This document shows, in pieces, positions 1 to 64,000 of a stretch of 64,000 nt of DNA. The stretch is from Hydrogenothermus marinus. GTDB lineage: Bacteria; Aquificota; Aquificia; Aquificales; Hydrogenothermaceae. The stretch is from NCBI RefSeq assembly GCF_003688665.1, contig NZ_REFO01000010.1, forward strand, positions 372,001-436,000. The letters run 5' to 3'. The notes beneath the pieces are model-generated. The model did not search any database, was not told the origin of the DNA, and was given only the letters and a program-made list of their open reading frames with translations. Position numbers and translations under genes: made by a program. The number at the start of each line of letters is the position of its first letter. Positions within the stretch are counted from its first letter, which is position 1.

Positions 1-746
1 AAACTATATCAGCCTTAAAAGGTATCTCTTTTGAAGTTTATCCAAATGAGATAGTTGCTTTAGTTGGTGAATCAGGAAGTGGTAAAAGTGTAAGTTGTTA
101 TTCAATCTTAAAACTTCTTCCAAGGTATGCAAAGGTAGAAGGAAAAATATCTTTAAATACTAAAAGATATAATATAGATAACCTTTTAAATCTAAATAAT
201 GAAGATATAAGAAAGATTAGAGGCTATGATATTTCTTTAATTTTTCAAGAACCATCTTCAGTATTAAATCCTTTATTAACTATAAGAGAGCAGATAGTAG
301 AAACTATTTTAGCCCATAGAAATGTTTCTAAAGAAGAAGCTACAGAAATAGCATTAAGAGCTCTAAGAGATGTACATATTCCAGAAGAAGAAAAAAGATT
401 TTATCAATATCCCCATGAACTTTCAGGTGGATTAAAACAAAGAGTAGCTATAGCCATAGCCACAGTTAATGAGCCTTCTGTTATTCTTGCTGATGAGCCG
501 ACTACCGCATTAGATGTAACAGTTGCTTCAAAAATTTTAGATTTATTTAAAAAACAAAAAGAAAAAGATAGAGGAGTACTTCTTATTACTCACGATTTTG
601 GAGTAGTAGCAGAAGTAGCAGATTATGTTTATGTAATAAAAGATGGAGAAATTTTAGAACATAATAATGTTTATGAAATTTTTGAAAATCCAAAGCATCC
701 ATATACAATAAAACTTCTAGAGTCAAGACCTATTTTTTTGAGATAG
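1..746 (+). CDS. Peptide/nickel-type ABC transporter ATP-binding protein, 5' partial
   Basis: The gene runs in from the left window edge; the reading frame begins at base 3 and stops with TAG at 744-746. The visible part has a Walker A motif GESGSGKS (bases 66-89), a Q-loop FQEP, an ABC signature LSGGLKQR, Walker B ILADEPTTALD and the switch ITHDFGVV. The HPYT segment near the C-terminus is typical of OppD/DppD ATPases, which power import of oligopeptides, dipeptides or nickel from the cytoplasmic face. The true start and the permease genes lie outside the window, so the substrate cannot be told. Its last 17 bases overlap the 3' end of the convergent rhodanese gene. Confidence 0.9.
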   Translation, partial: TISALKGISFEVYPNEIVALVGESGSGKSVSCYSILKLLPRYAKVEGKISLNTKRYNIDNLLNLNNEDIRKIRGYDISLIFQEPSSVLNPLLTIREQIVETILAHRNVSKEEATEIALRALRDVHIPEEEKRFYQYPHELSGGLKQRVAIAIATVNEPSVILADEPTTALDVTVASKILDLFKKQKEKDRGVLLITHDFGVVAEVADYVYVIKDGEILEHNNVYEIFENPKHPYTIKLLESRPIFLR

Positions 747-1131
747 GAAGTCCTTCTTTTTTCCATTCTATAATTCCACCATTTATATTATAAACTTTAT
801 AGCCTAGGGAAGATAATAATCTTGAGGCAGAAATACTTCTATTACCACTCCTACAATAAACAAGAATTTTTTTATTTTTCGGAATTTTATCTACTTTTTT
901 AGGAAGCTCATAAAGAGGAATTAAATGAGATTTTGGGATTTTACCATCAGTTTTAACTTCAGCAGGAGTTCTAACATCTAATATATAGATATCTTTTTCT
1001 TTTTTAATCATTTGATAAGCTTCTTTTGGATCTACTTTTTCAAAGTTTGCAAGTATAATTCCTTTTTTGTATAAAAAGAATAAAACTAATCCAGCAATTA
1101 AAACTACAAAAATTATATTAGACCAGTTCAT
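730..1131 (-). CDS. Membrane-anchored rhodanese-domain protein
   Basis: The protein has one N-terminal membrane helix (about residues 6-23) followed by a single rhodanese fold with LDVRTPAE and the active-site loop CRSGNRS. The Cys should carry a persulfide, so sulfur transfer or polysulfide handling is likely; the fold probably faces the periplasm if the helix acts as an uncleaved signal. I place the start at the ATG at 1131, since GAGG lies five bases upstream; a GTG at 1137 in the same frame would leave no spacing for that site. The length (133 residues) suits a one-domain rhodanese. It overlaps the convergent ABC ATPase by 17 bases. The physiological sulfur donor is unknown. Confidence 0.88.
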   Translation of the reverse strand: MNWSNIIFVVLIAGLVLFFLYKKGIILANFEKVDPKEAYQMIKKEKDIYILDVRTPAEVKTDGKIPKSHLIPLYELPKKVDKIPKNKKILVYCRSGNRSISASRLLSSLGYKVYNINGGIIEWKKEGLPISKK

Positions 1132-1515
1132 TTTCACCTCAATCTTTTAAAATGTAATTAAGAATAATTTATCATATAAAAAATTTCTTTGTTTTTCATC
1201 TCTATACATATCTGTTTTTATTATGTAGTTTAGAATATAATGTCTATTATATTTCATAAATTTTAAGATTTTATATTTTTTTATGACTTTCATCTTAACT
1301 TAATAATTAAAAGTCAGGAAAATAAAATGGAAATAGGTTCATTAAGTGTTTTATTTATAGAGAAAAGAAATAGTTTTTATAATACTTAATAAAAAGCATG
1401 TACCATCTTAATTCAGTTAGTATACAGTTAATCTTGTTTTTACTTCTTAAATTTCTGTAATAGGGAAATTTGATTTAATATCTAAATAAAAAAAAGTGTA
1501 GATATCTACTCTTTA
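1132..1515. other. Intergenic region, no gene seen
   Basis: About 380 bases of very AT-rich sequence between the rhodanese gene and the frameshifted cytochrome gene, both on the minus strand. No frame gives a convincing protein. It should hold the rhodanese promoter, but I cannot fix -35 and -10 boxes with confidence. The only structured element is a weak hairpin near 1495-1512. Confidence 0.6.
1495..1512 (-). terminator. Weak hairpin, possible terminator of the cytochrome gene
   Basis: On the minus strand, just after the stop codon of the cytochrome reading frame, the palindrome GTAGATATCTAC is followed within a few bases by a run of T (1487-1495 read in reverse). The stem is short and AT-rich, so it is a weak candidate. 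Confidence 0.4.
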
Positions 1516-2281
1516 CTAATCTTGATGCCAAGCATTTCCTTCTCTTGGTTTCATAATCCACATCTGATATAAAGATATTAGTATCATAATTACAGATGCA
1601 GTAAAGTATCCAAAACCTCCGATTATCACAAACCATGCAAAATCTGGCCAATATTTTGTAAGCCACCAAGCACTAATATCTATAAACTGGAATGCAAATG
1701 GTGTAAAGATTAAAATAGATTTTACTATCTTGTTTATACCTATTGAAAATGAAAACACAAAACCAAGAAGCATGAAAATAAAAGCCATTCCAAATAAATG
1801 AATATGCGAAACTCGTGTTAATTGCTCTATTGTAGCACCAGTATCAACCTTTGCCAGTTCTTTAATGACTTCTTTCTTTGTTAAATCAGGTATAGATGGA
1901 ATTACTCCATGACATTTAGCACAATTTTTTTCAACAATTGGTTTTACAACATTTTTCCATTCTTTATCTGGAGCACCTTTTCTAACCCATTCTATTAATT
2001 TTGCTCTATCTTCAGGAGAAGCATACTGTTTCATAGAACCATTTAATGCTTTTTCAAGTTTTTGAACCTGTTCTATTTCCATAATAACTATATGCAATAT
2101 CTTCTATTGAAATACCAAATTTACCATCTGCCATACCATGAGTTAATAAAATCTGTAGCCCTGCTATTGCAAGGCCAATACTTATAACAATTAAATATCC
2201 AGTAAATAAAACTTTTACAGGTAAAGAAAGTTTTGTAAGATTTAGCCAAGAATTAATATTTTTTAATTCATTATTATTCAC
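1516..2281 (-). pseudogene. Membrane-bound c-type cytochrome, split by a one-base frameshift
   Basis: Two overlapping minus-strand frames form one broken gene. The 5' part (from the GTG at 2281, with GGAG eight bases upstream) encodes a soluble N-terminus, a membrane helix and the segment GKFGISIEDIAYSYYGNR, then hits a stop at 2054. The second frame picks up at the same place with LEKALNGSMKQYA, carries one haem c motif (CAKCH) and three or four more membrane helices. Removing one T from the run of five at 2059-2063 restores a single protein of about 254 residues. That could be a real inactivation or a homopolymer error in the assembly. A membrane cytochrome beside hydrogenase genes suggests an electron-transfer role, but I do not recognise a named family. 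Confidence 0.72.
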
Positions 2282-2337
2282 CTTTAAAACTCCTTTTCAT
2301 ATTTAATTATATATTATATATTTAATTATATAATAAA

Positions 2338-2357
2338 ATGAATAATTACTCATTCAT
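2338..2357. promoter_or_regulatory. Possible TetR-type operator upstream of the cytochrome gene
   Basis: ATGAAT and ATTCAT form a perfect inverted repeat separated by eight bases, about 57 bases upstream of the GTG start. Read on the minus strand it is TGAATGA, seven bases, TTCAT, the same arrangement as the second site before the hydrogenase operon (16151-16170). A TATAAA on the minus strand at 2361-2366 would put it at the transcription start. Confidence 0.45.
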
Positions 2358-2395
2358 AAATTTATAGTTTAATTTTTAAAATTGAAAACAAAGAA

Positions 2396-4657
2396 TCATA
2401 AGTTAATCTTTAGTAAATAAGCAATCTGTCCTAATGCTAATCCTCCATCATTAGGTGGCACTTTCTTATGAATAAGAACTGGTATTTTTTCTTTTTCAGC
2501 AAGTTGAATAATTTTTTCTGTTAAATATTTATTTTGAAATACTCCACCTGTTAAGCCTAATTTAAGGTCGGAACCTTTATACTTATAGATCTGAATAACA
2601 ATATTAGCTAAGGTATTTATAAATCTACTTACCTTTGTTTTTAAATCAGATTTATCTTTAATCATAGCTTCTATAATAGGTCTCCAATCTATAATATCTT
2701 CATATATATCGACTGGATAATAATCTTTAATTGTCCAATCATAATAGTTCTCCATTATCATCCCAGATTGTCCTTCATAAGATAATTTTTGTCTTATGTC
2801 TAATAAAGATGAAACTGCATCAAAAAGCCTTCCTATAGATGAAGATTTAGGAGAGTTTATATTTTTCCCCCAAGCAGTATAAAGTAGATTTAACTCTTTT
2901 TCTGAAAAGTTTCTTAAAGTTGGGATACAATTAATATTATCGAAATTTTTTCCATACATATCAAAGAGTAAAGATAAAGCTACTCTTCTTGGTTCTTTTA
3001 CGGCTTTTTCTCCTCCAAGAAGTTTAAAATATTTTAAATGAGATACTCTTTGATAATTGTTATAATCAGCAATTAAGAATTCTCCCCCCCAAAGATTGTT
3101 ATCGTCTCCATAGCCTGTACCATCCCAACAAACAGCAAATAATTTTTCATCTTTTAACTGATTTTCTACCATTAAAGAAAGAGCATGTGTATAATGATGC
3201 TGTAATTTGATTAAAGGTATATTATTCTTATTGGAAAAATTTTCAGCCCATTGAGTTGAATAATATCTAGGATGTAAATCTGAAACTATTATTTCAGGTT
3301 TGAAATCATAAAGATTAAAAAAGGAAAATATTACTTCTTCAAAATTTTTTTGAGAATCAAGAGTCTCAAGATCACCTATATGTTGACTTAAAAAAGCTTT
3401 ATCTTCAAAAGCTATACATATTGTGTTTTTCTGATGTCCTCCAACTGCTAAAACTTTTTTTTGTAGTTTAAAAGGTAATTTTATAGGAAGTGGTGCATAT
3501 CCTCTAGAGCGTCTAATAAAAGATATATTTTCGTTTATAATTCTGATAACGCTATCATCTACTCTATTTTTTATACTTCTGTTATGAGTAAGTATATAAT
3601 CAGTAAAAATAGATAGTTTTTTAAATGCCTCTTCATTATCTTTTACAATAGGTTCGTCTGATAAGTTTGCAGAAGTCATTACTAAAGGTTTTTCAAATTC
3701 ATTCAAAAGTAAATAATGGAGAGGTGAGTAAGGTAAAAATACTCCAATTCTATCTAAATATGGTGCTACTTCTTCTCCTAAATCTGTATTAATTTTTTTC
3801 TTTACAATTACTATTGGTTTTTCTGGTGATAATATTATGGCTTCTTCAAGTTTGGTAATATTTGCATATTTTTTTATTTGATTTATATCTTTAAACATTA
3901 TAGCAAAAGGTTTTTCTCCTCTTTTCTTCCTTTGTCTAAGAGTTTGTAAAGAATTATTATTAGTAGCATCACATACAAGATGAAATCCACCAATACCTTT
4001 TATTGCTAAAATTTTCCCTTTTTTTAAAAAGTTCACTGTTTTTCGTAAAGCTTCTTCTTTTTCTGCTATAAATACTTTATCTGCAGTATATAGAGTTATA
4101 TAAGGTCCACAATCTGGACAAGCATTTGGTTGAGCATGAAATCTTCTATCTGTTGGATTTTCATACTCTTTTTTACATTTTGGACACATTTTAAAAGATT
4201 TCATAGTGGTATTTGGTCTATCATAAGGAAGTTTTTCTATAATAGAGAATCTTGGACCACAATTTGTACAATTTATAAAAGGATATCTATATCTTCTATT
4301 ATTTGGATCCATTAGTTCTTTTAAACATTCATCACAAGTTGAAATATCAGGAAGAATAAATACTTCCTTTTTTCCTTTTTCTTCTGATTTTTTTATTTCA
4401 AACTTTGTAAAATTTGTTATAGGGAGTTCTTCAATTTCTTGAGAAAATATATGAGCTAAAGGAGGTTTTTCTTTATATATAGATATTAAAAACTGATTTA
4501 TATTTTCTTCTTTTCCTTCAACCTCTATTATTACACCTTCTGTACTATTTATTACATATCCTTTTAAGCCATATTTTATGGCTAAATTGTAAATAAAAGG
4601 CCTAAATCCTACTCCTTGAACTGCTCCTGTAAAATTAATTTTTAAATGTTTTTTCAT
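2396..4657 (-). CDS. hypF: Carbamoyltransferase HypF (NiFe hydrogenase maturation)
   Basis: HypF turns carbamoyl phosphate and ATP into carbamoyl-adenylate and passes the carbamoyl group to HypE, which makes the cyanide ligands of the NiFe site. All parts are present: an acylphosphatase domain with VQGVGFRP (residues 13-20), two zinc fingers with Cys at 108, 111, 130, 133, 158, 161, 180 and 183, a YrdC-like domain (KRGEKPFAIMF, TSANLSDEPI), and a Kae1-like domain with HHYTHA, CWDGTGYG, GGVFQN and NDGGLALGQ. I chose the ATG at 4657; an in-frame TTG at 4669 would add four residues and overlap cbiO. The gene is the last of the long hydrogenase run and follows cbiO by about two bases, so translational coupling is likely. 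Confidence 0.97.
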   Translation of the reverse strand: MKKHLKINFTGAVQGVGFRPFIYNLAIKYGLKGYVINSTEGVIIEVEGKEENINQFLISIYKEKPPLAHIFSQEIEELPITNFTKFEIKKSEEKGKKEVFILPDISTCDECLKELMDPNNRRYRYPFINCTNCGPRFSIIEKLPYDRPNTTMKSFKMCPKCKKEYENPTDRRFHAQPNACPDCGPYITLYTADKVFIAEKEEALRKTVNFLKKGKILAIKGIGGFHLVCDATNNNSLQTLRQRKKRGEKPFAIMFKDINQIKKYANITKLEEAIILSPEKPIVIVKKKINTDLGEEVAPYLDRIGVFLPYSPLHYLLLNEFEKPLVMTSANLSDEPIVKDNEEAFKKLSIFTDYILTHNRSIKNRVDDSVIRIINENISFIRRSRGYAPLPIKLPFKLQKKVLAVGGHQKNTICIAFEDKAFLSQHIGDLETLDSQKNFEEVIFSFFNLYDFKPEIIVSDLHPRYYSTQWAENFSNKNNIPLIKLQHHYTHALSLMVENQLKDEKLFAVCWDGTGYGDDNNLWGGEFLIADYNNYQRVSHLKYFKLLGGEKAVKEPRRVALSLLFDMYGKNFDNINCIPTLRNFSEKELNLLYTAWGKNINSPKSSSIGRLFDAVSSLLDIRQKLSYEGQSGMIMENYYDWTIKDYYPVDIYEDIIDWRPIIEAMIKDKSDLKTKVSRFINTLANIVIQIYKYKGSDLKLGLTGGVFQNKYLTEKIIQLAEKEKIPVLIHKKVPPNDGGLALGQIAYLLKINL

Positions 4658-4659
4658 TT

Positions 4660-5433
4660 TCAATACCAATCATGCCAGTGAAAATCATTGCGATATTTAT
4701 GTTTATGAACTAAATTCGCTTTTTTTAATATTTCATATTCATTTTTAAGTTCTTTTAAACTACCATCAAATATAAGATTATGCGATGTGTCTAAAACTAA
4801 AGCCCGTGAAGCAAATTCTGGGGCTATAGATAAATTATGTGTGCTTATGATAAGTGTTATATCTAATTCATAAAGTAAATCTATAAGCCATCCTGTAGAA
4901 CCTGGATCTAAGTTGGCTGTTGGCTCATCTAAAAGTAAAACCTCTGGATTTGGAGCTAAAATAGATGCAAGAGCCACTTTCTGTTTTTCTCCTCCACTTA
5001 GTTTTAATGGTGATCTATCTAAGAGATGTTCTATCTGACAAAGTTTAGCAACTTCATATACTTTATCTTTTATATTTTTATAATCTCTTTCCTGAAGTCC
5101 AAAAGCAATTTCATCATATACAGTAGGATTAAAAATCATAGTATCTGGATTTTGAAATAAAATACCGATTTCAGTTCTTAACTGTTTAAGTACATCTTTA
5201 GATGTTTTTCTATTTATTATATTACCTTTGTAGATAAGCTCTCCTTTATGTGGGAAGTATAAAGCCGCCAAAATTCTAAGTAATGTAGTTTTTCCACTAC
5301 CATTAGCTCCAAGTAATACTAATCTTTCTCCTTTTTTTACTGAAAAAGATATATTATTTAAAGCTATTGAATTTTCAAAATAATAAGTTAAGTTATTGCA
5401 TTTTATCAAAAAATCCTCTTGATTTAAGGGCAA
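4660..5433 (-). CDS. cbiO: ECF nickel/cobalt transporter ATPase CbiO
   Basis: The protein is an energy-coupling-factor ATPase with Walker A GANGSGKTT, Q-loop FQNPD, signature LSGGEKQKVALA, Walker B VLLLDEPTANLD and switch His in ISTHNLS. It hydrolyses ATP at the cytoplasmic face to drive uptake of Ni(II) or Co(II) through CbiM and CbiQ. The start is uncertain: a TTG at 5433 lies six bases after AGGAGG, another TTG at 5409 follows AGAGGA, and an upstream ATG at 5451 has less support. All three overlap the end of cbiQ. Its place between hyp genes makes nickel the probable substrate. Confidence 0.94.
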   Translation of the reverse strand: MPLNQEDFLIKCNNLTYYFENSIALNNISFSVKKGERLVLLGANGSGKTTLLRILAALYFPHKGELIYKGNIINRKTSKDVLKQLRTEIGILFQNPDTMIFNPTVYDEIAFGLQERDYKNIKDKVYEVAKLCQIEHLLDRSPLKLSGGEKQKVALASILAPNPEVLLLDEPTANLDPGSTGWLIDLLYELDITLIISTHNLSIAPEFASRALVLDTSHNLIFDGSLKELKNEYEILKKANLVHKHKYRNDFHWHDWY

Positions 5434-5950
5434 GAGAAACCTCCTCTGCATTATGATTAGCTTTCTTAAAAAAATAAATAGTCATCATTCCTATAAATTC
5501 TCTTTTTTTTCTATCTTTTATAGGTTTTATTGTTCTACTTTTTAATGCAAATTGGAAATCTTTAAAAGTTTTTTTAAAGTTGTTTATCTGTAATAATGAA
5601 ACTGTTGTTAAAAAAGATAATGTTTTTGAGAAAGAAACAGCCTTTATAATATTTACTCGTTTTGAAAAAAGCAAACTCATGAATGTAATATCAAAAACTC
5701 TAAGATTGAATAATATAATAAAGTCCAAAGGATTTTCATTTTTTATTAATGAAAATATTATATATGATAAACTAACGAATCCATTAAAAACCCAAAGTAT
5801 AACAAGAGTTTTTATGAAAATTTCCCAAAAATTTTTATAAGCTAATACTCCTAATAAAATAAAAGCTATACTTAAAATATAAATATTTTGAAAATAAACT
5901 AATAAGAAAGCGGAAAAAAAATATATAAAGAATAAAATTTTTTCAATCAT
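5393..5950 (-). CDS. cbiQ: ECF nickel/cobalt transporter membrane protein CbiQ
   Basis: A hydrophobic protein of 185 residues with about four or five membrane helices and a C-terminal cytoplasmic stretch bearing SLALKSRGF, a form of the Ala-Arg-Gly signature by which T-components grip the ATPase. It is shorter than most CbiQ proteins (about 225-260 residues), mainly between the helices. It overlaps cbiO at its 3' end and the PDGLE-protein gene at its 5' end by eight bases, as expected for a coupled transporter operon. Together with CbiM and CbiO it should import nickel for the hydrogenases. Confidence 0.86.
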   Translation of the reverse strand: MIEKILFFIYFFSAFLLVYFQNIYILSIAFILLGVLAYKNFWEIFIKTLVILWVFNGFVSLSYIIFSLIKNENPLDFIILFNLRVFDITFMSLLFSKRVNIIKAVSFSKTLSFLTTVSLLQINNFKKTFKDFQFALKSRTIKPIKDRKKREFIGMMTIYFFKKANHNAEEVSLALKSRGFFDKMQ

Positions 5951-6227
5951 TCTTTTTTATATATCCAATCATATAAAATATTAAAAATATAATTCCTACT
6001 CCTATAATGGCACTTATATAATATCCTAAAATTGGATTTAATCCATTTAGATCATAATCAGGTATTGGTGCAGTGTAACTTATATGCTCTTGTATTCCTT
6101 TTGGAACGAAACCCAATATTTTCTTAAAGTAGCTTTCAGACCATTCACCCCAAGCTGGATAATCCGTTAAAAGGCCAAGGGGAACTAAAAAAATAAGTAT
6201 TAATAAAAATAACCAAATTCTTTTCAT
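5943..6227 (-). CDS. Small membrane subunit of the nickel transporter (PDGLE/CbiN-like)
   Basis: A 94-residue protein with an N-terminal helix (about residues 4-20) and a second helix near the C-terminus (about 68-88) around an extracytoplasmic loop containing PAWGEW and GFVPKGI. This layout matches the small CbiN/NikN-type or PDGLE-domain partner that accompanies CbiM. It overlaps cbiM by four bases and cbiQ by eight. The assignment rests on shape, the VPLGLL...AWGEW segment and position, as these proteins are poorly conserved in sequence. Confidence 0.75.
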   Translation of the reverse strand: MKRIWLFLLILIFLVPLGLLTDYPAWGEWSESYFKKILGFVPKGIQEHISYTAPIPDYDLNGLNPILGYYISAIIGVGIIFLIFYMIGYIKKND

Positions 6228-6892
6228 TGTGTAATCTCCTTTTCATTAAGAAGATATTCCTTTTTAACAATAAATTCATAGGCAATTTGCGTAAAAATAC
6301 CCTCTGCAACACCAAAAACAAGCATATGAGGAATTATCATTGCTGGAATAGAAATTTCTAAACCAAATGGAAAATAGATAGGTTTTCCATCAGAAGTATG
6401 TGCAAGATAAGGTTGTATTCCAAGAATAAATCCAATAAAAAGAGAGGCCATAACTAATGAAAACCAACCTGCTATAAAAGGAGCAAATTTTGAAAGTTTT
6501 GAATTTTTTAATAATTGAAATATCCAATATGAAGAAAATGAAGCTATACAACCCATAGCAAATGTATTTATACCATAAGTTGTAATTCCGCCATCTCCAA
6601 AAACTACAGCTTGAATAAATAAAACAAGACTCATACAAATAAAAGCTATCCAAGGACCAAAAACTATAGACAATAAAGCATCTCCTGTAGCATGACCGCT
6701 TGTTCCTCCAGGAAGAGGAATGTTAAACATCATAACTATAAAACTAAAAGCTGTTAATGATGCAAGTAAAGGTAAAGTTTTTTCATTGAGTATACTTTTT
6801 ATTTTTCTTAAACCTATTATCCAAAGCGGTATATCTATAGCGTATCCTATAGCACAAGTTGCCAATGATAGATAACCATCTGGAATATGCAT
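6224..6892 (-). CDS. cbiM: ECF nickel/cobalt transporter substrate-binding protein CbiM
   Basis: The S-component of the metal importer. The mature N-terminus MHIPDGYLS is the hallmark: the amino group and His2 bind the metal ion in CbiM/NikM proteins. The 222 residues form about seven membrane helices, with SFIVMMFNIPLPGGTSGH in the middle. It starts the transporter block, 16 bases downstream of hypA, and continues into the PDGLE gene by a four-base overlap. Nickel rather than cobalt is inferred from the hydrogenase context. Confidence 0.95.
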   Translation of the reverse strand: MHIPDGYLSLATCAIGYAIDIPLWIIGLRKIKSILNEKTLPLLASLTAFSFIVMMFNIPLPGGTSGHATGDALLSIVFGPWIAFICMSLVLFIQAVVFGDGGITTYGINTFAMGCIASFSSYWIFQLLKNSKLSKFAPFIAGWFSLVMASLFIGFILGIQPYLAHTSDGKPIYFPFGLEISIPAMIIPHMLVFGVAEGIFTQIAYEFIVKKEYLLNEKEITQ

Positions 6893-6907
6893 ATATACCT
6901 CCGAAAT

Positions 6908-7252
6908 TTATATTTCCATTTCTAAGCTCATTAGGTACATTTCTTCCCCATCTAAAATTTTCAAATTAAAACTATTACAAGAAGAACATATAAACCTATT
7001 ATCATCAATAACAAATTCTTTACCACAGTCTTCACATTTAGCAATAATATCTTGAATATTCATTTCAAGAATGGCATTTTCACAAATTGTTTTTTCTTTA
7101 AATGTATCAAATGCTATTTTTAATAAATGAGGCTCTATGCCTGACATCTTTCCAATTTTTACAACTACTTTTGAAACTGATTTTGCATTATTTTTTCTTG
7201 CATTTTCTTCTATTAAACTTAATAAACTTTGAACAACTGAAAATTCATGCAT
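6908..7252 (-). CDS. hypA: Hydrogenase nickel-insertion protein HypA
   Basis: HypA delivers nickel to the hydrogenase large-subunit precursor together with HypB. The N-terminal MHE with His2 is the nickel site, and a zinc-binding loop has Cys73, Cys76, Cys89 and Cys92. The length of 114 residues is normal. The gene begins directly after the hypE stop codon with no gap, which suggests translational coupling. Confidence 0.96.
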
Positions 7253-8254
7253 TTAGCAAATCCTTGGTAGTAATTCTCCTGCAGGAGGTTCCATAATTCT
7301 TCTTGTACCATAAGAAGATTTTAAAATAACTTTCCCTTTATAATCTGATATTACTTTTCCTATTATTTGAGAATCCTTCCCAAGAGGACTTTTAAGCATA
7401 ATATCTAATGCTTTTTCTTCTTCTCCTTTAGGAACTACTAAAACTAATTTCCCTTCATTTGCGAGAGTATAAGCTTCTAAACCAAGAAGTTCACATAATC
7501 CTTGTACTTCATCTTTTATAGGTATTTTTTCTTCTTCAATTTCTATCCCAATTTTTGATTGATTAGCCCATTCATTTAGAACAGCAGATAATCCTCCACG
7601 AGTAGGGTCTCTCATTGCCTTTATCTTTACTCCAGAATTTATTAAATCCTTAACTAAAGGCCAAAGAGATGCACAATCTGAAGATATTTCACTTTCCATT
7701 TCTATATCTTCTCTTTGTGCCATAATACAAGCTCCATGATCTCCAATACTACCAGAAACTAAAATAATATCTCCTTCTTCCAAATTGCTCGCTGAAATAC
7801 CATCATATATAATCTCTCCAATTCCTGTTGTATTTATAAAAATTTTATCTACAGAACCTTTAGGAACAACTTTAGTATCTCCAGTAACTATTTTTACCTC
7901 TGTTTTTTTCATCTCTTCAGACATTGATTTAACAATTTTTTCTAAATCTTCAAATGGGAAACCTTCTTCTATTATGAAAGAACAGCTTAAAAATCTTGGC
8001 TTTGCACCCATCATTGCTATATCATTTACTGTCCCAGCTATTGATAATTTTCCTATATCTCCACCTTTAAAGAAAATTGGAGAGATAGTAAAAGAATCTG
8101 TCGTAAAAGCTATTTTGGAATTTGTATTTAAAACTGCTGCATCTTCCATTTTTTCTAAAATTGGATTAGAAAAGTATTTAAAAAATAAATTTTTTATAAG
8201 TTTTTGAGTCTCTTCTCCACCACCTCCATGAGATAAAAGTATACGATTTTCCAT
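7253..8254 (-). CDS. hypE: Carbamoyl dehydratase HypE
   Basis: HypE takes a carbamoyl group from HypF on its C-terminal Cys and dehydrates it with ATP to a thiocyanate, the source of the CN ligands. The protein has the PurM-like fold, GGGGEETQKLI near the N-terminus, the DPTRGGL segment and the essential tail PRIC with Cys as the last residue (333 residues). It follows hypD by six bases and abuts hypA. Confidence 0.97.
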   Translation of the reverse strand: MENRILLSHGGGGEETQKLIKNLFFKYFSNPILEKMEDAAVLNTNSKIAFTTDSFTISPIFFKGGDIGKLSIAGTVNDIAMMGAKPRFLSCSFIIEEGFPFEDLEKIVKSMSEEMKKTEVKIVTGDTKVVPKGSVDKIFINTTGIGEIIYDGISASNLEEGDIILVSGSIGDHGACIMAQREDIEMESEISSDCASLWPLVKDLINSGVKIKAMRDPTRGGLSAVLNEWANQSKIGIEIEEEKIPIKDEVQGLCELLGLEAYTLANEGKLVLVVPKGEEEKALDIMLKSPLGKDSQIIGKVISDYKGKVILKSSYGTRRIMEPPAGELLPRIC

Positions 8255-8260
8255 TGTTTT

Positions 8261-9382
8261 TTATACCTCCTTTACCAACTTAACTTTTCCATATTTATAA
8301 TAGGCAGCACAAGCTCCTTCTGATGATACCATACAGGATCCAAGAGGATTTTGAGGTGTGCAAGCTGTTCCAAAAACTTTACAATCATAAGGTTTAGCAG
8401 TACCTTTTAAAATATCACCACATATACATAATTTATGATCATCTATAGCTTCATTTGGTAATATATCTAAAAATACTTTTTCTGCATCTATTTCAGCATA
8501 ATCATCTTTTAGTTTTAAAGCAGAATAAGGAATATCTCCTATTCCTCTCCATCTAAAGTTCTCACGAGGTTGCATATATTTATTTATTAGTTGTTGTGCT
8601 TTTATATTTCCTTCCCATGTTACTGCTCTTGAATATTGGATTTCAACTTCCCTTCTATTCTCTTTAAACTGTCTAATTATCCATAAAATACTTTCTAAAA
8701 TATCTAGAGGTTCAAAACCTGCTACAACAACAGGAGTCTTATATAAATCTACAATTTCTTGGTATATTTTAGCTCCAGCTATAACAGAAACATGAGATGG
8801 CCCTATAAATGCATCTATTATTGCTTCTTTACTATCCATTATTGCTTTTATTGGAGGTGGTACTAAGACATGATTTATATGAAAATATATATTCTTTATA
8901 TTTTCTTTTAATACTTTATCTATTAAAGCAGCTGTCATCGGTGTAGTTGTTTCAAAACCTATTGCAAAGTAAATTATATTTTTAGTAGGATTATCTTTTG
9001 CTAATTTCAATGCATCAAAAGGAGCGTATACAACTTTTATATTTTTTCCTTTTGCTCTTTCTTTTTGAAGAGAACTTTTAGAACCAGGAACCCTAATCAT
9101 ATCTCCAAGGGTAGCTAATATATTATTTTCATCTTGAGCTAAAGTTATAGCATGATCTATTCTTTCCTTAGGCATAATACAAACAGGACAGCCAGGACCA
9201 TGAATAAAATCTATTTCATCTGGAAGCAGCTGTTTTAAACCATATTTCATAATAGTGTGGGTATGTCCGCCACAAACTTCCATTATATTTATAGGTCTAT
9301 CTACTTCATTTTGTATAAGTTTAGCTAAAGCTTTTATCCTTTTTGAATCTCTAAAATCTTTTATATAATCAATAGGACTCAT
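8261..9382 (-). CDS. hypD: Hydrogenase maturation protein HypD
   Basis: HypD is the iron-sulfur scaffold on which HypC and HypD assemble the Fe(CN)2CO unit. The motifs VCGGHTHT (Cys37), GPGCPVC (Cys65 and Cys68) and the C-terminal set of cluster cysteines in CICGDILKG, DCKVFGTAC and LGSC are all present. The length of 373 residues is normal. It lies four bases after hypC and six before hypE. Confidence 0.97.
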   Translation of the reverse strand: MSPIDYIKDFRDSKRIKALAKLIQNEVDRPINIMEVCGGHTHTIMKYGLKQLLPDEIDFIHGPGCPVCIMPKERIDHAITLAQDENNILATLGDMIRVPGSKSSLQKERAKGKNIKVVYAPFDALKLAKDNPTKNIIYFAIGFETTTPMTAALIDKVLKENIKNIYFHINHVLVPPPIKAIMDSKEAIIDAFIGPSHVSVIAGAKIYQEIVDLYKTPVVVAGFEPLDILESILWIIRQFKENRREVEIQYSRAVTWEGNIKAQQLINKYMQPRENFRWRGIGDIPYSALKLKDDYAEIDAEKVFLDILPNEAIDDHKLCICGDILKGTAKPYDCKVFGTACTPQNPLGSCMVSSEGACAAYYKYGKVKLVKEV

Positions 9383-9386
9383 TTTT

Positions 9387-9647
9387 TTAATCTACCTCCT
9401 TATGCAACTTACCTTCCTCTTCATCCAATTTTTCTAATATTTCTTCATATACTTTTATACTTTCAATGGCATCTTCTTCACTTAATTTTGTCATAGCATA
9501 CCCAACATGAATAAGAACATAATCACCAATATTAACAGGTTCTGGCATTAAATCTAAAGATACTTTTCTTTTTACTCCCATTGTATCAACAATTGCATAA
9601 TTATCTGGTAATATTTCAATAATTTTAGATGGTATTGAAAGACACAT
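9387..9647 (-). CDS. hypC: Hydrogenase maturation chaperone HypC
   Basis: HypC pairs with HypD to hold the iron centre and delivers it to the large subunit. The family start MCLSIPSKI with the essential Cys2 fixes the start codon at 9647, which has AAGGAGGT just upstream; a longer frame upstream of this Met is not part of the protein. The protein has 86 residues. The gene sits between the HypF-like protein and hypD. Confidence 0.96.
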   Translation of the reverse strand: MCLSIPSKIIEILPDNYAIVDTMGVKRKVSLDLMPEPVNIGDYVLIHVGYAMTKLSEEDAIESIKVYEEILEKLDEEEGKLHKEVD

Positions 9648-9657
9648 TTTTACCTCC

Positions 9658-11805
9658 TTAAATAAAAATTCCACCAAAAGCTATATTCTGGTTATCTATA
9701 GGAAGTTTCCTATTTATTAATATTGGATATTTACCTTTAGCATGTTTTATGATTCTACCTGTTAAAATCGGATTACTAAAGAAATCTCCTGCTAAAGCTA
9801 CATTATTAATTTTTAATTTCTTTGAAATTGTATTTATCTGTTCTATCATCCAATCAGCTAAACCCTCAAATATTGAAAAAGCAAGCATTTTATTATCAAC
9901 ATCTGCAATTTTGTATGAAAGAATACTTTGCAATGTTTTAATCCAGTTTAAATAAAATACATTATTTTCTTCATATAAGAAGTAATCTATCATTAATCCT
10001 CTATTATCTTTAAAATCTAAAGCTTCATTTTGTAAATATATATATGGTTCTTCAAAGTATGAAATATCATCATAAGGATGTATATCTAAAAGAATTGAAG
10101 CTATATTTAATACTGCTGTAATACTATAAGCAGTTTTTCCATTTTCATCTAAATTTATATTTGCAAATTTGTTGTATATGTCTGGATACTTTTTCTCAAA
10201 ATTAGAAATTAATCTTCTTCCTTCTTCTGAAGAACTTTTAATTTCTTCTAAAGCCCATTTTACAGTTTTTCTAAAATCTTTAAAAATTTTGATTGGTTTA
10301 ATCCAAATAGCAGGTTTAATAGATTTTATTTTTGTTTTTACGGCAACTAAATCTTGATTTACCTTTGAAGAAAAGTAAAAGCCGATTACTCCTTCTTCAG
10401 TTTTATTATATTCTCCAAGAATAGATAAAATAGCTCCTTCATAAGCTTTATAATCTTTTTTTTCTTTATATGGAACTTTAATATCTTCATATTCTCCATT
10501 TAGTATATTTACACTATTTAATTTATCTACAAAACTTGGAAGCTGGAAAAGTATTTTTTCTTTTTTATCTATGAAATATTCTCCATTTCCTAAATCTAAT
10601 ACTGCATAATCATTTGCTATAGCAAGATTTCCTGTTTGTTTTGACTTTATTATATTAGGTAATATACCCTTTTCTCCTTCTTTAATTATTATCTTTCCTT
10701 GAGCAACAAAAACTTCTGTATCTTTTTGTTTGTTTATAATTGGTAAATCAGCATTTAGTTCAAATTCTGTAATTTCTTCTTCTAATTCATTTTTTAATTC
10801 TTCTATAAATACGTAATTTATACCTCTTTCTTTTAAATGTTGTGCTAAAAGAATTAAGAGAGGTTCATCAGGAAGTTTAACTTTTATAAAATCAAGATTA
10901 TTAGAAACAAGTTCTTTTTCTTTAAATTCTTTTGCTGTTAAGTAAACAATGGGTTTTTCTTGGGAAGCTAAAGCTTTGATTTCTGTATCAGATATAAAAG
11001 CAATTTCATTTAGTATTGAAGGATTCGTAATTAAAATAGTAATTGGTTTTCTACCAATGTTTAAAAAAGTTCTTACTTTTGATATATTCTTTTTGTTTAT
11101 TAATCCTATTATTTTTAATCCTTGTCCTGTATAGACTTTAATTAAATTTCCTTTTTCTATTATTCCAGTAGCTGTATTTATAGCTCCTACAGTCTTTTCA
11201 TTATCAAATCCATATCTTTCATGTTCTCCTTTTTTTAGATAAATAGGTGTTAAACATTTATGACAAGAAATAAGTTCGTAATTGAATCTTAAACTTTCTT
11301 TATTTTCTAATTCTCTTTTACAATCTTCACACGGAACAAAAAATTTGAATACGGTTTTTTCTCTTTTAAATGGATACTCATAAAGATATGAATAATGATT
11401 TCCGCAATAATTGCAGGATATAAATGGATAATAAAATCTTCTATTCTCAGGATTAAAAAGTTCTTCTAAACAAGATGGACATGTTGATAAATTTTGAGGT
11501 ATAAGATTTGGCTCTTTTAATAATTTAAATCCTTCCTTTATTTCTATATCTAACTTCTCAATAGAAACTGTATTTGCAGTTCCCATAAATATTGAATATG
11601 GAAGTTTTTCCCCAAGTTCTTTTACAAATTTTTCTACTTTTTCGAAACTATCTTTTATGTAAATTTTTACTTTATCATTTTCTCTTTTTAGATATCCAGT
11701 AATTTTATTTTTATCAGCTATATATTTAATTAAATAAAAAAGGTTCTCATTTCCTTTATAATACTCAAATTCTATTTTTATTTTAACTGTGTCTATAGTC
11801 TTCAT
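9658..11805 (-). CDS. Degenerate HypF-like protein with intact zinc fingers
   Basis: A 715-residue protein collinear with HypF but lacking its active sites. The zinc-finger block is fully kept: Cys at 109, 112, 131, 134, 159, 162, 181 and 184, with the same spacing as in the true HypF of this window, including LEELFNPENRRFYYPFIS. The N-terminal region resembles an acylphosphatase fold but has no VQGVGFR. The YrdC-like part lacks the usual nucleotide-binding residues, the Kae1-like part has no HHxxHA or DGTGYG, and the end reads AGDFFSN and DNQNIAFGG where HypF has GGVFQN and NDGGLALGQ. The ATG at 11805 has GAGG seven bases upstream and overlaps the protease gene by 23 bases. It is probably a non-catalytic partner in maturation; function unknown. 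Confidence 0.9.
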   Translation of the reverse strand: MKTIDTVKIKIEFEYYKGNENLFYLIKYIADKNKITGYLKRENDKVKIYIKDSFEKVEKFVKELGEKLPYSIFMGTANTVSIEKLDIEIKEGFKLLKEPNLIPQNLSTCPSCLEELFNPENRRFYYPFISCNYCGNHYSYLYEYPFKREKTVFKFFVPCEDCKRELENKESLRFNYELISCHKCLTPIYLKKGEHERYGFDNEKTVGAINTATGIIEKGNLIKVYTGQGLKIIGLINKKNISKVRTFLNIGRKPITILITNPSILNEIAFISDTEIKALASQEKPIVYLTAKEFKEKELVSNNLDFIKVKLPDEPLLILLAQHLKERGINYVFIEELKNELEEEITEFELNADLPIINKQKDTEVFVAQGKIIIKEGEKGILPNIIKSKQTGNLAIANDYAVLDLGNGEYFIDKKEKILFQLPSFVDKLNSVNILNGEYEDIKVPYKEKKDYKAYEGAILSILGEYNKTEEGVIGFYFSSKVNQDLVAVKTKIKSIKPAIWIKPIKIFKDFRKTVKWALEEIKSSSEEGRRLISNFEKKYPDIYNKFANINLDENGKTAYSITAVLNIASILLDIHPYDDISYFEEPYIYLQNEALDFKDNRGLMIDYFLYEENNVFYLNWIKTLQSILSYKIADVDNKMLAFSIFEGLADWMIEQINTISKKLKINNVALAGDFFSNPILTGRIIKHAKGKYPILINRKLPIDNQNIAFGGIFI

Positions 11806-12364
11806 TTGTTATCCTCTTATTTATTAGTTCTCCATTATAAGAACCAAAGTTCTTTATGACTACCTCTTTTAAAGTTTTATTGTTTACTTTTTTATAAGTA
11901 ATTCCTAATTTTTCTAATTCCTTTAGTACTTGAGCAACAGCTGTTTTAAAAGGAATATCTTCAAGTGTTTCTGTAAGACCTATTTCAGAAGAACATATAT
12001 TTTCAGGAATTATTCCAATAATAATAACCTCTGCTCTATTACCTTTTAAAGCAGTAAGTTCAAGCATTTGAACAACTTCTACTTCGTGGGCCGTTTGATG
12101 ATAAGAACCAATACCTACAAGCTCTTCATCTGTAAGTCTAAATACACTTCCTGGTTTATCCTTTATTGATATAGTATCAATAAGAATAAGATGTTCATAA
12201 TCTTCTAAATATTCCATTAATCTAAAACCAAGAGTACCTGCATCTATAAGGTCTATATTAGGGTTAAACTGATAATTTTCTTCTAAGTACTTAACAACAA
12301 ATACACCTATACCTTCATCTTTGAAAAGTATATTCCCAATACCAACTATTCCTATTTTCTTCAT
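11783..12364 (-). CDS. hyaD: Hydrogenase maturation protease (HyaD/HybD family)
   Basis: The endopeptidase removes the C-terminal peptide of the NiFe large subunit after nickel insertion. Family motifs are GIVGIGNILFKDEGIG at the N-terminus with the nickel-binding Glu, IDAGTLGFRLM, LILIDTISIKDKPG and the histidine of TAHEVEV. The ATG at 12364 has GAGG six bases upstream; a TTG at 12376 in frame is less likely. Its likely target is the large subunit encoded just upstream, which has a 23-residue tail; the second large subunit in the window has none. It follows a hairpin terminator. Confidence 0.93.
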   Translation of the reverse strand: MKKIGIVGIGNILFKDEGIGVFVVKYLEENYQFNPNIDLIDAGTLGFRLMEYLEDYEHLILIDTISIKDKPGSVFRLTDEELVGIGSYHQTAHEVEVVQMLELTALKGNRAEVIIIGIIPENICSSEIGLTETLEDIPFKTAVAQVLKELEKLGITYKKVNNKTLKEVVIKNFGSYNGELINKRITNEDYRHS

Positions 12365-12376
12365 TTTAATCCTCAA

Positions 12377-12405
12377 AAAAGATAGGAGGTGGCCTCCTAT
12401 CTTTT
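12377..12405 (-). terminator. Strong hairpin inside the hydrogenase-hyp operon
   Basis: A perfect 13-base-pair stem (arms 12377-12389 and 12393-12405) with a three-base loop is followed on the minus strand by more T residues. It lies between the cytochrome b gene and the protease gene, and the protease ribosome-binding site starts directly after it. It should end part of the transcripts from the structural genes and lower the expression of the maturation genes. Confidence 0.85.
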
Positions 12406-12413
12406 ATACTAAT

Positions 12414-13124
12414 TTAAACCTCTTCCTTTTTAAGTTTTCTAAATTTATATCCACCAAATACTATTGCTATATCTCCTTCTTTCCAGAAAATAGTTCTCCA
12501 GACTTGATAGTATATGTGAAAAGCTACCCAAGAAAGAATTATCCACATAGTAAAGTGATGCCACCATCTTACTCCACCTTGCCCTCCAAGTAGCCAACCT
12601 ACCCAATCTGTAGCTAAATGTAGTAATGCAGGCCACCAACTACCAATTGCAGAAAGTCCGCTTTCAAGTCCTTGAACATATAAATAAAATCCTGTAAATA
12701 ACATCCATAAAAGTAAAAGATGTAGAATAGTAAAATATACAGCATTAAAGCTGTCTAAATGAGAACTATCAAAATTTTTTCTTCTATTTAATGTTATAAG
12801 ATTAAGAAAAACTTCCCAAAATTCTTTTAAATTTTGTTTAGTAGGAATTACTTTTTTATAAACTTTTTCAAATCTGCTTCTAAAATAAAGATAAAAGATA
12901 ACAATAGAAACAACATCAAGAAGTAAAGCAGCAAAAAAATGTATCAACCTATTATAAGCCATTACATACTTAAGAGCAGCTGGTGTAGATATGAGAGTTT
13001 GATAATAAGGATGTGCTATATAAAGTCCAGTAATTACAGCTGCTATTATACAAAATACATTTGTCCAATGTATGATTCTCATAGTTGCTGTCATTCTTTT
13101 AACTCTTTCTAGCTTTTCATACAT
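12414..13124 (-). CDS. hyaC: NiFe hydrogenase cytochrome b subunit (HyaC type)
   Basis: The membrane anchor that takes electrons from the exported hydrogenase to quinone. The 236-residue protein has about four or five membrane helices with haem-binding histidines in RIIHWTN, RLIHFFAALL and WWHHFTMW, followed by a helix with HIYYQVWRT. Its start overlaps the large-subunit gene by eight bases. With the Tat-type small subunit it makes up a membrane-bound uptake hydrogenase on the periplasmic side. Confidence 0.94.
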   Translation of the reverse strand: MYEKLERVKRMTATMRIIHWTNVFCIIAAVITGLYIAHPYYQTLISTPAALKYVMAYNRLIHFFAALLLDVVSIVIFYLYFRSRFEKVYKKVIPTKQNLKEFWEVFLNLITLNRRKNFDSSHLDSFNAVYFTILHLLLLWMLFTGFYLYVQGLESGLSAIGSWWPALLHLATDWVGWLLGGQGGVRWWHHFTMWIILSWVAFHIYYQVWRTIFWKEGDIAIVFGGYKFRKLKKEEV

Positions 13125-14859
13125 TGCAAAAACCTCCTACAGGGTCTACTTTATAAACCCCAAGCTCTTTTCCTTTTGTATCAATTATATGAACTGCACA
13201 TGCTATACATGGGTCAAAAGAGTGAACGGTTCTAAGTATTTCAACAGGTTGATTTTTATCTGCAACAACTGTATTACTAACTATTGCAGATTCATATGCA
13301 CCCATTCTTCCTTTATAATCTCTGGGACCTGCATTCCATGTTGAAGGAACAACCGCTTGATAGTTAGCTACTTTTCCATCAACAATTCTTACCCAATGTC
13401 CTAAGGCTCCTCTTGGCGCTTCTTCTAATCCATAACCTTTTAACTCTTTTCCTTTTGTAAGTTCTTCATAATCAAATTCTGTCCATGTTGATAAATCTCC
13501 CTGTGCACAGTTTGAAGCCAGCTCATCAGACCATTCCATCATCATATCTGCCATAAGTTGAGTTTCTATAGCTCTTGCAGCAGTCCTTCCAACAGTTGAG
13601 AATAATGCTTTTGCAGGTAGTCCTGCAGCTTTTAATGCTTTATTTACATAACTTTTAATTCTTTCATCTCCTGAAGCATATCCAACAATCATTCTTGCAA
13701 GAGGTCCTACTTCTACTCTTGTATCATCGTATATAGGAGCTTTTATCCAAGAATATTTTTCTTCAACTTTTAATAAACCATCTTTATCAAATCCTGTATA
13801 ATCTGGATTTGTTTGACCTTCAAATGGATGTAAAGGTTTGTCTGTTCCTTCATATTTATACCAAGAATGAGTAACATCTTCAGCTACTTTCTCTTGATCA
13901 AAAGGTATTACTCTTGATAAATCTTTATTTAATACGACTCCTGATGGGAATAAAGTTTTTCCTTTATACATAGGATTATCATCAAGTCTGAAACCACCAT
14001 AAGCAAGATAATTTCCAAGACCACTACCAACACCGTTTAATGCATCATCTTTATATGCATCGGCAGCCATTAAAATATCAGGAAGATATGCTCTATTAAC
14101 AAAATCTCTTGATTTTTCAAGAAGTTCTTTGAATAGAGCATGTCTTGAAGGATCTTTTAAATCTTTAACACAAGTTACCCCACCAACAACTAATGATTGA
14201 GGATGAGGATTTTTACCTCCCCAAACAGCCATCATTTGTGCCATCCATCTTTGAACTTCTAATGCATCAAGATAATGAGTTAATGCAACAAGATTTTGCT
14301 CAGGAGTAAATTTATAAGATTTATTTCCCCAATAAGCATTAGCAAAAGGTCCAAGTCTTCCACCTTTAGCAAATCTTTTTAATCTTTCTTGAACAGCTTT
14401 ATATTTATTTGGAGAATTTTCCCAAGGATTTTCTGAATATCTCTCTGCAACTTTAGCAGCTTTATAAGGATCAGCTTTTAATGCTGATATTACATCTACC
14501 CAATCTAATGCGTGAAGATGATAAAAATGAACTAAATGATCATGTACATAAAGGGATCCTTGAATTAAATTTCTAACAAGTCTTGCGTTTTTAGGTATTG
14601 TAATTCCTAGGGCATGTTCTACTGCTTCAATACTTCTTTGGTAATGTGTTCCTGTACAAACTCCACATATTCTCATTGCCATAAGACCACAATCTCTTGC
14701 ATCTCTTCCTTTTAAAATAATTTCTATACCTCTCCACATTGTAGCTGAGCTATATGCATCTACAATTCTATTATTTTCATCTATTATTACCTCAATTCTC
14801 AAATGTCCTTCAATTCTTGTAATAGGGTCTATAACTATTCTTTCTTTAGTTTTTGACAT
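13117..14859 (-). CDS. hyaB: NiFe hydrogenase large subunit, membrane-bound group 1 type
   Basis: The catalytic subunit that oxidises H2 at the NiFe(CN)2CO site. The L1 motif RICGVCTGTH (Cys65, Cys68) and the L2 motif DPCIACAVH (Cys551, Cys554) hold the metals. A 23-residue tail after His557 is the expected target of the maturation protease. The length of 580 residues is normal for group 1. It has no signal peptide and should cross the membrane in complex with the small subunit through the Tat pathway. It overlaps the cytochrome b gene by eight bases and follows the small-subunit gene by 15. Confidence 0.97.
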   Translation of the reverse strand: MSKTKERIVIDPITRIEGHLRIEVIIDENNRIVDAYSSATMWRGIEIILKGRDARDCGLMAMRICGVCTGTHYQRSIEAVEHALGITIPKNARLVRNLIQGSLYVHDHLVHFYHLHALDWVDVISALKADPYKAAKVAERYSENPWENSPNKYKAVQERLKRFAKGGRLGPFANAYWGNKSYKFTPEQNLVALTHYLDALEVQRWMAQMMAVWGGKNPHPQSLVVGGVTCVKDLKDPSRHALFKELLEKSRDFVNRAYLPDILMAADAYKDDALNGVGSGLGNYLAYGGFRLDDNPMYKGKTLFPSGVVLNKDLSRVIPFDQEKVAEDVTHSWYKYEGTDKPLHPFEGQTNPDYTGFDKDGLLKVEEKYSWIKAPIYDDTRVEVGPLARMIVGYASGDERIKSYVNKALKAAGLPAKALFSTVGRTAARAIETQLMADMMMEWSDELASNCAQGDLSTWTEFDYEELTKGKELKGYGLEEAPRGALGHWVRIVDGKVANYQAVVPSTWNAGPRDYKGRMGAYESAIVSNTVVADKNQPVEILRTVHSFDPCIACAVHIIDTKGKELGVYKVDPVGGFCNV

Positions 14860-14874
14860 GATTTATTTACCTCC

Positions 14875-16110
14875 TTATTTTGTTTCTTCTTTTTTACCTG
14901 CTACTGCACTAGCAACTGCATGTATACCTATACCTATAGCAGTAGCAGTTAAAATTCCAAGACCAACTTTATCAACAGTAGCTTCTACACCCCAAAGTCC
15001 AGGAGGATGTATATCACTATTTGCAAGAGGTCTTTCTGTTGCATATTTATCCCAAAAATCCGGTTCCGCACAACCAATACATCCTCTTCCTACACCAATA
15101 GGCCAATTTGTACCATCGTTATATCTAATTATTGAACAGTTATTGAATGTAAATGGACCTTTACATCCCATTTTATATAAACAGAAATTATTTTTAGCAC
15201 CTTCATCTCCCCATTCTTCAACATATTCTCCAGCATCAAAGTGGGCTCTTCTCTCACAGTTATCATGAATTCTATAACCAAAAGCAAATTTTGGCCTTAA
15301 AAGTGAATCAAGTTCAGGTAATTCTCCTGTTAAAATATAGTGCATTATCACGCCTACTGAGTTTGCAGGATTATGAGGACATGCAGGAATGTTAACAATT
15401 GGTTTTCCTTTTACAACATCCATAACTCCAACTGCACCAGTTGGATTTGGATATGCAGCAGGAATACCTCCAAAAGTAGCACAGGAACCGACTGCTATAA
15501 CTGCAGCTGCATCTTTTGCAAGTCTTTGGACTCTTTCAACCCCTGTTTCAGGATGCCTTCCTATAGTAAATGCTTCTGGCATACCAACAGGTATAGAACC
15601 TTCAACAAACAATAAATATTTACCTTTAAAATCCCTAACTGCATCTTCTAAGCATTTTTCAGCTTGATCTCCTGCTGCAGCCATTAATGTTTCATGATAT
15701 TCAACAGATAAATAATCAAGAATAAGCTCATCTACTGTAGGTGCAGATGATCTTAATAAAGCTTCAGAGTTACCATCACAATCTTGAATATTAATCCATA
15801 TAATAGGTATTCTATTCATAACTTCTGCTGCTTCTGCAACAAGAGGTTCAAAAGTAGGAGGTAACATTAAAAGAGCAGTAGTTGCTGACACCCATTTTAA
15901 AAAATCTCTTCTTGATAATTCCCACATATCAAGAGCTTTTTCAAATTTGATATCATGTTCCCTTACAGGTTTCATAGCTTTAAGTTCATCAAGCCTTTTT
16001 CTCATTTTTTCATAAAGGGACTTATAGTATTTTTCTCCTTTGTTTGTATCAACATAATTGGTAGGCTTGGTGAAGATGTTTTTCATATGTTCTCTACTAA
16101 AGAACTGCAT
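14875..16110 (-). CDS. hyaA: NiFe hydrogenase small subunit with Tat signal
   Basis: The electron-transfer subunit, exported by Tat and held by a C-terminal helix (about residues 385-402). Cluster ligands: Cys111, Cys210 and Cys244 for the proximal cluster; His282, Cys285, Cys310 and Cys316 for the distal one; Cys325, Cys344 and Cys347 for the medial one. The fourth proximal ligand, Cys in most group 1 enzymes, is Asn114 (CDGN). The twin-arginine motif SRRDFLK begins at residue 66, unusually far from the N-terminus. The start at 16110 is well supported by AGGAGG upstream. It is the first gene of the long operon, with a promoter and two operator-like palindromes in front. Confidence 0.95.
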   Translation of the reverse strand: MQFFSREHMKNIFTKPTNYVDTNKGEKYYKSLYEKMRKRLDELKAMKPVREHDIKFEKALDMWELSRRDFLKWVSATTALLMLPPTFEPLVAEAAEVMNRIPIIWINIQDCDGNSEALLRSSAPTVDELILDYLSVEYHETLMAAAGDQAEKCLEDAVRDFKGKYLLFVEGSIPVGMPEAFTIGRHPETGVERVQRLAKDAAAVIAVGSCATFGGIPAAYPNPTGAVGVMDVVKGKPIVNIPACPHNPANSVGVIMHYILTGELPELDSLLRPKFAFGYRIHDNCERRAHFDAGEYVEEWGDEGAKNNFCLYKMGCKGPFTFNNCSIIRYNDGTNWPIGVGRGCIGCAEPDFWDKYATERPLANSDIHPPGLWGVEATVDKVGLGILTATAIGIGIHAVASAVAGKKEETK

Positions 16111-16121
16111 GACACTCCTCC

Positions 16122-16137
16122 TAATGAATATTCATTC
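16122..16137. promoter_or_regulatory. TetR-type operator at the start site of the hydrogenase operon
   Basis: AATGAATATTCATT is a perfect 14-base palindrome (16123-16136), placed between the predicted -10 box and the ribosome-binding site of the small-subunit gene. The form is close to the TGAATGA/TCATTCA operators known for FadR-type TetR repressors. A near copy lies before hypB. Confidence 0.8.
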
Positions 16138-16143
16138 GTAAAT

Positions 16144-16175
16144 ATAATATTGAATGAATAATTTTTCATTGTCAA
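16144..16175 (-). promoter_or_regulatory. Promoter of the hydrogenase-hyp-cbi operon with a second operator
   Basis: On the minus strand TTGACA (16170-16175) is followed by an AT-rich -10 region (AATATT or TATTAT around 16144-16151). The spacing is 18 or 20 bases depending on the choice, so the -10 call is loose. A second half-site pair, TGAATGA then TTCATT (16151-16170), lies between the two boxes, where a bound repressor would block RNA polymerase. Confidence 0.6.
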
Positions 16176-16211
16176 GATTATAAAAAAAATAGAATATTTG
16201 AATATCATTAT

Positions 16212-17582
16212 TTAATGAGTAGTGCAAACAGAACAAACATCAAAGCTTCTTAAAACCATTTCTGCAATTAAAGAATTATCTAATCCTATAATTGCTTTTT
16301 CTGCAGGAGATAAATACTTCTCACAACGAGGTCCTAAATTCCAAGTTGAAGGTGTTATTATGTCATATTTTTTTATTTTGCCTTCTTTTACTTCTAATTT
16401 ATGGATTAAGGAACCTCTAGCAGCTTCACATAAACCATAAGCTATTCCTTCCAATTCTTTTATATTTTTTTTAGGTTTTATATAAGAAGGTTCTTTTATA
16501 TCTATTTCTTGAAGCCATTTTTTCATAGCAAGTAAAAGCTTAATTATTTCATCAATTCTTGCCCATATTCTTGGTATATATGTATCTTTTAAATCTGCTA
16601 ATAAATTTAGAAATAATTTATCTTTATTGTTTATTCTCCTTGCAAGAGGACCTGTTTCATAGGGAAACCCTTCATATCTAACTGCTTTAGCCCACGAATA
16701 TTTTTTTCCATTAAAATCTATCCCTTTTTTTGTTAAAAAGGAATATGTATCTATTTCTTCTAGTTTTTTTATATTAAAGTTGTATTTTTTTCTTTTTGTT
16801 GCTCCTTGAGAAAAAATAGGATATATATTAGATACTGTTAAAAATCTATTATAAGCTTTTCCTATTTTATGAAGATTATGTTTAAAGCATAACTTTAGAA
16901 ATTTACTTAAATCTTTATCTGATTTTTCAATGAATTCTTTATAATCTTCTATTGATAAATAATTTTCATATTTCATTCCGATAATATTTTCTTCATAATA
17001 TTTAATCATACTATCTACTATTGAAATAGATTCTGTTATATCAAAAGTTGTTGGATCACAAACTACACCTCCAGGAATAGAATATGAAGTATGAGGCCAT
17101 TGCCCTCCAAATATTGCTATAACTTTGACTATTTTAGAACTAAAATCTATTGCCTTTTGCCATTGTTTTCCTTTAATGGGTATGTATTCAGATAAATCTT
17201 CTGTATAAGTTTCTAACTTTAAAAGATCAGGAAAAACAAATAAATAAAACCACCTTAAATGATTTTGTACTATTTCTGCTGAAAGAGTAATTAATCTAAT
17301 TAAATTAGCTTTTTTAGAAATTTCAATATTATATCCTGCATTTTTATATAAATTTTCTAAAGCGTTAACTGTAGCCATCAAATGAGCATGTCCACAAATA
17401 CCACATACTCTTGGAGTTATTATAAGAGAATCTAAAATCGGTTTTCCTTCAAGTATAAATTCAAATCCTCTAAAATTAGGAGCTATGATAAAAGCATCTT
17501 TTATGATTCCTTTTTCCCATATTAATTTTAATTCTATTTCGCCTTCTACTCTGCTTAATATTGTCTTTTGAATTTTTACCAT
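16212..17582 (-). CDS. hupL: NiFe hydrogenase large subunit, cytosolic group-2-like, no C-terminal extension
   Basis: The second large subunit, 456 residues. L1 is RVCGICGHAH (Cys60, Cys63) and L2 is FDVCSVCTTH (Cys450, Cys453), and His456 is the last residue, so nothing is left for a maturation protease to cut. That is known from H2-sensing group 2b proteins and contrasts with the first hydrogenase here. The sequence is short and divergent, with long Lys-rich stretches. It follows its small subunit by one base and ends the hypB-tetR-hupS-hupL operon. It resembles the group 2 enzymes of Aquificota; whether it works in catalysis or in sensing cannot be told from sequence. Confidence 0.93.
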   Translation of the reverse strand: MVKIQKTILSRVEGEIELKLIWEKGIIKDAFIIAPNFRGFEFILEGKPILDSLIITPRVCGICGHAHLMATVNALENLYKNAGYNIEISKKANLIRLITLSAEIVQNHLRWFYLFVFPDLLKLETYTEDLSEYIPIKGKQWQKAIDFSSKIVKVIAIFGGQWPHTSYSIPGGVVCDPTTFDITESISIVDSMIKYYEENIIGMKYENYLSIEDYKEFIEKSDKDLSKFLKLCFKHNLHKIGKAYNRFLTVSNIYPIFSQGATKRKKYNFNIKKLEEIDTYSFLTKKGIDFNGKKYSWAKAVRYEGFPYETGPLARRINNKDKLFLNLLADLKDTYIPRIWARIDEIIKLLLAMKKWLQEIDIKEPSYIKPKKNIKELEGIAYGLCEAARGSLIHKLEVKEGKIKKYDIITPSTWNLGPRCEKYLSPAEKAIIGLDNSLIAEMVLRSFDVCSVCTTH

Positions 17583-17583
17583 T

Positions 17584-18507
17584 TTAATCAGTTTCTTCTA
17601 ATTTCTTTTTTACTCTTTCGTTTCTCAAACTTTTTGCAACCCCTGAAATTGTTATGTAAGCCCTTTTACTTACACCTAAGGGAACTTCTTCTGGGATACC
17701 TATATTCTTTTTTGTTTCAAAATAATTTTCCCTTAAAGGGAAGTTAAACTCTGTACATCCTAAACAAGGCATACCTGCTCGTGTTTTAGAAGAAGTTCTA
17801 TTCCATAGTATTTTATTGCAAGGTGCATGTGTTAAAGGTCCTTTACAGCCTAAGTTATAAAATAAACATCCTTCTTTATGTCCAAATTCTTCTGATTCTT
17901 CCTTCCATTCGAAATATTCATTTCTTATACAACCATCATGGGGTAAATACATATATATCTCTTTTGGTCTATTAAAAGCATCTAAAATAAGAGGTTTTTC
18001 ATAGTATAAAGCTAAAATTGTTTGCATAAACCATGCAGGATGGATAGGGCAACCGCTAATATTAATTACTGGGTATCCTGATTTTGTTTTAAAATTTGGA
18101 GGTAAAAGACCCTTTTTTTCTGTGAATATATATTGAAGACCAACTACATTAGTATTTTCTTTATATAAAGCTGGAATATTTCCAAAACTGGCGCAATTCC
18201 CTACTGCAATTATAAATTCAGCTTTATCTTTTAGTTGATCTATTATTTCTGCTATAGAAAAATCTCCTACTCTACAGAAACTTTTATTTTTTGTAATAGA
18301 ACCTTCAACAACTAAAAAGGTTAATGAAATTTTATTTTGAGTTATATCTTTTATTATCTTAATTAAATCTTCATCAGAAGAGATTGCTGGATGAAATAAA
18401 AGTTTTATTTTTGAAAAAATATCATAAAAAGAAGGATTTTCTGCATTTAATAAAGAATGTGTATTTCCATTACATGTTAATCCTTGAATCCAGAGTAAAG
18501 TTTTCAT
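17584..18507 (-). CDS. hupS: NiFe hydrogenase small subunit, cytosolic group-2-like
   Basis: A 307-residue small subunit that begins directly with MKTLLWIQGLTC and has no Tat signal or C-terminal anchor, so it should stay in the cytoplasm. The first cluster motif is CNGN (Cys12, Asn15), as in cyanobacterial HupS, where Asn stands for the usual Cys. Further cluster ligands are in VGNCASFG, ISGCPIHP, HDGC, EGCLFYNLGC, APC and MPCLGC. It follows the TetR gene by nine bases and precedes the large subunit by one. The physiological electron partner is not encoded nearby. Confidence 0.93.
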   Translation of the reverse strand: MKTLLWIQGLTCNGNTHSLLNAENPSFYDIFSKIKLLFHPAISSDEDLIKIIKDITQNKISLTFLVVEGSITKNKSFCRVGDFSIAEIIDQLKDKAEFIIAVGNCASFGNIPALYKENTNVVGLQYIFTEKKGLLPPNFKTKSGYPVINISGCPIHPAWFMQTILALYYEKPLILDAFNRPKEIYMYLPHDGCIRNEYFEWKEESEEFGHKEGCLFYNLGCKGPLTHAPCNKILWNRTSSKTRAGMPCLGCTEFNFPLRENYFETKKNIGIPEEVPLGVSKRAYITISGVAKSLRNERVKKKLEETD

Positions 18508-18516
18508 GATTTTTTA

Positions 18517-19113
18517 TTAAGCTTTTAACGCTCTCCATATATTTTCAGCAAGTTCTTCTGAATATTTTAATGGATTATCCATTAAGATATTTTCACCTTT
18601 TAAGAAAACCAACCCACCAAGAGGTCCCATTATTGTTACAAATGCAGTAAATAAATCTTGATTCCTTAAATCTCCTTTTTTAACTCCTTCTTCTAAAAAT
18701 AACATTATTTCTGTTACTACTTCTTGGACACATAAAAATCCTTCACAGCCTTTTGAAAAAACTTCTCTATTAGACAAGAAAACTCTCAAAAAGTAATCTA
18801 TTAATTCTGGGTTTTCTTCAGCAATTTCTATAAATCTTTTGACTAAAAGAAAAATTTTCTCTTTAGTTGGTAAATCCATTTCATTAATATTTCTTATTTC
18901 TTCTCCTAATAATTTAGAAGAATATTGCATTATATATTTTGCAAGTTCTTCTTTACTTTTAAAATAGTTATATAAATTTCCTACACTCATTCCTAATGCT
19001 TCAGCTATATCTGGAATAGTTGTATTGTAATATCCATTTTTAGCAAATAATTTACATGCAGTTTTTACTATCTCCTCTTTTTTTTGCTCCTTTGATATTT
19101 TAGAGACTTTCAC
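18517..19113 (-). CDS. TetR/AcrR-family transcriptional regulator of the hydrogenase genes
   Basis: A 198-residue protein with an N-terminal TetR helix-turn-helix (about residues 33-52: TIPDIAEALGMSVGNLYNYF) and an all-helical C-terminal ligand and dimer domain. It overlaps hypB by 14 bases and lies upstream of the second hydrogenase, in an operon preceded by a palindrome of the kind TetR proteins bind. The same palindrome occurs before the other hydrogenase operon. I infer that it represses both sets and its own operon. The effector is unknown; the binding-site form recalls acyl-CoA-responsive FadR-type members, but that is only a hint. Confidence 0.92.
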   Translation of the reverse strand: MKVSKISKEQKKEEIVKTACKLFAKNGYYNTTIPDIAEALGMSVGNLYNYFKSKEELAKYIMQYSSKLLGEEIRNINEMDLPTKEKIFLLVKRFIEIAEENPELIDYFLRVFLSNREVFSKGCEGFLCVQEVVTEIMLFLEEGVKKGDLRNQDLFTAFVTIMGPLGGLVFLKGENILMDNPLKYSEELAENIWRALKA

Positions 19114-19900
19114 TTAATTGCTTACCTCTTTGTATATTTTTAAAATTTCTAAGATTTAATTTCATTTTAATAAAATTAATCCAATTTTCAAAGCCTTCTC
19201 CAGTTTTTGTTGACAATAAAATTATATCTACCTTTGGATTTAATTTTCTTGACTCTTCTACTGCTTTGTTTATATCAAAATCAAAATGTTCAATTAAATC
19301 TATTTTAGTAATAATAACTAAATCAGCACTTCTAAACATTACTGGATATTTAGCAGGTTTATCATCTCCTTCTGGTACAGAAAGTAAAACAACATTGAAA
19401 TGTGTACCTATATCATATGAAGCAGGACAAACTAGATTCCCAACATTTTCAACAAAAACTAAATCAAGTTTTTCTAATGGCAAATGATGTAAACCATCGT
19501 GAACCATAAAAGCATCTAAATGGCAAGCTTGGCCTGTTGTTATTTGATAAGCAGGTACCCCTTTTGCTTTAATTCTTTCAGCATCTTTGTTTGTTTCAAG
19601 ATCACCTTCTATAACTCCAATTTTAATTTCATCTTTTAAAGTCTCTATAGTTTTTTCAAGTAATGTTGTTTTTCCTGCACCTGGAGAACTCATAAGATTT
19701 ATAGCAAGAATTTTATTTTCATCAAAATGTTTTCTATTGCTTTCAGCTTGCTTATCATTTGCATCTAAAATTTTTGTTAAAACTTCTACAGTTTTTTTAT
19801 CTTCAAGAGTAGGATTATTATGTATGTGATTTTCATTATAACTCTGATAATTATGTTCATGGTGATGATCGGTTATAGAACAACCACAATCTTTGCACAT
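19100..19900 (-). CDS. hypB: Hydrogenase nickel-insertion GTPase HypB
   Basis: HypB is the GTPase that, with HypA, puts nickel into the large subunit. The N-terminus has the high-affinity nickel motif CKDCGC and a His-rich stretch that could store nickel. The GTPase core has the P-loop SSPGAGKT (71-78), EGDL, the metal-site ACHLD (Cys125, His126), ENVGNLVCPA and TKIDL. The length of 266 residues is normal. It is separated from the other hyp genes and instead leads the operon with TetR and the second hydrogenase, so its expression probably follows the same signal. Confidence 0.96.
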   Translation of the reverse strand: MCKDCGCSITDHHHEHNYQSYNENHIHNNPTLEDKKTVEVLTKILDANDKQAESNRKHFDENKILAINLMSSPGAGKTTLLEKTIETLKDEIKIGVIEGDLETNKDAERIKAKGVPAYQITTGQACHLDAFMVHDGLHHLPLEKLDLVFVENVGNLVCPASYDIGTHFNVVLLSVPEGDDKPAKYPVMFRSADLVIITKIDLIEHFDFDINKAVEESRKLNPKVDIILLSTKTGEGFENWINFIKMKLNLRNFKNIQRGKQLSESL

Positions 19901-19914
19901 TATTATTATCCTCC

Positions 19915-19930
19915 AATGAATATTTATTCA
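19915..19930. promoter_or_regulatory. TetR-type operator before hypB
   Basis: AATGAATATTTATTCA differs by one base from the palindromic core before the first hydrogenase operon. It lies just upstream of the hypB ribosome-binding site and covers the transcription start predicted from the promoter at 19936-19963. Confidence 0.75.
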
Positions 19931-19935
19931 ATTTT

Positions 19936-19963
19936 AATATAACAGAAAAATTTTAAATATCAA
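19936..19963 (-). promoter_or_regulatory. Promoter of the hypB-tetR-hupSL operon
   Basis: On the minus strand TTGATA (19958-19963), a 16-base spacer and TATATT (19936-19941). The operator begins a few bases downstream, so a bound repressor would cover the start site. Confidence 0.6.
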
Positions 19964-20105
19964 GTTTATAAAAAATTTTTTAAGTTATTTATATACTATC
20001 ATCTTTCAGATTAAGCTAAATATGTTAATTTAAATTTTTTCTAAATATTCAGTTTTATTTTGAATTATAAGTTTTTTCACATCATAAATAGTATTGGAAA
20101 ACATC

Positions 20106-20123
20106 TTAACTAGTCTTAGTTAA
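20106..20123 (-). terminator. Short hairpin downstream of the small membrane protein gene
   Basis: TTAACTA and TAGTTAA form a seven-base-pair stem with a four-base loop, ten bases after the stop of the gene at 20134-20427. The U-tract is poor, so it may or may not terminate transcription. Confidence 0.3.
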
Positions 20124-20133
20124 AGCAAAACTA

Positions 20134-20427
20134 TCATTTAAATCCTTTTTCAAGAGCTTTCATGACATCTTTTGATTTACCTTTTGGACTAGTTGTAGTT
20201 TTACTTTCAGGAGGCTTATAATAATTTGGAATTTTATTTGGATTCGGTTTATAATAGCTCGGTGTGTTTTTTATATCTCCTTGATAATAATTAGGAGTAT
20301 TTTTTATATTACCTTTATAATATTGAGGTTTGCCACTATAATTATTCGTATAATACTTGATAATTAATATGATACTAACAACTATAAATACTATAAAAAC
20401 AATCCAGAAAACCTTAGTAATTTTCAT
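20134..20427 (-). CDS. Small membrane-anchored protein with Tyr-rich repeats
   Basis: A 97-residue protein of unknown function. Residues 7-25 form one membrane helix. After it come four imperfect repeats ending in a Tyr-Tyr pair, such as GNIKNTPNYYQ, GDIKNTPSYYK and PNPNKIPNYYK, followed by a charged Ser/Lys tail. The Pro, Asn and Tyr content suggests an extended, exposed segment rather than a globular domain, probably outside the cytoplasmic membrane. The gene stands alone between hypB and pyrB. I know no family for it. Confidence 0.7.
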   Translation of the reverse strand: MKITKVFWIVFIVFIVVSIILIIKYYTNNYSGKPQYYKGNIKNTPNYYQGDIKNTPSYYKPNPNKIPNYYKPPESKTTTSPKGKSKDVMKALEKGFK

Positions 20428-20552
20428 TTCATAGAACCTTTAATTTTGTATCAGATATATGAAGTATGATATGATTATTTATCCTAAAAAGCAACGATTT
20501 TTATTTTAATATTTTAAAATTAAAAATAAATCAAAGATTTATGGAGTAAAGA

Positions 20553-21461
20553 TTGAAAGATTTAATATCTGTAAATCAGATAAATGAAAAATCTTTTTAT
20601 GAGATTTATGAAATTTTTAAAGATTATAAAAATAAATATAAAAATGGTGAAACAAAGTTTTCAGATTTAAGAGGATATTCAGTTCTTCTTCCATTCTTTG
20701 AAAACTCAACTAGAACAAGAACGTCTTTTGAACTTGCAGGTAAGATTTTAGGAGCTGATACTATTAATATTTCTTCCTCATCTTCTTCTGTAAAAAAAGG
20801 GGAAACTTTATACGATACTATAAAAACCCTTGAAGCTATGCAGTCTGATTTTATTGTAATAAGACATTATATGTCAGGTGCTGCTGCCTTAATTGCTAAA
20901 CAAGTTAAATCACATGTAATAAATGCTGGTGATGGTGCAAATGAGCATCCATCTCAAGCTTTACTTGACGCTTTTACTATTTTAGAAGAAAAAGGGAAAA
21001 TAGAAGGATTAAATATATTATTAGTTGGGGATATTCTTCATAGTAGAGTTGCTAGGTCTGATATTAAATTATTTAAAAAACTTGGTGCGAAGATTTCAAT
21101 CTGTGGACCTCAAACAATGTTGCCAAGGCATATAGATGTTTTTGAACTGGAAGATATATATACCGATTTAGATTCTGCTATTAAAGATAAAGATGTTGTA
21201 ATCTTCTTAAGAATTCAACTTGAAAGACAATCAAAACCATTTTTTTCTACATTAAATGAGTATTCTATAAAGTATGGATTAAATCAAAATAGAATAAATA
21301 TGCTGAAAGAAGATGCAGTAATTATGCATCCGGGACCTGTAAATAGAGGTGTTGAAATAGAAAGTGAACTTGTTTATGGAAATAGAAGTTTAATTCTTGA
21401 ACAGGTTGAAAATGGATTATTTACAAGAATGGCAATTTATAAATTTTTACTCAGTAATTAA
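20553..21461 (+). CDS. pyrB: Aspartate carbamoyltransferase catalytic subunit
   Basis: Makes N-carbamoyl-aspartate from aspartate and carbamoyl phosphate in pyrimidine synthesis. The carbamoyl phosphate site FENSTRTRTSFE (residues 50-60) and the late motif HPGPVNRG are both present, and 302 residues is normal. The start is TTG at 20553 with GGAG six bases upstream; no ATG fits. No regulatory pyrI gene follows. The last 15 bases overlap the convergent murF gene. Confidence 0.97.
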   Translation: MKDLISVNQINEKSFYEIYEIFKDYKNKYKNGETKFSDLRGYSVLLPFFENSTRTRTSFELAGKILGADTINISSSSSSVKKGETLYDTIKTLEAMQSDFIVIRHYMSGAAALIAKQVKSHVINAGDGANEHPSQALLDAFTILEEKGKIEGLNILLVGDILHSRVARSDIKLFKKLGAKISICGPQTMLPRHIDVFELEDIYTDLDSAIKDKDVVIFLRIQLERQSKPFFSTLNEYSIKYGLNQNRINMLKEDAVIMHPGPVNRGVEIESELVYGNRSLILEQVENGLFTRMAIYKFLLSN

Positions 21462-22736
21462 ATCAATAACTTCTTCCATTTTTGTGCTTCTTGAACCTTT
21501 TATCCATACAAAAGCTGGTTGTTTTTCTTCCTTTATTTTTTCTGCTATTTTTTCTTTTGGTAAGATAAAAACATCTTTTTTTTCTTTTAAAATATCATAA
21601 ATATATTTAACTTCTTCTCCAAAAAGGAATATTTTATCTATATCTGAGTTTAAAATATATCTTCCAATTTCTTCATGCTTTTCTTTTGAAAACTTTCCAA
21701 GTTCTTTCATATCTGCTAAAACAAGAATTTTTCTTCCTTTTAAATTAGATAAAGTTTCAATAGCATTTTTTGTAGAAATAGGATTTGCATTGTATGTATC
21801 ATCAATTATTGTAAGATTTTTATGTTTTATAATATTTCCTCTTCCTTTTAAGACTGTAAACTCATTTAATCTTTTTAAAGCATTTTTATAATCAAATCCT
21901 AAATAATCAAGTATAAGCACTGAAATAGCTACATTTTCTAAAATCTTTTTATTAAATACAGGAACAAATACTTTAATATTTTCTCCTTTATAACTTAAGA
22001 TACCTTCAGTACCTTCCATAGTTAGATTGATGTCTTTTATTAAAATATCTGCATTTTTATAGCCAAAACTTTTAGTATTTTTATCATTTATATTTATATA
22101 CTCTGGAATAATCTTAAACTTTGCATTATTTAATATTTTTGTTTTTTCTTCTAAAACTCCTTCATATCCTCCAAATCCTTCTGTATGACCATATCCAACA
22201 TTTGTAATAACTGCAATATCTTGATTTAGAATATCAGAAAGATATTCAATATCTCCTTTTTGGCTTGCTCCAAGTTCAAAAATACCATAATTATAATTTT
22301 TATCTATGTTTGCTAAGGTTAAAGGAAGACCTATATGATTATTATAATTTCCTTTAGTGTAATAAATATCTTCAAATTGGGAAAGTAAGAAAGATAAAAT
22401 CTCTTTTGTTGTTGTTTTTCCTGCCGTTCCTGTAATTGCTATTTTAGTTTTTATTTTTTGTTTATTATATTTTGCTATTTTTGTAAGTGCTTTTAATGGA
22501 TTATCCACAAGTAGGATATTATCAAGATTTAAATCTTTTATTGAAAAACTACCATAAGCTCCTTTTTTTAATGCATCTTCTATAAAGTTATGTCCATCAG
22601 TTTTTGTTCCTTTTAGTGGTACAAAAAAATCTCCTTCTTGAGTTTCTTTTGAATTAATAATAAAACGATTTATATCTTTATCTTTTAAATTTATTACTTT
22701 TGCTTCTGTTATTTCTGCAATTTGGGAAATTTTCAT
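21447..22736 (-). CDS. murF: UDP-MurNAc-tripeptide:D-Ala-D-Ala ligase MurF
   Basis: Adds D-Ala-D-Ala to the peptidoglycan precursor in the cytoplasm, with ATP. The Mur-ligase P-loop TGTAGKTTTKE, the central region FELGASQKGDI and the C-terminal DDTYNANP motif are present, and the length of 429 residues is normal. It overlaps the upstream methyltransferase gene by four bases and the convergent pyrB by 15. Confidence 0.96.
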   Translation of the reverse strand: MKISQIAEITEAKVINLKDKDINRFIINSKETQEGDFFVPLKGTKTDGHNFIEDALKKGAYGSFSIKDLNLDNILLVDNPLKALTKIAKYNKQKIKTKIAITGTAGKTTTKEILSFLLSQFEDIYYTKGNYNNHIGLPLTLANIDKNYNYGIFELGASQKGDIEYLSDILNQDIAVITNVGYGHTEGFGGYEGVLEEKTKILNNAKFKIIPEYININDKNTKSFGYKNADILIKDINLTMEGTEGILSYKGENIKVFVPVFNKKILENVAISVLILDYLGFDYKNALKRLNEFTVLKGRGNIIKHKNLTIIDDTYNANPISTKNAIETLSNLKGRKILVLADMKELGKFSKEKHEEIGRYILNSDIDKIFLFGEEVKYIYDILKEKKDVFILPKEKIAEKIKEEKQPAFVWIKGSRSTKMEEVIDLITE

Positions 22737-23335
22737 TTTCTTGCTATTGCTAAAAATACTGGATAATCTTTTCCATTTTTATTTATAAAATTTACAGTTA
22801 ATATATTTATATCTTTAAAGCCTACTTTTTCTAAAATCTTTTTAAGATTTTCTTTATTAAATCCAAAATGATGAACTCCTTCATTATCAGAATGGAAAGT
22901 TCCATCTTCTTCTTCAAGGTCTGCTATTGCAATATATCCATCTTTTTTTAATGCTTTATAAAGTTTTTTTAAAAAACTTTCTATATCTTTTATATGATGA
23001 AGTGTCATACTGCTTATTATAAGTTCATATTTATTTTCTCCTAAATCATCTTTTTCCAAATCTTTTAAAACTGGATTTATATTTTTTACATTAGCTTTTT
23101 CTGCTTTTTCTTTTAATACTTCAAGCATTCCTGTAGAGTTATCTATGGCATCTATATTTTTTACAAATGGTTGAATGTAAAATGTTAAAAGACCAGTTCC
23201 TGCTCCAAAATCCATAACATTCCAATCTGTAGAAACAGGTATATTATCAAGTATAGCTTGTCCTATTTTTTTAGCATTTTCTACTCTTAAAGGTTTTTCA
23301 TCCCATTGTTTTGCAAGTTCATCAAATCGGCTCAT
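22733..23335 (-). CDS. Class I SAM-dependent methyltransferase
   Basis: A 200-residue protein with the SAM-binding motif VMDFGAGTGLLTF, an acidic residue after the second strand (IDAIDNS) and LIISSMTLHHI. The pattern is that of small-molecule class I methyltransferases; the substrate cannot be told. I start at the ATG at 23335 with GAGG seven bases upstream; upstream codons in the frame overlap rlmB. It overlaps rlmB and murF by four bases each, so it is coupled with them. Confidence 0.88.
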   Translation of the reverse strand: MSRFDELAKQWDEKPLRVENAKKIGQAILDNIPVSTDWNVMDFGAGTGLLTFYIQPFVKNIDAIDNSTGMLEVLKEKAEKANVKNINPVLKDLEKDDLGENKYELIISSMTLHHIKDIESFLKKLYKALKKDGYIAIADLEEEDGTFHSDNEGVHHFGFNKENLKKILEKVGFKDINILTVNFINKNGKDYPVFLAIARK

Positions 23336-24072
23336 TTTTCTACCTCTATCCAGTTTTGTTTTGCTATTTCCCAAATTCCTATAGCTCCTGCTGAAGCTAC
23401 ATTTAAAGATGTTATTTTACCTTTCATTGGTATTGTTGCTATGATATCGGCCATCTTTATTATTGATTTTGATGTCCCTTTTCCTTCTGAACCAAGAACA
23501 ATAGCAACTGGAAAAGGAAATTTTAATTTATGTATAGGTTTTCCACCTTTTTCTATTGCTACAACCCATCCGCCAAGTTTCTGAAATTTTTCTAATGTAT
23601 CTCTTAAACTTCCAACTTTAGAAATAGGTATATGGAAAACTGCTCCTGCAGAACCTTTTACAACTACTTCATTTATAGGTGCTGATCTTTCTTTTGGAAT
23701 GACTACTCCTGATGCTCCTAAAACTTCTGATGTTCTTATTATATTTCCTACATTTTGAGGATCTGTGATATGATCCAAAAACACTAAAAATCCTTTTTCA
23801 TCAATTGTTTTTTGTAAAAGTTTATTAATTTCCCAGTATGTAATAGGTGAAACTAATGCTACTATTCCTTGTGTTTTTTTTGTACCTGCAAGCTCTTCTA
23901 CTTTTTTTCTTGGTACTTTTTGTATTTTTATATTATTTTCTTCTGCAAGTTTAAATAAAGATTTTGGGAATTTACTATCATGGGCTATAAGTATCTTTTC
24001 TAAATTTCTCCCTGATTTTATTGCTTCAATTACCGGGTTTCTACCCCATATTACAAATTTTTCATTATCCAT
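23332..24072 (-). CDS. rlmB: 23S rRNA (Gm2251) 2'-O-methyltransferase RlmB family
   Basis: A SpoU/TrmH-family enzyme with an N-terminal substrate-binding domain (starting [14 protein letters not shown]) and the trefoil-knot SPOUT domain motifs [23 protein letters not shown] and [10 protein letters not shown]. The length of 246 residues and the N-terminal domain fit RlmB better than TrmH. It overlaps gyrA by eight bases. Confidence 0.9.
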
Positions 24073-26470
24073 TATCTTCTGTTTGACCTTCTTTAGTTAT
24101 ATTTATTTTTGGCTTTACAATTCCTATTACTTTTTCATTTATAAGTTTTTCTCCCATAGCAGTTCTTTTTGATATAGGAATTCTTTTATCATCTATTTCA
24201 AGCTTCATAATTTTTCCAGTATCAGTTGTTAAAATTACATTGTCTCCAATATTTACAGATGTAGCTACTGATAATTTATCACCTTTTTGAAGTTTTACTG
24301 CCATTAATCCTTTTTGGGCTCTTTTCTTAATTGGAAACTCTTTTTTTGAAGTTAGCTTAATATACCCATTTTCTGTAATTGTAAGGATATAATCTTCACT
24401 ATTTAATAAAAATCCACCTTTTACTTTATCGCCTTCATCTAAATCTATAGCTTCTACTCCTTTTGCTTTAGGCCCTGTAATTCTTACTTGATTTCTTTCA
24501 AAAATTAATAAGTCTGCTTTTTCTGTATATATAGCTATATGTGAAGGATGATCGTCTGCAAAAGCTATTACAACTTCATCATCCTCTTGTAAAGGAATTA
24601 TCTCTTGATTTACAGATTTATAAAATATATCTTCAAAAGTCATTCTTTTAATTATTCCATTTTTTGTAAGAATAAATAATCTATCTTCATCACCTTCACC
24701 TTTAAAAGCAGTTCCTACAATATAATTTTCATCTATATATTTTATTTTTCCTTCACCTTTTGGAAGATCTGATACTAAAGACCATATACTTCTACCATCA
24801 TTTGTAATAAATGCTATTGGTGTTGAACTTGTTAATTCTTGGATAGATATTAATTTTTCTCCATAATTTAAAGAAGATGAAATCTGATTTATTATTTTAT
24901 TGTAAATTTTATCGACTTCTTCTTTATCTTCTATATTATCAACTCTATAATTAAAGATTTTTCCACTACTTAATACTGCTAATATATGATTTTCTTCAAA
25001 AGTTAATCCTGTATATGTAGCTACTACTGTTTTTCTTTCATCTCCATATTTTTCTAAAAGTTCATCTATTTCTTCAATGAAAACATTTATTTTTTCTTCT
25101 TCTGAAGATAATATTTGATTATATCTTTCTATTTGAACTTTTAACTCATTTGCCTCTTCATAAAGTTTTTCACTTTCTAAAGATGTAAATCTTGCAAGTC
25201 TCATATCTAAAATAGCTTGTGCCTGCTCCTCTGAAAGCTCAAATTCTGCAGTTAATTTTTCTTTTGCTTCTTTTGTATCTTTAGAACCTCTAACTATCTC
25301 TATTACTCTATCTGCATTTTCTAATGCTTTTAAAAGACCTTCTATTATATGAAGTCTTTTTTCTGCTTTTTCAAGTTCAAATAATGTTCTTCTTGTAATT
25401 ACTTCAATTCTATGTTTTATAAATTCCCATAAAACACCTTTTAAGTCTAATGTTTTAGGCTGTTTACCTACTAAAACAGTTAAGTTTATAGGAATTGATT
25501 TTTCTAATGGTGTTCTTTTATAAAGTTTCTTTAATACTTTTTCTGGATTTGCTTCTCTTTTTAACTCTACTATAATTCTTATTCCATCTCTATCAGATTC
25601 ATCTCTAAGATCAGAGATTCCTTTTTCTTTTCCTGTCCTTACAAGTTCTGCAATTCTTTTAATAAGTTCTACTTTGTTTACTTGATATGGTATTTCATAA
25701 ATAACAATTCTATGTCTATTTCCTGCAAGTCTTTCTATTCTTGCTTTTCCTTTAAGTTTTACAGAGCCTCTACCATCTTCATAAATTTTTATAATATCTT
25801 TATGAGAAGTTGTTAAAATTCCACCTGTTGGAAAATCTGGACCTTTTATAAACTGACATAACTCTTCTACTGTTGCATTTGGAAATTGTGCAAGATATTT
25901 TAAAGCTTCTGCAACCTCAGTAAAATTATGTGGTGGAATATTTGTAGAAAGACCAACTGCTATACCTGATGCTCCATTACATATAAGGTTTGGAAATTTT
26001 GCAGGTAAAACTTCTGGCTCCAGTAAAGATGCATCAAAGTTTTCTTTCATATCTACAGTGTTTTTATCTATATCTGCAAGCATTTCCATAGCAAGTTTTG
26101 TTAAACGAGCTTCTGTATATCTCATTGCTGCAGGAGGATCGCCATCTATTGAACCAAAATTACCTTGTCCTTGTATTAATGGATATCTTAATGTAAAGTC
26201 TTGAGCCATTCTAACTAAAGCATCATAAACAGATGTATCTCCATGAGGGTGATATTTACCAAGACATTCACCAACAATTCTTGCAGATTTTTTATATGGT
26301 TTATTTGGATAAAGACCAAGTTCATTCATTGAGTGTAAAATTCTTCTTTGAACAGGTTTTAAACCATCTCTAACATCTGGTATTGCCCTTCCGACAATAA
26401 CAGACATTGCATAATCTAGATATGCTGATTTTGCTTCTTCTTCTATAGGTTTTTGAAAAATTTCAGACAT
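24065..26470 (-). CDS. gyrA: DNA gyrase/topoisomerase subunit A
   Basis: The DNA-cleaving subunit of a type IIA topoisomerase. The 801-residue protein has the winged-helix core with catalytic Tyr118 in [10 protein letters not shown] and the quinolone region [10 protein letters not shown], where Thr stands for the common Ser83. Coiled-coil sequence runs at about 360-480 and the C-terminal beta-pinwheel from about 485. The first blade (about 495-560) has no QRRGGKG-like GyrA box, the element that lets gyrase wrap DNA and supercoil it, so activity may be closer to topoisomerase IV. Only this subunit is in the window. GAGG lies upstream of the ATG. Confidence 0.95.
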
Positions 26471-26533
26471 TTAGGATAACCTCGTTAAACTTGTTTAAGA
26501 GTATTATTTTATCATATTTAGAAGGGATTTAGA

Positions 26534-27292
26534 TTAACCTAAAACTGTATCTAAATAAAGCATTGTTAAAAACCCAATTAAAAATCCTATAGTAACAAGC
26601 CCTTCTTTATTTTCTGAATAAACCTGAGGAAATACTTCTTTTACTGTTACATATATCATTGCTCCACCAGCAATGGACATACCTAAAGGTAAGAAAAAAT
26701 CTAAATAACTAAATATTAATCCTCCTGCTAAAGCAAAAACAAATTCAGAAAAACCACTTAAAATTCCTATAAAAATAGGAATAAATACTCTGTTTGTTAA
26801 GAAAATTAAAGGTAAAGATACAGCAAGACCTTCAGGAATATCTTGAATACCAATAGCTATTGCTGTAGCCCATCCTTTATGTATATCATTAACAATAGAA
26901 ACCCCTACAGCCATTCCTTCAGGAAAGTTATGTATGATTATTGCTAAAACTATAAGTACTATACTTCTAACTTTATCTTTATAAGCAGTAGCAATTTTAT
27001 ATTTAAGAAAATGCTCTTCATGAGGTAAAAACTTTTCTAATATATAAATCATAACAAAACCTAAAATAATACCCAATAAAACAATGTATATAGAACCTTT
27101 ATCTATGGCAGGCAAGATAAGAGATGTAAAGGAGGCAACAAGCATTATGCCTCCACTAAAAGCTAAGGATATATAAAGCCAAGAAGATGGAAATCTTTTA
27201 AAAATTACAGCAACAATAGCACCTAAGCTGGTAGTAAACCAAATAAATAATCCAGCTAATATTACATTATTTATTATAGAAGAGGAATACAT
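26534..27292 (-). CDS. ZIP-family divalent metal transporter
   Basis: A 252-residue integral membrane protein with about eight helices and the ZIP metal-site motifs HNFPEGMAVGVS (helix 4) and IGIQDIPEGLAVSLPL (helix 5), which resemble ZupT. It probably imports Zn(II), Fe(II) or similar ions down their gradient. It shares one base with the end of dapD, so the two are coupled. The exact metal is not predictable here. Confidence 0.9.
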   Translation of the reverse strand: MYSSSIINNVILAGLFIWFTTSLGAIVAVIFKRFPSSWLYISLAFSGGIMLVASFTSLILPAIDKGSIYIVLLGIILGFVMIYILEKFLPHEEHFLKYKIATAYKDKVRSIVLIVLAIIIHNFPEGMAVGVSIVNDIHKGWATAIAIGIQDIPEGLAVSLPLIFLTNRVFIPIFIGILSGFSEFVFALAGGLIFSYLDFFLPLGMSIAGGAMIYVTVKEVFPQVYSENKEGLVTIGFLIGFLTMLYLDTVLG

Positions 27293-28107
27293 TAACCCTC
27301 TACACCAAATTCTCTTAAAGCTTCATTTAAAGAAACTTTTTTATCTGTACTTTCTTTTCTTTTTCCTATAATTAAAGCTACCGGAACTCCATACTCACCA
27401 GCAGGGAATTTTTTATTCATAACACCAGGTATTACAACACTTCTTGCAGGAACTCTTCCTCTATATTCAATAGGCTCATCTCCAGATACATCAATAATTC
27501 TTGTTGAACCTGTAATAATAACTCCTGCACCAATAACAGCTTCTTCTTCAATAACTGCACCTTCAACAATAATACATCTTGAGCCAATAAAACAGTTATC
27601 TTCTATAATTACAGGTCTAGCAGAAGGAGGCTCTAATACACCACCAAGGCCAACACCACCAGAAAGATGTACATTTTTTCCCACCTGAGCACAAGAACCA
27701 ACAGTTGCCCAAGTATCAACAAGAGTACCACTACCTACATAAGCTCCAATATTTACATAAGAAGGCATTAAAATTGCACCTTTTTCAATAAAAGAGCCAT
27801 ATCTTGCTGTTGCAGGAGGTACAACTCTAACACCTGCATCTTGCCAATTTTTCTTTAAAGGAATTTTATCGTAATACTCAAAAGGACCTACTTCCATTAC
27901 TTGCATATCTTGGATAGGGAAATAAAGCAATATTGCTTGTTTAACCCATTCATTAACTATCCAATCTCCATCTTTTTTTTCTGCAACTCTAATTTTACCT
28001 TTATCAAGTAAATCTATAGTTTCCCTTACAGCATCTTGATACTTTTTTTCTTTTAAAAGCTCTCTATTTTCCCAAACTTCTACTATTAAACTTTTTAACT
28101 CTTCCAA
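27292..28107 (-). CDS. dapD: Tetrahydrodipicolinate N-succinyltransferase
   Basis: Transfers succinyl from succinyl-CoA to tetrahydrodipicolinate in lysine and diaminopimelate synthesis. The protein has the left-handed beta-helix of hexapeptide transferases (residues about 105-215, such as [20 protein letters not shown]) and the [11 protein letters not shown] segment typical of DapD. The length is 271 residues. It lies upstream of the ZIP gene. Confidence 0.96.
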
Positions 28108-28180
28108 AATCTAACCTCCAATAATATTTTTAGTCAATTAAGTATATAATAATTTTAAATCATTATAAATGGAGGAAGAG

Positions 28181-28852
28181 ATGATACCTTATTTTTTTGA
28201 ACTTTATTTTAAGCCAAAACAAGGATGGGAAAAGTTAGCTAAGGAAAATTTTACAATTAAAGAACTTTATCTAAGGTTTGCCATAGTATTTGCTTTTATA
28301 CCAGCAATAAGTCATTTTATTGGTTTTACTGTTTTTAAAAATGTTTATATACAAGGAATAAAAAATTTCCTTGAAATGGCAGAAAAAGATACTCAACAAA
28401 ATCCTCAAACAGTAGAGTATATGAAAGCTCTTTTACATACATTGCAAGATAATGACTTAACAAAAGAAATAATGGTAATGCTTGTAACTTATGGTTTTGA
28501 ACTTTTTAAGCCAGTAGTAGTTGCTATTTTAATAATGTTTTTATCTGGTGCTTTTGGTGGCATAAAAAATCCTAATAAAGCTTTTACAGTTGCTATATTT
28601 TCATTAATACCTTCATGGGCAGCTGGTGCATTTTATGCTGTTAACTCTCCAATCTCCATGTTTGTTTTATTTTTAGCTTCTTTTTATACTTTTTATTTAA
28701 TATTTATAGCAGCAGAAAAAATATTAGGAATACCTTCAGAAGGTTCTAAGAATTTCCAATTTATTATACTTTTAATAATTTTATATTTAATATTAAGTGG
28801 ACTTATTGGATATGTTGAATCTGGAATAACATTCCAGATTTTAAAAAGCTAA
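28181..28852 (+). CDS. Yip1-domain membrane protein
   Basis: A 223-residue membrane protein with about five helices in the arrangement of the Yip1 family: an N-terminal region with FFELYFKPKQGW, then helices rich in Phe, Ile and Leu. I start at the ATG at 28181, which has GGAGG five bases upstream; an ATG at 28169 overlaps that site. Function unknown in bacteria. The gene ends in a bidirectional terminator shared with metF. Confidence 0.8.
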   Translation: MIPYFFELYFKPKQGWEKLAKENFTIKELYLRFAIVFAFIPAISHFIGFTVFKNVYIQGIKNFLEMAEKDTQQNPQTVEYMKALLHTLQDNDLTKEIMVMLVTYGFELFKPVVVAILIMFLSGAFGGIKNPNKAFTVAIFSLIPSWAAGAFYAVNSPISMFVLFLASFYTFYLIFIAAEKILGIPSEGSKNFQFIILLIILYLILSGLIGYVESGITFQILKS

Positions 28853-28872
28853 AAAGGGCTTTAGCCCTTTTT
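28851..28872. terminator. Bidirectional terminator between the Yip1 gene and metF
   Basis: AAAAAGGGCT and AGCCCTTTTT form a ten-base-pair stem around two bases. Each strand gives a GC hairpin followed by T residues, so it can end both convergent genes; it even overlaps both stop codons. Confidence 0.9.
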
Positions 28873-29753
28873 CATTTTACTAAATGTTTTATATTGTTAT
28901 AAATTTCTATTGTAGCTTTTGATTTATTTAGGGTATAAAAATGAAGTCCTTTTACTCCATGTTTTAATAAATCTTCACATTGTTTTGTAGCAAATTCTAT
29001 TCCTATTTTTTCAACCTCTTCAGGTTTATCTTCAACTTTTTCAAGTTTTTTTACTAAATCTTCAGGAATAGTAGCACCGCACATTAAAGCAAACTTTCTT
29101 ATCTGCTTAAAATTAGTAATAGGCATTATACCAGGAATAATTGGAATATTTATTCCTTCTTTTTCACACAAATTTAGATATTCATAAAAATATCTATTAT
29201 CAAAAAACATCTGAGTTATAGCAAAATCTGCACCTGCTTCAACCTTTTTCTTAAAATATAATATATCCCTTTCAAGATTTGGACTTTCAGGATGTCCTTC
29301 AGGATAAGCAGCAACTCCTATACTAAACCAATCTTTAAACTCAGTTCTTATTAGCTTTACAAGTTCATTTGCAAATCTACATCCATCTTTTTTATAAATT
29401 TCTGACTCTTCTTGTCCTAAAGGAATATCTCCTCTTAAAGCAAGAATATTTTGAATTCCAATATTTTTATAATCAGAAAGGATTTCTATTAACTCTTTTT
29501 TAGTATGACCTATACAAGTAAGATGAGCCATAACAGTTAAAGAAGTTTCTTCATGGATTTTTTTTACTATATTTCTTGTTCTATCTCTTGTTGAACCACC
29601 TGCTCCATATGTTACAGATACAAAAGTTGGATTTAACTTTTCTAAATCTTTAATTGTATTAAATAGCTGTTTTTCACCTTCCTCATTTTTAGGAGGAAAA
29701 AACTCAAAAGATATACTTGTATTTACCTGTTTTAATTTTTCTGAAATTTTCAT
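28872..29753 (-). CDS. metF: 5,10-methylenetetrahydrofolate reductase
   Basis: Reduces methylene-THF to methyl-THF for methionine synthesis. The flavoprotein barrel has SFEFFPPK at the N-terminus, [24 protein letters not shown] and FAITQMFFD. At 293 residues it is a standard bacterial MetF. It sits downstream of the VanZ gene with a 17-base gap. Confidence 0.96.
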
Positions 29754-29770
29754 TGCTTTTGCCCTATTTA

Positions 29771-30115
29771 TTATTTTTCAAATTCTACCAAACTTTCTTT
29801 ACCAAAAACAATAAAAAAGTAAGAAAAAAGTCCAGATAAAGCTCCAAAAGAATCTGCTACTATATCAGCAAATTCACAGCTTCTATAAGGTAAAAAATAC
29901 TGAACAAATTCTATAAAAGTTCCAAATATTAAAGAATAAAAGAAAGTAGCAAAATATCCTGTTTTAAAAGAAACTTTTAATAAAACTGAAAATACAAAAA
30001 ATGCTATAAAATGATTTAGTTTATCAGAAGTAGGTGTTTCTTCTATTGGATAGAAAGATAAAAAACATATTATTAATGTATAAACTACGAAAATTATTTT
30101 TAATAATTTATCCAT
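29771..30115 (-). CDS. VanZ-like membrane protein
   Basis: A 114-residue protein with four membrane helices and the VanZ-type features [16 protein letters not shown] and [24 protein letters not shown]. Members occur widely; a few give low-level teicoplanin resistance, but for most the role is unknown. The start overlaps gmk by eight bases. Confidence 0.85.
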
Positions 30116-30728
30116 TTTCCATTAAATCTTTTAATTTTTCATCTTTGACTTTATTTAAATCAAATCTACAAGTTTTGTTTCTATGGGCTAGTATAATGTT
30201 TTTAATTTTTTCTTTTGCATCTTCTAAAATATCATTTATTACTATATAATCATACTCTTTCCAGTGTTTAAACTCTTGTTTAGCAGTATTAAGCCTTTTA
30301 TTTATCTCTTCCTCTGAATCTCCTCTTTTTTTCATTCTGTTTATAAGTTCATCTATAGATGGAGGAATTATAAAGATAGTAGTTAAAGGCTTTATTTTAC
30401 CTTTAACTTGTCTCATACCTTGGACATCTATAACAAGTATTACATCTTTTCCTTCCTTTAAAAGTTTTTCTACTTCTTCCTTAGGAGTTCCATAATAATT
30501 TCCATGAACTACTGCATATTCTAAGAGTTTTCCTTCTTTTATCCAGTTTTCAAACTCTTCTTTTGATAAAAAGATATAATCTACACCATTTTTTTCGCCT
30601 TCTCTTGGCTTTCTAGTTGTACAGGTAATAACCCTTGTTAGATTTGGTATTTCTTTTAATAGAAGAGAGGTGATGGTTGTTTTTCCACCACCTGCTGGAG
30701 CAGATATTATAAAAACTTCTCCTTTCAT
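30108..30728 (-). CDS. gmk: Guanylate kinase
   Basis: Converts GMP and ATP to GDP. The P-loop is SAPAGGGKTT, where most homologues have GPSGAGKST; the GMP site TTRKPREGEKNGVDY is conserved. The ATG at 30728 overlaps the nuoN stop in the form TAATG, so gmk is translationally coupled to complex I genes. The protein has 206 residues. Confidence 0.95.
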   Translation of the reverse strand: MKGEVFIISAPAGGGKTTITSLLLKEIPNLTRVITCTTRKPREGEKNGVDYIFLSKEEFENWIKEGKLLEYAVVHGNYYGTPKEEVEKLLKEGKDVILVIDVQGMRQVKGKIKPLTTIFIIPPSIDELINRMKKRGDSEEEINKRLNTAKQEFKHWKEYDYIVINDILEDAKEKIKNIILAHRNKTCRFDLNKVKDEKLKDLMENG

Positions 30729-32221
30729 TACATTCCTACATGAGCTATTAACATTGTGCTTAGATTTGTAGAGAATGACCAAAATAGAGTTGGATATATT
30801 CCAAGAATTAACACTATTATTGCCATTACAAAAAGAATAGTTTTTTCTGTAAAGTTTATATTAAAATCAAACTTCTTTAAAGGCTCATACATATACATTA
30901 CAGATACTACCCTTAAATAATATCCTGCAGAAATAATACTCATTATTACTAATACAACAGCTAACCACCATATGTCAGAGCCAATTAATGCAAAGAATAC
31001 TCCAAGTTTACCCATAAATCCAACAGTTGGCGGAATTCCAAGCATTGAGAACATAAAAACTAAAATAGTTAATGCAACAAATGGATTATTTTTAGCAAGT
31101 CCTTTAAAATCATCTATATGATTAGTCCAGCCTTCACTTTTTTCTAATGCTGATAATGCTGCAAAAGCACCTATAGCCATAAATATATAAATAACAATAT
31201 AAAATAAAAATGCTGCAAATCCCATACCTGTTGGTGCTGCAAGAGCAGCAGTGATATATCCAGTATGAGCTATAGAAGAATATGCAAGCATTCTTTTAAC
31301 ATTTTTTTGTCTTAAAGCTATAAAGTTTCCAACTATCATAGATAAAGCAGCAAGTATTGCCCATAAATAGCTCCAATCTTCTGAAACATAAGGAAATGCT
31401 TGTATTAATACCCTTAAAATCAAAGCAAAAGTTGCAACCTTAACAACAACTGCCATAAAGTTAGTAATAGGTGTTGGAGCACCTTCATAAGCATCAGGAG
31501 TCCAAAAATGGAAAGGTACAGCTGCTGCTTTTAATGCAAGACCTATTATTAATAAAACAAGCCCTATTATAAGACCTAAGCTTGGCTCTTCAGAAAAAGT
31601 CATTTTTGAAATCTCAATAAAATCAAAAGTACCTGAAGCCCCATATAAAAATGCTATTGCATAGCTTATAATTGCAGTTCCTGCACCACCAATAATTAAA
31701 TATTTAAATGCTGCTTCCTTAGATTTATAATCATAATCTTTAAGCTCTTTTCTTTTTGTAATAAACATTCCAACAAGGATATAAGTTGTAATAGATGTAA
31801 GTTCAAGACCTACATAGAAAGTAAATAAGTTAATAGATGAAACCATTATCATCATACCAAGAAGTGCAAAAAGAGTAAGATAATAAAATTCACCAAAGTA
31901 TATCTCTTTATTTTCAAAGTAAGTTCTATAAGTACCAATTATTATTAATGTAGATGCAATAAGGAAAACTTTAAAATAAAGAGCATAACTATCTACTATA
32001 TAAAGGCCATATAAAGTAATATCACCTTGCTTTATAAAAAATATAGAAACAAAAGCAACTAATAATCCTACAACTGTTGTTGCAGTAATTAATGTTCTAT
32101 TTTTTGTAAGTAATTCTTCAAAAAATACAATAAAAGCAGTTATTAAAACTATAATTTCTGGCCATAAAACTGAAAAATTAGGAATTCCTATTGCAGATAC
32201 TATTTGCTGTATTATTGACAT
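30728..32221 (-). CDS. nuoN: NADH-quinone oxidoreductase subunit N
   Basis: A membrane antiporter-like subunit of complex I that pumps protons. The 497 residues form about 14 helices, with the motif [20 protein letters not shown] in the proton-translocation region and the conserved [12 protein letters not shown]. It ends the nuoHIJKLMN cluster, three bases after nuoM, and is followed by gmk. Confidence 0.96.
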
Positions 32222-32224
32222 CCC

Positions 32225-33733
32225 TTAGCCTCCTATGAACTTTGAAAGAATAGAAATAGAAGTTGTGTTAATTAAATCTATCCACCATTTAGGATAAATA
32301 CCAATTACAAACATTAATATTACAAGTGGTATAAATGCTAAAAATTCAGAAGTAGTCATATCATGAGTATTTTTCCATTTATGGATTATATTTTTATCTA
32401 CAAGTTCTTCCATAAACATTGTTTTATGGTAAAGTCTGAGAGTATATCCAGCACCTACTACAAGAGCTATACCTGCCAATGCTGCAAACCATACATTTGT
32501 TTTAAATGTACCAAGTAAAGCTAAAAACTCACCAACAAATCCTGAAAGTCCTGGAAGACCTACAGAAGCCATTGCAGAAATCATAAATAAAGTAGCAAAT
32601 ACAGGAACGTATTTTGCCATACCACCTAAATCTTTTAGCATATATGAGTGGGACCTTTCGTAAATCCATCCTGCTGCAAAGAATAAAGCAGCTGAAGTTA
32701 ATCCATGAGAAATCATTGTGATAATAGCTCCATTCATTCCTTCTACATTTAGAGCAAAAGTACCAAGAGTTACAAATCCCATATGAGATACAGAAGAGTA
32801 TGCAATAATTCTTTTAATATGTTGCTGAGCAAGAGCCATAGCAGCAGTATATATAATAGCAATAACCCCTAAGGTAAACATTACTGGAATGAAATATTTT
32901 GAAGCCTCTGGAAACCATGGAAGTGAAAATCTAACAAATCCATAAGTACCCATTTTAAGTAGTACAGCAGCAAGAATTACAGAACCTGCAGTTGGAGCCT
33001 GAACGTGAGCTGCAGGAAGCCATGTATGGAAAGGCCACATAGGTACCTTAATAGCAAAACCAAGAGCAAGAAGTAAAAAGAATACTATTTCTAATCCAAA
33101 AGGAAGATTTGTATTAACTAAATCAAAATAACTTGTTGAAAGTTTTCCATAATGAAAATATTGGTAAACATACATTCCAATAACACCAATTAATAGGAAA
33201 AGAGAACCAAAGAATGTATATATGAAGAACTTAGTAGCTGCATAAATTCTTTCAGCATATCCCCAAACACCAATTATTAAAAACATTGGAATAAGCATTG
33301 CTTCCCAGAATATATAAAACCAAACCATATCCCAAGATACAAAAACACCTATACAAGCAGCTTCAAGTACAAGAAAAGCTATAAAATATTCTTTAACTCT
33401 CTTTTTTATATTAACGCTCCATATAAAAGAAAGTAAAAATGCAAGAGCCGTAAGCCAAAACATAGTTAAACTAAGAGCATCAACACCAACTTCATAGGAA
33501 ATACCAAATTGAGGAATCCAACTATATTTTTCATAAAATTGAATTTTATATGATGAATAATCATAAGCAAAAAGCATATATGTAGATATAACAAAAACAA
33601 TTGCTGATACTATAATACTTATTGGTTTTGCAAATCTTTTATCAAGGAAAAACAGTACACCAGCTGCTATTAACGGTATTAGAATTGAGATTGTTATCCA
33701 AGGTATATTAGCTGCTTCAAATTCAAATGTCAT
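32225..33733 (-). CDS. nuoM: NADH-quinone oxidoreductase subunit M
   Basis: The second antiporter-like proton-pumping subunit of complex I, 502 residues and about 14 helices. Key features are GVDALSLTMFWL, the functional Glu in FYIFWEAMLIPMFL, LGFAIKVPMWPFHTWLPAAH and the RIIAYSSVSHMGFV segment. It lies between nuoL and nuoN with short gaps. Confidence 0.97.
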   Translation of the reverse strand: MTFEFEAANIPWITISILIPLIAAGVLFFLDKRFAKPISIIVSAIVFVISTYMLFAYDYSSYKIQFYEKYSWIPQFGISYEVGVDALSLTMFWLTALAFLLSFIWSVNIKKRVKEYFIAFLVLEAACIGVFVSWDMVWFYIFWEAMLIPMFLIIGVWGYAERIYAATKFFIYTFFGSLFLLIGVIGMYVYQYFHYGKLSTSYFDLVNTNLPFGLEIVFFLLLALGFAIKVPMWPFHTWLPAAHVQAPTAGSVILAAVLLKMGTYGFVRFSLPWFPEASKYFIPVMFTLGVIAIIYTAAMALAQQHIKRIIAYSSVSHMGFVTLGTFALNVEGMNGAIITMISHGLTSAALFFAAGWIYERSHSYMLKDLGGMAKYVPVFATLFMISAMASVGLPGLSGFVGEFLALLGTFKTNVWFAALAGIALVVGAGYTLRLYHKTMFMEELVDKNIIHKWKNTHDMTTSEFLAFIPLVILMFVIGIYPKWWIDLINTTSISILSKFIGG

Positions 33734-33749
33734 TCTATTCCTCCATCCA

Positions 33750-35711
33750 TTACTTTACTATTAAGAATAAGCTTAAAAATACCAGTATACCTAAGGACAT
33801 CTGTAAAACATAAGCACTTATTCTTCCTGTTTGAGTTAATCTTAAAACTCCACCAGTAGCTAAAGAAGCTTTTGCAGAACCATCAACTATTCCATCAATA
33901 ATAAATCTATCACCAAGTTTCCATAAGAATACTGAAAATTTGTAATATCCGTAAACAAATATTGCATAATAAACATTATCAAAATACCATCTATTATAAA
34001 AAAGTTTATATAAAGGTTTGAAAGTTTCCCCAAGCCATTTATAACTAATAACATTTTTCTGATAAACAAGATAAGCAAAGAATATACCACCTAAAGCAGT
34101 TAATAAAGCTAATATTCCAAGAGGAGATGTTAGAGACTCTACTAAAAATTCTATAGCATCAGATGGAATATGTACATGATGTGCCCTACTTAATCCTTCT
34201 TCCATCAATATCTTAGTTTTTTCAGGAACAAAATCTTCTGGCATTGCTTTAATATCTAAAGAAGGTCTTAAGAAATTAAGGAAGAATTCTCTAAAAAATC
34301 CAAGAACTACAGCTCCAGTAGCAAGAACCATTAAAGGTATTGTCATATTCCACGGAGATTCATGAACATGAGATTTTATATGAGGATCTAATCTATCTCC
34401 ATCTTCAAAAGCTAAGAAATAAAGTCTAAAGATATAAAATGCAGTAAGTCCAGCTCCAGACCAAAGTAATGCCCACACAACCCAGTTAATATGGTAAGCA
34501 CCTTCTATTATAGGATCTTTTGAGAAAAATCCAGAAAATGGAGGAATCCCTGCAAGGGCTAAAGCACCAATTAAAAATGTAGCTGCAGTAATAGGCATAT
34601 ATTTTCTAAGCTGCCCCATTTTCCATACATCAAGGATATGATGTATAGCAACAAGCACAGAACCAGCAGCTAAGAATAATAGAGCTTTAAAAGTTGCATG
34701 AGATGCAAGATGGAACATTCCATCACTAAATAATCCAAGTCCTTCTGCAGCAAACATATATCCAAGCTGAGACATTGTAGAATATGCAATTATTCTTTTT
34801 ATATCATTTTGGACAAGTCCCATAGTTGCTGCTACAAATGCAGAAGCAGTACCTATATAAAGAACAACATCTAAAGCTATAGGAGATGAAGCAAATAAAG
34901 GCATTAATCTTGCTACCATATAAACACCAGCAGCAACCATTGTAGCTGCATGTATTAAAGCTGAAACAGGAGTTGGACCTTCCATAGCATTTGGAAGCCA
35001 TATATGAAGTGGGATCTGAGCAGATTTACCAACTGCACCACCAAAAAGTAATAAAGCAATTAATGTTATTGTGAATTCTTTAGCTTCTGGAATTTTTGCA
35101 AATATATCTAAATAATCTAAAGTTCCAAAAGTTACAAAAGCAAGAAGAATTCCAAGTAAAAATGACCAATCTCCAACTCTGTTAACTATAAAAGATTCAA
35201 AAGCAGCATTTGCTGCAGATTTTTTAAAATGGAAATATCCAATTAGGAGATAAGACATTAAACCTACACCTTCCCAACCAAAGAAAAGTTGGACAAGGTT
35301 ATCAGAAAGGGTAAGCATAAGCATCATAAATACAAACATAGAAAGATAAGTGAAAAATCTTGGATAAGATTCATCTCCTTTCATATAACCAGTTGCAAAT
35401 ATAAATATAAATGTAGAAATAACAGTTACAACACAAGACATTAATGCAGATAATGGATCCCATAAAATACTAACAGAAATTTCGTAATTACCAAGAGGCA
35501 TCCAAGTAAATAGTTTTAAATCATAATGGCCTCCTGTATTCATTACATGGATAAATCCAGATACTGCAGCTACTGCAGATATGGCAACGCCAATAACTGC
35601 AATGATCCCTGAAAGAGGTTCTCTTAAAAACTTATATCCAAAAAGCCCTGTAATAATAGCAGCAATTAAAGGTGCAAAAGGTACTATCCATAAATAATTT
35701 AAGTTTTCCAT
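33750..35711 (-). CDS. nuoL: NADH-quinone oxidoreductase subunit L
   Basis: The distal proton-pumping subunit of complex I, 653 residues with about 16 helices and the long C-terminal lateral helix. Conserved sites include FFGWEGVGLMSYLLIGY, GKSAQIPLHIWLPNAMEGPTP and RIIAYSTMSQLGYM. It follows nuoK by 12 bases. Confidence 0.97.
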   Translation of the reverse strand: MENLNYLWIVPFAPLIAAIITGLFGYKFLREPLSGIIAVIGVAISAVAAVSGFIHVMNTGGHYDLKLFTWMPLGNYEISVSILWDPLSALMSCVVTVISTFIFIFATGYMKGDESYPRFFTYLSMFVFMMLMLTLSDNLVQLFFGWEGVGLMSYLLIGYFHFKKSAANAAFESFIVNRVGDWSFLLGILLAFVTFGTLDYLDIFAKIPEAKEFTITLIALLLFGGAVGKSAQIPLHIWLPNAMEGPTPVSALIHAATMVAAGVYMVARLMPLFASSPIALDVVLYIGTASAFVAATMGLVQNDIKRIIAYSTMSQLGYMFAAEGLGLFSDGMFHLASHATFKALLFLAAGSVLVAIHHILDVWKMGQLRKYMPITAATFLIGALALAGIPPFSGFFSKDPIIEGAYHINWVVWALLWSGAGLTAFYIFRLYFLAFEDGDRLDPHIKSHVHESPWNMTIPLMVLATGAVVLGFFREFFLNFLRPSLDIKAMPEDFVPEKTKILMEEGLSRAHHVHIPSDAIEFLVESLTSPLGILALLTALGGIFFAYLVYQKNVISYKWLGETFKPLYKLFYNRWYFDNVYYAIFVYGYYKFSVFLWKLGDRFIIDGIVDGSAKASLATGGVLRLTQTGRISAYVLQMSLGILVFLSLFLIVK

Positions 35712-35723
35712 TTATACCCCTCT

Positions 35724-36029
35724 TTACAGTTTTAACTCAGTTAAAGTATCAATATTTACATCTTTTCTAAGTCTATAAATAGCCATAATTAATCCTAATC
35801 CTATAGCTGCTTCAGCTGCTGCAATAGTAAGTATAAAGAATACAAAAACCTGACCTGCAACATCATGGAGTTTCATATCAAAAGCAACAAATGCAATATT
35901 AACTGCGTTTAACATCAATTCTGTAGAAATTAAAACAGCAATTATATTTCTTCTAATTATTATACCTACTAATCCAATAACCATTAAAAGACCGCTTAAA
36001 GCTATATAATATTCATAAGGGATAGACAT
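35724..36029 (-). CDS. nuoK: NADH-quinone oxidoreductase subunit K
   Basis: A three-helix membrane subunit of complex I, 101 residues, with the two membrane Glu residues in STELMLNAVN and AAEAAIGLGL. It lies one base after nuoJ. Confidence 0.97.
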   Translation of the reverse strand: MSIPYEYYIALSGLLMVIGLVGIIIRRNIIAVLISTELMLNAVNIAFVAFDMKLHDVAGQVFVFFILTIAAAEAAIGLGLIMAIYRLRKDVNIDTLTELKL

Positions 36030-36030
36030 A

Positions 36031-36552
36031 TTAATCCTCCTGCTCCTGTTTTTTACCTATTACTATAGCTCCAATCATTGCAACTAAAAGAATTAAAGAA
36101 GCTACTTCAAACGGGAATAAATATTTAGTAAAAAGCATTGTTGATACTGCTTTTGCATTACCAATTTTTTCTACAATCTCAGGAGAAAATATTCCAGTAT
36201 TTGATTTCCATGCTCCATATACAGATACATAAGCAAGTTCAAGGAAGATTAAAAATCCTATAGGAATTGATAAAAGCATATATTTAGGATCTATAGCTTT
36301 ACCTTTAAATTGAGGAACAGTAGATATTACTAAAACATAAAAAACAACTATAGCTACTGCATAAATTAAAAGTTGAAGAGCTCCAACAAGTTCTGCTCCA
36401 AGAGTAAAAAACAATCCTGAAATCATTATTAATACAGAAATAAGAGATAAAACTGTATAAACTAAATTTCTAAAAAATATAGCTCCAAGAGCAGATAATA
36501 CTGCTAAAGAAGAAAAACTCCAAAAAGCTATACTATTAAGATTTAACTCCAT
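36031..36552 (-). CDS. nuoJ: NADH-quinone oxidoreductase subunit J
   Basis: A five-helix membrane subunit of complex I, 173 residues. The family core ALQLLIYAVAIVVFYVLVI is present. It overlaps nuoI by ten bases and lies one base before nuoK. Confidence 0.95.
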   Translation of the reverse strand: MELNLNSIAFWSFSSLAVLSALGAIFFRNLVYTVLSLISVLIMISGLFFTLGAELVGALQLLIYAVAIVVFYVLVISTVPQFKGKAIDPKYMLLSIPIGFLIFLELAYVSVYGAWKSNTGIFSPEIVEKIGNAKAVSTMLFTKYLFPFEVASLILLVAMIGAIVIGKKQEQED

Positions 36553-37145
36553 TTAATATGCCCCCACAATTTTTTTCTAACATCATCATCTATCCAGATT
36601 CTATCAGGTTCATCATATCTTCTTTCATCAAAATCTCTTCCTCTTTCTGACATATCATCAATATGAATTACACAATCTTTCCTTTGATAAGTTGCAGTTT
36701 CATAACTATCTGTCATGATTATACAATCAACAGGACAAGCATCTACACATAATCCACAATAAAGACAGTTTAACAGATTCATATCAAATTTTGTAACTCT
36801 TTTTTTCCCATTTGGAAGTTGCTCAGCTTCAATATTAAATAAAGATGGTATTGGGCATGCTTGTTGACACATATAACAAGCTACACATCTACTTTCACCT
36901 TCATGTATTTCCATAAATTTTTCAAGTACTTTAAATGAAGGTGGCTCTTTACCATCTTTTACTCTATGAGCATGAGTGCCTCTAAATCTTTTTGGAGGTG
37001 TAAGTTTTTCAAAAGGATATTGTGTTGTAATAGTTCTTCTAAAAAAGTTTTTTATAGTTATTTTCATTCCTTTTATAAAGTCAATAAAAAATAGCTTTTC
37101 CATCTTAGAAAGCTTTGGTCTTTCTATATATTTAATTTTTACCAT
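36543..37145 (-). CDS. nuoI: NADH-quinone oxidoreductase subunit I
   Basis: A ferredoxin-like subunit with two 4Fe-4S clusters, held by CVACYMCQQACPI and CLYCGLCVDACPVDC. It relays electrons to quinone in the matrix arm of complex I. I start at the ATG at 37145, two bases after the nuoH stop; an upstream extension of the frame lies inside nuoH. The protein has 200 residues and a charged N-terminus with an amphipathic stretch that lies on the membrane. Confidence 0.96.
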   Translation of the reverse strand: MVKIKYIERPKLSKMEKLFFIDFIKGMKITIKNFFRRTITTQYPFEKLTPPKRFRGTHAHRVKDGKEPPSFKVLEKFMEIHEGESRCVACYMCQQACPIPSLFNIEAEQLPNGKKRVTKFDMNLLNCLYCGLCVDACPVDCIIMTDSYETATYQRKDCVIHIDDMSERGRDFDERRYDEPDRIWIDDDVRKKLWGHIKWS

Positions 37146-37147
37146 TG

Positions 37148-38155
37148 TTATCCAAATATTATTATCCAGATTGCGACAATAAATATATTTATTAAAGAAA
37201 GAGGAAGCATTACTTTCCATGCAATTTCAGTTATCTGATCAACTCTATATCTTGGAAGAGTCCAATGTACCCATAAAAAGAACATAAACATCATAGCAAG
37301 TTTTAAGAAGAACCATATAAATGGTGAAATTGGACCAAATATATGAGGGCCATTCCAACCACCAAAGAATAATATTACAGCTATTGCACTTAAAACAAAT
37401 GTAGCTATATACCATTCAGCAAGTGGGAATAAACCAAATTTCATTGCAGAATATTCTGTATTATATCCAGAAACAAGCTCTGCTTCTGCTTCTTGAACAT
37501 CAAAAGGAGTTCTTCCAGTTTCTGCAAGGATAGCAAAAAGTATAACAATAAAACCAAGAATATTAGGAATTATAAACCATAGTCCTTGTTGAGCTTCTAC
37601 AATTCCTTTTAATGAGAAAGTACCAGCTTGCATTATAGGGCCAACCATTGCAAAACCAAGAGCAACTTCATAACCAATTAAAACAGCTGCTTTTCTTAAT
37701 CCACCAATCATAGGATATTTTGAGTTTGATGCCCATCCAGCGAAGATAACGCCATATACAGAGATACTACCAAATGCTAATGCAAGAATTAAACCTACAT
37801 TTAAATCAGTAATATATGGCTTAATTTCATATCCAAATATATTTATAGGTTCTCCAAAAGGAACAACAGCTAATATAAGTATTGCAGGAACAAAAGCCAT
37901 TAAAGATGCAAGATAGAATAAAAATTTATCTACACCTTCAGGCACTATATCTTCTTTAGTTAAAACCTTTAAAGCATCTGCTATAGGTTGAAGAAGCCCA
38001 TGCCATCCAACATGTAAAGGTCCTGGTCTTTGTTGTACATGGCCAGCAAATTTTCTTTCTACCCATGTTAAATATGCTGCAAGGAGAAACATACCAATTA
38101 TAAATACTAAAGATTTTATACCTAAGGCTATACTTGTAATAATGAGCTCTTTCAA
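37148..38155 (-). CDS. nuoH: NADH-quinone oxidoreductase subunit H
   Basis: The membrane subunit that forms the quinone pocket with NuoB and NuoD. The 335-residue protein has about eight helices with RKFAGHVQQRPGP and LAETGRTPFDVQEAEAELV. The start is TTG at 38155; a GAGG about ten bases upstream supports it. It is the first gene in the nuoHIJKLMN run and divergent from metG. The nuoA-D and nuoG genes are not in the window. Confidence 0.96.
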   Translation of the reverse strand: MKELIITSIALGIKSLVFIIGMFLLAAYLTWVERKFAGHVQQRPGPLHVGWHGLLQPIADALKVLTKEDIVPEGVDKFLFYLASLMAFVPAILILAVVPFGEPINIFGYEIKPYITDLNVGLILALAFGSISVYGVIFAGWASNSKYPMIGGLRKAAVLIGYEVALGFAMVGPIMQAGTFSLKGIVEAQQGLWFIIPNILGFIVILFAILAETGRTPFDVQEAEAELVSGYNTEYSAMKFGLFPLAEWYIATFVLSAIAVILFFGGWNGPHIFGPISPFIWFFLKLAMMFMFFLWVHWTLPRYRVDQITEIAWKVMLPLSLINIFIVAIWIIIFG

Positions 38156-38324
38156 CTTTATATTACCTCTTTCTGCCAGATTTGGTAAAAAATATTACCA
38201 TAAGAATAAAAAAAATTAAACAGTGTTTGATTTTATAATTTATTTTTACTGCAGAATATCTATTTTCCGATTTATTCCTTAGTTATAGTAAAATACTATT
38301 AATTAACTTTTACCAATGAGGTAA

Positions 38325-40229
<1,905 letters not shown>

Positions 40230-40242
40230 ATAAGGTTAGAAA

Positions 40243-40728
40243 TTGGAATATAAATATCTAACACAAGAGATTAAAAATAAGATAGATTATTTTAAAAATA
40301 AATATCTTGTAAAAGAACAGGCTATTATTCCTTCTCTTCATGTTATTTTAGAAGTTTATAGAGATATTCCCCATGAAGCAGTTAGAGAGCTTTCTGAATA
40401 TCTACAAGTGCCAGAAGCAGATATAGAAGGGATAGTTAGTTTTTATGATATGTTTCGTCATAAAAAGAATGCAAGACATCATATTAGACTTTGTAGAAAT
40501 TTACCATGTCATTTAGCAGGAAGTAAAAAATTTTTAAAAATACTTGAAAAACTTACAGGAGCAAAAGCAGGAGAACATAGCCCTGATGGAAAATGGTATA
40601 TAGAACTTGTTGAATGTATTGGTAGCTGTGCAATAGCACCAGCTTTTTTAATAAATAATGATTTATATGATGGAAGTAAAATAAAAACAGAACAAGACTT
40701 AAAAGAAATTCTTGATAGGTATGAGTAA
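40243..40728 (+). CDS. nuoE: NADH-quinone oxidoreductase subunit E
   Basis: The thioredoxin-like 2Fe-2S subunit of the NADH module, 161 residues, with ligands Cys84, Cys89, Cys125 and Cys129 (CRNLPC and CIGSC). The start is TTG at 40243. It abuts nuoF directly (TAA then ATG), so the two are coupled. Confidence 0.95.
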   Translation: MEYKYLTQEIKNKIDYFKNKYLVKEQAIIPSLHVILEVYRDIPHEAVRELSEYLQVPEADIEGIVSFYDMFRHKKNARHHIRLCRNLPCHLAGSKKFLKILEKLTGAKAGEHSPDGKWYIELVECIGSCAIAPAFLINNDLYDGSKIKTEQDLKEILDRYE

Positions 40729-42015
40729 ATGAGTATAAGAGATAAAATACCTCATCTTCCAGAAATATATGCAGATAGTAATATAAATCTTCTACTTAGA
40801 AGAGCTAAAGAAAATAGAACTGTAGATATAGAAGAGTATGAAACTACAGGAGGATATTCTGCTTTAAGAAAAGCTTTAAATAAATTTACACCAGAAGATA
40901 TAATTGTCCTTGTAGAAGAAAGTACCCTTAGAGGTAGGGGTGGAGCAGGTTTTCCAACTGGAAGAAAATGGAGATTTGTAATTCAAAATCCAAAACCTAG
41001 ATACCTAATCTGTAATGCAGACGAATCAGAACCAGGAACTTTCAAAGACAGAATAATAATAGAAAGAGATCCACATCTTTTAATAGAAGGAATGATTATT
41101 TCTGCTTATGCAATAGGAGCAGAAAAAGGTTTTATTTATATTAGAGGAGAATATCCTGCAGGATATATGATATTAGAAAATGCAATTAATGAAGCTTATG
41201 AAAGAGGATACTTAGGTAAAAATATACTTGGAACTGATTTTTCATTTGATTTATATGTTTATAGAGGAGCAGGAGCTTATATCTGCGGTGAAGAAACTGC
41301 TTTAATTGAAAGTTTAGAAGGAAGAAGAGGACACCCAAGACTAAAACCACCTTATCCACCACAGGTGGGACTTTTTGGAAGGCCAACAGTTGTAAATAAT
41401 GTAGAAACATTATCTAACATTCCAATAATAGTAACTTATGAGCAGTATTTTATGCATATAGGACCAGCAGGTTATTATGGCCCAAAACTTTTTCCAGTAA
41501 GTGGAAAGGTAAAAAAACCTGGTGTCTATGAATCAACTATGGATATTACTTTAAATGAGCTTATAGATATAGCAGGAGGGCCTATTGGAAAACCTAAGGC
41601 AGTATTTTCAGGAGCTTTAGGAGTTTATCATCCAGATGAGTTTGATACACCTATGGATTACTCACCAAAAGGATTTGGAGGAACAGGAACAACTATAGTT
41701 TTAAACGAAGAAGACTGTATAATAGATTCTCTTATTGTAATAGCAAACTTTTTCCATCATGAAAGTTGTGGAAAATGTACACCTTGTAGAGTTGGAACAT
41801 ATGAGCAGTTTAATATTCTAAAAAAATTCCAAGAAGGAACTGCTACAGAAAAAGATTTAGACCTTTTAATACATCTTGGTAAAAATATACCTATTGGCTC
41901 TATTTGTGGACTTGGTTATTCTGCACCAAATGCTATAATGGATGCAATAAGAAAATTTAGAGATGAGTTTGAGGCACATATTAATGGAAAATGTCCTGGA
42001 GGGGTATGCTTTTGA
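40729..42015 (+). CDS. nuoF: NADH-quinone oxidoreductase subunit F
   Basis: Binds NADH and FMN and has one 4Fe-4S cluster. The glycine-rich NADH site RGRGGAGFPTGRKW, the FMN region GAGAYICGEETAL and the cluster ligands in ESCGKCTPCRVG plus a later Cys are all present. The length is 428 residues. The C-terminus overlaps the start of the TPR gene. Confidence 0.97.
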   Translation: MSIRDKIPHLPEIYADSNINLLLRRAKENRTVDIEEYETTGGYSALRKALNKFTPEDIIVLVEESTLRGRGGAGFPTGRKWRFVIQNPKPRYLICNADESEPGTFKDRIIIERDPHLLIEGMIISAYAIGAEKGFIYIRGEYPAGYMILENAINEAYERGYLGKNILGTDFSFDLYVYRGAGAYICGEETALIESLEGRRGHPRLKPPYPPQVGLFGRPTVVNNVETLSNIPIIVTYEQYFMHIGPAGYYGPKLFPVSGKVKKPGVYESTMDITLNELIDIAGGPIGKPKAVFSGALGVYHPDEFDTPMDYSPKGFGGTGTTIVLNEEDCIIDSLIVIANFFHHESCGKCTPCRVGTYEQFNILKKFQEGTATEKDLDLLIHLGKNIPIGSICGLGYSAPNAIMDAIRKFRDEFEAHINGKCPGGVCF

Positions 42016-43151
42016 GAGTATTAATAATACTGCTTTTTATTTTTAGTTTTTCATTTGCAGGAAAAAATCCAGAACTTCAAAAGCTTCTTGCAATAATACA
42101 AGGAAGTTTTAATGATAAAGTTTATACAATAACTATACAAAAAGCGAAAGAGTATTTACAAAAAGCACCAAAAGATGATAAATATAGAGAAAAAGTTTTA
42201 GAAATTCTTGCATATAGTTATATAAAATCAGGAAATTTAGAAGGATTAAAAACATTACTACCAAACTTAGAAACTGAGAATATCTCAAAAGATGCAAAAA
42301 TAAATATTTATAAACTTGCTTACTCATCTTTTAAAAATCCAGATGATAAGGTAGATGTTTTACTTAAACTTTATAATGAGACTAAAGATTCTAAATATTT
42401 AATTTCAGCAGTAGATATTTTATTTGAAAATAAAAAATGGGAAGAAATTACACACCTTCCATATGATAAAGAGATAAACCATATAAAAGCTTTTGCTTAT
42501 TATAAACTTGGTAAATATCAAGCTTTTTTAGATTATACTCAAGATTTATCTAAATTCAAAAATGATAAAAAAATTTTAGATAATATCTATTACTATAGAG
42601 GGTTATCATACTTAAAACTAAACAAGAAAGATTTAGCTATTAAAGAGTTTGAAAAAATAGAAAACAAAACACCTGATATTTTAAAGTTCTTAGCAGATTA
42701 TTACATAAAAAGTAAAAAGTTTGAGAAAGCAGAAGAATATCTAAAACCATTAATTAAGTATGATAAAGCTTTTGCAAGTTTTTATTTAGGATTAATTTAT
42801 GAAAACAAGAAAGAATACCAGAAAGCTTACAAATATTATAAAAATCTTTTAAAAGAAGAAAATGATTATTCAAAATTAGCTACTGTAAAAATTTTAAAAC
42901 TTAAAGCTAAAAAATTAGTTCCAAAAGAAGATTTTTATTCGATAAGAATAGTTCTTTATAAAAAACAAGAAACTGCAAAAAAATTTATAGAAAAACATAA
43001 TTTAAATCAATGTTTTATATATCCATATAAACATTTTTATGGAGTATATTGTGGCCTTTACTTAGATAAAGAACAAGCAAAGGAACATTTAAAAGAGTTT
43101 AGAAAAAAAACAAAAGTTAAAGATATTTTAGTTGATAAAATTAATATTTAA
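42006..43151 (+). CDS. Exported tetratricopeptide-repeat protein
   Basis: A 381-residue protein with a short signal peptide (hydrophobic residues about 4-17, ending FSFA). The rest consists of helix pairs that look like TPRs, for example YLKLNKKDLAIKEFEKIENK and SFYLGLIYENKKEYQKAYKYYKN, with a C-terminal domain that may be SPOR-like. It probably acts in the periplasm as a scaffold. I start at the ATG at 42006 behind GGAGGGG; a TTG at 42012 is also possible. It follows nuoF by overlap, and its stop overlaps that of the convergent UDG gene. Confidence 0.75.
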   Translation: MLLRVLIILLFIFSFSFAGKNPELQKLLAIIQGSFNDKVYTITIQKAKEYLQKAPKDDKYREKVLEILAYSYIKSGNLEGLKTLLPNLETENISKDAKINIYKLAYSSFKNPDDKVDVLLKLYNETKDSKYLISAVDILFENKKWEEITHLPYDKEINHIKAFAYYKLGKYQAFLDYTQDLSKFKNDKKILDNIYYYRGLSYLKLNKKDLAIKEFEKIENKTPDILKFLADYYIKSKKFEKAEEYLKPLIKYDKAFASFYLGLIYENKKEYQKAYKYYKNLLKEENDYSKLATVKILKLKAKKLVPKEDFYSIRIVLYKKQETAKKFIEKHNLNQCFIYPYKHFYGVYCGLYLDKEQAKEHLKEFRKKTKVKDILVDKINI

Positions 43152-43783
43152 TCAGAATAAGCAAGTTCAATAGCTTTTTTAATATCTTCTTTTAAAGTAT
43201 CTTTCGCAGAAGGATTTCTTAGAACATAAGCAGGATGGAAAGTTAAGATCAAATATTTATCTTTCCAGTTTATTATTTGTCCTCTTTCTTTTGTAATTGC
43301 TACATTTCTTTCAAGGAAAGCCCTTGCTGCTGCTGCTCCAAGAAGGCACAAAACTTTTGGGTTTATTATCTGTATTTGTTTTTCTAAATATGGAAAACAT
43401 GCCTCTTGTTCCCAAGGGGTAGGAGTTCTATTATTTGGAGGTCTACATTTATTTATATTTGAAATATAAAATTCTTCTCTTTTATGTCCAAGTTCTTCAA
43501 TAATAGATGTTAGTAGCTTTCCAGCCCTTCCAACAAAAGGTCTTCCAAGTCTATCTTCATCTGCTCCTGGAGCTTCACCAACAAACATGAGTTTTGCATT
43601 TATATTACCTTCTCCTAATACTGCTTGAGTTCTTGATTTATATAAATCACATTTAGTACATTTTTGAATTTCTTCATTAATCTCTTTTAAAAGCTTAATT
43701 TTATCCTGTTGCATGTTATCCTTTTCTACGAAAATTTCATCTATTCCTAACTCTTTTAATATTCTAAAATAGTTTTTATCCAT
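43148..43783 (-). CDS. Uracil-DNA glycosylase, family 4 (4Fe-4S)
   Basis: Removes uracil from DNA, important in a thermophile where cytosine deaminates fast. The family 4 motifs are [36 protein letters not shown] and the catalytic-region HPAYVLRNP. The iron-sulfur ligands are CTKC near the N-terminus plus later Cys residues (KCRPP, EACF). The length of 211 residues is typical. Confidence 0.95.
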
Positions 43784-43787
43784 TTTC

Positions 43788-45140
43788 TTATTTTCCTTTA
43801 AACAAAATTGAAAATGCTTCTTTTATATTTTTAACTAATTTTATACCTTTTTCTTTTATATCTGAATTATATGGGATCATTATATTGCTAATTCCAAACT
43901 TTTTACATTCTTTTAATCTTAAATCTGTATAATAAACAGATCTTATTTCTCCTGTAAGGCCAAGTTCTCCAAAAGCAGCGAAATTTTTATCAATTGGCTT
44001 TTCTAAAGCTGAAGATATTATAGCAATTGCAACAGGTAAATCTACTGCAGGTTCTTTTATATGCATTCCACCAACTACATTTATAAAAATATCTTTATCT
44101 TTTAAAAATAGATTTAACTCTTTTTCAAGTATTGCAGTGATAATAGAAACTCTGTTTATATCTATTCCTTGAGATCTTCTTTGTGGTACTGCATAAACTG
44201 TTTTTGATACCAATGCTTGAATTTCTATTAAAACTGGCTTTGAACCTTCTGTAAATGGGAATATAATACTTCCTGATTTTCCTTCTGGCTTTTCTGATAA
44301 GAAAAATGAAGAAGGGTCTTTTATCTCTTTTAAGCCTTTAGAAGTCATACTAAAAACTGCAAGTTCTCCAGCGGCACCAAATCTATTTTTTATAAGCTTT
44401 AAAACTCTATATGCATGGCCTCTTTCTCCTTCAAAATATGCTACTGTATCAACTAAATGTTCTAAAACTTTTGGTCCTGCTATACTTCCTTCTTTTGTTA
44501 TCTGTCCTACTAAGACAGTTGGAATATTTTTTTGTTTTGCTATTTCTGTAAGTTTTCCACTTACTTCTTTTACTTGAGAAACAGAACCTGCAGTTGATTC
44601 AAGCTCTTGAGAGTAAACAGTTTGAACAGAATCTAATATTATAAAATCTGGATTTTCTTTTTCAATAGCATTTAGGATATTTTCTAAATTTGTATCTGCA
44701 AGAATTAATACATTTTCATGGATTGCATCTATTCTTTTTCCTCTTATAAATATTTGTTGTGCTGATTCTTCACCTGATACATAAAGCACTTTTTTATTAT
44801 TTTTTGCAAGATTGTAAGCAATTTGAAGTAAAAGAGTAGATTTACCTATCCCTGGTTCTCCTGATAAAAGTATTACTTGACCTGGCACTATTCCACCACC
44901 AAGGGCTTCATCAAGAGTTGGAATATATGTTGAGATTCTATCTATGTTTAATGTTTCATTTATGCTACTTAAAGGCTTTACAGAAATTTCAGATTTAATA
45001 GAATAATTACCAGATTTTTTATTTGTTATTTTTTCTTCAACAAAACTTCCAAAAGCTCCACAATTACTACATTTTCCAGCCCATTTGAAAGATTTAGCTC
45101 CACATTTGGAGCAAACATAAACTGTTTTTACTTTTGCCAA
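43788..45140 (-). CDS. radA: DNA repair protein RadA (Sms)
   Basis: A RecA-like ATPase that helps branch migration in recombination. The N-terminal zinc finger has CSKCGAKSFKWAGKCSNC, then Walker A GEPGIGKST, the RadA-specific LIKNRFGAAGE and a C-terminal Lon-like domain with the GGMHIKEPAVDLPVA region. The length is 450 residues. It lies four bases upstream of the UDG gene in one transcript. Confidence 0.97.
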   Translation of the reverse strand: MAKVKTVYVCSKCGAKSFKWAGKCSNCGAFGSFVEEKITNKKSGNYSIKSEISVKPLSSINETLNIDRISTYIPTLDEALGGGIVPGQVILLSGEPGIGKSTLLLQIAYNLAKNNKKVLYVSGEESAQQIFIRGKRIDAIHENVLILADTNLENILNAIEKENPDFIILDSVQTVYSQELESTAGSVSQVKEVSGKLTEIAKQKNIPTVLVGQITKEGSIAGPKVLEHLVDTVAYFEGERGHAYRVLKLIKNRFGAAGELAVFSMTSKGLKEIKDPSSFFLSEKPEGKSGSIIFPFTEGSKPVLIEIQALVSKTVYAVPQRRSQGIDINRVSIITAILEKELNLFLKDKDIFINVVGGMHIKEPAVDLPVAIAIISSALEKPIDKNFAAFGELGLTGEIRSVYYTDLRLKECKKFGISNIMIPYNSDIKEKGIKLVKNIKEAFSILFKGK

Positions 45141-45152
45141 AGGTTTCTCCTA

Positions 45153-45180
45153 TTGAAAATATATAAAAAAATGATATAAT
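45153..45180 (+). promoter_or_regulatory. Promoter of tRNA-Cys
   Basis: TTGAAA (45153-45158), a 16-base spacer and TATAAT (45175-45180), 14 bases before the tRNA. It lies in the 54 bases between radA and the tRNA gene. Confidence 0.75.
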
Positions 45181-45194
45181 TTTAAACCTCTAAT

Positions 45195-45266
45195 GGCGGA
45201 GTAGCCAAGTGGTAAGGCAGGGGACTGCAAATCCCTTATACGCCGGTTCGATTCCGGCCTCCGCCT
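45195..45266 (+). tRNA. tRNA-Cys (GCA)
   Basis: A 72-base tRNA with a seven-pair acceptor stem (GGCGGAG/CTCCGCC), the anticodon GCA in the loop CTGCAAA and the discriminator U73 that CysRS reads. The CCA end is not encoded. The 3' end touches the last base of the convergent dxs gene. Confidence 0.97.
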
Positions 45267-47171
45267 TCAAGCTTTTTTCATAAAAACAAAATCTTTGTTA
45301 AAAATCTTTTTATAAATATTCTCAGCTATCTGCTCTGGTAAAAGTCCTAAATCTTTTTCAAGTAAATTAACACTTCCATGCTCTATAAATTTATCAGGAA
45401 TACCAAACCTTATTAATCTATTTTCATAATCATTATCCATTATAAATTCTGCTATTGCAGAGCCAAATCCACCATTTAAACTTCCATCTTCTCCCGTAAT
45501 AATAAACTGATGGGTATTTAAAATATGCTTTAATAATTCTTTATCTATAGGCCTTATAAATCTTGCATTTACAACTGTAATATCTATACCTTTTGTTTTT
45601 AATATTCTTCTTACTTCTAAAGCTTTTTGAACATATCTTCCAACTGCCAAAAATGCTATATCTTTACCTTCTTCTAAAACTTCCCAGCTACCAATAGGAA
45701 TTTCTTTAAATCCTTCTTTTATATCTCCAACTGCTTCTCCTCTTGGATATCTAATTGCAAAAGGTTTACCTGAGTTTAAGGCAGTATATAATAAATCTCT
45801 TAATTCTTGAGCATCTTTTGGAGCTGAAATTATTATTTCTGGAATAGCTCTTAAGAAAGAAATATCAAAAACTCCATGATGGGTTGGGCCATCAGCACCT
45901 ACTAATCCTGCCCTATCTATTGCAAAAACAACAGGTAGTTTTTGTAAAGCTATATCATGTATTACTTGATCATATGCTCTTTGTAAAAAAGTAGAGTAAA
46001 AAGATGCTACTGGTTTCAAACCTTCTACTGCGAGTCCTCCTGCAAAGGTAGCTGCATGTTGCTCTGCTATTCCAACATCAAAAAATCTATCTGGAAATCT
46101 TTGAGAAAATTCTAAAAGTCCTGAACCTTCTCTCATTGCAGGGGTTATAGCAACTATAGTTTCATCTTTTTCTGCAAGCTCACATAAAGCTTTCCCAAAA
46201 ACTTTACTCCAAGAAGGATTAACAGATGATTTTTTTGGCTCTCCTGTTATTTTATCAAAAGGAGACATTCCATGAAATGGAGTAGGATTTTCTTCAGCAG
46301 GTTTATATCCTTTCCCTTTTTGAGTAATTACATGAATTAAAATAGGTCCCCTCATCTGTTTTACATTTTCTAAAGTTTTTTCAAGATCAAAAAGATTATG
46401 TCCATCAATTGTTCCAACATAAGTAAATCCAAGTTCTTCAAATATTACACCAGGGGCAAAAAGCCCTTTTATATACTCTTCTAATTTCCTTGCTAATTTT
46501 GTTCCTTGTTTTCCGAAAATTTTATCTAATATCTCTTTTAAAGCCTGTCTTGGTTTTTGGAATACCTGATTTGTAATAATCTTATTAAAATATGTATAAA
46601 GAGCTCCAACATTTGGAGATATAGACATCTGATTATCATTAAGTATCACTATAAACTTGCTTGGATCAAGCCATCCTGCATTATTTAATGCCTCAAAGGC
46701 TTCTCCTGCTGTCATAGCACCATCACCAATTACTGCAACTGTATATCCTTCTTTCTTTAATAAATCTTTACCAACTCTCATACCTAAAGCCGCAGAAATA
46801 GATGTTGAGCTATGGCCTGCTCCAAAATGATCATATTTACTTTCTGATCTTTTTAAAAATCCTGATATTCCTTTATACTGTCTTAAAGTAGGGAATTCAT
46901 CTTTTCTACCTGTTAATATTTTATAAGCATAAGCTTGATGTCCAATATCCCAAACAATTCTATCAATTTCAGGATCAAATGCCATTAAAAGAGCAATTGT
47001 AAGTTCTACAACTCCAAGAGAAGGTCCAATATGTCCACCATTTTTAGAAGTAACTTCTATAATATATTCCCTTAATTCAGAAGCAAGAGTATTTATCTCT
47101 TCTTTTGATAATTTATGTAAATCTTTATAATCATTTATATTATTTAAAACTTTAAAATTTTTTAATGGCAT
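45267..47171 (-). CDS. dxs: 1-deoxy-D-xylulose-5-phosphate synthase
   Basis: The thiamine diphosphate enzyme that starts the MEP isoprenoid pathway from pyruvate and glyceraldehyde 3-phosphate. The motifs are GHSSTSISAALGM, GDGAMTAGEAFEALNNAGW (ThDP binding), the acid FDVGIAEQHAATFAGGLA and DRAGLVGADGPTHHG. The length of 634 residues is normal. Its stop codon abuts the convergent tRNA-Cys. Confidence 0.97.
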   Translation of the reverse strand: MPLKNFKVLNNINDYKDLHKLSKEEINTLASELREYIIEVTSKNGGHIGPSLGVVELTIALLMAFDPEIDRIVWDIGHQAYAYKILTGRKDEFPTLRQYKGISGFLKRSESKYDHFGAGHSSTSISAALGMRVGKDLLKKEGYTVAVIGDGAMTAGEAFEALNNAGWLDPSKFIVILNDNQMSISPNVGALYTYFNKIITNQVFQKPRQALKEILDKIFGKQGTKLARKLEEYIKGLFAPGVIFEELGFTYVGTIDGHNLFDLEKTLENVKQMRGPILIHVITQKGKGYKPAEENPTPFHGMSPFDKITGEPKKSSVNPSWSKVFGKALCELAEKDETIVAITPAMREGSGLLEFSQRFPDRFFDVGIAEQHAATFAGGLAVEGLKPVASFYSTFLQRAYDQVIHDIALQKLPVVFAIDRAGLVGADGPTHHGVFDISFLRAIPEIIISAPKDAQELRDLLYTALNSGKPFAIRYPRGEAVGDIKEGFKEIPIGSWEVLEEGKDIAFLAVGRYVQKALEVRRILKTKGIDITVVNARFIRPIDKELLKHILNTHQFIITGEDGSLNGGFGSAIAEFIMDNDYENRLIRFGIPDKFIEHGSVNLLEKDLGLLPEQIAENIYKKIFNKDFVFMKKA

Positions 47172-47261
47172 CTTTTTCTCCTAAAATGGAAATTTTGATT
47201 ATTGTATTATAAACTTATTTCAAATTTAATAAATTTCATCAATCATATATGAGGAAAGTCA

Positions 47262-48386
47262 ATGGATAGGTTAGCAAAAGTTTCTCCATTTATAGTAATG
47301 GATATTGTTAGAGAAGCACAAAAATATAAAGATACTATACATTTTGAAATTGGAGAGCCAGATTTGCAACCTTCTCCAAAAGTTTGGCAGTTAGCAGAAA
47401 AAGCAGTAAAAGACAAATTAAATTTTTATACTGAAAGTGTAGGACTTTTAGAGTTAAGAGAAAAAATAGCAGAACATTATTATAATAAATATAAAGTTAA
47501 TATCTCTCCATCAAGAATTGTTTTAACAGTTGGAACATCTGGAGCATTTTTAACAGTTTACTCAATATTGCTAAACCAAGGTGAAAAATTAGCATTTCCT
47601 GATCCTTCTTATCCTTGTTATAAAAACTTTTCCTATATTTTAGATGTTGAGCCTGTTTTAATTTCTGTTGATAAATCTACAAATTATCAACTTACCTCTA
47701 ATCATTTAAGAGAGTATAAAGATATAAAAGCTATTCAGATATCATCTCCGAATAACCCAACAGGAAATATTTATAAAAAAGAGGTTTTAGAAGATTTAAT
47801 TAATTATTGTGAAGAAAGAGATATTTATTTTATCTCAGATGAGATATACCATGGACTTGTTTATGATGAAAAAGAACATACTGCATTAGAATTTTCAGAT
47901 AATGCTATTGTGATAAATGGATTTTCTAAATATTTTTGTATGCCAGGATTTAGACTTGGATGGATGATACTTCCTGAAAATCTTATAAGAAAAGCAGAGA
48001 TAGTAATGCAAAATCTTTTTATATCTCCACCTACTATAAGCCAGTTTTCAGCTCTTGGAGCTTTTGATTATGAATATTTAGATAAAATAACAAAAGAGTA
48101 TAGAAAAAGAAGAGATTTTTTATATGAGCAGTTAAAAGATATATTTGATATAGATGCAAAACCAGAAGGAGCTTTTTATATATGGGCAAATATTGAAAAA
48201 TACTCAGATAACTCTTATGAATTTGTAAAGAAAATTCTTGAAAAAACTCATGTAGCAATAACACCAGGAATAGATTTTGGTAAAAATAATACAGAAAAAT
48301 ATATAAGATTTGCTTATACAAAAGATATAAAACATATGGAAGAAGGTATTAAAAGATTAAAAGAGTTTTTAAAAAATGAACATTGA
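47262..48386 (+). CDS. PLP-dependent class I/II aminotransferase
   Basis: A 374-residue fold-type I aminotransferase. The lysine in NGFSKYFCMPGFRLGW binds PLP, and SPNNPTGN and SDEIYHGL are the other conserved sites. The family covers aspartate, aromatic and alanine transaminases, so the substrate is not fixed. The gene is divergent from dxs and overlaps the endonuclease V gene by 11 bases. Confidence 0.93.
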   Translation: MDRLAKVSPFIVMDIVREAQKYKDTIHFEIGEPDLQPSPKVWQLAEKAVKDKLNFYTESVGLLELREKIAEHYYNKYKVNISPSRIVLTVGTSGAFLTVYSILLNQGEKLAFPDPSYPCYKNFSYILDVEPVLISVDKSTNYQLTSNHLREYKDIKAIQISSPNNPTGNIYKKEVLEDLINYCEERDIYFISDEIYHGLVYDEKEHTALEFSDNAIVINGFSKYFCMPGFRLGWMILPENLIRKAEIVMQNLFISPPTISQFSALGAFDYEYLDKITKEYRKRRDFLYEQLKDIFDIDAKPEGAFYIWANIEKYSDNSYEFVKKILEKTHVAITPGIDFGKNNTEKYIRFAYTKDIKHMEEGIKRLKEFLKNEH

Positions 48387-49050
48387 AGATTTAGAAAGAC
48401 AGCAGTTAGAACTTTCTAAAAAGCTTATTCTTGAAGATACAAAACCTATAGAAAATATTAGATTAGTAGCAGGAATTGATACAACATATACAGATATATG
48501 GACTAATCCTACTGTTGCTATCTCATCAATAGTTGTTTTAGATATAGAGAATAATTTTAAAGAAGTGGAAATAGTTTTTGCAGAAAAAGAGATAGATTTT
48601 CCATATATACCAACCTTTTTAGCTTATAGAGAACTTCCATCTATTTTAGAGGCTTATAAAAAATTAAAAACAAAACCTGATGCATTCTTAGTAGATGGAA
48701 TGGGAATTTTACATCCAAGAAAAATGGGAATTGCATCTCATTTTGGAGTAATTACAGGAGAAATATCTGTTGGAATTGGAAAATCAAAACTTGTTGGAAA
48801 TTTTGAAATGCCAGAAAATAAACCTTTTTCATATAAACCTATTTTTGTAAATAAGGGAAAAAGAGGATATATTTTAAGAGTTAAAAAAAACACAAATCCA
48901 ATATTTGTATCCCCAGGAAATAAAATATCAGTAGACAGCTCACTACAATTAGCTTTAAAATGTATAGGTAGATATAAACTACCAGAGCCAATAAGACTTG
49001 CACATAATCATTTACAAGAATATAGAAGGAAAATTTTAAAGGAGGGTTAA
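48376..49050 (+). CDS. nfi: Endonuclease V (deoxyinosine 3'-endonuclease)
   Basis: Nicks DNA next to deoxyinosine, the product of adenine deamination. The catalytic and wedge motifs are AGIDTTY, PYIPTFLAYRELP and LVDGMGILHPRKMGIASHFG. The length of 224 residues is normal. It lies between the aminotransferase and pgi. Confidence 0.95.
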   Translation: MNIEDLERQQLELSKKLILEDTKPIENIRLVAGIDTTYTDIWTNPTVAISSIVVLDIENNFKEVEIVFAEKEIDFPYIPTFLAYRELPSILEAYKKLKTKPDAFLVDGMGILHPRKMGIASHFGVITGEISVGIGKSKLVGNFEMPENKPFSYKPIFVNKGKRGYILRVKKNTNPIFVSPGNKISVDSSLQLALKCIGRYKLPEPIRLAHNHLQEYRRKILKEG

Positions 49051-49053
49051 ATA

Positions 49054-50397
49054 TTGATAAAAATTGATTACACAAATGTTATGGCAGATATTATTGGAGA
49101 AAGAGATGGAATATTAAGAGAAGAACTTCTTTCTTTTAGACATTTCATTACAGAAACCCATGCAAGAATTAAAAAAGAAAAAGAAAATAAGTTTTATTTT
49201 GCAAAACTTCCTTATCAAGATACTGAAGATATTAAAGAGTATGGAAAATATGTTAGAGAGAATTTTGATTATTTTGTTTTAGTTGGAATAGGTGGATCAA
49301 GTCTTGGAACTCAAATGCTTTTTGAAAGCTTAAAATGGATTAATCATAACCAGTTTGATTTTCCTAAATTTTATATACTTGATAATGTAGATCCTGAAAA
49401 AGTTGCATCAGTTTTAGAATTAATAGAACCAGAAAAAACAATTTTTAATGTTATATCAAAATCAGGTTCTACTGTTGAAACTATAGCTAATTTTTCTATA
49501 GTTTTAGACTTACTTAAAGATAAACTTGGAGATAAATGGAAAGAACATATTGTAATTACAACAGATACAGAAAAAGGATTTTTAAGAAAATTTGCAAAAG
49601 AAAATGATATAAAAACCTTTGAAATTCCTTCAAAAGTAGGTGGAAGATTCTCAGTATTAACACCTGTAGGATTATTTCCAGCATCAGCTCTTGGAATAGA
49701 TATAGATGAGCTTTTAGAAGGTGCTAGAAAAATGGATTTAATATGCTCTGTAGAAGAGTATGTTGAGCATAATCCGGCTTACTTATTAGCAATGATACAT
49801 TATCTTGCAAATATGAGAAGAGGAAAAAATATAGCAGTAATGATGCCTTATTCTGAAAGACTTTCATCTTTTGTTGATTGGTGGAGACAGCTTTGGGCAG
49901 AAAGTCTTGGAAAAGATGGACTTGGACAAACACCTGTAAAAGCAATAGGAACTATAGATCAACATTCTCAAATACAGCTTTATAGAGAAGGACCAAAAGA
50001 TAAAATAATAACTTTTATATATGTTGAAAATCCTACAAGAGATCTAAAAATATCAGATAACATTCCTGAAGATATAGGATATTTAAAAAATCATACTTTG
50101 CATGAGATTTTGACAAAAGAACTTTTAGGAACAAGAGCCGCATTAACAAAAAGCAAAGTTCCTAATTTAACAATAACCTTAGATAATATAAATCCTTACA
50201 ATATAGGAATGCTTATTTACTTATATGAAATGGCAACAGGATTTTCAGGATATTTATATAAAATCAATCCATTTGATCAGCCAGCAGTTGAAGAAGGGAA
50301 AAGATTTATGTATGCTCTAATGGGAAGAGAAGGATTTGAAGAAAAATTAGAAGAGTTTAACGAGCTTAATAAGGATAAATATAAATTAGAGATATAG
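49054..50397 (+). CDS. pgi: Glucose-6-phosphate isomerase
   Basis: Interconverts glucose 6-phosphate and fructose 6-phosphate. The sugar-phosphate sites are GIGGSSLGTQM and SKSGSTVET, with GRFSVLTPVG and the C-terminal DQPAVEEGKRF. The length of 447 residues is that of the shorter bacterial form. The start is TTG with GGAGGG seven bases upstream. Confidence 0.96.
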   Translation: MIKIDYTNVMADIIGERDGILREELLSFRHFITETHARIKKEKENKFYFAKLPYQDTEDIKEYGKYVRENFDYFVLVGIGGSSLGTQMLFESLKWINHNQFDFPKFYILDNVDPEKVASVLELIEPEKTIFNVISKSGSTVETIANFSIVLDLLKDKLGDKWKEHIVITTDTEKGFLRKFAKENDIKTFEIPSKVGGRFSVLTPVGLFPASALGIDIDELLEGARKMDLICSVEEYVEHNPAYLLAMIHYLANMRRGKNIAVMMPYSERLSSFVDWWRQLWAESLGKDGLGQTPVKAIGTIDQHSQIQLYREGPKDKIITFIYVENPTRDLKISDNIPEDIGYLKNHTLHEILTKELLGTRAALTKSKVPNLTITLDNINPYNIGMLIYLYEMATGFSGYLYKINPFDQPAVEEGKRFMYALMGREGFEEKLEEFNELNKDKYKLEI

Positions 50398-50405
50398 AGG
50401 TAAAA

Positions 50406-51239
50406 ATGCTAATTACAGATATAAATCAGATGAAACAAATCTCTAAAAATTTAAAAAAAGAAGGTAAAACTATAGGCTTTGTGCCAACAATGGGATATTT
50501 ACATAAAGGGCATATATCTTTAATGGAATGTTCAAAAAAGGATAATGATATTACTATTGTAAGTATATTTGTAAATCCAACGCAATTTGGACCAAATGAA
50601 GATTTAGATAAATATCCACGAGATTTAGAAAGAGATTTAAAAATATGTAAAGAAGTAGCAGTTGATTATGTTTTCCATCCAAAAGCTGAAGATATGTATC
50701 CAGAAGGATATTCAACTTATGTAGTAATGGAAACTCTTACAGATAAACTTTGTGGAAAGTTTAGACCAGGACATTTTAAAGGAGTTTTAACTGTTGTAAA
50801 TAAACTTTTTAATATTGTAAAGCCAGATAAAGCATATTTTGGTAAAAAAGATTATCAACAATATATAGTAATAAAAAAGATGGTAGAAGATTTAAATATG
50901 GATGTAGATATAATAGGCTGTCCATTAATTAGAGAAAAAGATGGCCTTGCAATGTCTTCAAGAAATAAATATTTATCACAAGAAGAAAGAGAAAGAGCTT
51001 TATCAATAAGTAAAGCTTTATTTAAAGCAAAAGATTTATTTGAAAAAGGGGAAACAAACCCTAAAAATTTAATTAAAGAAATGAAAAAAATAATGGAAAA
51101 CAATGTAGATGAAATTCAGTATATAGAAATAGTTAATCCAAAAAACTTAGAACCAAAAGAAAAAGTAGAAAAAGGAGATATTATATTAGTAGCCGCTTTT
51201 GTAGGTAGCACAAGATTAATAGATAATATAGAGCTTTAA
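50406..51239 (+). CDS. panC: Pantothenate synthetase
   Basis: Joins pantoate and beta-alanine with ATP. The nucleotidyltransferase motifs are MGYLHKGHISLM and AMSSRNKYLS, and the NPTQFGPNEDLDKYPRD loop is present. The length is 277 residues. It follows pgi by eight bases. Its stop overlaps that of convergent thrB. Confidence 0.97.
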   Translation: MLITDINQMKQISKNLKKEGKTIGFVPTMGYLHKGHISLMECSKKDNDITIVSIFVNPTQFGPNEDLDKYPRDLERDLKICKEVAVDYVFHPKAEDMYPEGYSTYVVMETLTDKLCGKFRPGHFKGVLTVVNKLFNIVKPDKAYFGKKDYQQYIVIKKMVEDLNMDVDIIGCPLIREKDGLAMSSRNKYLSQEERERALSISKALFKAKDLFEKGETNPKNLIKEMKKIMENNVDEIQYIEIVNPKNLEPKEKVEKGDIILVAAFVGSTRLIDNIEL

Positions 51240-52126
51240 AACTCTACTTGTACTCCTTCTTTATCTATTTCAAGGATTTTATACTCTGCTTTTATATCTA
51301 CTTCATTAAAAGCCTCTACCATAGATTTACCAATATCTTCAAAATTTTCTTTTGCCAAAGCTATCATACAACTTCCTGCACCACTTAATGAAACTCCTAC
51401 GGCTCCACTATTTAAAGCATTTTCTACTACTTTATCAAAATTTGGAATTAATTTTTTTCTATAAGGCTCATGAAGTCTATCATTCATAGCTACTTTTAAT
51501 AAATCAAAATCCTTATTAACAAGAGAAGATATTAAAAGTGAAACCCTTTGAACATTAAAAACTGCATCTTCTAAGGAAACCTTCTCAGGTAAAACCTTTC
51601 TTGCTTTTTCTGTAGAAAGCTCAAAATCAGGAATTACAACAACAAATTTTAGTTCTTCTGGAAAAGGTATTTTAGAGTAATAAGTTTTTTTATCTTCTAC
51701 ACAAGCAGTAATAAATCCACCTTTTAATGCAGGAAGTAAATTATCAGGATGAGGCTCAAACTGATAAGCAATATTAAAAAATTCTTCATCAGTTAATACT
51801 TTTTTATTTGCAGTAAAAGCTGCAACAATTGCTCCAACTATTGCAGTAGCACTACTTCCAAGGCCTCTTGAAACAGGTACATTTATTTTTTGAGTTAGTT
51901 TAACTCCATGAAAATCATTCCCAATATATTCACATGTTTTTTTTAAAACTTTAACAAAAAGATTTTTATCTGGATTTTCAAACTCAGGAATTTTTGGATA
52001 AGTTTCTATCTGAACAGTATCACTTTCTTCAACAATAAACTCATTATAAAGATTTAAAGCAACTCCTAAGGTGTCAAATCCTGCTCCAAGATTGGCAGAA
52101 GTTGCAGGTACTTTTATTTTTAACAT
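51236..52126 (-). CDS. thrB: Homoserine kinase
   Basis: Phosphorylates homoserine in threonine synthesis. The GHMP-kinase motifs are VPATSANLGAGFDTLG, PVSRGLGSSATAIVGA and GVSLSGAGSCMIAL. The length is 296 residues. It abuts hldD upstream. Confidence 0.96.
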   Translation of the reverse strand: MLKIKVPATSANLGAGFDTLGVALNLYNEFIVEESDTVQIETYPKIPEFENPDKNLFVKVLKKTCEYIGNDFHGVKLTQKINVPVSRGLGSSATAIVGAIVAAFTANKKVLTDEEFFNIAYQFEPHPDNLLPALKGGFITACVEDKKTYYSKIPFPEELKFVVVIPDFELSTEKARKVLPEKVSLEDAVFNVQRVSLLISSLVNKDFDLLKVAMNDRLHEPYRKKLIPNFDKVVENALNSGAVGVSLSGAGSCMIALAKENFEDIGKSMVEAFNEVDIKAEYKILEIDKEGVQVEF

Positions 52127-53077
52127 TTAAAAAGTTTCCTCTATTCTATTTTCTAAAATATCTACATACTCTTTTATGCCTTTTTCTAAATCATATTTTG
52201 GTACAAATCCAAGTTCTTCTTTTATTTTTGTCATATCTGCTTGTGTATATTCTTGGTAAAAATCATAAGGGCAATCAAAATATTCAGGCTCAAAATCTGT
52301 ACCTAAGTTTTTATTTAAAAGGGCAATAACTTCATTAAACGATCTTGCTTGTCCACTTCCTACATTATAGACAGTAGTACCTGGTGCTTTTGATGCTAAA
52401 ATTGTAGCTTCTACAACATCTTTTATATAAACAAAATCTCTTTTTTGTTCTCCCCATTTAAAAATTCTAGGTCTTTTTCCTTGTTTCATCTGAAGATAAA
52501 GCTGATATATCATGCTTGCAAACTTACCTTTATGTGCTTCTCTTGGGCCATAAACATTAAAATATCTAACTCCTACTGCTTTTATTCCTGTTCGCTCAGA
52601 AAAATCCTTAGCTATATTATCCATAATATATTTTGAAAATGCATAAATATTTTCAGGAGATTTTTCTCTATCTTCTTTTAAAGGAATATGTTCTTTTACA
52701 TTTCCATAAACCGATGCAGAAGATGCATAAACAACTACTGCTTCAGTATCGTAGGCAAGTTCAAGTATATTTTTAAATCCATCTACATTTTTTCTCATCA
52801 TTAATTCTTGATCTGTAACTGTTGTATCAGTAATAGATGCTAAATGAAAAATAAGGTCTATTTTTGTTTCTTCCACTTTATAAAAAAGTTCATCTGTTGA
52901 AACATCACAAGCTAAAACTTCACCTTTAAATCCTTTTAAATTTTTAAAATTTGCACTTGAAAAATCATCTAAAATTAAGATTTTGCTTTCTGGGTACATC
53001 TGTTGAAGTTTTAAAGCCAGATTTGAACCTATAAATCCTGCTCCACCTGTAATTAAAATATTATTTACTTTATCCAA
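52127..53077 (-). CDS. hldD: ADP-L-glycero-D-manno-heptose 6-epimerase
   Basis: Makes the heptose precursor for the LPS inner core. It is a short-chain epimerase with TGGAGFIGSNLA at the N-terminus, the catalytic YAFSKYIMD (Tyr and Lys), VRYFNVYGPREAHKGKFASM and FKWGEQKRDFVYIKDV, which is typical of HldD. The length is 316 residues. It indicates a Gram-negative envelope with heptose in LPS. Confidence 0.92.
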   Translation of the reverse strand: MDKVNNILITGGAGFIGSNLALKLQQMYPESKILILDDFSSANFKNLKGFKGEVLACDVSTDELFYKVEETKIDLIFHLASITDTTVTDQELMMRKNVDGFKNILELAYDTEAVVVYASSASVYGNVKEHIPLKEDREKSPENIYAFSKYIMDNIAKDFSERTGIKAVGVRYFNVYGPREAHKGKFASMIYQLYLQMKQGKRPRIFKWGEQKRDFVYIKDVVEATILASKAPGTTVYNVGSGQARSFNEVIALLNKNLGTDFEPEYFDCPYDFYQEYTQADMTKIKEELGFVPKYDLEKGIKEYVDILENRIEETF

Positions 53078-53089
53078 TTTTTAACCTCT

Positions 53090-53545
53090 CTATTTTGGTT
53101 CTATGTAAAATAGCTCTTGTCCATAATCTACTGGTTGTCCATTTTCTACTAAGATTTTAACTATTTTTCCATTTATATCACTTTCTATCTCATTCATTAC
53201 TTTTAAAGCTTCTATTATACAAAGAACTTGTCCTTTAGAAACTATATCCCCTTCTTCTACAAAAGGTGGTGCTCCAGGAGATGGAGATCTATAAAATGTC
53301 CCAACCAGGGGAGATTTTATTACATGATACTTTTTTTCTTCTTTTTGAACTTCTACTTTTGGAGTTTCTGAAGTGATAACTTCTTTAACTTCTACTTTTG
53401 GATAATTTTCTGAAACTATTTCCTTAGGTCCAATATATTGTTTGACTTTAATTTTGCCTTCTTCTGTTTCAATAGAAACTTCTTCTATATTTTTTCCTTC
53501 AATTTTTTTAATAATCTCATCTAAAATTTTTATAAGGTTATCCAT
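53090..53545 (-). CDS. accB: Biotin carboxyl carrier protein of acetyl-CoA carboxylase
   Basis: Carries CO2 on biotin in the first step of fatty acid synthesis. The C-terminal biotinyl domain has the lysine in [10 protein letters not shown], with Leu in place of the Met that normally precedes it. A long acidic and Val/Lys-rich linker separates the N-terminal region from the domain. The length is 151 residues. It follows efp by 19 bases, a common bacterial pair. Confidence 0.95.
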
Positions 53546-53564
53546 AATAAAAAACCCCTCTTAA

Positions 53565-54137
53565 TTATTCATTTACCCTTTCTATATATCTTTTATCTCT
53601 TAAATCTACTTTAACTTTATCACCAATATTAATAAATAATGGGACTTGTATTTCTGCTCCTGTATCTAAGGTTGCAGGTTTTAATGTGTTTGTAGCAGTA
53701 TCTCCTTTAAATCCAGGCTCAGTATGCACAACTTCATAAACTGCTGCTTTAGGAAGTTCTATGCCAATTGGTTGGTTTTTATCAAGGTAAATCCAAACTT
53801 CCATACCTTCTTTTAAGAATTTAGCATCATCTCCAATAATATTAGCATCAACAGGTATCATATCTCCTGTAGTAGCATCTATAAACCAGTAAGAACTACC
53901 ATCAAAGTAAGAGTATGCCATCTGTTTTTGTTCAAAATCTGCAAGCTCTATAGAATCTGAAGATTTATAAGTAATTTCATTTACATTTCCTGTTCTCATA
54001 TTTTTAGCTTTTACTCTAACAAATGCTTGTCCTTTCCCGGGTTTTACATGTTCATATCCAAGCACTTTATAAGGTTGACCATCAACAACAATAAACATAT
54101 CTCTTTTAATCTGGTTAATTCCAATTTTAACGCCCAT
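53565..54137 (-). CDS. efp: Elongation factor P
   Basis: Relieves ribosome stalling at polyproline. The 190-residue protein has the three-domain layout; the loop HVKPGKGQAF holds the lysine that is modified in many species (Lys35 here). It is paired with accB. Confidence 0.97.
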   Translation of the reverse strand: MGVKIGINQIKRDMFIVVDGQPYKVLGYEHVKPGKGQAFVRVKAKNMRTGNVNEITYKSSDSIELADFEQKQMAYSYFDGSSYWFIDATTGDMIPVDANIIGDDAKFLKEGMEVWIYLDKNQPIGIELPKAAVYEVVHTEPGFKGDTATNTLKPATLDTGAEIQVPLFINIGDKVKVDLRDKRYIERVNE

Positions 54138-54181
54138 CTATGCCTCCATTCAGATTTAATAAAAAAACTTAAATAATTTTA

Positions 54182-54814
54182 TCATATTAAATAGTTAGTA
54201 AATTTTTTCTCCAAAATATTCAAAATATTTTTAAAAATTTCTTTTTTATCTTTTGTACCATCAATTACAAATATTCTTTCTTTTTCTTCTTCTGCTATTT
54301 TTAAAAAACCTTCTCTTAATCTTTTATGAAAATATATATCCTCTTTTTCAATTCTATCTATATTTCTTTCATTTTTTATTCTTTTTAATCCTTCCTCTAC
54401 AGGAATATCTATTAAAAATGTAATGTTTGGTTTTAAACCATTAGTTGCAATATTATTTAACTGTTTTATAAGCTCTATATTTAGCCCTCTTGCATAACCT
54501 TGATAAGCAAGAGTTGAATCTATAAATCTATCACATATTACATTAATTCCTTTCTCAAGATTTGGTTTTATTACATTTTCAATATGTAAATTTCTATCTG
54601 CCTCATAAAGAAAAAGCTCTGATATACCTGTAAACTTTTCATCTGTATGAGATAAAAGAATTTCTCTAATTTTTAATCCTGTTTTTGTTCCACCAGGTTC
54701 TTTTGTTAAAATAGCTTTTATTTTTTTATTATTAAAATATTCATAAAGCATTTTTGCCTGAGTAGATTTTCCAGCACCTTCAACCCCTTCAAAAGTTATA
54801 AATAATCCTTTCAT
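54182..54814 (-). CDS. tmk: Thymidylate kinase
   Basis: Phosphorylates dTMP to dTDP. The P-loop FEGVEGAGKSTQA and DRFIDSTLAYQG are diagnostic, and the length of 210 residues is normal. It lies downstream of the tRNA Thr-Tyr-Gly operon, with GAGG upstream of its ATG. Confidence 0.96.
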   Translation of the reverse strand: MKGLFITFEGVEGAGKSTQAKMLYEYFNNKKIKAILTKEPGGTKTGLKIREILLSHTDEKFTGISELFLYEADRNLHIENVIKPNLEKGINVICDRFIDSTLAYQGYARGLNIELIKQLNNIATNGLKPNITFLIDIPVEEGLKRIKNERNIDRIEKEDIYFHKRLREGFLKIAEEEKERIFVIDGTKDKKEIFKNILNILEKKFTNYLI

Positions 54815-54989
54815 TTTTACCTCAACTGGATTTTAAATAGATGTTTTGCTAGTTTTTAAATTATATAATAGCTTTTTTCCTATTTTTCTTTAGTTTTTTT
54901 ATATTTTTAGCTTGAGTTAATAGTTTTTAACAAATTAAGGAATATTTAATAAATAAGGTATGTAAAAATAGAAATGAGATGATGTAATA

Positions 54990-55065
54990 TGGAGCGGGAG
55001 ACGGGACTCGAACCCGCGACCATCTGCTTGGAAGGCAGATGCTCTACCAACTGAGCTACTCCCGC
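54990..55065 (-). tRNA. tRNA-Gly (TCC)
   Basis: A 76-base tRNA with an encoded CCA, acceptor GCGGGAG, and the anticodon TCC in the loop CTTCCAA. It is the last of three tRNAs transcribed together, three bases after the tRNA-Tyr 3' end. Confidence 0.97.
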
Positions 55066-55068
55066 ACA

Positions 55069-55156
55069 TGGTGGAGGAGGCAGGATTCGAACCTGCGCAG
55101 GCATACGCCAGGAGATTTACAGTCTCCCGCCATTGGCCAGACTAGGCGACTCCTCC
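55069..55156 (-). tRNA. tRNA-Tyr (GTA)
   Basis: An 88-base tRNA with the long variable arm of bacterial tRNA-Tyr, the anticodon GTA in the loop CTGTAAA, acceptor GGAGGAG and an encoded CCA with discriminator A73. Confidence 0.97.
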
Positions 55157-55161
55157 ATAAA

Positions 55162-55234
55162 AGCTGGCGGTGGGACTCGAACCCACGACCTGGTGATTAC
55201 AAATCACCTGCTCTGCCGACTGAGCTACGCCAGC
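55162..55234 (-). tRNA. tRNA-Thr (TGT)
   Basis: A 73-base tRNA, anticodon TGT in the loop TTTGTAA, acceptor GCTGGCG, discriminator T and no encoded CCA (unlike its two neighbours). It leads the Thr-Tyr-Gly operon. Confidence 0.96.
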
Positions 55235-55260
55235 ATATCTATTACAAAATCAGGATAAAT

Positions 55261-55289
55261 ATTCTATATCTTATATATCTATTTGTCAA
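55261..55289 (-). promoter_or_regulatory. Promoter of the tRNA Thr-Tyr-Gly operon
   Basis: On the minus strand TTGACA (55284-55289), a 17-base spacer and TAGAAT (55261-55266). The 15 bases after the -10 box match those after the tRNA-Gly(GCC) promoter at 14 positions. Confidence 0.85.
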
Positions 55290-55312
55290 GAGTTTTTAAA
55301 TTAGGTATTTAG

Positions 55313-55672
55313 TTAAAGAGTAGATAATAAATTCCATCTAATAAAAACTAAGGCTAATGCCCTATATAAAGCTCTAATAGATTTTGCATAAGCTTTTGTC
55401 TTTCTTTGTAGCATAGCTAATTTACTTCTTAAAAACGAATTTAATCCTTCATTCCAATTAGTACAGTTATATTTGCCTTTCTTTCTATTCCTCAAATTTT
55501 CATAAACCCTATATCCATCTGTATGATATTCTTTAGCTGTAGGAATTTGATTTAATAATTTCCAAAATGTCTCTTCATCTCTTTTCCCTATTTCAAAATA
55601 TTTATAGTCTTTGTCAAAAACTACAGTCCATATCCAAAAATCATTATTTTTATTTCCTATATATGTCCACAT
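55313..55672 (-). CDS. IS1-family transposase, InsB-like catalytic part
   Basis: Carries the DDE catalytic region: an Asp in WTVVFDKD, an Asp in YHTDGYRVYE and the late Glu in NEGLNSFLRSKLAMLQRKTKA, matching IS1 InsB. It is not likely translated alone. A -1 shift on the run of eight A (55697-55704 read in reverse) in the upstream frame gives a continuous InsAB' protein that passes through KKKFNKAGLDEMWTYIG. Confidence 0.9.
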   Translation of the reverse strand: MWTYIGNKNNDFWIWTVVFDKDYKYFEIGKRDEETFWKLLNQIPTAKEYHTDGYRVYENLRNRKKGKYNCTNWNEGLNSFLRSKLAMLQRKTKAYAKSIRALYRALALVFIRWNLLSTL

Positions 55673-55677
55673 TTCAT

Positions 55678-55995
55678 CTAATCCTGCTTTGTTAAATTTT
55701 TTTTAATTAATATATTTTTTCTTGCTTCAAGCTTCTTGATTGCAAGTTCTCCTGCTGCTCTTATCCAACTTCTAACGGTTTCATAAGGTACTTCTAAAGA
55801 CCTAGATATTGCTGCTATAGATACTCTATCTATATATAGTTTAATAGCCATGTCTTTTAATTTTTTTGGATAATGCCTTCTTTCTAGATTTTCTACAAAT
55901 ATTCTTTTACAACTTTTACATAAATATCTTTGTTTTCCTTGATTTGATTTTCCATTTTTTACTATTTTTTCTGAATTACAGTAAACACATCTCAT
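55678..55995 (-). CDS. IS1-family transposase, InsA-like DNA-binding part
   Basis: 105 residues with an N-terminal zinc ribbon (CVYC and CKSC) and a helix-turn-helix (SIAAISRSLEVPYETVRSWI). On its own, as in IS1, it would act as repressor; frameshifting near its end makes the full transposase. Confidence 0.88.
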   Translation of the reverse strand: MRCVYCNSEKIVKNGKSNQGKQRYLCKSCKRIFVENLERRHYPKKLKDMAIKLYIDRVSIAAISRSLEVPYETVRSWIRAAGELAIKKLEARKNILIKKNLTKQD

Positions 55996-56061
55996 TTTCT
56001 TAACCTTTTTTATTTGTATTATACATCAACTCTAAAACTGAATACCCCCTTTTAAAAGTAT

Positions 56062-56090
56062 TTGACAAAAATTTGTTATATTATTATAAT
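56062..56090 (+). promoter_or_regulatory. Consensus promoter of tRNA-Gly (GCC)
   Basis: TTGACA (56062-56067), a 17-base spacer and TATAAT (56085-56090), a perfect sigma-70-type promoter, 30 bases before the tRNA. It begins five bases from the presumed target duplication of the IS element. Confidence 0.92.
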
Positions 56091-56120
56091 ATTTATCCTC
56101 ATTTTCAAAGGTACCTATTT

Positions 56121-56196
56121 GCGAGTGTAGCTCAGTTGGTAGAGCACTTCCTTGCCAAGGAAGGGGTCGCGGGTTCGAGTCCCGTCACTCGCTCCA
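56121..56196 (+). tRNA. tRNA-Gly (GCC)
   Basis: A 76-base tRNA with acceptor GCGAGTG/CACTCGC, the anticodon GCC in the loop TTGCCAA and an encoded CCA. It is a single-gene unit, divergent from the other tRNA operon. Confidence 0.97.
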
Positions 56197-56315
56197 TTTA
56201 TTATTCTTTAACTTTCTAATTAAATAAACAAATTTAATGAAAAATTTTATTGTATTTTTATTTTAGTGATTTTTAAAGTTTGATTTGACTGTGTATTCTC
56301 TATATTAATACAATA

Positions 56316-58056
<1,741 letters not shown>

Positions 58057-58076
58057 TTATTTCCTCCTTTTTTACT

Positions 58077-58952
58077 TTACTTTAAAGCTTCTGCAGCGTT
58101 AACAATATCAATTAATTCAGTTGTAATAGATTCTTGTCTTGCTTTATTAAAGATAATAGTCCATCTTCTTATAGCTTCACCTGCATTTCTTGTTGCATTA
58201 TCCATTGCAAGCATTCTTGCTGCATGTTCTGCAGTTAAAGATTCAACCATTGCTCTATAAAGTTGAAAGTCTATATACTGAATTAAAAGATTTTCTAATA
58301 CTGCTTCTTTAGTTGGCTCAATATTATATTGAACCATTTTATCTATTTTTTCTAAATCTATTTTAGGTTCTATAGGGAATAACTTTCTTACTTTTGTTTC
58401 ATAAGTAGCAGTTGTAATTAATTCATTGTTAATTATATATATAGCATCAGTTTCTTCTTTTATATATCTTTCTGAAAGAATACTTCCAACTTTTGAAGTA
58501 AATGTTAAGTTTACATTATCTCTATATATATCTTCATATTCAGCAATAATGTTATATCCTTTATTTTTGAAAAATTGAACTGCTTTTCTTCCAAAAAGTA
58601 TTAAACTAACATTTTTACCTTCTTCTTCTAAATGTTGAACATCTTTAACTACTTTTTTTATAACATTTGAGTTAAAAGCTCCTGCAAGACCTCTATCTGC
58701 TGTTACTACTACATAATCTACTTTTTTTTCTTCTCTTATTCTTAAAAGAGGATGTGCTTCAGGATCCACATGCATTCCAAGATCATTTATAAGCTCATAA
58801 AGTTTCTCAGAATAAGGTCTTGTAGCTTGGAGCTGTATCTGAGCTTTTCTAAGTTTAGCTGCAGATACAGCTTTCATAGCTTTTGTTATTCTTTGCGTAT
58901 TTTTAATACCTTGTATTTTCCTTTTTATATCCCTTGTTGAGAGTTTTGCCAT
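58077..58952 (-). CDS. atpG: ATP synthase F1 subunit gamma
   Basis: The central rotor shaft, 291 residues, with the conserved ends RIKGIKNTQRITKAMKAVSA-like (here RKIQGIKNTQRITKAMKAV) and the C-terminal NKARQESITTELIDIVNAAE. Both ends form the coiled coil within the hexamer. It lies 12 bases after atpA and 23 before atpD. Confidence 0.97.
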   Translation of the reverse strand: MAKLSTRDIKRKIQGIKNTQRITKAMKAVSAAKLRKAQIQLQATRPYSEKLYELINDLGMHVDPEAHPLLRIREEKKVDYVVVTADRGLAGAFNSNVIKKVVKDVQHLEEEGKNVSLILFGRKAVQFFKNKGYNIIAEYEDIYRDNVNLTFTSKVGSILSERYIKEETDAIYIINNELITTATYETKVRKLFPIEPKIDLEKIDKMVQYNIEPTKEAVLENLLIQYIDFQLYRAMVESLTAEHAARMLAMDNATRNAGEAIRRWTIIFNKARQESITTELIDIVNAAEALK

Positions 58953-58964
58953 TTTTTACCTCTC

Positions 58965-60476
58965 TTAAAAAGCAACTTTTTGTTTGAATTCTTTTATAGC
59001 TTCATCAAGTTTTGCTTTTATTTCATCATTTAATTGTTTTTCAGTTCTTATAAGTTCTAATATCTCAGGATGTTCATTATCTAAGAATACATAAAACTCT
59101 TGCTCAAACTTTTGAATAGCTTCAACAGGAACATCATCAAGATAACCATTAACTCCTGCATAAATAATAGCTACTTGTTTTTCTACTGGTACCGGTTTAT
59201 TTGGTGGCTGTTTTAGGAGTTCAACCATTCTTTGACCTCTTGCAATCTGTCTTTGAGTAGCTTTGTCAAGTTCAGATGCAAACTGAACAAAGGCTTCAAG
59301 CTCTCTAAACTGAGCAAGTTCAAGTCTTAAAGTACCAGCCACTTGTTTCATTGCTTTTATCTGAGCTGCACCACCAACCCTTGATACAGAAAGACCAACA
59401 TTAATAGCAGGTCTTATACCTTTGTTAAATAAATCTGTTTCAAGGAATATCTGACCATCAGTAATAGATATAACGTTTGTAGGTACATAAGCAGCAACAT
59501 CACCTGCTTGAGTTTCAATAATTGGAAGTGCTGTTAATGAGCCTGCTCCAAGATCGTCATTAAGTTTAGCTGCTCTTTCAAGAAGTCTTGAATGAAGATA
59601 GAAAACATCACCAGGATAAGCTTCCCTTCCTGGAGGTCTTCTTAAAAGAAGTGATAACTGTCTATATGCATATGCATGCTTTGTTAAATCATCATATATT
59701 ACAAGTGCATGCATTCCATTATCTCTAAAGTATTCAGCAATTGTACAACCAACGAATGGAGCTATGTATTGCATAGTTGCAGGATCTGAAGCTGTAGCAG
59801 CTACTACAGTTGTATATTCCATTGCTCCATGTTTTTGAAGAGTTTCAACAACTTGTCTTACAACCCCTCTTTTTTGTCCTATTGCAACATATACACAGTA
59901 AACATTTTCACCTTTTTGGTTAAGAATTGTATCTATGGCAATTGTTGTTTTACCTGTAGATCTATCACCAATAATTAATTCCCTTTGTCCTCTTCCTATA
60001 GGTATCATTGCATCTATTGCTTTAATACCAGTTTGAAGAGGTTCATGAACAGATTTTCTTTTTACAACACCTGGTGCAATTTTCTCAACAGGTGAATAAT
60101 ATGCTATATCTTCAAGTTCTCCTTTTCCATCTATAGGTCTTCCTATACCATCAACAACTCTTCCTACAAGTCCCTTTCCTACAGGAACTTCTAATATTTT
60201 TCCAGTTCTTTTTACAGTAGAACCTTCTTTTATTAAACTTTCATCTCCAAGTAAAACAGCTCCAACACTATCTTCTTCAAGGTTAAACACAACTCCAGTT
60301 AAACCATTTTCAAAATCAAGCATTTCACCCATTACTGCTTTTTCAAGACCAAAAACCTTAGCGACACCATCTCCAACCTGAACAACTGTTCCAACTTCTT
60401 CTAAGTTTGCAGTAGCTTCAAACTCTTCAAGTTGTTTTTTTAAGCTTTCTACTATTTCTTCACTTCTTATTGTCAT
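58965..60476 (-). CDS. atpA: ATP synthase F1 subunit alpha
   Basis: The non-catalytic hexamer subunit, 503 residues, with P-loop [38 protein letters not shown] and the [10 protein letters not shown] region. It has an excellent family match along its length and follows atpH by 20 bases. Confidence 0.98.
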
Positions 60477-60496
60477 CTATTAACCTCCTTTTAATC

Positions 60497-61042
60497 TTAT
60501 CTTGTTAAGTTATAAGCAAGTTTATTTAAAAATGATTTTATTGAAGCATCTAATATATAACTTCCTGCTTTAACTACTATTCCACCAATAATTGATGGAT
60601 CTTTCTTAATTTCAAACTCTACTTTTTTACCAATTTTTTTCTCTAAAATATCTTTTACTTCTTTTATTTCATCTTCTTCTATCTCATAAGCAGTAATTAT
60701 TTCCCCTTTTACAGTCCCAAAGAATTTTTCTATTTCAAATCTAAATTCTTTTGATAAAACTTTTAAAAGATTTGCTCTATTTACTTTTGTAATATATTTA
60801 ACAGCCTCTAAAACAGTTTCATTTATATTATTTTCTTTGCCAAATTTGTCTAAAAATTCTAATTTTTTGTTTACATCTAATTTAGGCTCTAATAAAAAAT
60901 TCCTAAAATCTTTATTTTTTTTGTATAAAAATTGGAAAAGCTCTAAATCATCAGCTGCTTTTAATAAAATAGCTTCTTCTTTTGGAAGTTTATTTAAAAG
61001 AACTTTCACAACCCTTTTTAATAGCTTTTTATCTATCTTCAT
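60497..61042 (-). CDS. atpH: ATP synthase F1 subunit delta
   Basis: The peripheral-stalk connector, 181 residues. The sequence is divergent, but the C-terminal DPSIIGGIVVKAGSYILDASI is the family mark. It begins directly after the atpF stop. Confidence 0.93.
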   Translation of the reverse strand: MKIDKKLLKRVVKVLLNKLPKEEAILLKAADDLELFQFLYKKNKDFRNFLLEPKLDVNKKLEFLDKFGKENNINETVLEAVKYITKVNRANLLKVLSKEFRFEIEKFFGTVKGEIITAYEIEEDEIKEVKDILEKKIGKKVEFEIKKDPSIIGGIVVKAGSYILDASIKSFLNKLAYNLTR

Positions 61043-61576
61043 TTATGCCTCCAGTTGTTTTATCGTTCTTTTTACTATTTGTTTATTAACTTCAGGATTA
61101 ATAGACTGTTTTACAAGTTGTTGAGAGACTTCAAGGGCTTTTTCTGCTGCATATTTTTTAAGTTTTGCTTTTGCTTTTTTCACTTCTATCTCAACACTTT
61201 CTTGGGCTTGTTGTTTTATTCTTTCTGCAATTTCTTTTGCTTCATTTATTATTGCTTCTTTTTCTTGTTTTGCAGTTTCCTCTGCAAGTTTTATATTTTC
61301 TTTATACTTTATATTTGCTTCTTCTAATCTTTGTTTAGCTTCTTGTAATGCTTTTTCACTTTCTAATTTTGCTTTTTTGGCTTCTTCAATCATTGTTTCT
61401 ATAGATTTTTTTCTATTAGAAAAGTATTTAACAATATATTTTTTAGCTATTATAAATACTAATGTAAATAGAATGATAGTATTTATTAATTTCCAGATAA
61501 ATGCTGAGTCAGCACCACCCTCAGATGCTATAGAAGTTCCAATTATAAATAAAGAAAACATTAATGCTTTTCTCAT
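61043..61576 (-). CDS. atpF: ATP synthase Fo subunit b with possible signal peptide
   Basis: A 177-residue peripheral-stalk subunit: one membrane helix (about 29-46) and a long Lys/Glu/Ala-rich coiled coil. In front is an extra hydrophobic segment ending TSIAS, which looks like a cleavable signal peptide. It overlaps the b' gene by four bases. Confidence 0.92.
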   Translation of the reverse strand: MRKALMFSLFIIGTSIASEGGADSAFIWKLINTIILFTLVFIIAKKYIVKYFSNRKKSIETMIEEAKKAKLESEKALQEAKQRLEEANIKYKENIKLAEETAKQEKEAIINEAKEIAERIKQQAQESVEIEVKKAKAKLKKYAAEKALEVSQQLVKQSINPEVNKQIVKRTIKQLEA

Positions 61577-62022
61577 GCTGCTTTCTCCTTAGGAATAATT
61601 TTTTCTACTATTTCTTTTGAAATTTCTTCTATTACTTTATCAATTTTTTCTTTTTCTTCTTCTACAATTTTTTCAATTTTTTGTTTTTCTTTTTCTATAA
61701 GTTTCTCAGCTTCTTCTGTTGCAGATTTTAAAATACTAGATGCAAGTTCATTTGCTTCTTTTTTAGAAATTTCCATTATTTTTTTAGCTTCTTCCTTAGA
61801 TTCATTTAGTAATTTTTCCACTTCTTGAAGAATTTTTTCTACTTCTTTATTATTTTTTTCAGCTTCTGCTAATAAAGATGAAACTGTGTTTTCTCTTTCT
61901 TGATATAATTCAAGATAAGGATCAAAAAATATTTTTTTCATTACAAACATAAATATTAAGAATAAAAACAATTGTATAAACAAAGTAATATCTGGTATCA
62001 CACCAACATGAATATGCTCCAC
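61573..62022 (-). CDS. atpF': ATP synthase Fo subunit b'
   Basis: A 149-residue second b-type subunit with one N-terminal membrane helix (about 12-30) and a charged coiled coil ending in IVEKIIPKEKAA. Two different b genes mean a b-b' heterodimer, as in Aquifex and phototrophs. It is the first gene of the atp run here; atpB and atpE are elsewhere. Confidence 0.92.
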   Translation of the reverse strand: MEHIHVGVIPDITLFIQLFLFLIFMFVMKKIFFDPYLELYQERENTVSSLLAEAEKNNKEVEKILQEVEKLLNESKEEAKKIMEISKKEANELASSILKSATEEAEKLIEKEKQKIEKIVEEEKEKIDKVIEEISKEIVEKIIPKEKAA

Positions 62023-62149
62023 AGTTTTCCTCCATTAAATATTTAATCTAAATTATATTAACATAGAAAATAGCAATTTTTCAAAATCTAATAAAATATA
62101 TTTAAAGATGATAAAATTTATAATTTAAGATATCAAGTTGAGGTAAAAA

Positions 62150-62797
62150 ATGCCATATAGACTTTATCAAGAAGAAAAACAAAAAGCTGTAAATGTATTA
62201 AATGATATAAAAGTAAAACTTTATAATAAAGGTTGGTTCCCTGCAACAAGTGGGAATCTTTCCTATAAACTTCATGATAACCCTCTATATTTTGCAATTA
62301 CAAGTAGTGGAAAAGACAAAGGAACTGTGACCCATGAAGATGTTATATTTGTTGATAAAGATGCAAATCCAATAGAAAAAACAAAGTTAAAACCTTCGGC
62401 CGAAACAAAAATACATTCTCAAGTTTATCAAAGAACAGATGCGGGAATGGTTATCCATATTCATACTGTCAATAATAATTTTATATCTGAAATTTATTTT
62501 GAAGATGGTTTTGTACCTATTAAAAACTTAGAAATGATAAAAGCCCTTGATATATGGAAAGAAAATGCTTATATAGAAATTCCAATTATTGAAAACTTTT
62601 TTGATTTAAATAAACTTGCAGAAGAAGCTGGAAAAGCTTTAAATCCAGAGGTGCCAGCTATTTTAATAAGAAATCACGGTATTTATGCTTGGGGAAGGAA
62701 TGAGTTTGAAGCAAAAAGACATATAGAAGCTTTTGAATTTATGTTTGAATATATGAAAGATTTAATACTTTTTAAAGGTAGTAAAAATATTTTTTAA
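62150..62797 (+). CDS. mtnB: Methylthioribulose-1-phosphate dehydratase
   Basis: A class II aldolase-fold zinc enzyme of the methionine salvage pathway. The motifs are PATSGNLSYK, the zinc ligands His103 and His105 in VIHIHTVN and the third in IRNHGIYAWG. The length is 215 residues. GAGG precedes the ATG. It is followed by mtnD. Confidence 0.95.
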   Translation: MPYRLYQEEKQKAVNVLNDIKVKLYNKGWFPATSGNLSYKLHDNPLYFAITSSGKDKGTVTHEDVIFVDKDANPIEKTKLKPSAETKIHSQVYQRTDAGMVIHIHTVNNNFISEIYFEDGFVPIKNLEMIKALDIWKENAYIEIPIIENFFDLNKLAEEAGKALNPEVPAILIRNHGIYAWGRNEFEAKRHIEAFEFMFEYMKDLILFKGSKNIF

Positions 62798-62810
62798 GGA
62801 GGTGTTGAAA

Positions 62811-63350
62811 ATGCCAAGGCTTGTATTTAGAAACTCAGGAAAAGTTGTTGAGGATATAAATGAAATAAAATCATTTTTAGACAAGTATGGAGTTTTATAT
62901 GAAAGATGGGGAGTTGATAGACTTCCACAAAATTTAATTGAAAATTATGAATTAACAGAAGAAGAACAAAAAGCAATAATAGACGCTTATAAAGAAGAAC
63001 TTGAAAGATTGAAAAAAGAAAAAGGATATATTACAGAAGATATAGTAGTATTATCTGAAAAAACACCTAATCTTGAAAACTTATTAGAAAAATTTAAAAA
63101 AGAACATCATCATGTAGATGATGAAGTTAGATTTGTAGTACATGGTAGTGGAGTATTTCCTTTAAAGCTGGATGGAGAAATTGTGGAAGTATGGATTGAG
63201 GCAGGAGATTTAATAGTAGTACCAGCTGGTACAAGACATTGGTTTGAACTTGATGAAAATAGAAAAATAAAATGTATAAGAGTGTTTAAGACACCTGCAG
63301 GCTGGGAAGCTATATATGATGAAAACTGCAAAGCAACAATGAAAGATTAA
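62811..63350 (+). CDS. mtnD: Acireductone dioxygenase
   Basis: A cupin that oxidises the acireductone of methionine salvage, using Fe or Ni. The metal ligands are in EHHHVDDEVRF and GTRHWFEL. I start at the ATG at 62811, eight bases after GGAGG; GTG and TTG upstream in frame sit inside or against that site. The protein has 179 residues. Confidence 0.95.
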   Translation: MPRLVFRNSGKVVEDINEIKSFLDKYGVLYERWGVDRLPQNLIENYELTEEEQKAIIDAYKEELERLKKEKGYITEDIVVLSEKTPNLENLLEKFKKEHHHVDDEVRFVVHGSGVFPLKLDGEIVEVWIEAGDLIVVPAGTRHWFELDENRKIKCIRVFKTPAGWEAIYDENCKATMKD

Positions 63351-63363
63351 ATGGAGGAAAAAA

Positions 63364-64000
63364 ATGGGTTTATTAGAAGGTAAAAAAGCTTTAGTACTTG
63401 GTATTGCAAATAAAAGAAGTATAGCTTATGGAATTGCAAAAGTTTTTAAACAAGAAGGAGCAGAAATAGGAATTAATTATTTAAATGAAAAGTTTGAGAA
63501 AAAATTAAAACCTATATCTGAAGAACTTGGAGCAACTATTTTTCATAAACTTGATGTTTCCTCAGATGAGGAGATTGAGGAATTTTTTAATGTTGTTAAA
63601 GAAAAATGGGAAGTTGTTGATATTATTATTCATTCTATAGCTTACGCAAATAAGGAATATCTTAAAGATTATTATTATAGAGTAGATAGACAGTCTTTTT
63701 TACAAGCTATGGATATAAGTGTTTATTCTTTTACAGCTCTTGCAAGACAGTTTTTACCAATATTAAATGAAGGTGGAAGTTTATTAACCTTATCTTATTA
63801 TGGAGCAGAAAAAGTAATATATAACTATAATGTTATGGGAGTTGCAAAAGCAGCACTTGAAGCATCTGTAAGATATCTTGCAAGAGATTTAGGAGAGATA
63901 AAAAAAGTTAGAGTGAATGCAATTTCTGCAGGTCCTATTAAGACAGTAGCAGCAAGTGGTATTGATCAATTTTCTGCAATTCAAAAGATGTCTGAAGAAA
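63364..64000 (+). CDS. fabI: Enoyl-ACP reductase FabI, 3' partial
   Basis: NADH-dependent reductase of the last step of fatty acid elongation. The first 212 residues are visible: GLLEGKKALVLGIANKRSIA at the N-terminus, the Ser/Ala of HSIAYA, and the Tyr-six-Lys motif YNVMGVAK of FabI, then RVNAISAGPIKT. The gene runs off the window edge. Confidence 0.96.
   Translation, partial: MGLLEGKKALVLGIANKRSIAYGIAKVFKQEGAEIGINYLNEKFEKKLKPISEELGATIFHKLDVSSDEEIEEFFNVVKEKWEVVDIIIHSIAYANKEYLKDYYYRVDRQSFLQAMDISVYSFTALARQFLPILNEGGSLLTLSYYGAEKVIYNYNVMGVAKAALEASVRYLARDLGEIKKVRVNAISAGPIKTVAASGIDQFSAIQKMSEE

Follow-up and report, generated by a model that had tools for sequence, protein, structure and literature searches.

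A catalytically dead HypF paralogue in a Hydrogenothermus marinus hydrogenase operon as a very probable zinc-finger-bearing member of the HydE family

Hydrogen use by Helicobacter pylori matters for infection. The hydABCDE operon of Campylobacterota ends with hydE (HP0635 in H. pylori, with equivalents in other Helicobacter species), the product of which is described as of unknown function. Passages in three papers report that hydE mutants of H. pylori lose hydrogenase activity (PMC7695850, PMC3120642, PMC5557546), and passages in papers citing Benoit 2004 state that this requirement is not rescued by nickel. Localisation of the complex at the membrane has been ascribed to HydD together with HydE (PMC4992972). 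Some two decades after this reported need in H. pylori was recognised, what HydE does is still without an explanation. The substrate of HypF is HypE, on which it carbamoylates the C-terminal Cys; the two proteins form a stable complex, and HypF is not retained in the assembly of HypC, HypD and HypE (PMC12134894). The radical-SAM protein HydE of [FeFe] hydrogenases shares only its name with the HydE of [NiFe] hydrogenases and is unrelated to it.

The gene described here, pHypF, lies in a stretch of 64,000 nucleotides of the Hydrogenothermus marinus genome (the window). An earlier note had singled it out as a full-length HypF paralogue without active sites inside the hyp operon. The relevant features of the window are the following.

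2396..4669, minus strand: true HypF with the complete motif set (TIGR00143; match to PDB 3vth, E 8e-196)
7253..8254, minus strand: HypE with the C-terminus PRIC, the tail that is the HypF substrate (Pfam AIRS/AIRS_C)
8261..9382, minus strand: HypD (PF01924)
9387..9647, minus strand: HypC (PF01455)
9658..11805, minus strand: pHypF, catalytically dead HypF paralogue and very probable zinc-finger-bearing HydE-family protein, 715 aa
9661..10650, minus strand: Kae1-like domain of pHypF, ~aa 386-715; HHxxHA and DGTGYG absent (PF22521, 39.9 bits)
10651..11220, minus strand: YrdC-like domain of pHypF, ~aa 196-385; KxR and TSxN nucleotide residues absent
11254..11481, minus strand: two HypF-type zinc fingers of pHypF, C109 to C184 (PF07503 in two stretches; eight Cys aligned)
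11479..11805, minus strand: acylphosphatase-like domain of pHypF, ~aa 1-109; Arg of VQGVGFR and catalytic Asn absent (PF00708 below cut-off)
11783..12376, minus strand: HupD/HydD hydrogenase endopeptidase (TIGR00072 / TIGR00140; conserved order)
12414..13124, minus strand: hydrogenase b-type cytochrome subunit, HydC-like (TIGR02125, 107.7 bits, under the cut-off of 121.5)
13117..14859, minus strand: large subunit of the hydrogenase accompanied by pHypF (domain search; co-occurrence)
14875..16110, minus strand: small subunit; SRRDFLK as twin-arginine motif (by eye) and C-D-G-N as proximal-cluster motif (TIGR00391, 448.6 bits)

These genes belong to an operon-like run of HypB, TetR, the small and large subunits of hydrogenase 2, the small and large subunits of hydrogenase 1, cytochrome b, HupD, pHypF, HypC, HypD, HypE, HypA, CbiM with other transporter genes, and HypF. 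From 16110 to 9658 the order matches hydA-B-C-D (small subunit, large subunit, cytochrome b, protease) followed by E. The pHypF gene starts with ATG, contains no internal stops and overlaps at its start with the HupD gene by 23 bp. Comparison of orthologue C-termini shows that the large subunit (13117..14859) carries a C-terminal peptide for removal by HupD. Because HypC requires Cys at residue 2 (PMC12134894), translation of its gene probably begins with the ATG at 9647 (MCLSIPSK), 10 bp past the pHypF stop codon, and not with the TTG at 9677. The true HypF lies 7 kb from pHypF when measured start to start, as the earlier note had it, and 5.0 kb when measured end to start. Within the hyp operon, positions 4660-6892 hold a CbiM/PDGLE/CbiO metal transporter set, probably for nickel uptake for the hydrogenase, with a 185-aa protein without a Pfam match in the CbiQ position. 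The TetR-type regulator (18517-19113) lies between HypB and the second hydrogenase, and the same spot is kept from Hydrogenothermaceae to Campylobacterota.

The Pfam domains of pHypF follow the HypF order, with matches to zf-HYPF (E=4.8e-19) and HypF_C_2 (5.2e-10) and sub-cut-off matches to Sua5_yciO_yrdC (9e-5) and Acylphosphatase (8e-4); the radical-SAM domain (CxxxCxxC) of [FeFe] HydE was not found by Pfam. Against the HypF model TIGR00143, pHypF scores 196 bits, under the cut-off of 466, whereas the true HypF reaches 887 bits. The eight zinc Cys of pHypF (C109, C112, C131, C134, C159, C162, C181 and C184) and those of the window HypF (C112, C115, C134, C137, C162, C165, C184 and C187) have the identical spacing 2-18-2-24-2-18-2 that had been read from the sequence at the outset.

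The catalytic motifs were compared column by column between pHypF and 62 HypFs, with HypF numbering. In the acylphosphatase domain R23 is replaced by F and N41 by R; R23 is retained in 5% of the pHypF rows and 0% of the HydE rows of this alignment. The YrdC domain shows K224 replaced by Y, R250 by I and T332/S333/N335 by E/E/K, and contains the new motifs LASQEKP and GEKGILP. In the Kae1 domain H491/H492/H495 have become A/Y/A, these histidines being retained in 0-3% of family rows, and D516, G517, G519 and G521 are all substituted. At the 86 positions conserved in at least 95% of the 62 HypFs, retention by pHypF amounts to 83% in the zinc region, 31% in the acylphosphatase, 41% in the YrdC and 14% in the Kae1 domain, and the key catalytic residues are not among the conserved positions retained. 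VQGVGFR, the YrdC nucleotide residues, HHxxHA and the GTG loop are thus gone, as the earlier note claimed. Across the family, K224 persists in about half of the members, and K224 with G228 of the YrdC pocket in many; residual ligand binding may occur in members where K224 persists. Family-wide conservation is concentrated in the second subdomain of the Kae1-like domain.

An AlphaFold model of pHypF built with 17 orthologues (pLDDT 80, pTM 0.79) has HypF as its top Foldseek match and aligns at full length to the solved HypF with TM 0.70-0.78 and E ~1e-40 (3vth/3vti), and therefore the motif losses in pHypF are no artefact of sequence alignment. Collinearity with HypF, and the true absence of the motifs on structural comparison, are both borne out. 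pHypF shares domain order, four-domain fold and finger spacing with HypF (TIGR00143; 3vth, 3vti, 4g9i, 3tsp), which differs from it in having the catalytic residues intact.

A genome scan found pHypF relatives in Sulfurimonas, with the gene order small subunit, large subunit, cytochrome b, pHypF, HypF, HupD, a layout close to the hydABCDE operon. In Helicobacter species the gene directly after HydD is collinear with pHypF; HydE was identified here by this place in Helicobacter species other than H. pylori. An HMM of 17 pHypFs matched Helicobacter HydE collinearly with E values of 1e-32 to 1e-39, and the copy of one Sulfurimonas genome (G144) with 9e-64. Alignment of pHypF with HydE by hhalign gave E=5e-45 over 538 columns, covering the whole length; the values were 1e-81 for pHypF with Sulfurimonas pHypF and 4e-54 for pHypF with HypF, and HydE with true HypF gave 2e-12 over 245 N-terminal columns only. 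With the HydE HMM, pHypF proteins scored 113-174 bits, and no true HypF scored more than 31 bits. Since the similarity of HydE to HypF is weak and pHypF is similar to both, the zinc-finger proteins bridge HydE to HypF. The Helicobacter HydEs, at 528-575 aa and ~20% identity to the window protein, have no zinc fingers and gave nothing but sub-threshold matches against Pfam and NCBIfam, whereas pHypF has both fingers and is recognisably HypF-like. A PDB search by Foldseek with an AlphaFold model of HydE (27 sequences; pLDDT 91, pTM 0.87) returned nine matches with E<0.001, all of them HypF; a structure search of a viral fold library returned no match with E<0.001.

The tree of both copies proposed in the earlier note (64 proteins, 40 of them family members, unrooted) separates HypF from pHypF plus HydE with support of 100/100; HydE is supported at 100/99, and pHypF alone weakly, at 61/52. 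A single origin of the family from HypF assumes that the catalytic form is ancestral, which is likely because the distribution of HypF is very wide. By these sequence comparisons and models, the window protein is very probably a member of the HydE family, descended from HypF and lying outside the sampled true HypFs. In the HydE family every catalytic site is lost and the HypF fold is kept. HydE and pHypF are further alike in their operon place after HydD and in hydrogenase layout. The window thus encodes a known, unexplained factor in a form that bears zinc fingers. The earlier note knew of no described function for such a protein; this did not hold, the family including Helicobacter HydE, which passages in PMC7695850 and PMC3120642 report as needed for hydrogenase activity. 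A statement of the link between HydE and HypF was not found in the literature searched, a body of text that mostly excludes subscription journals, where an earlier mention is possible.

Of the 40 family members in the tree, 16 have two zinc fingers, 6 have one and 18 have none, a pattern that takes four or more changes of state. In a second genome of the window's own genus, G002, the protein of locus L033 has its second finger shortened to 2-10-2. The fingers erode from two to one to none across the family and are therefore an ancestral rather than a selected feature. Zinc fingers as the conserved function were ruled out, one or both having been lost repeatedly while the operon position stays. 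The characterisation of the paralogue by the zinc fingers that it keeps is thus right for the window protein but does not capture the essence of the family. Disrupted fingers, which the earlier note had coupled with scattered and decaying homologues, were seen, but scattering and decay were not. The residues invariant in 27 of 27 aligned HydEs are L217, E221, P223, D458, S482, S500 and G525 (Helicobacter numbering), four of which fall in the C-terminal Kae1-like subdomain.

Profile searches combined with genomic context, also suggested at the outset, place the family in Hydrogenothermaceae and Campylobacterota, in hydrogenase operons. The Hydrogenothermaceae orthologues are full length, with 33-62% identity, and, G007 apart, every locus with usable context shows the order small subunit, large subunit, cytochrome b, HupD, pHypF. 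Among the 41 Hydrogenothermaceae genomes sampled, pHypF is present in 21 of the 23 with the same large subunit (Lsu1 type, at least 70% identity) and in none of the 18 others; the assemblies of the two Lsu1-type genomes that lack it are 78% and 86% complete. Three of the 18 have a large subunit of 49-51% identity, and many of them have a true HypF. The dN/dS values of pHypF, 0.11-0.35 for close Hydrogenothermaceae pairs and 0.06 for a Sulfurimonas pair (compared with 0.09-0.14 for HypF and 0.04-0.12 for HypD), indicate that it is under purifying selection, somewhat relaxed. Synteny, co-occurrence and dN/dS thus agree with the proposal that a dead, full-length copy has been kept by selection and is dedicated to hydrogenase.

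pHypF tracks the exported, group 1b-like large/small/cytochrome-b enzyme (13117-16110), and every partner hydrogenase examined has this small/large/cytochrome-b make-up. For comparison, A. aeolicus is assigned to group 1d, and the enzyme of N. profundicola, from Campylobacterota, to group 1b (PMC6265342). The suggestion of a factor for one of the two hydrogenases holds in that there is one specific client, but not for the second enzyme (16212-18507): this possibility was ruled out, the genomes G009, G049 and G058 carrying a hydrogenase of this type without pHypF. The 6-Cys (CTCC) hydrogenases in loci of a neighbouring family (f2) are likewise without pHypF. The large subunit of the second hydrogenase ends in DVCSVCTTH with no C-terminal extension, and should therefore not depend on a maturation protease; the small subunit of this enzyme reads CNGN.

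Within Campylobacterota, 298 genomes were scanned, 278 with a hydrogenase large subunit of the relevant kind and 20 without. The HydE profile finds a family member in 267 of the 278. Of the 11 others, six are picked up by a second profile, one weakly (G362), giving 273 of 278, counts that are inflated by shared descent. The five genomes without a member have clearly divergent large subunits. Among the 20 large-subunit-negative genomes one has a member (G352), adjoining cytochrome b and protease genes; the weak match in another genome (G319) appears to be HypF only. The family gene is kept in G007, G421 and G432 although it is unlinked to hydrogenase genes there.

The small subunit of hydrogenase 1 in the window (14875-16110) has C-D-G-N where most show C-T-G-C, Cys being replaced by Asn at the proximal Fe-S cluster, whereas the Helicobacter HydE operons have CTGC. 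CxGN occurs in all pHypF-clade operons with a readable motif and CTGC in HydE-clade operons, and the Sulfurimonas genome G144 has two different operons with one family member apiece, the pHypF type with a CAGN small subunit and the HydE type with CTGC. A tie between zinc-finger state and CxGN was perfect in the first set and was dropped when finger-less pHypF-clade members also proved to have CxGN; the association follows clade, not zinc-finger state.

A dedicated role of the pHypF/HydE family, distinct from that of HypF, is quite probable. HypF ancestry, gene order and client specificity lead us to infer that the protein assists maturation of the large subunit as an adaptor without catalytic activity, and we hold with roughly even confidence that the HydE-family protein is such a hydrogenase-specific adaptor, docking to the shared Hyp machinery and/or the apo large subunit. 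Surfaces inherited from HypF would contact HypE or HypC-HypD, the apo large subunit, or both; such docking would let the Fe(CN)2CO unit be delivered and HydD/HupD cut, and the adaptor would stand between HypC/D/E, which are shared, and the protease specific to its client. The ancestral carbamoyl tunnel would be dispensable, as would the zinc fingers in many lineages, and the C-terminal Kae1-like subdomain would bear the new conserved surface. The exact step assigned to the adaptor is tentative. The phenotype comes from the finger-less and distant Helicobacter HydE, and the function of the window protein could differ; membrane localisation by HydD/HydE (PMC4992972) fits a later step than the adaptor.

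The HypF-derived pseudoenzymes that Campylobacterota and Hydrogenothermaceae have alongside their exported, cytochrome-b-linked [NiFe] hydrogenases stand about an even chance of being a previously unrecognised class of adaptors, of which HydE would be one member, with fingers and catalysis lost. The zinc-finger proteins of thermophiles serve as the bridge identifying HydE as a dead HypF, the HydE sequence itself having diverged beyond what the domain libraries searched here could recognise. An unexplained accessory protein is thereby turned into testable questions on its binding to HypE, HypC-HypD, HydD and HydB and on the maturation step. The family would also be a clear case of an enzyme duplicate retained in two phyla as a non-catalytic partner only, and heterologous expression of these hydrogenases may need the pHypF/HydE factor to be supplied.

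That the protein is instead a dedicated chaperone, helping either the small subunit or the assembled enzyme in its Tat export and attachment to the membrane and using the HypF fold as a binding scaffold only, is unlikely but accommodates several observations. HybE, HyaE and HyaF/HoxQ are possible analogues, each a dedicated operon-encoded factor for one exported hydrogenase, although they have no sequence relation to pHypF. HybE and HupH_C (HyaF/HoxQ type) are absent from the seven family-holding genomes searched, a gap that such a chaperone could fill but that is negative evidence; the search for HyaE returned thioredoxin cross-matches, in controls too. The partner enzymes, all of the small/large/cytochrome-b kind and with a Tat motif on the window small subunit, and the membrane-localising role given to HydD and HydE (PMC4992972) agree with export or attachment. 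The match of the clades to the small-subunit motif would also suit a small-subunit client; it is clade-bound, independent of zinc-finger state, and may be simple co-inheritance. HypF ancestry and the gene order, after the large-subunit protease and before HypC or HypF, point instead to the large-subunit pathway.

Rather improbable is a regulatory or structural partner of the true HypF, forming mixed oligomers with it or competing for HypE and so tuning carbamoyl transfer. The HypE-HypF alpha2-beta2 complex (PMC12134894) and the adjoining pHypF and HypF genes in the g6, g8 and g10 Hydrogenothermaceae and in most zinc-finger-type Campylobacterota would fit, but neither the window nor Persephonella-like genomes have the two genes side by side, pHypF is more strictly linked to the protease and structural genes than to HypF, and HypF serves the second hydrogenase in a paralogue-free genome (G009). 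Neofunctionalisation into an enzyme with a different active site, which might for instance handle another small ligand such as CO, is very doubtful. The polar residues E221, D458, S482 and S500 among those invariant in HydE, the survival of the K224 and G228 pocket positions in many members, and a CO source in anaerobic maturation that is still open in the literature (PMC12134894) speak for it; yet the conserved residues are far apart in sequence and form no known catalytic motif, the carbamoyl-phosphate- and ATP-binding groups of HypF are lost, and the CO ligand is made without the HydE family in most hydrogenase-bearing bacteria.

A decaying, functionless duplicate, suggested by the lost active sites and by broken copies in two genomes (G303 and the metagenome-assembled G111), is hardly credible and was rejected on the dN/dS of 0.06-0.35, full length in two phyla and near-perfect co-occurrence with the hydrogenase, to which the loss of activity reported for hydE mutants in passages of the literature can be added. 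In the incomplete G111 (L077, L142), the genes for pHypF and for the two subunits of hydrogenase 1 are each spread over more than one frame, which could reflect sequencing error or real decay. The campylobacterotal G303 has two pHypF-HypF gene pairs (C1:251093-253718 and 1326324-1328955), with one of the two pHypF copies broken into several frames. Two unusually long HydE members, of 748 and 696 aa (L224:4562-6808 and L225:5401-7491), have no hydrogenase gene nearby; the 748-aa protein, without a Pfam match, is flanked by fructose-bisphosphatase and ruvC genes.
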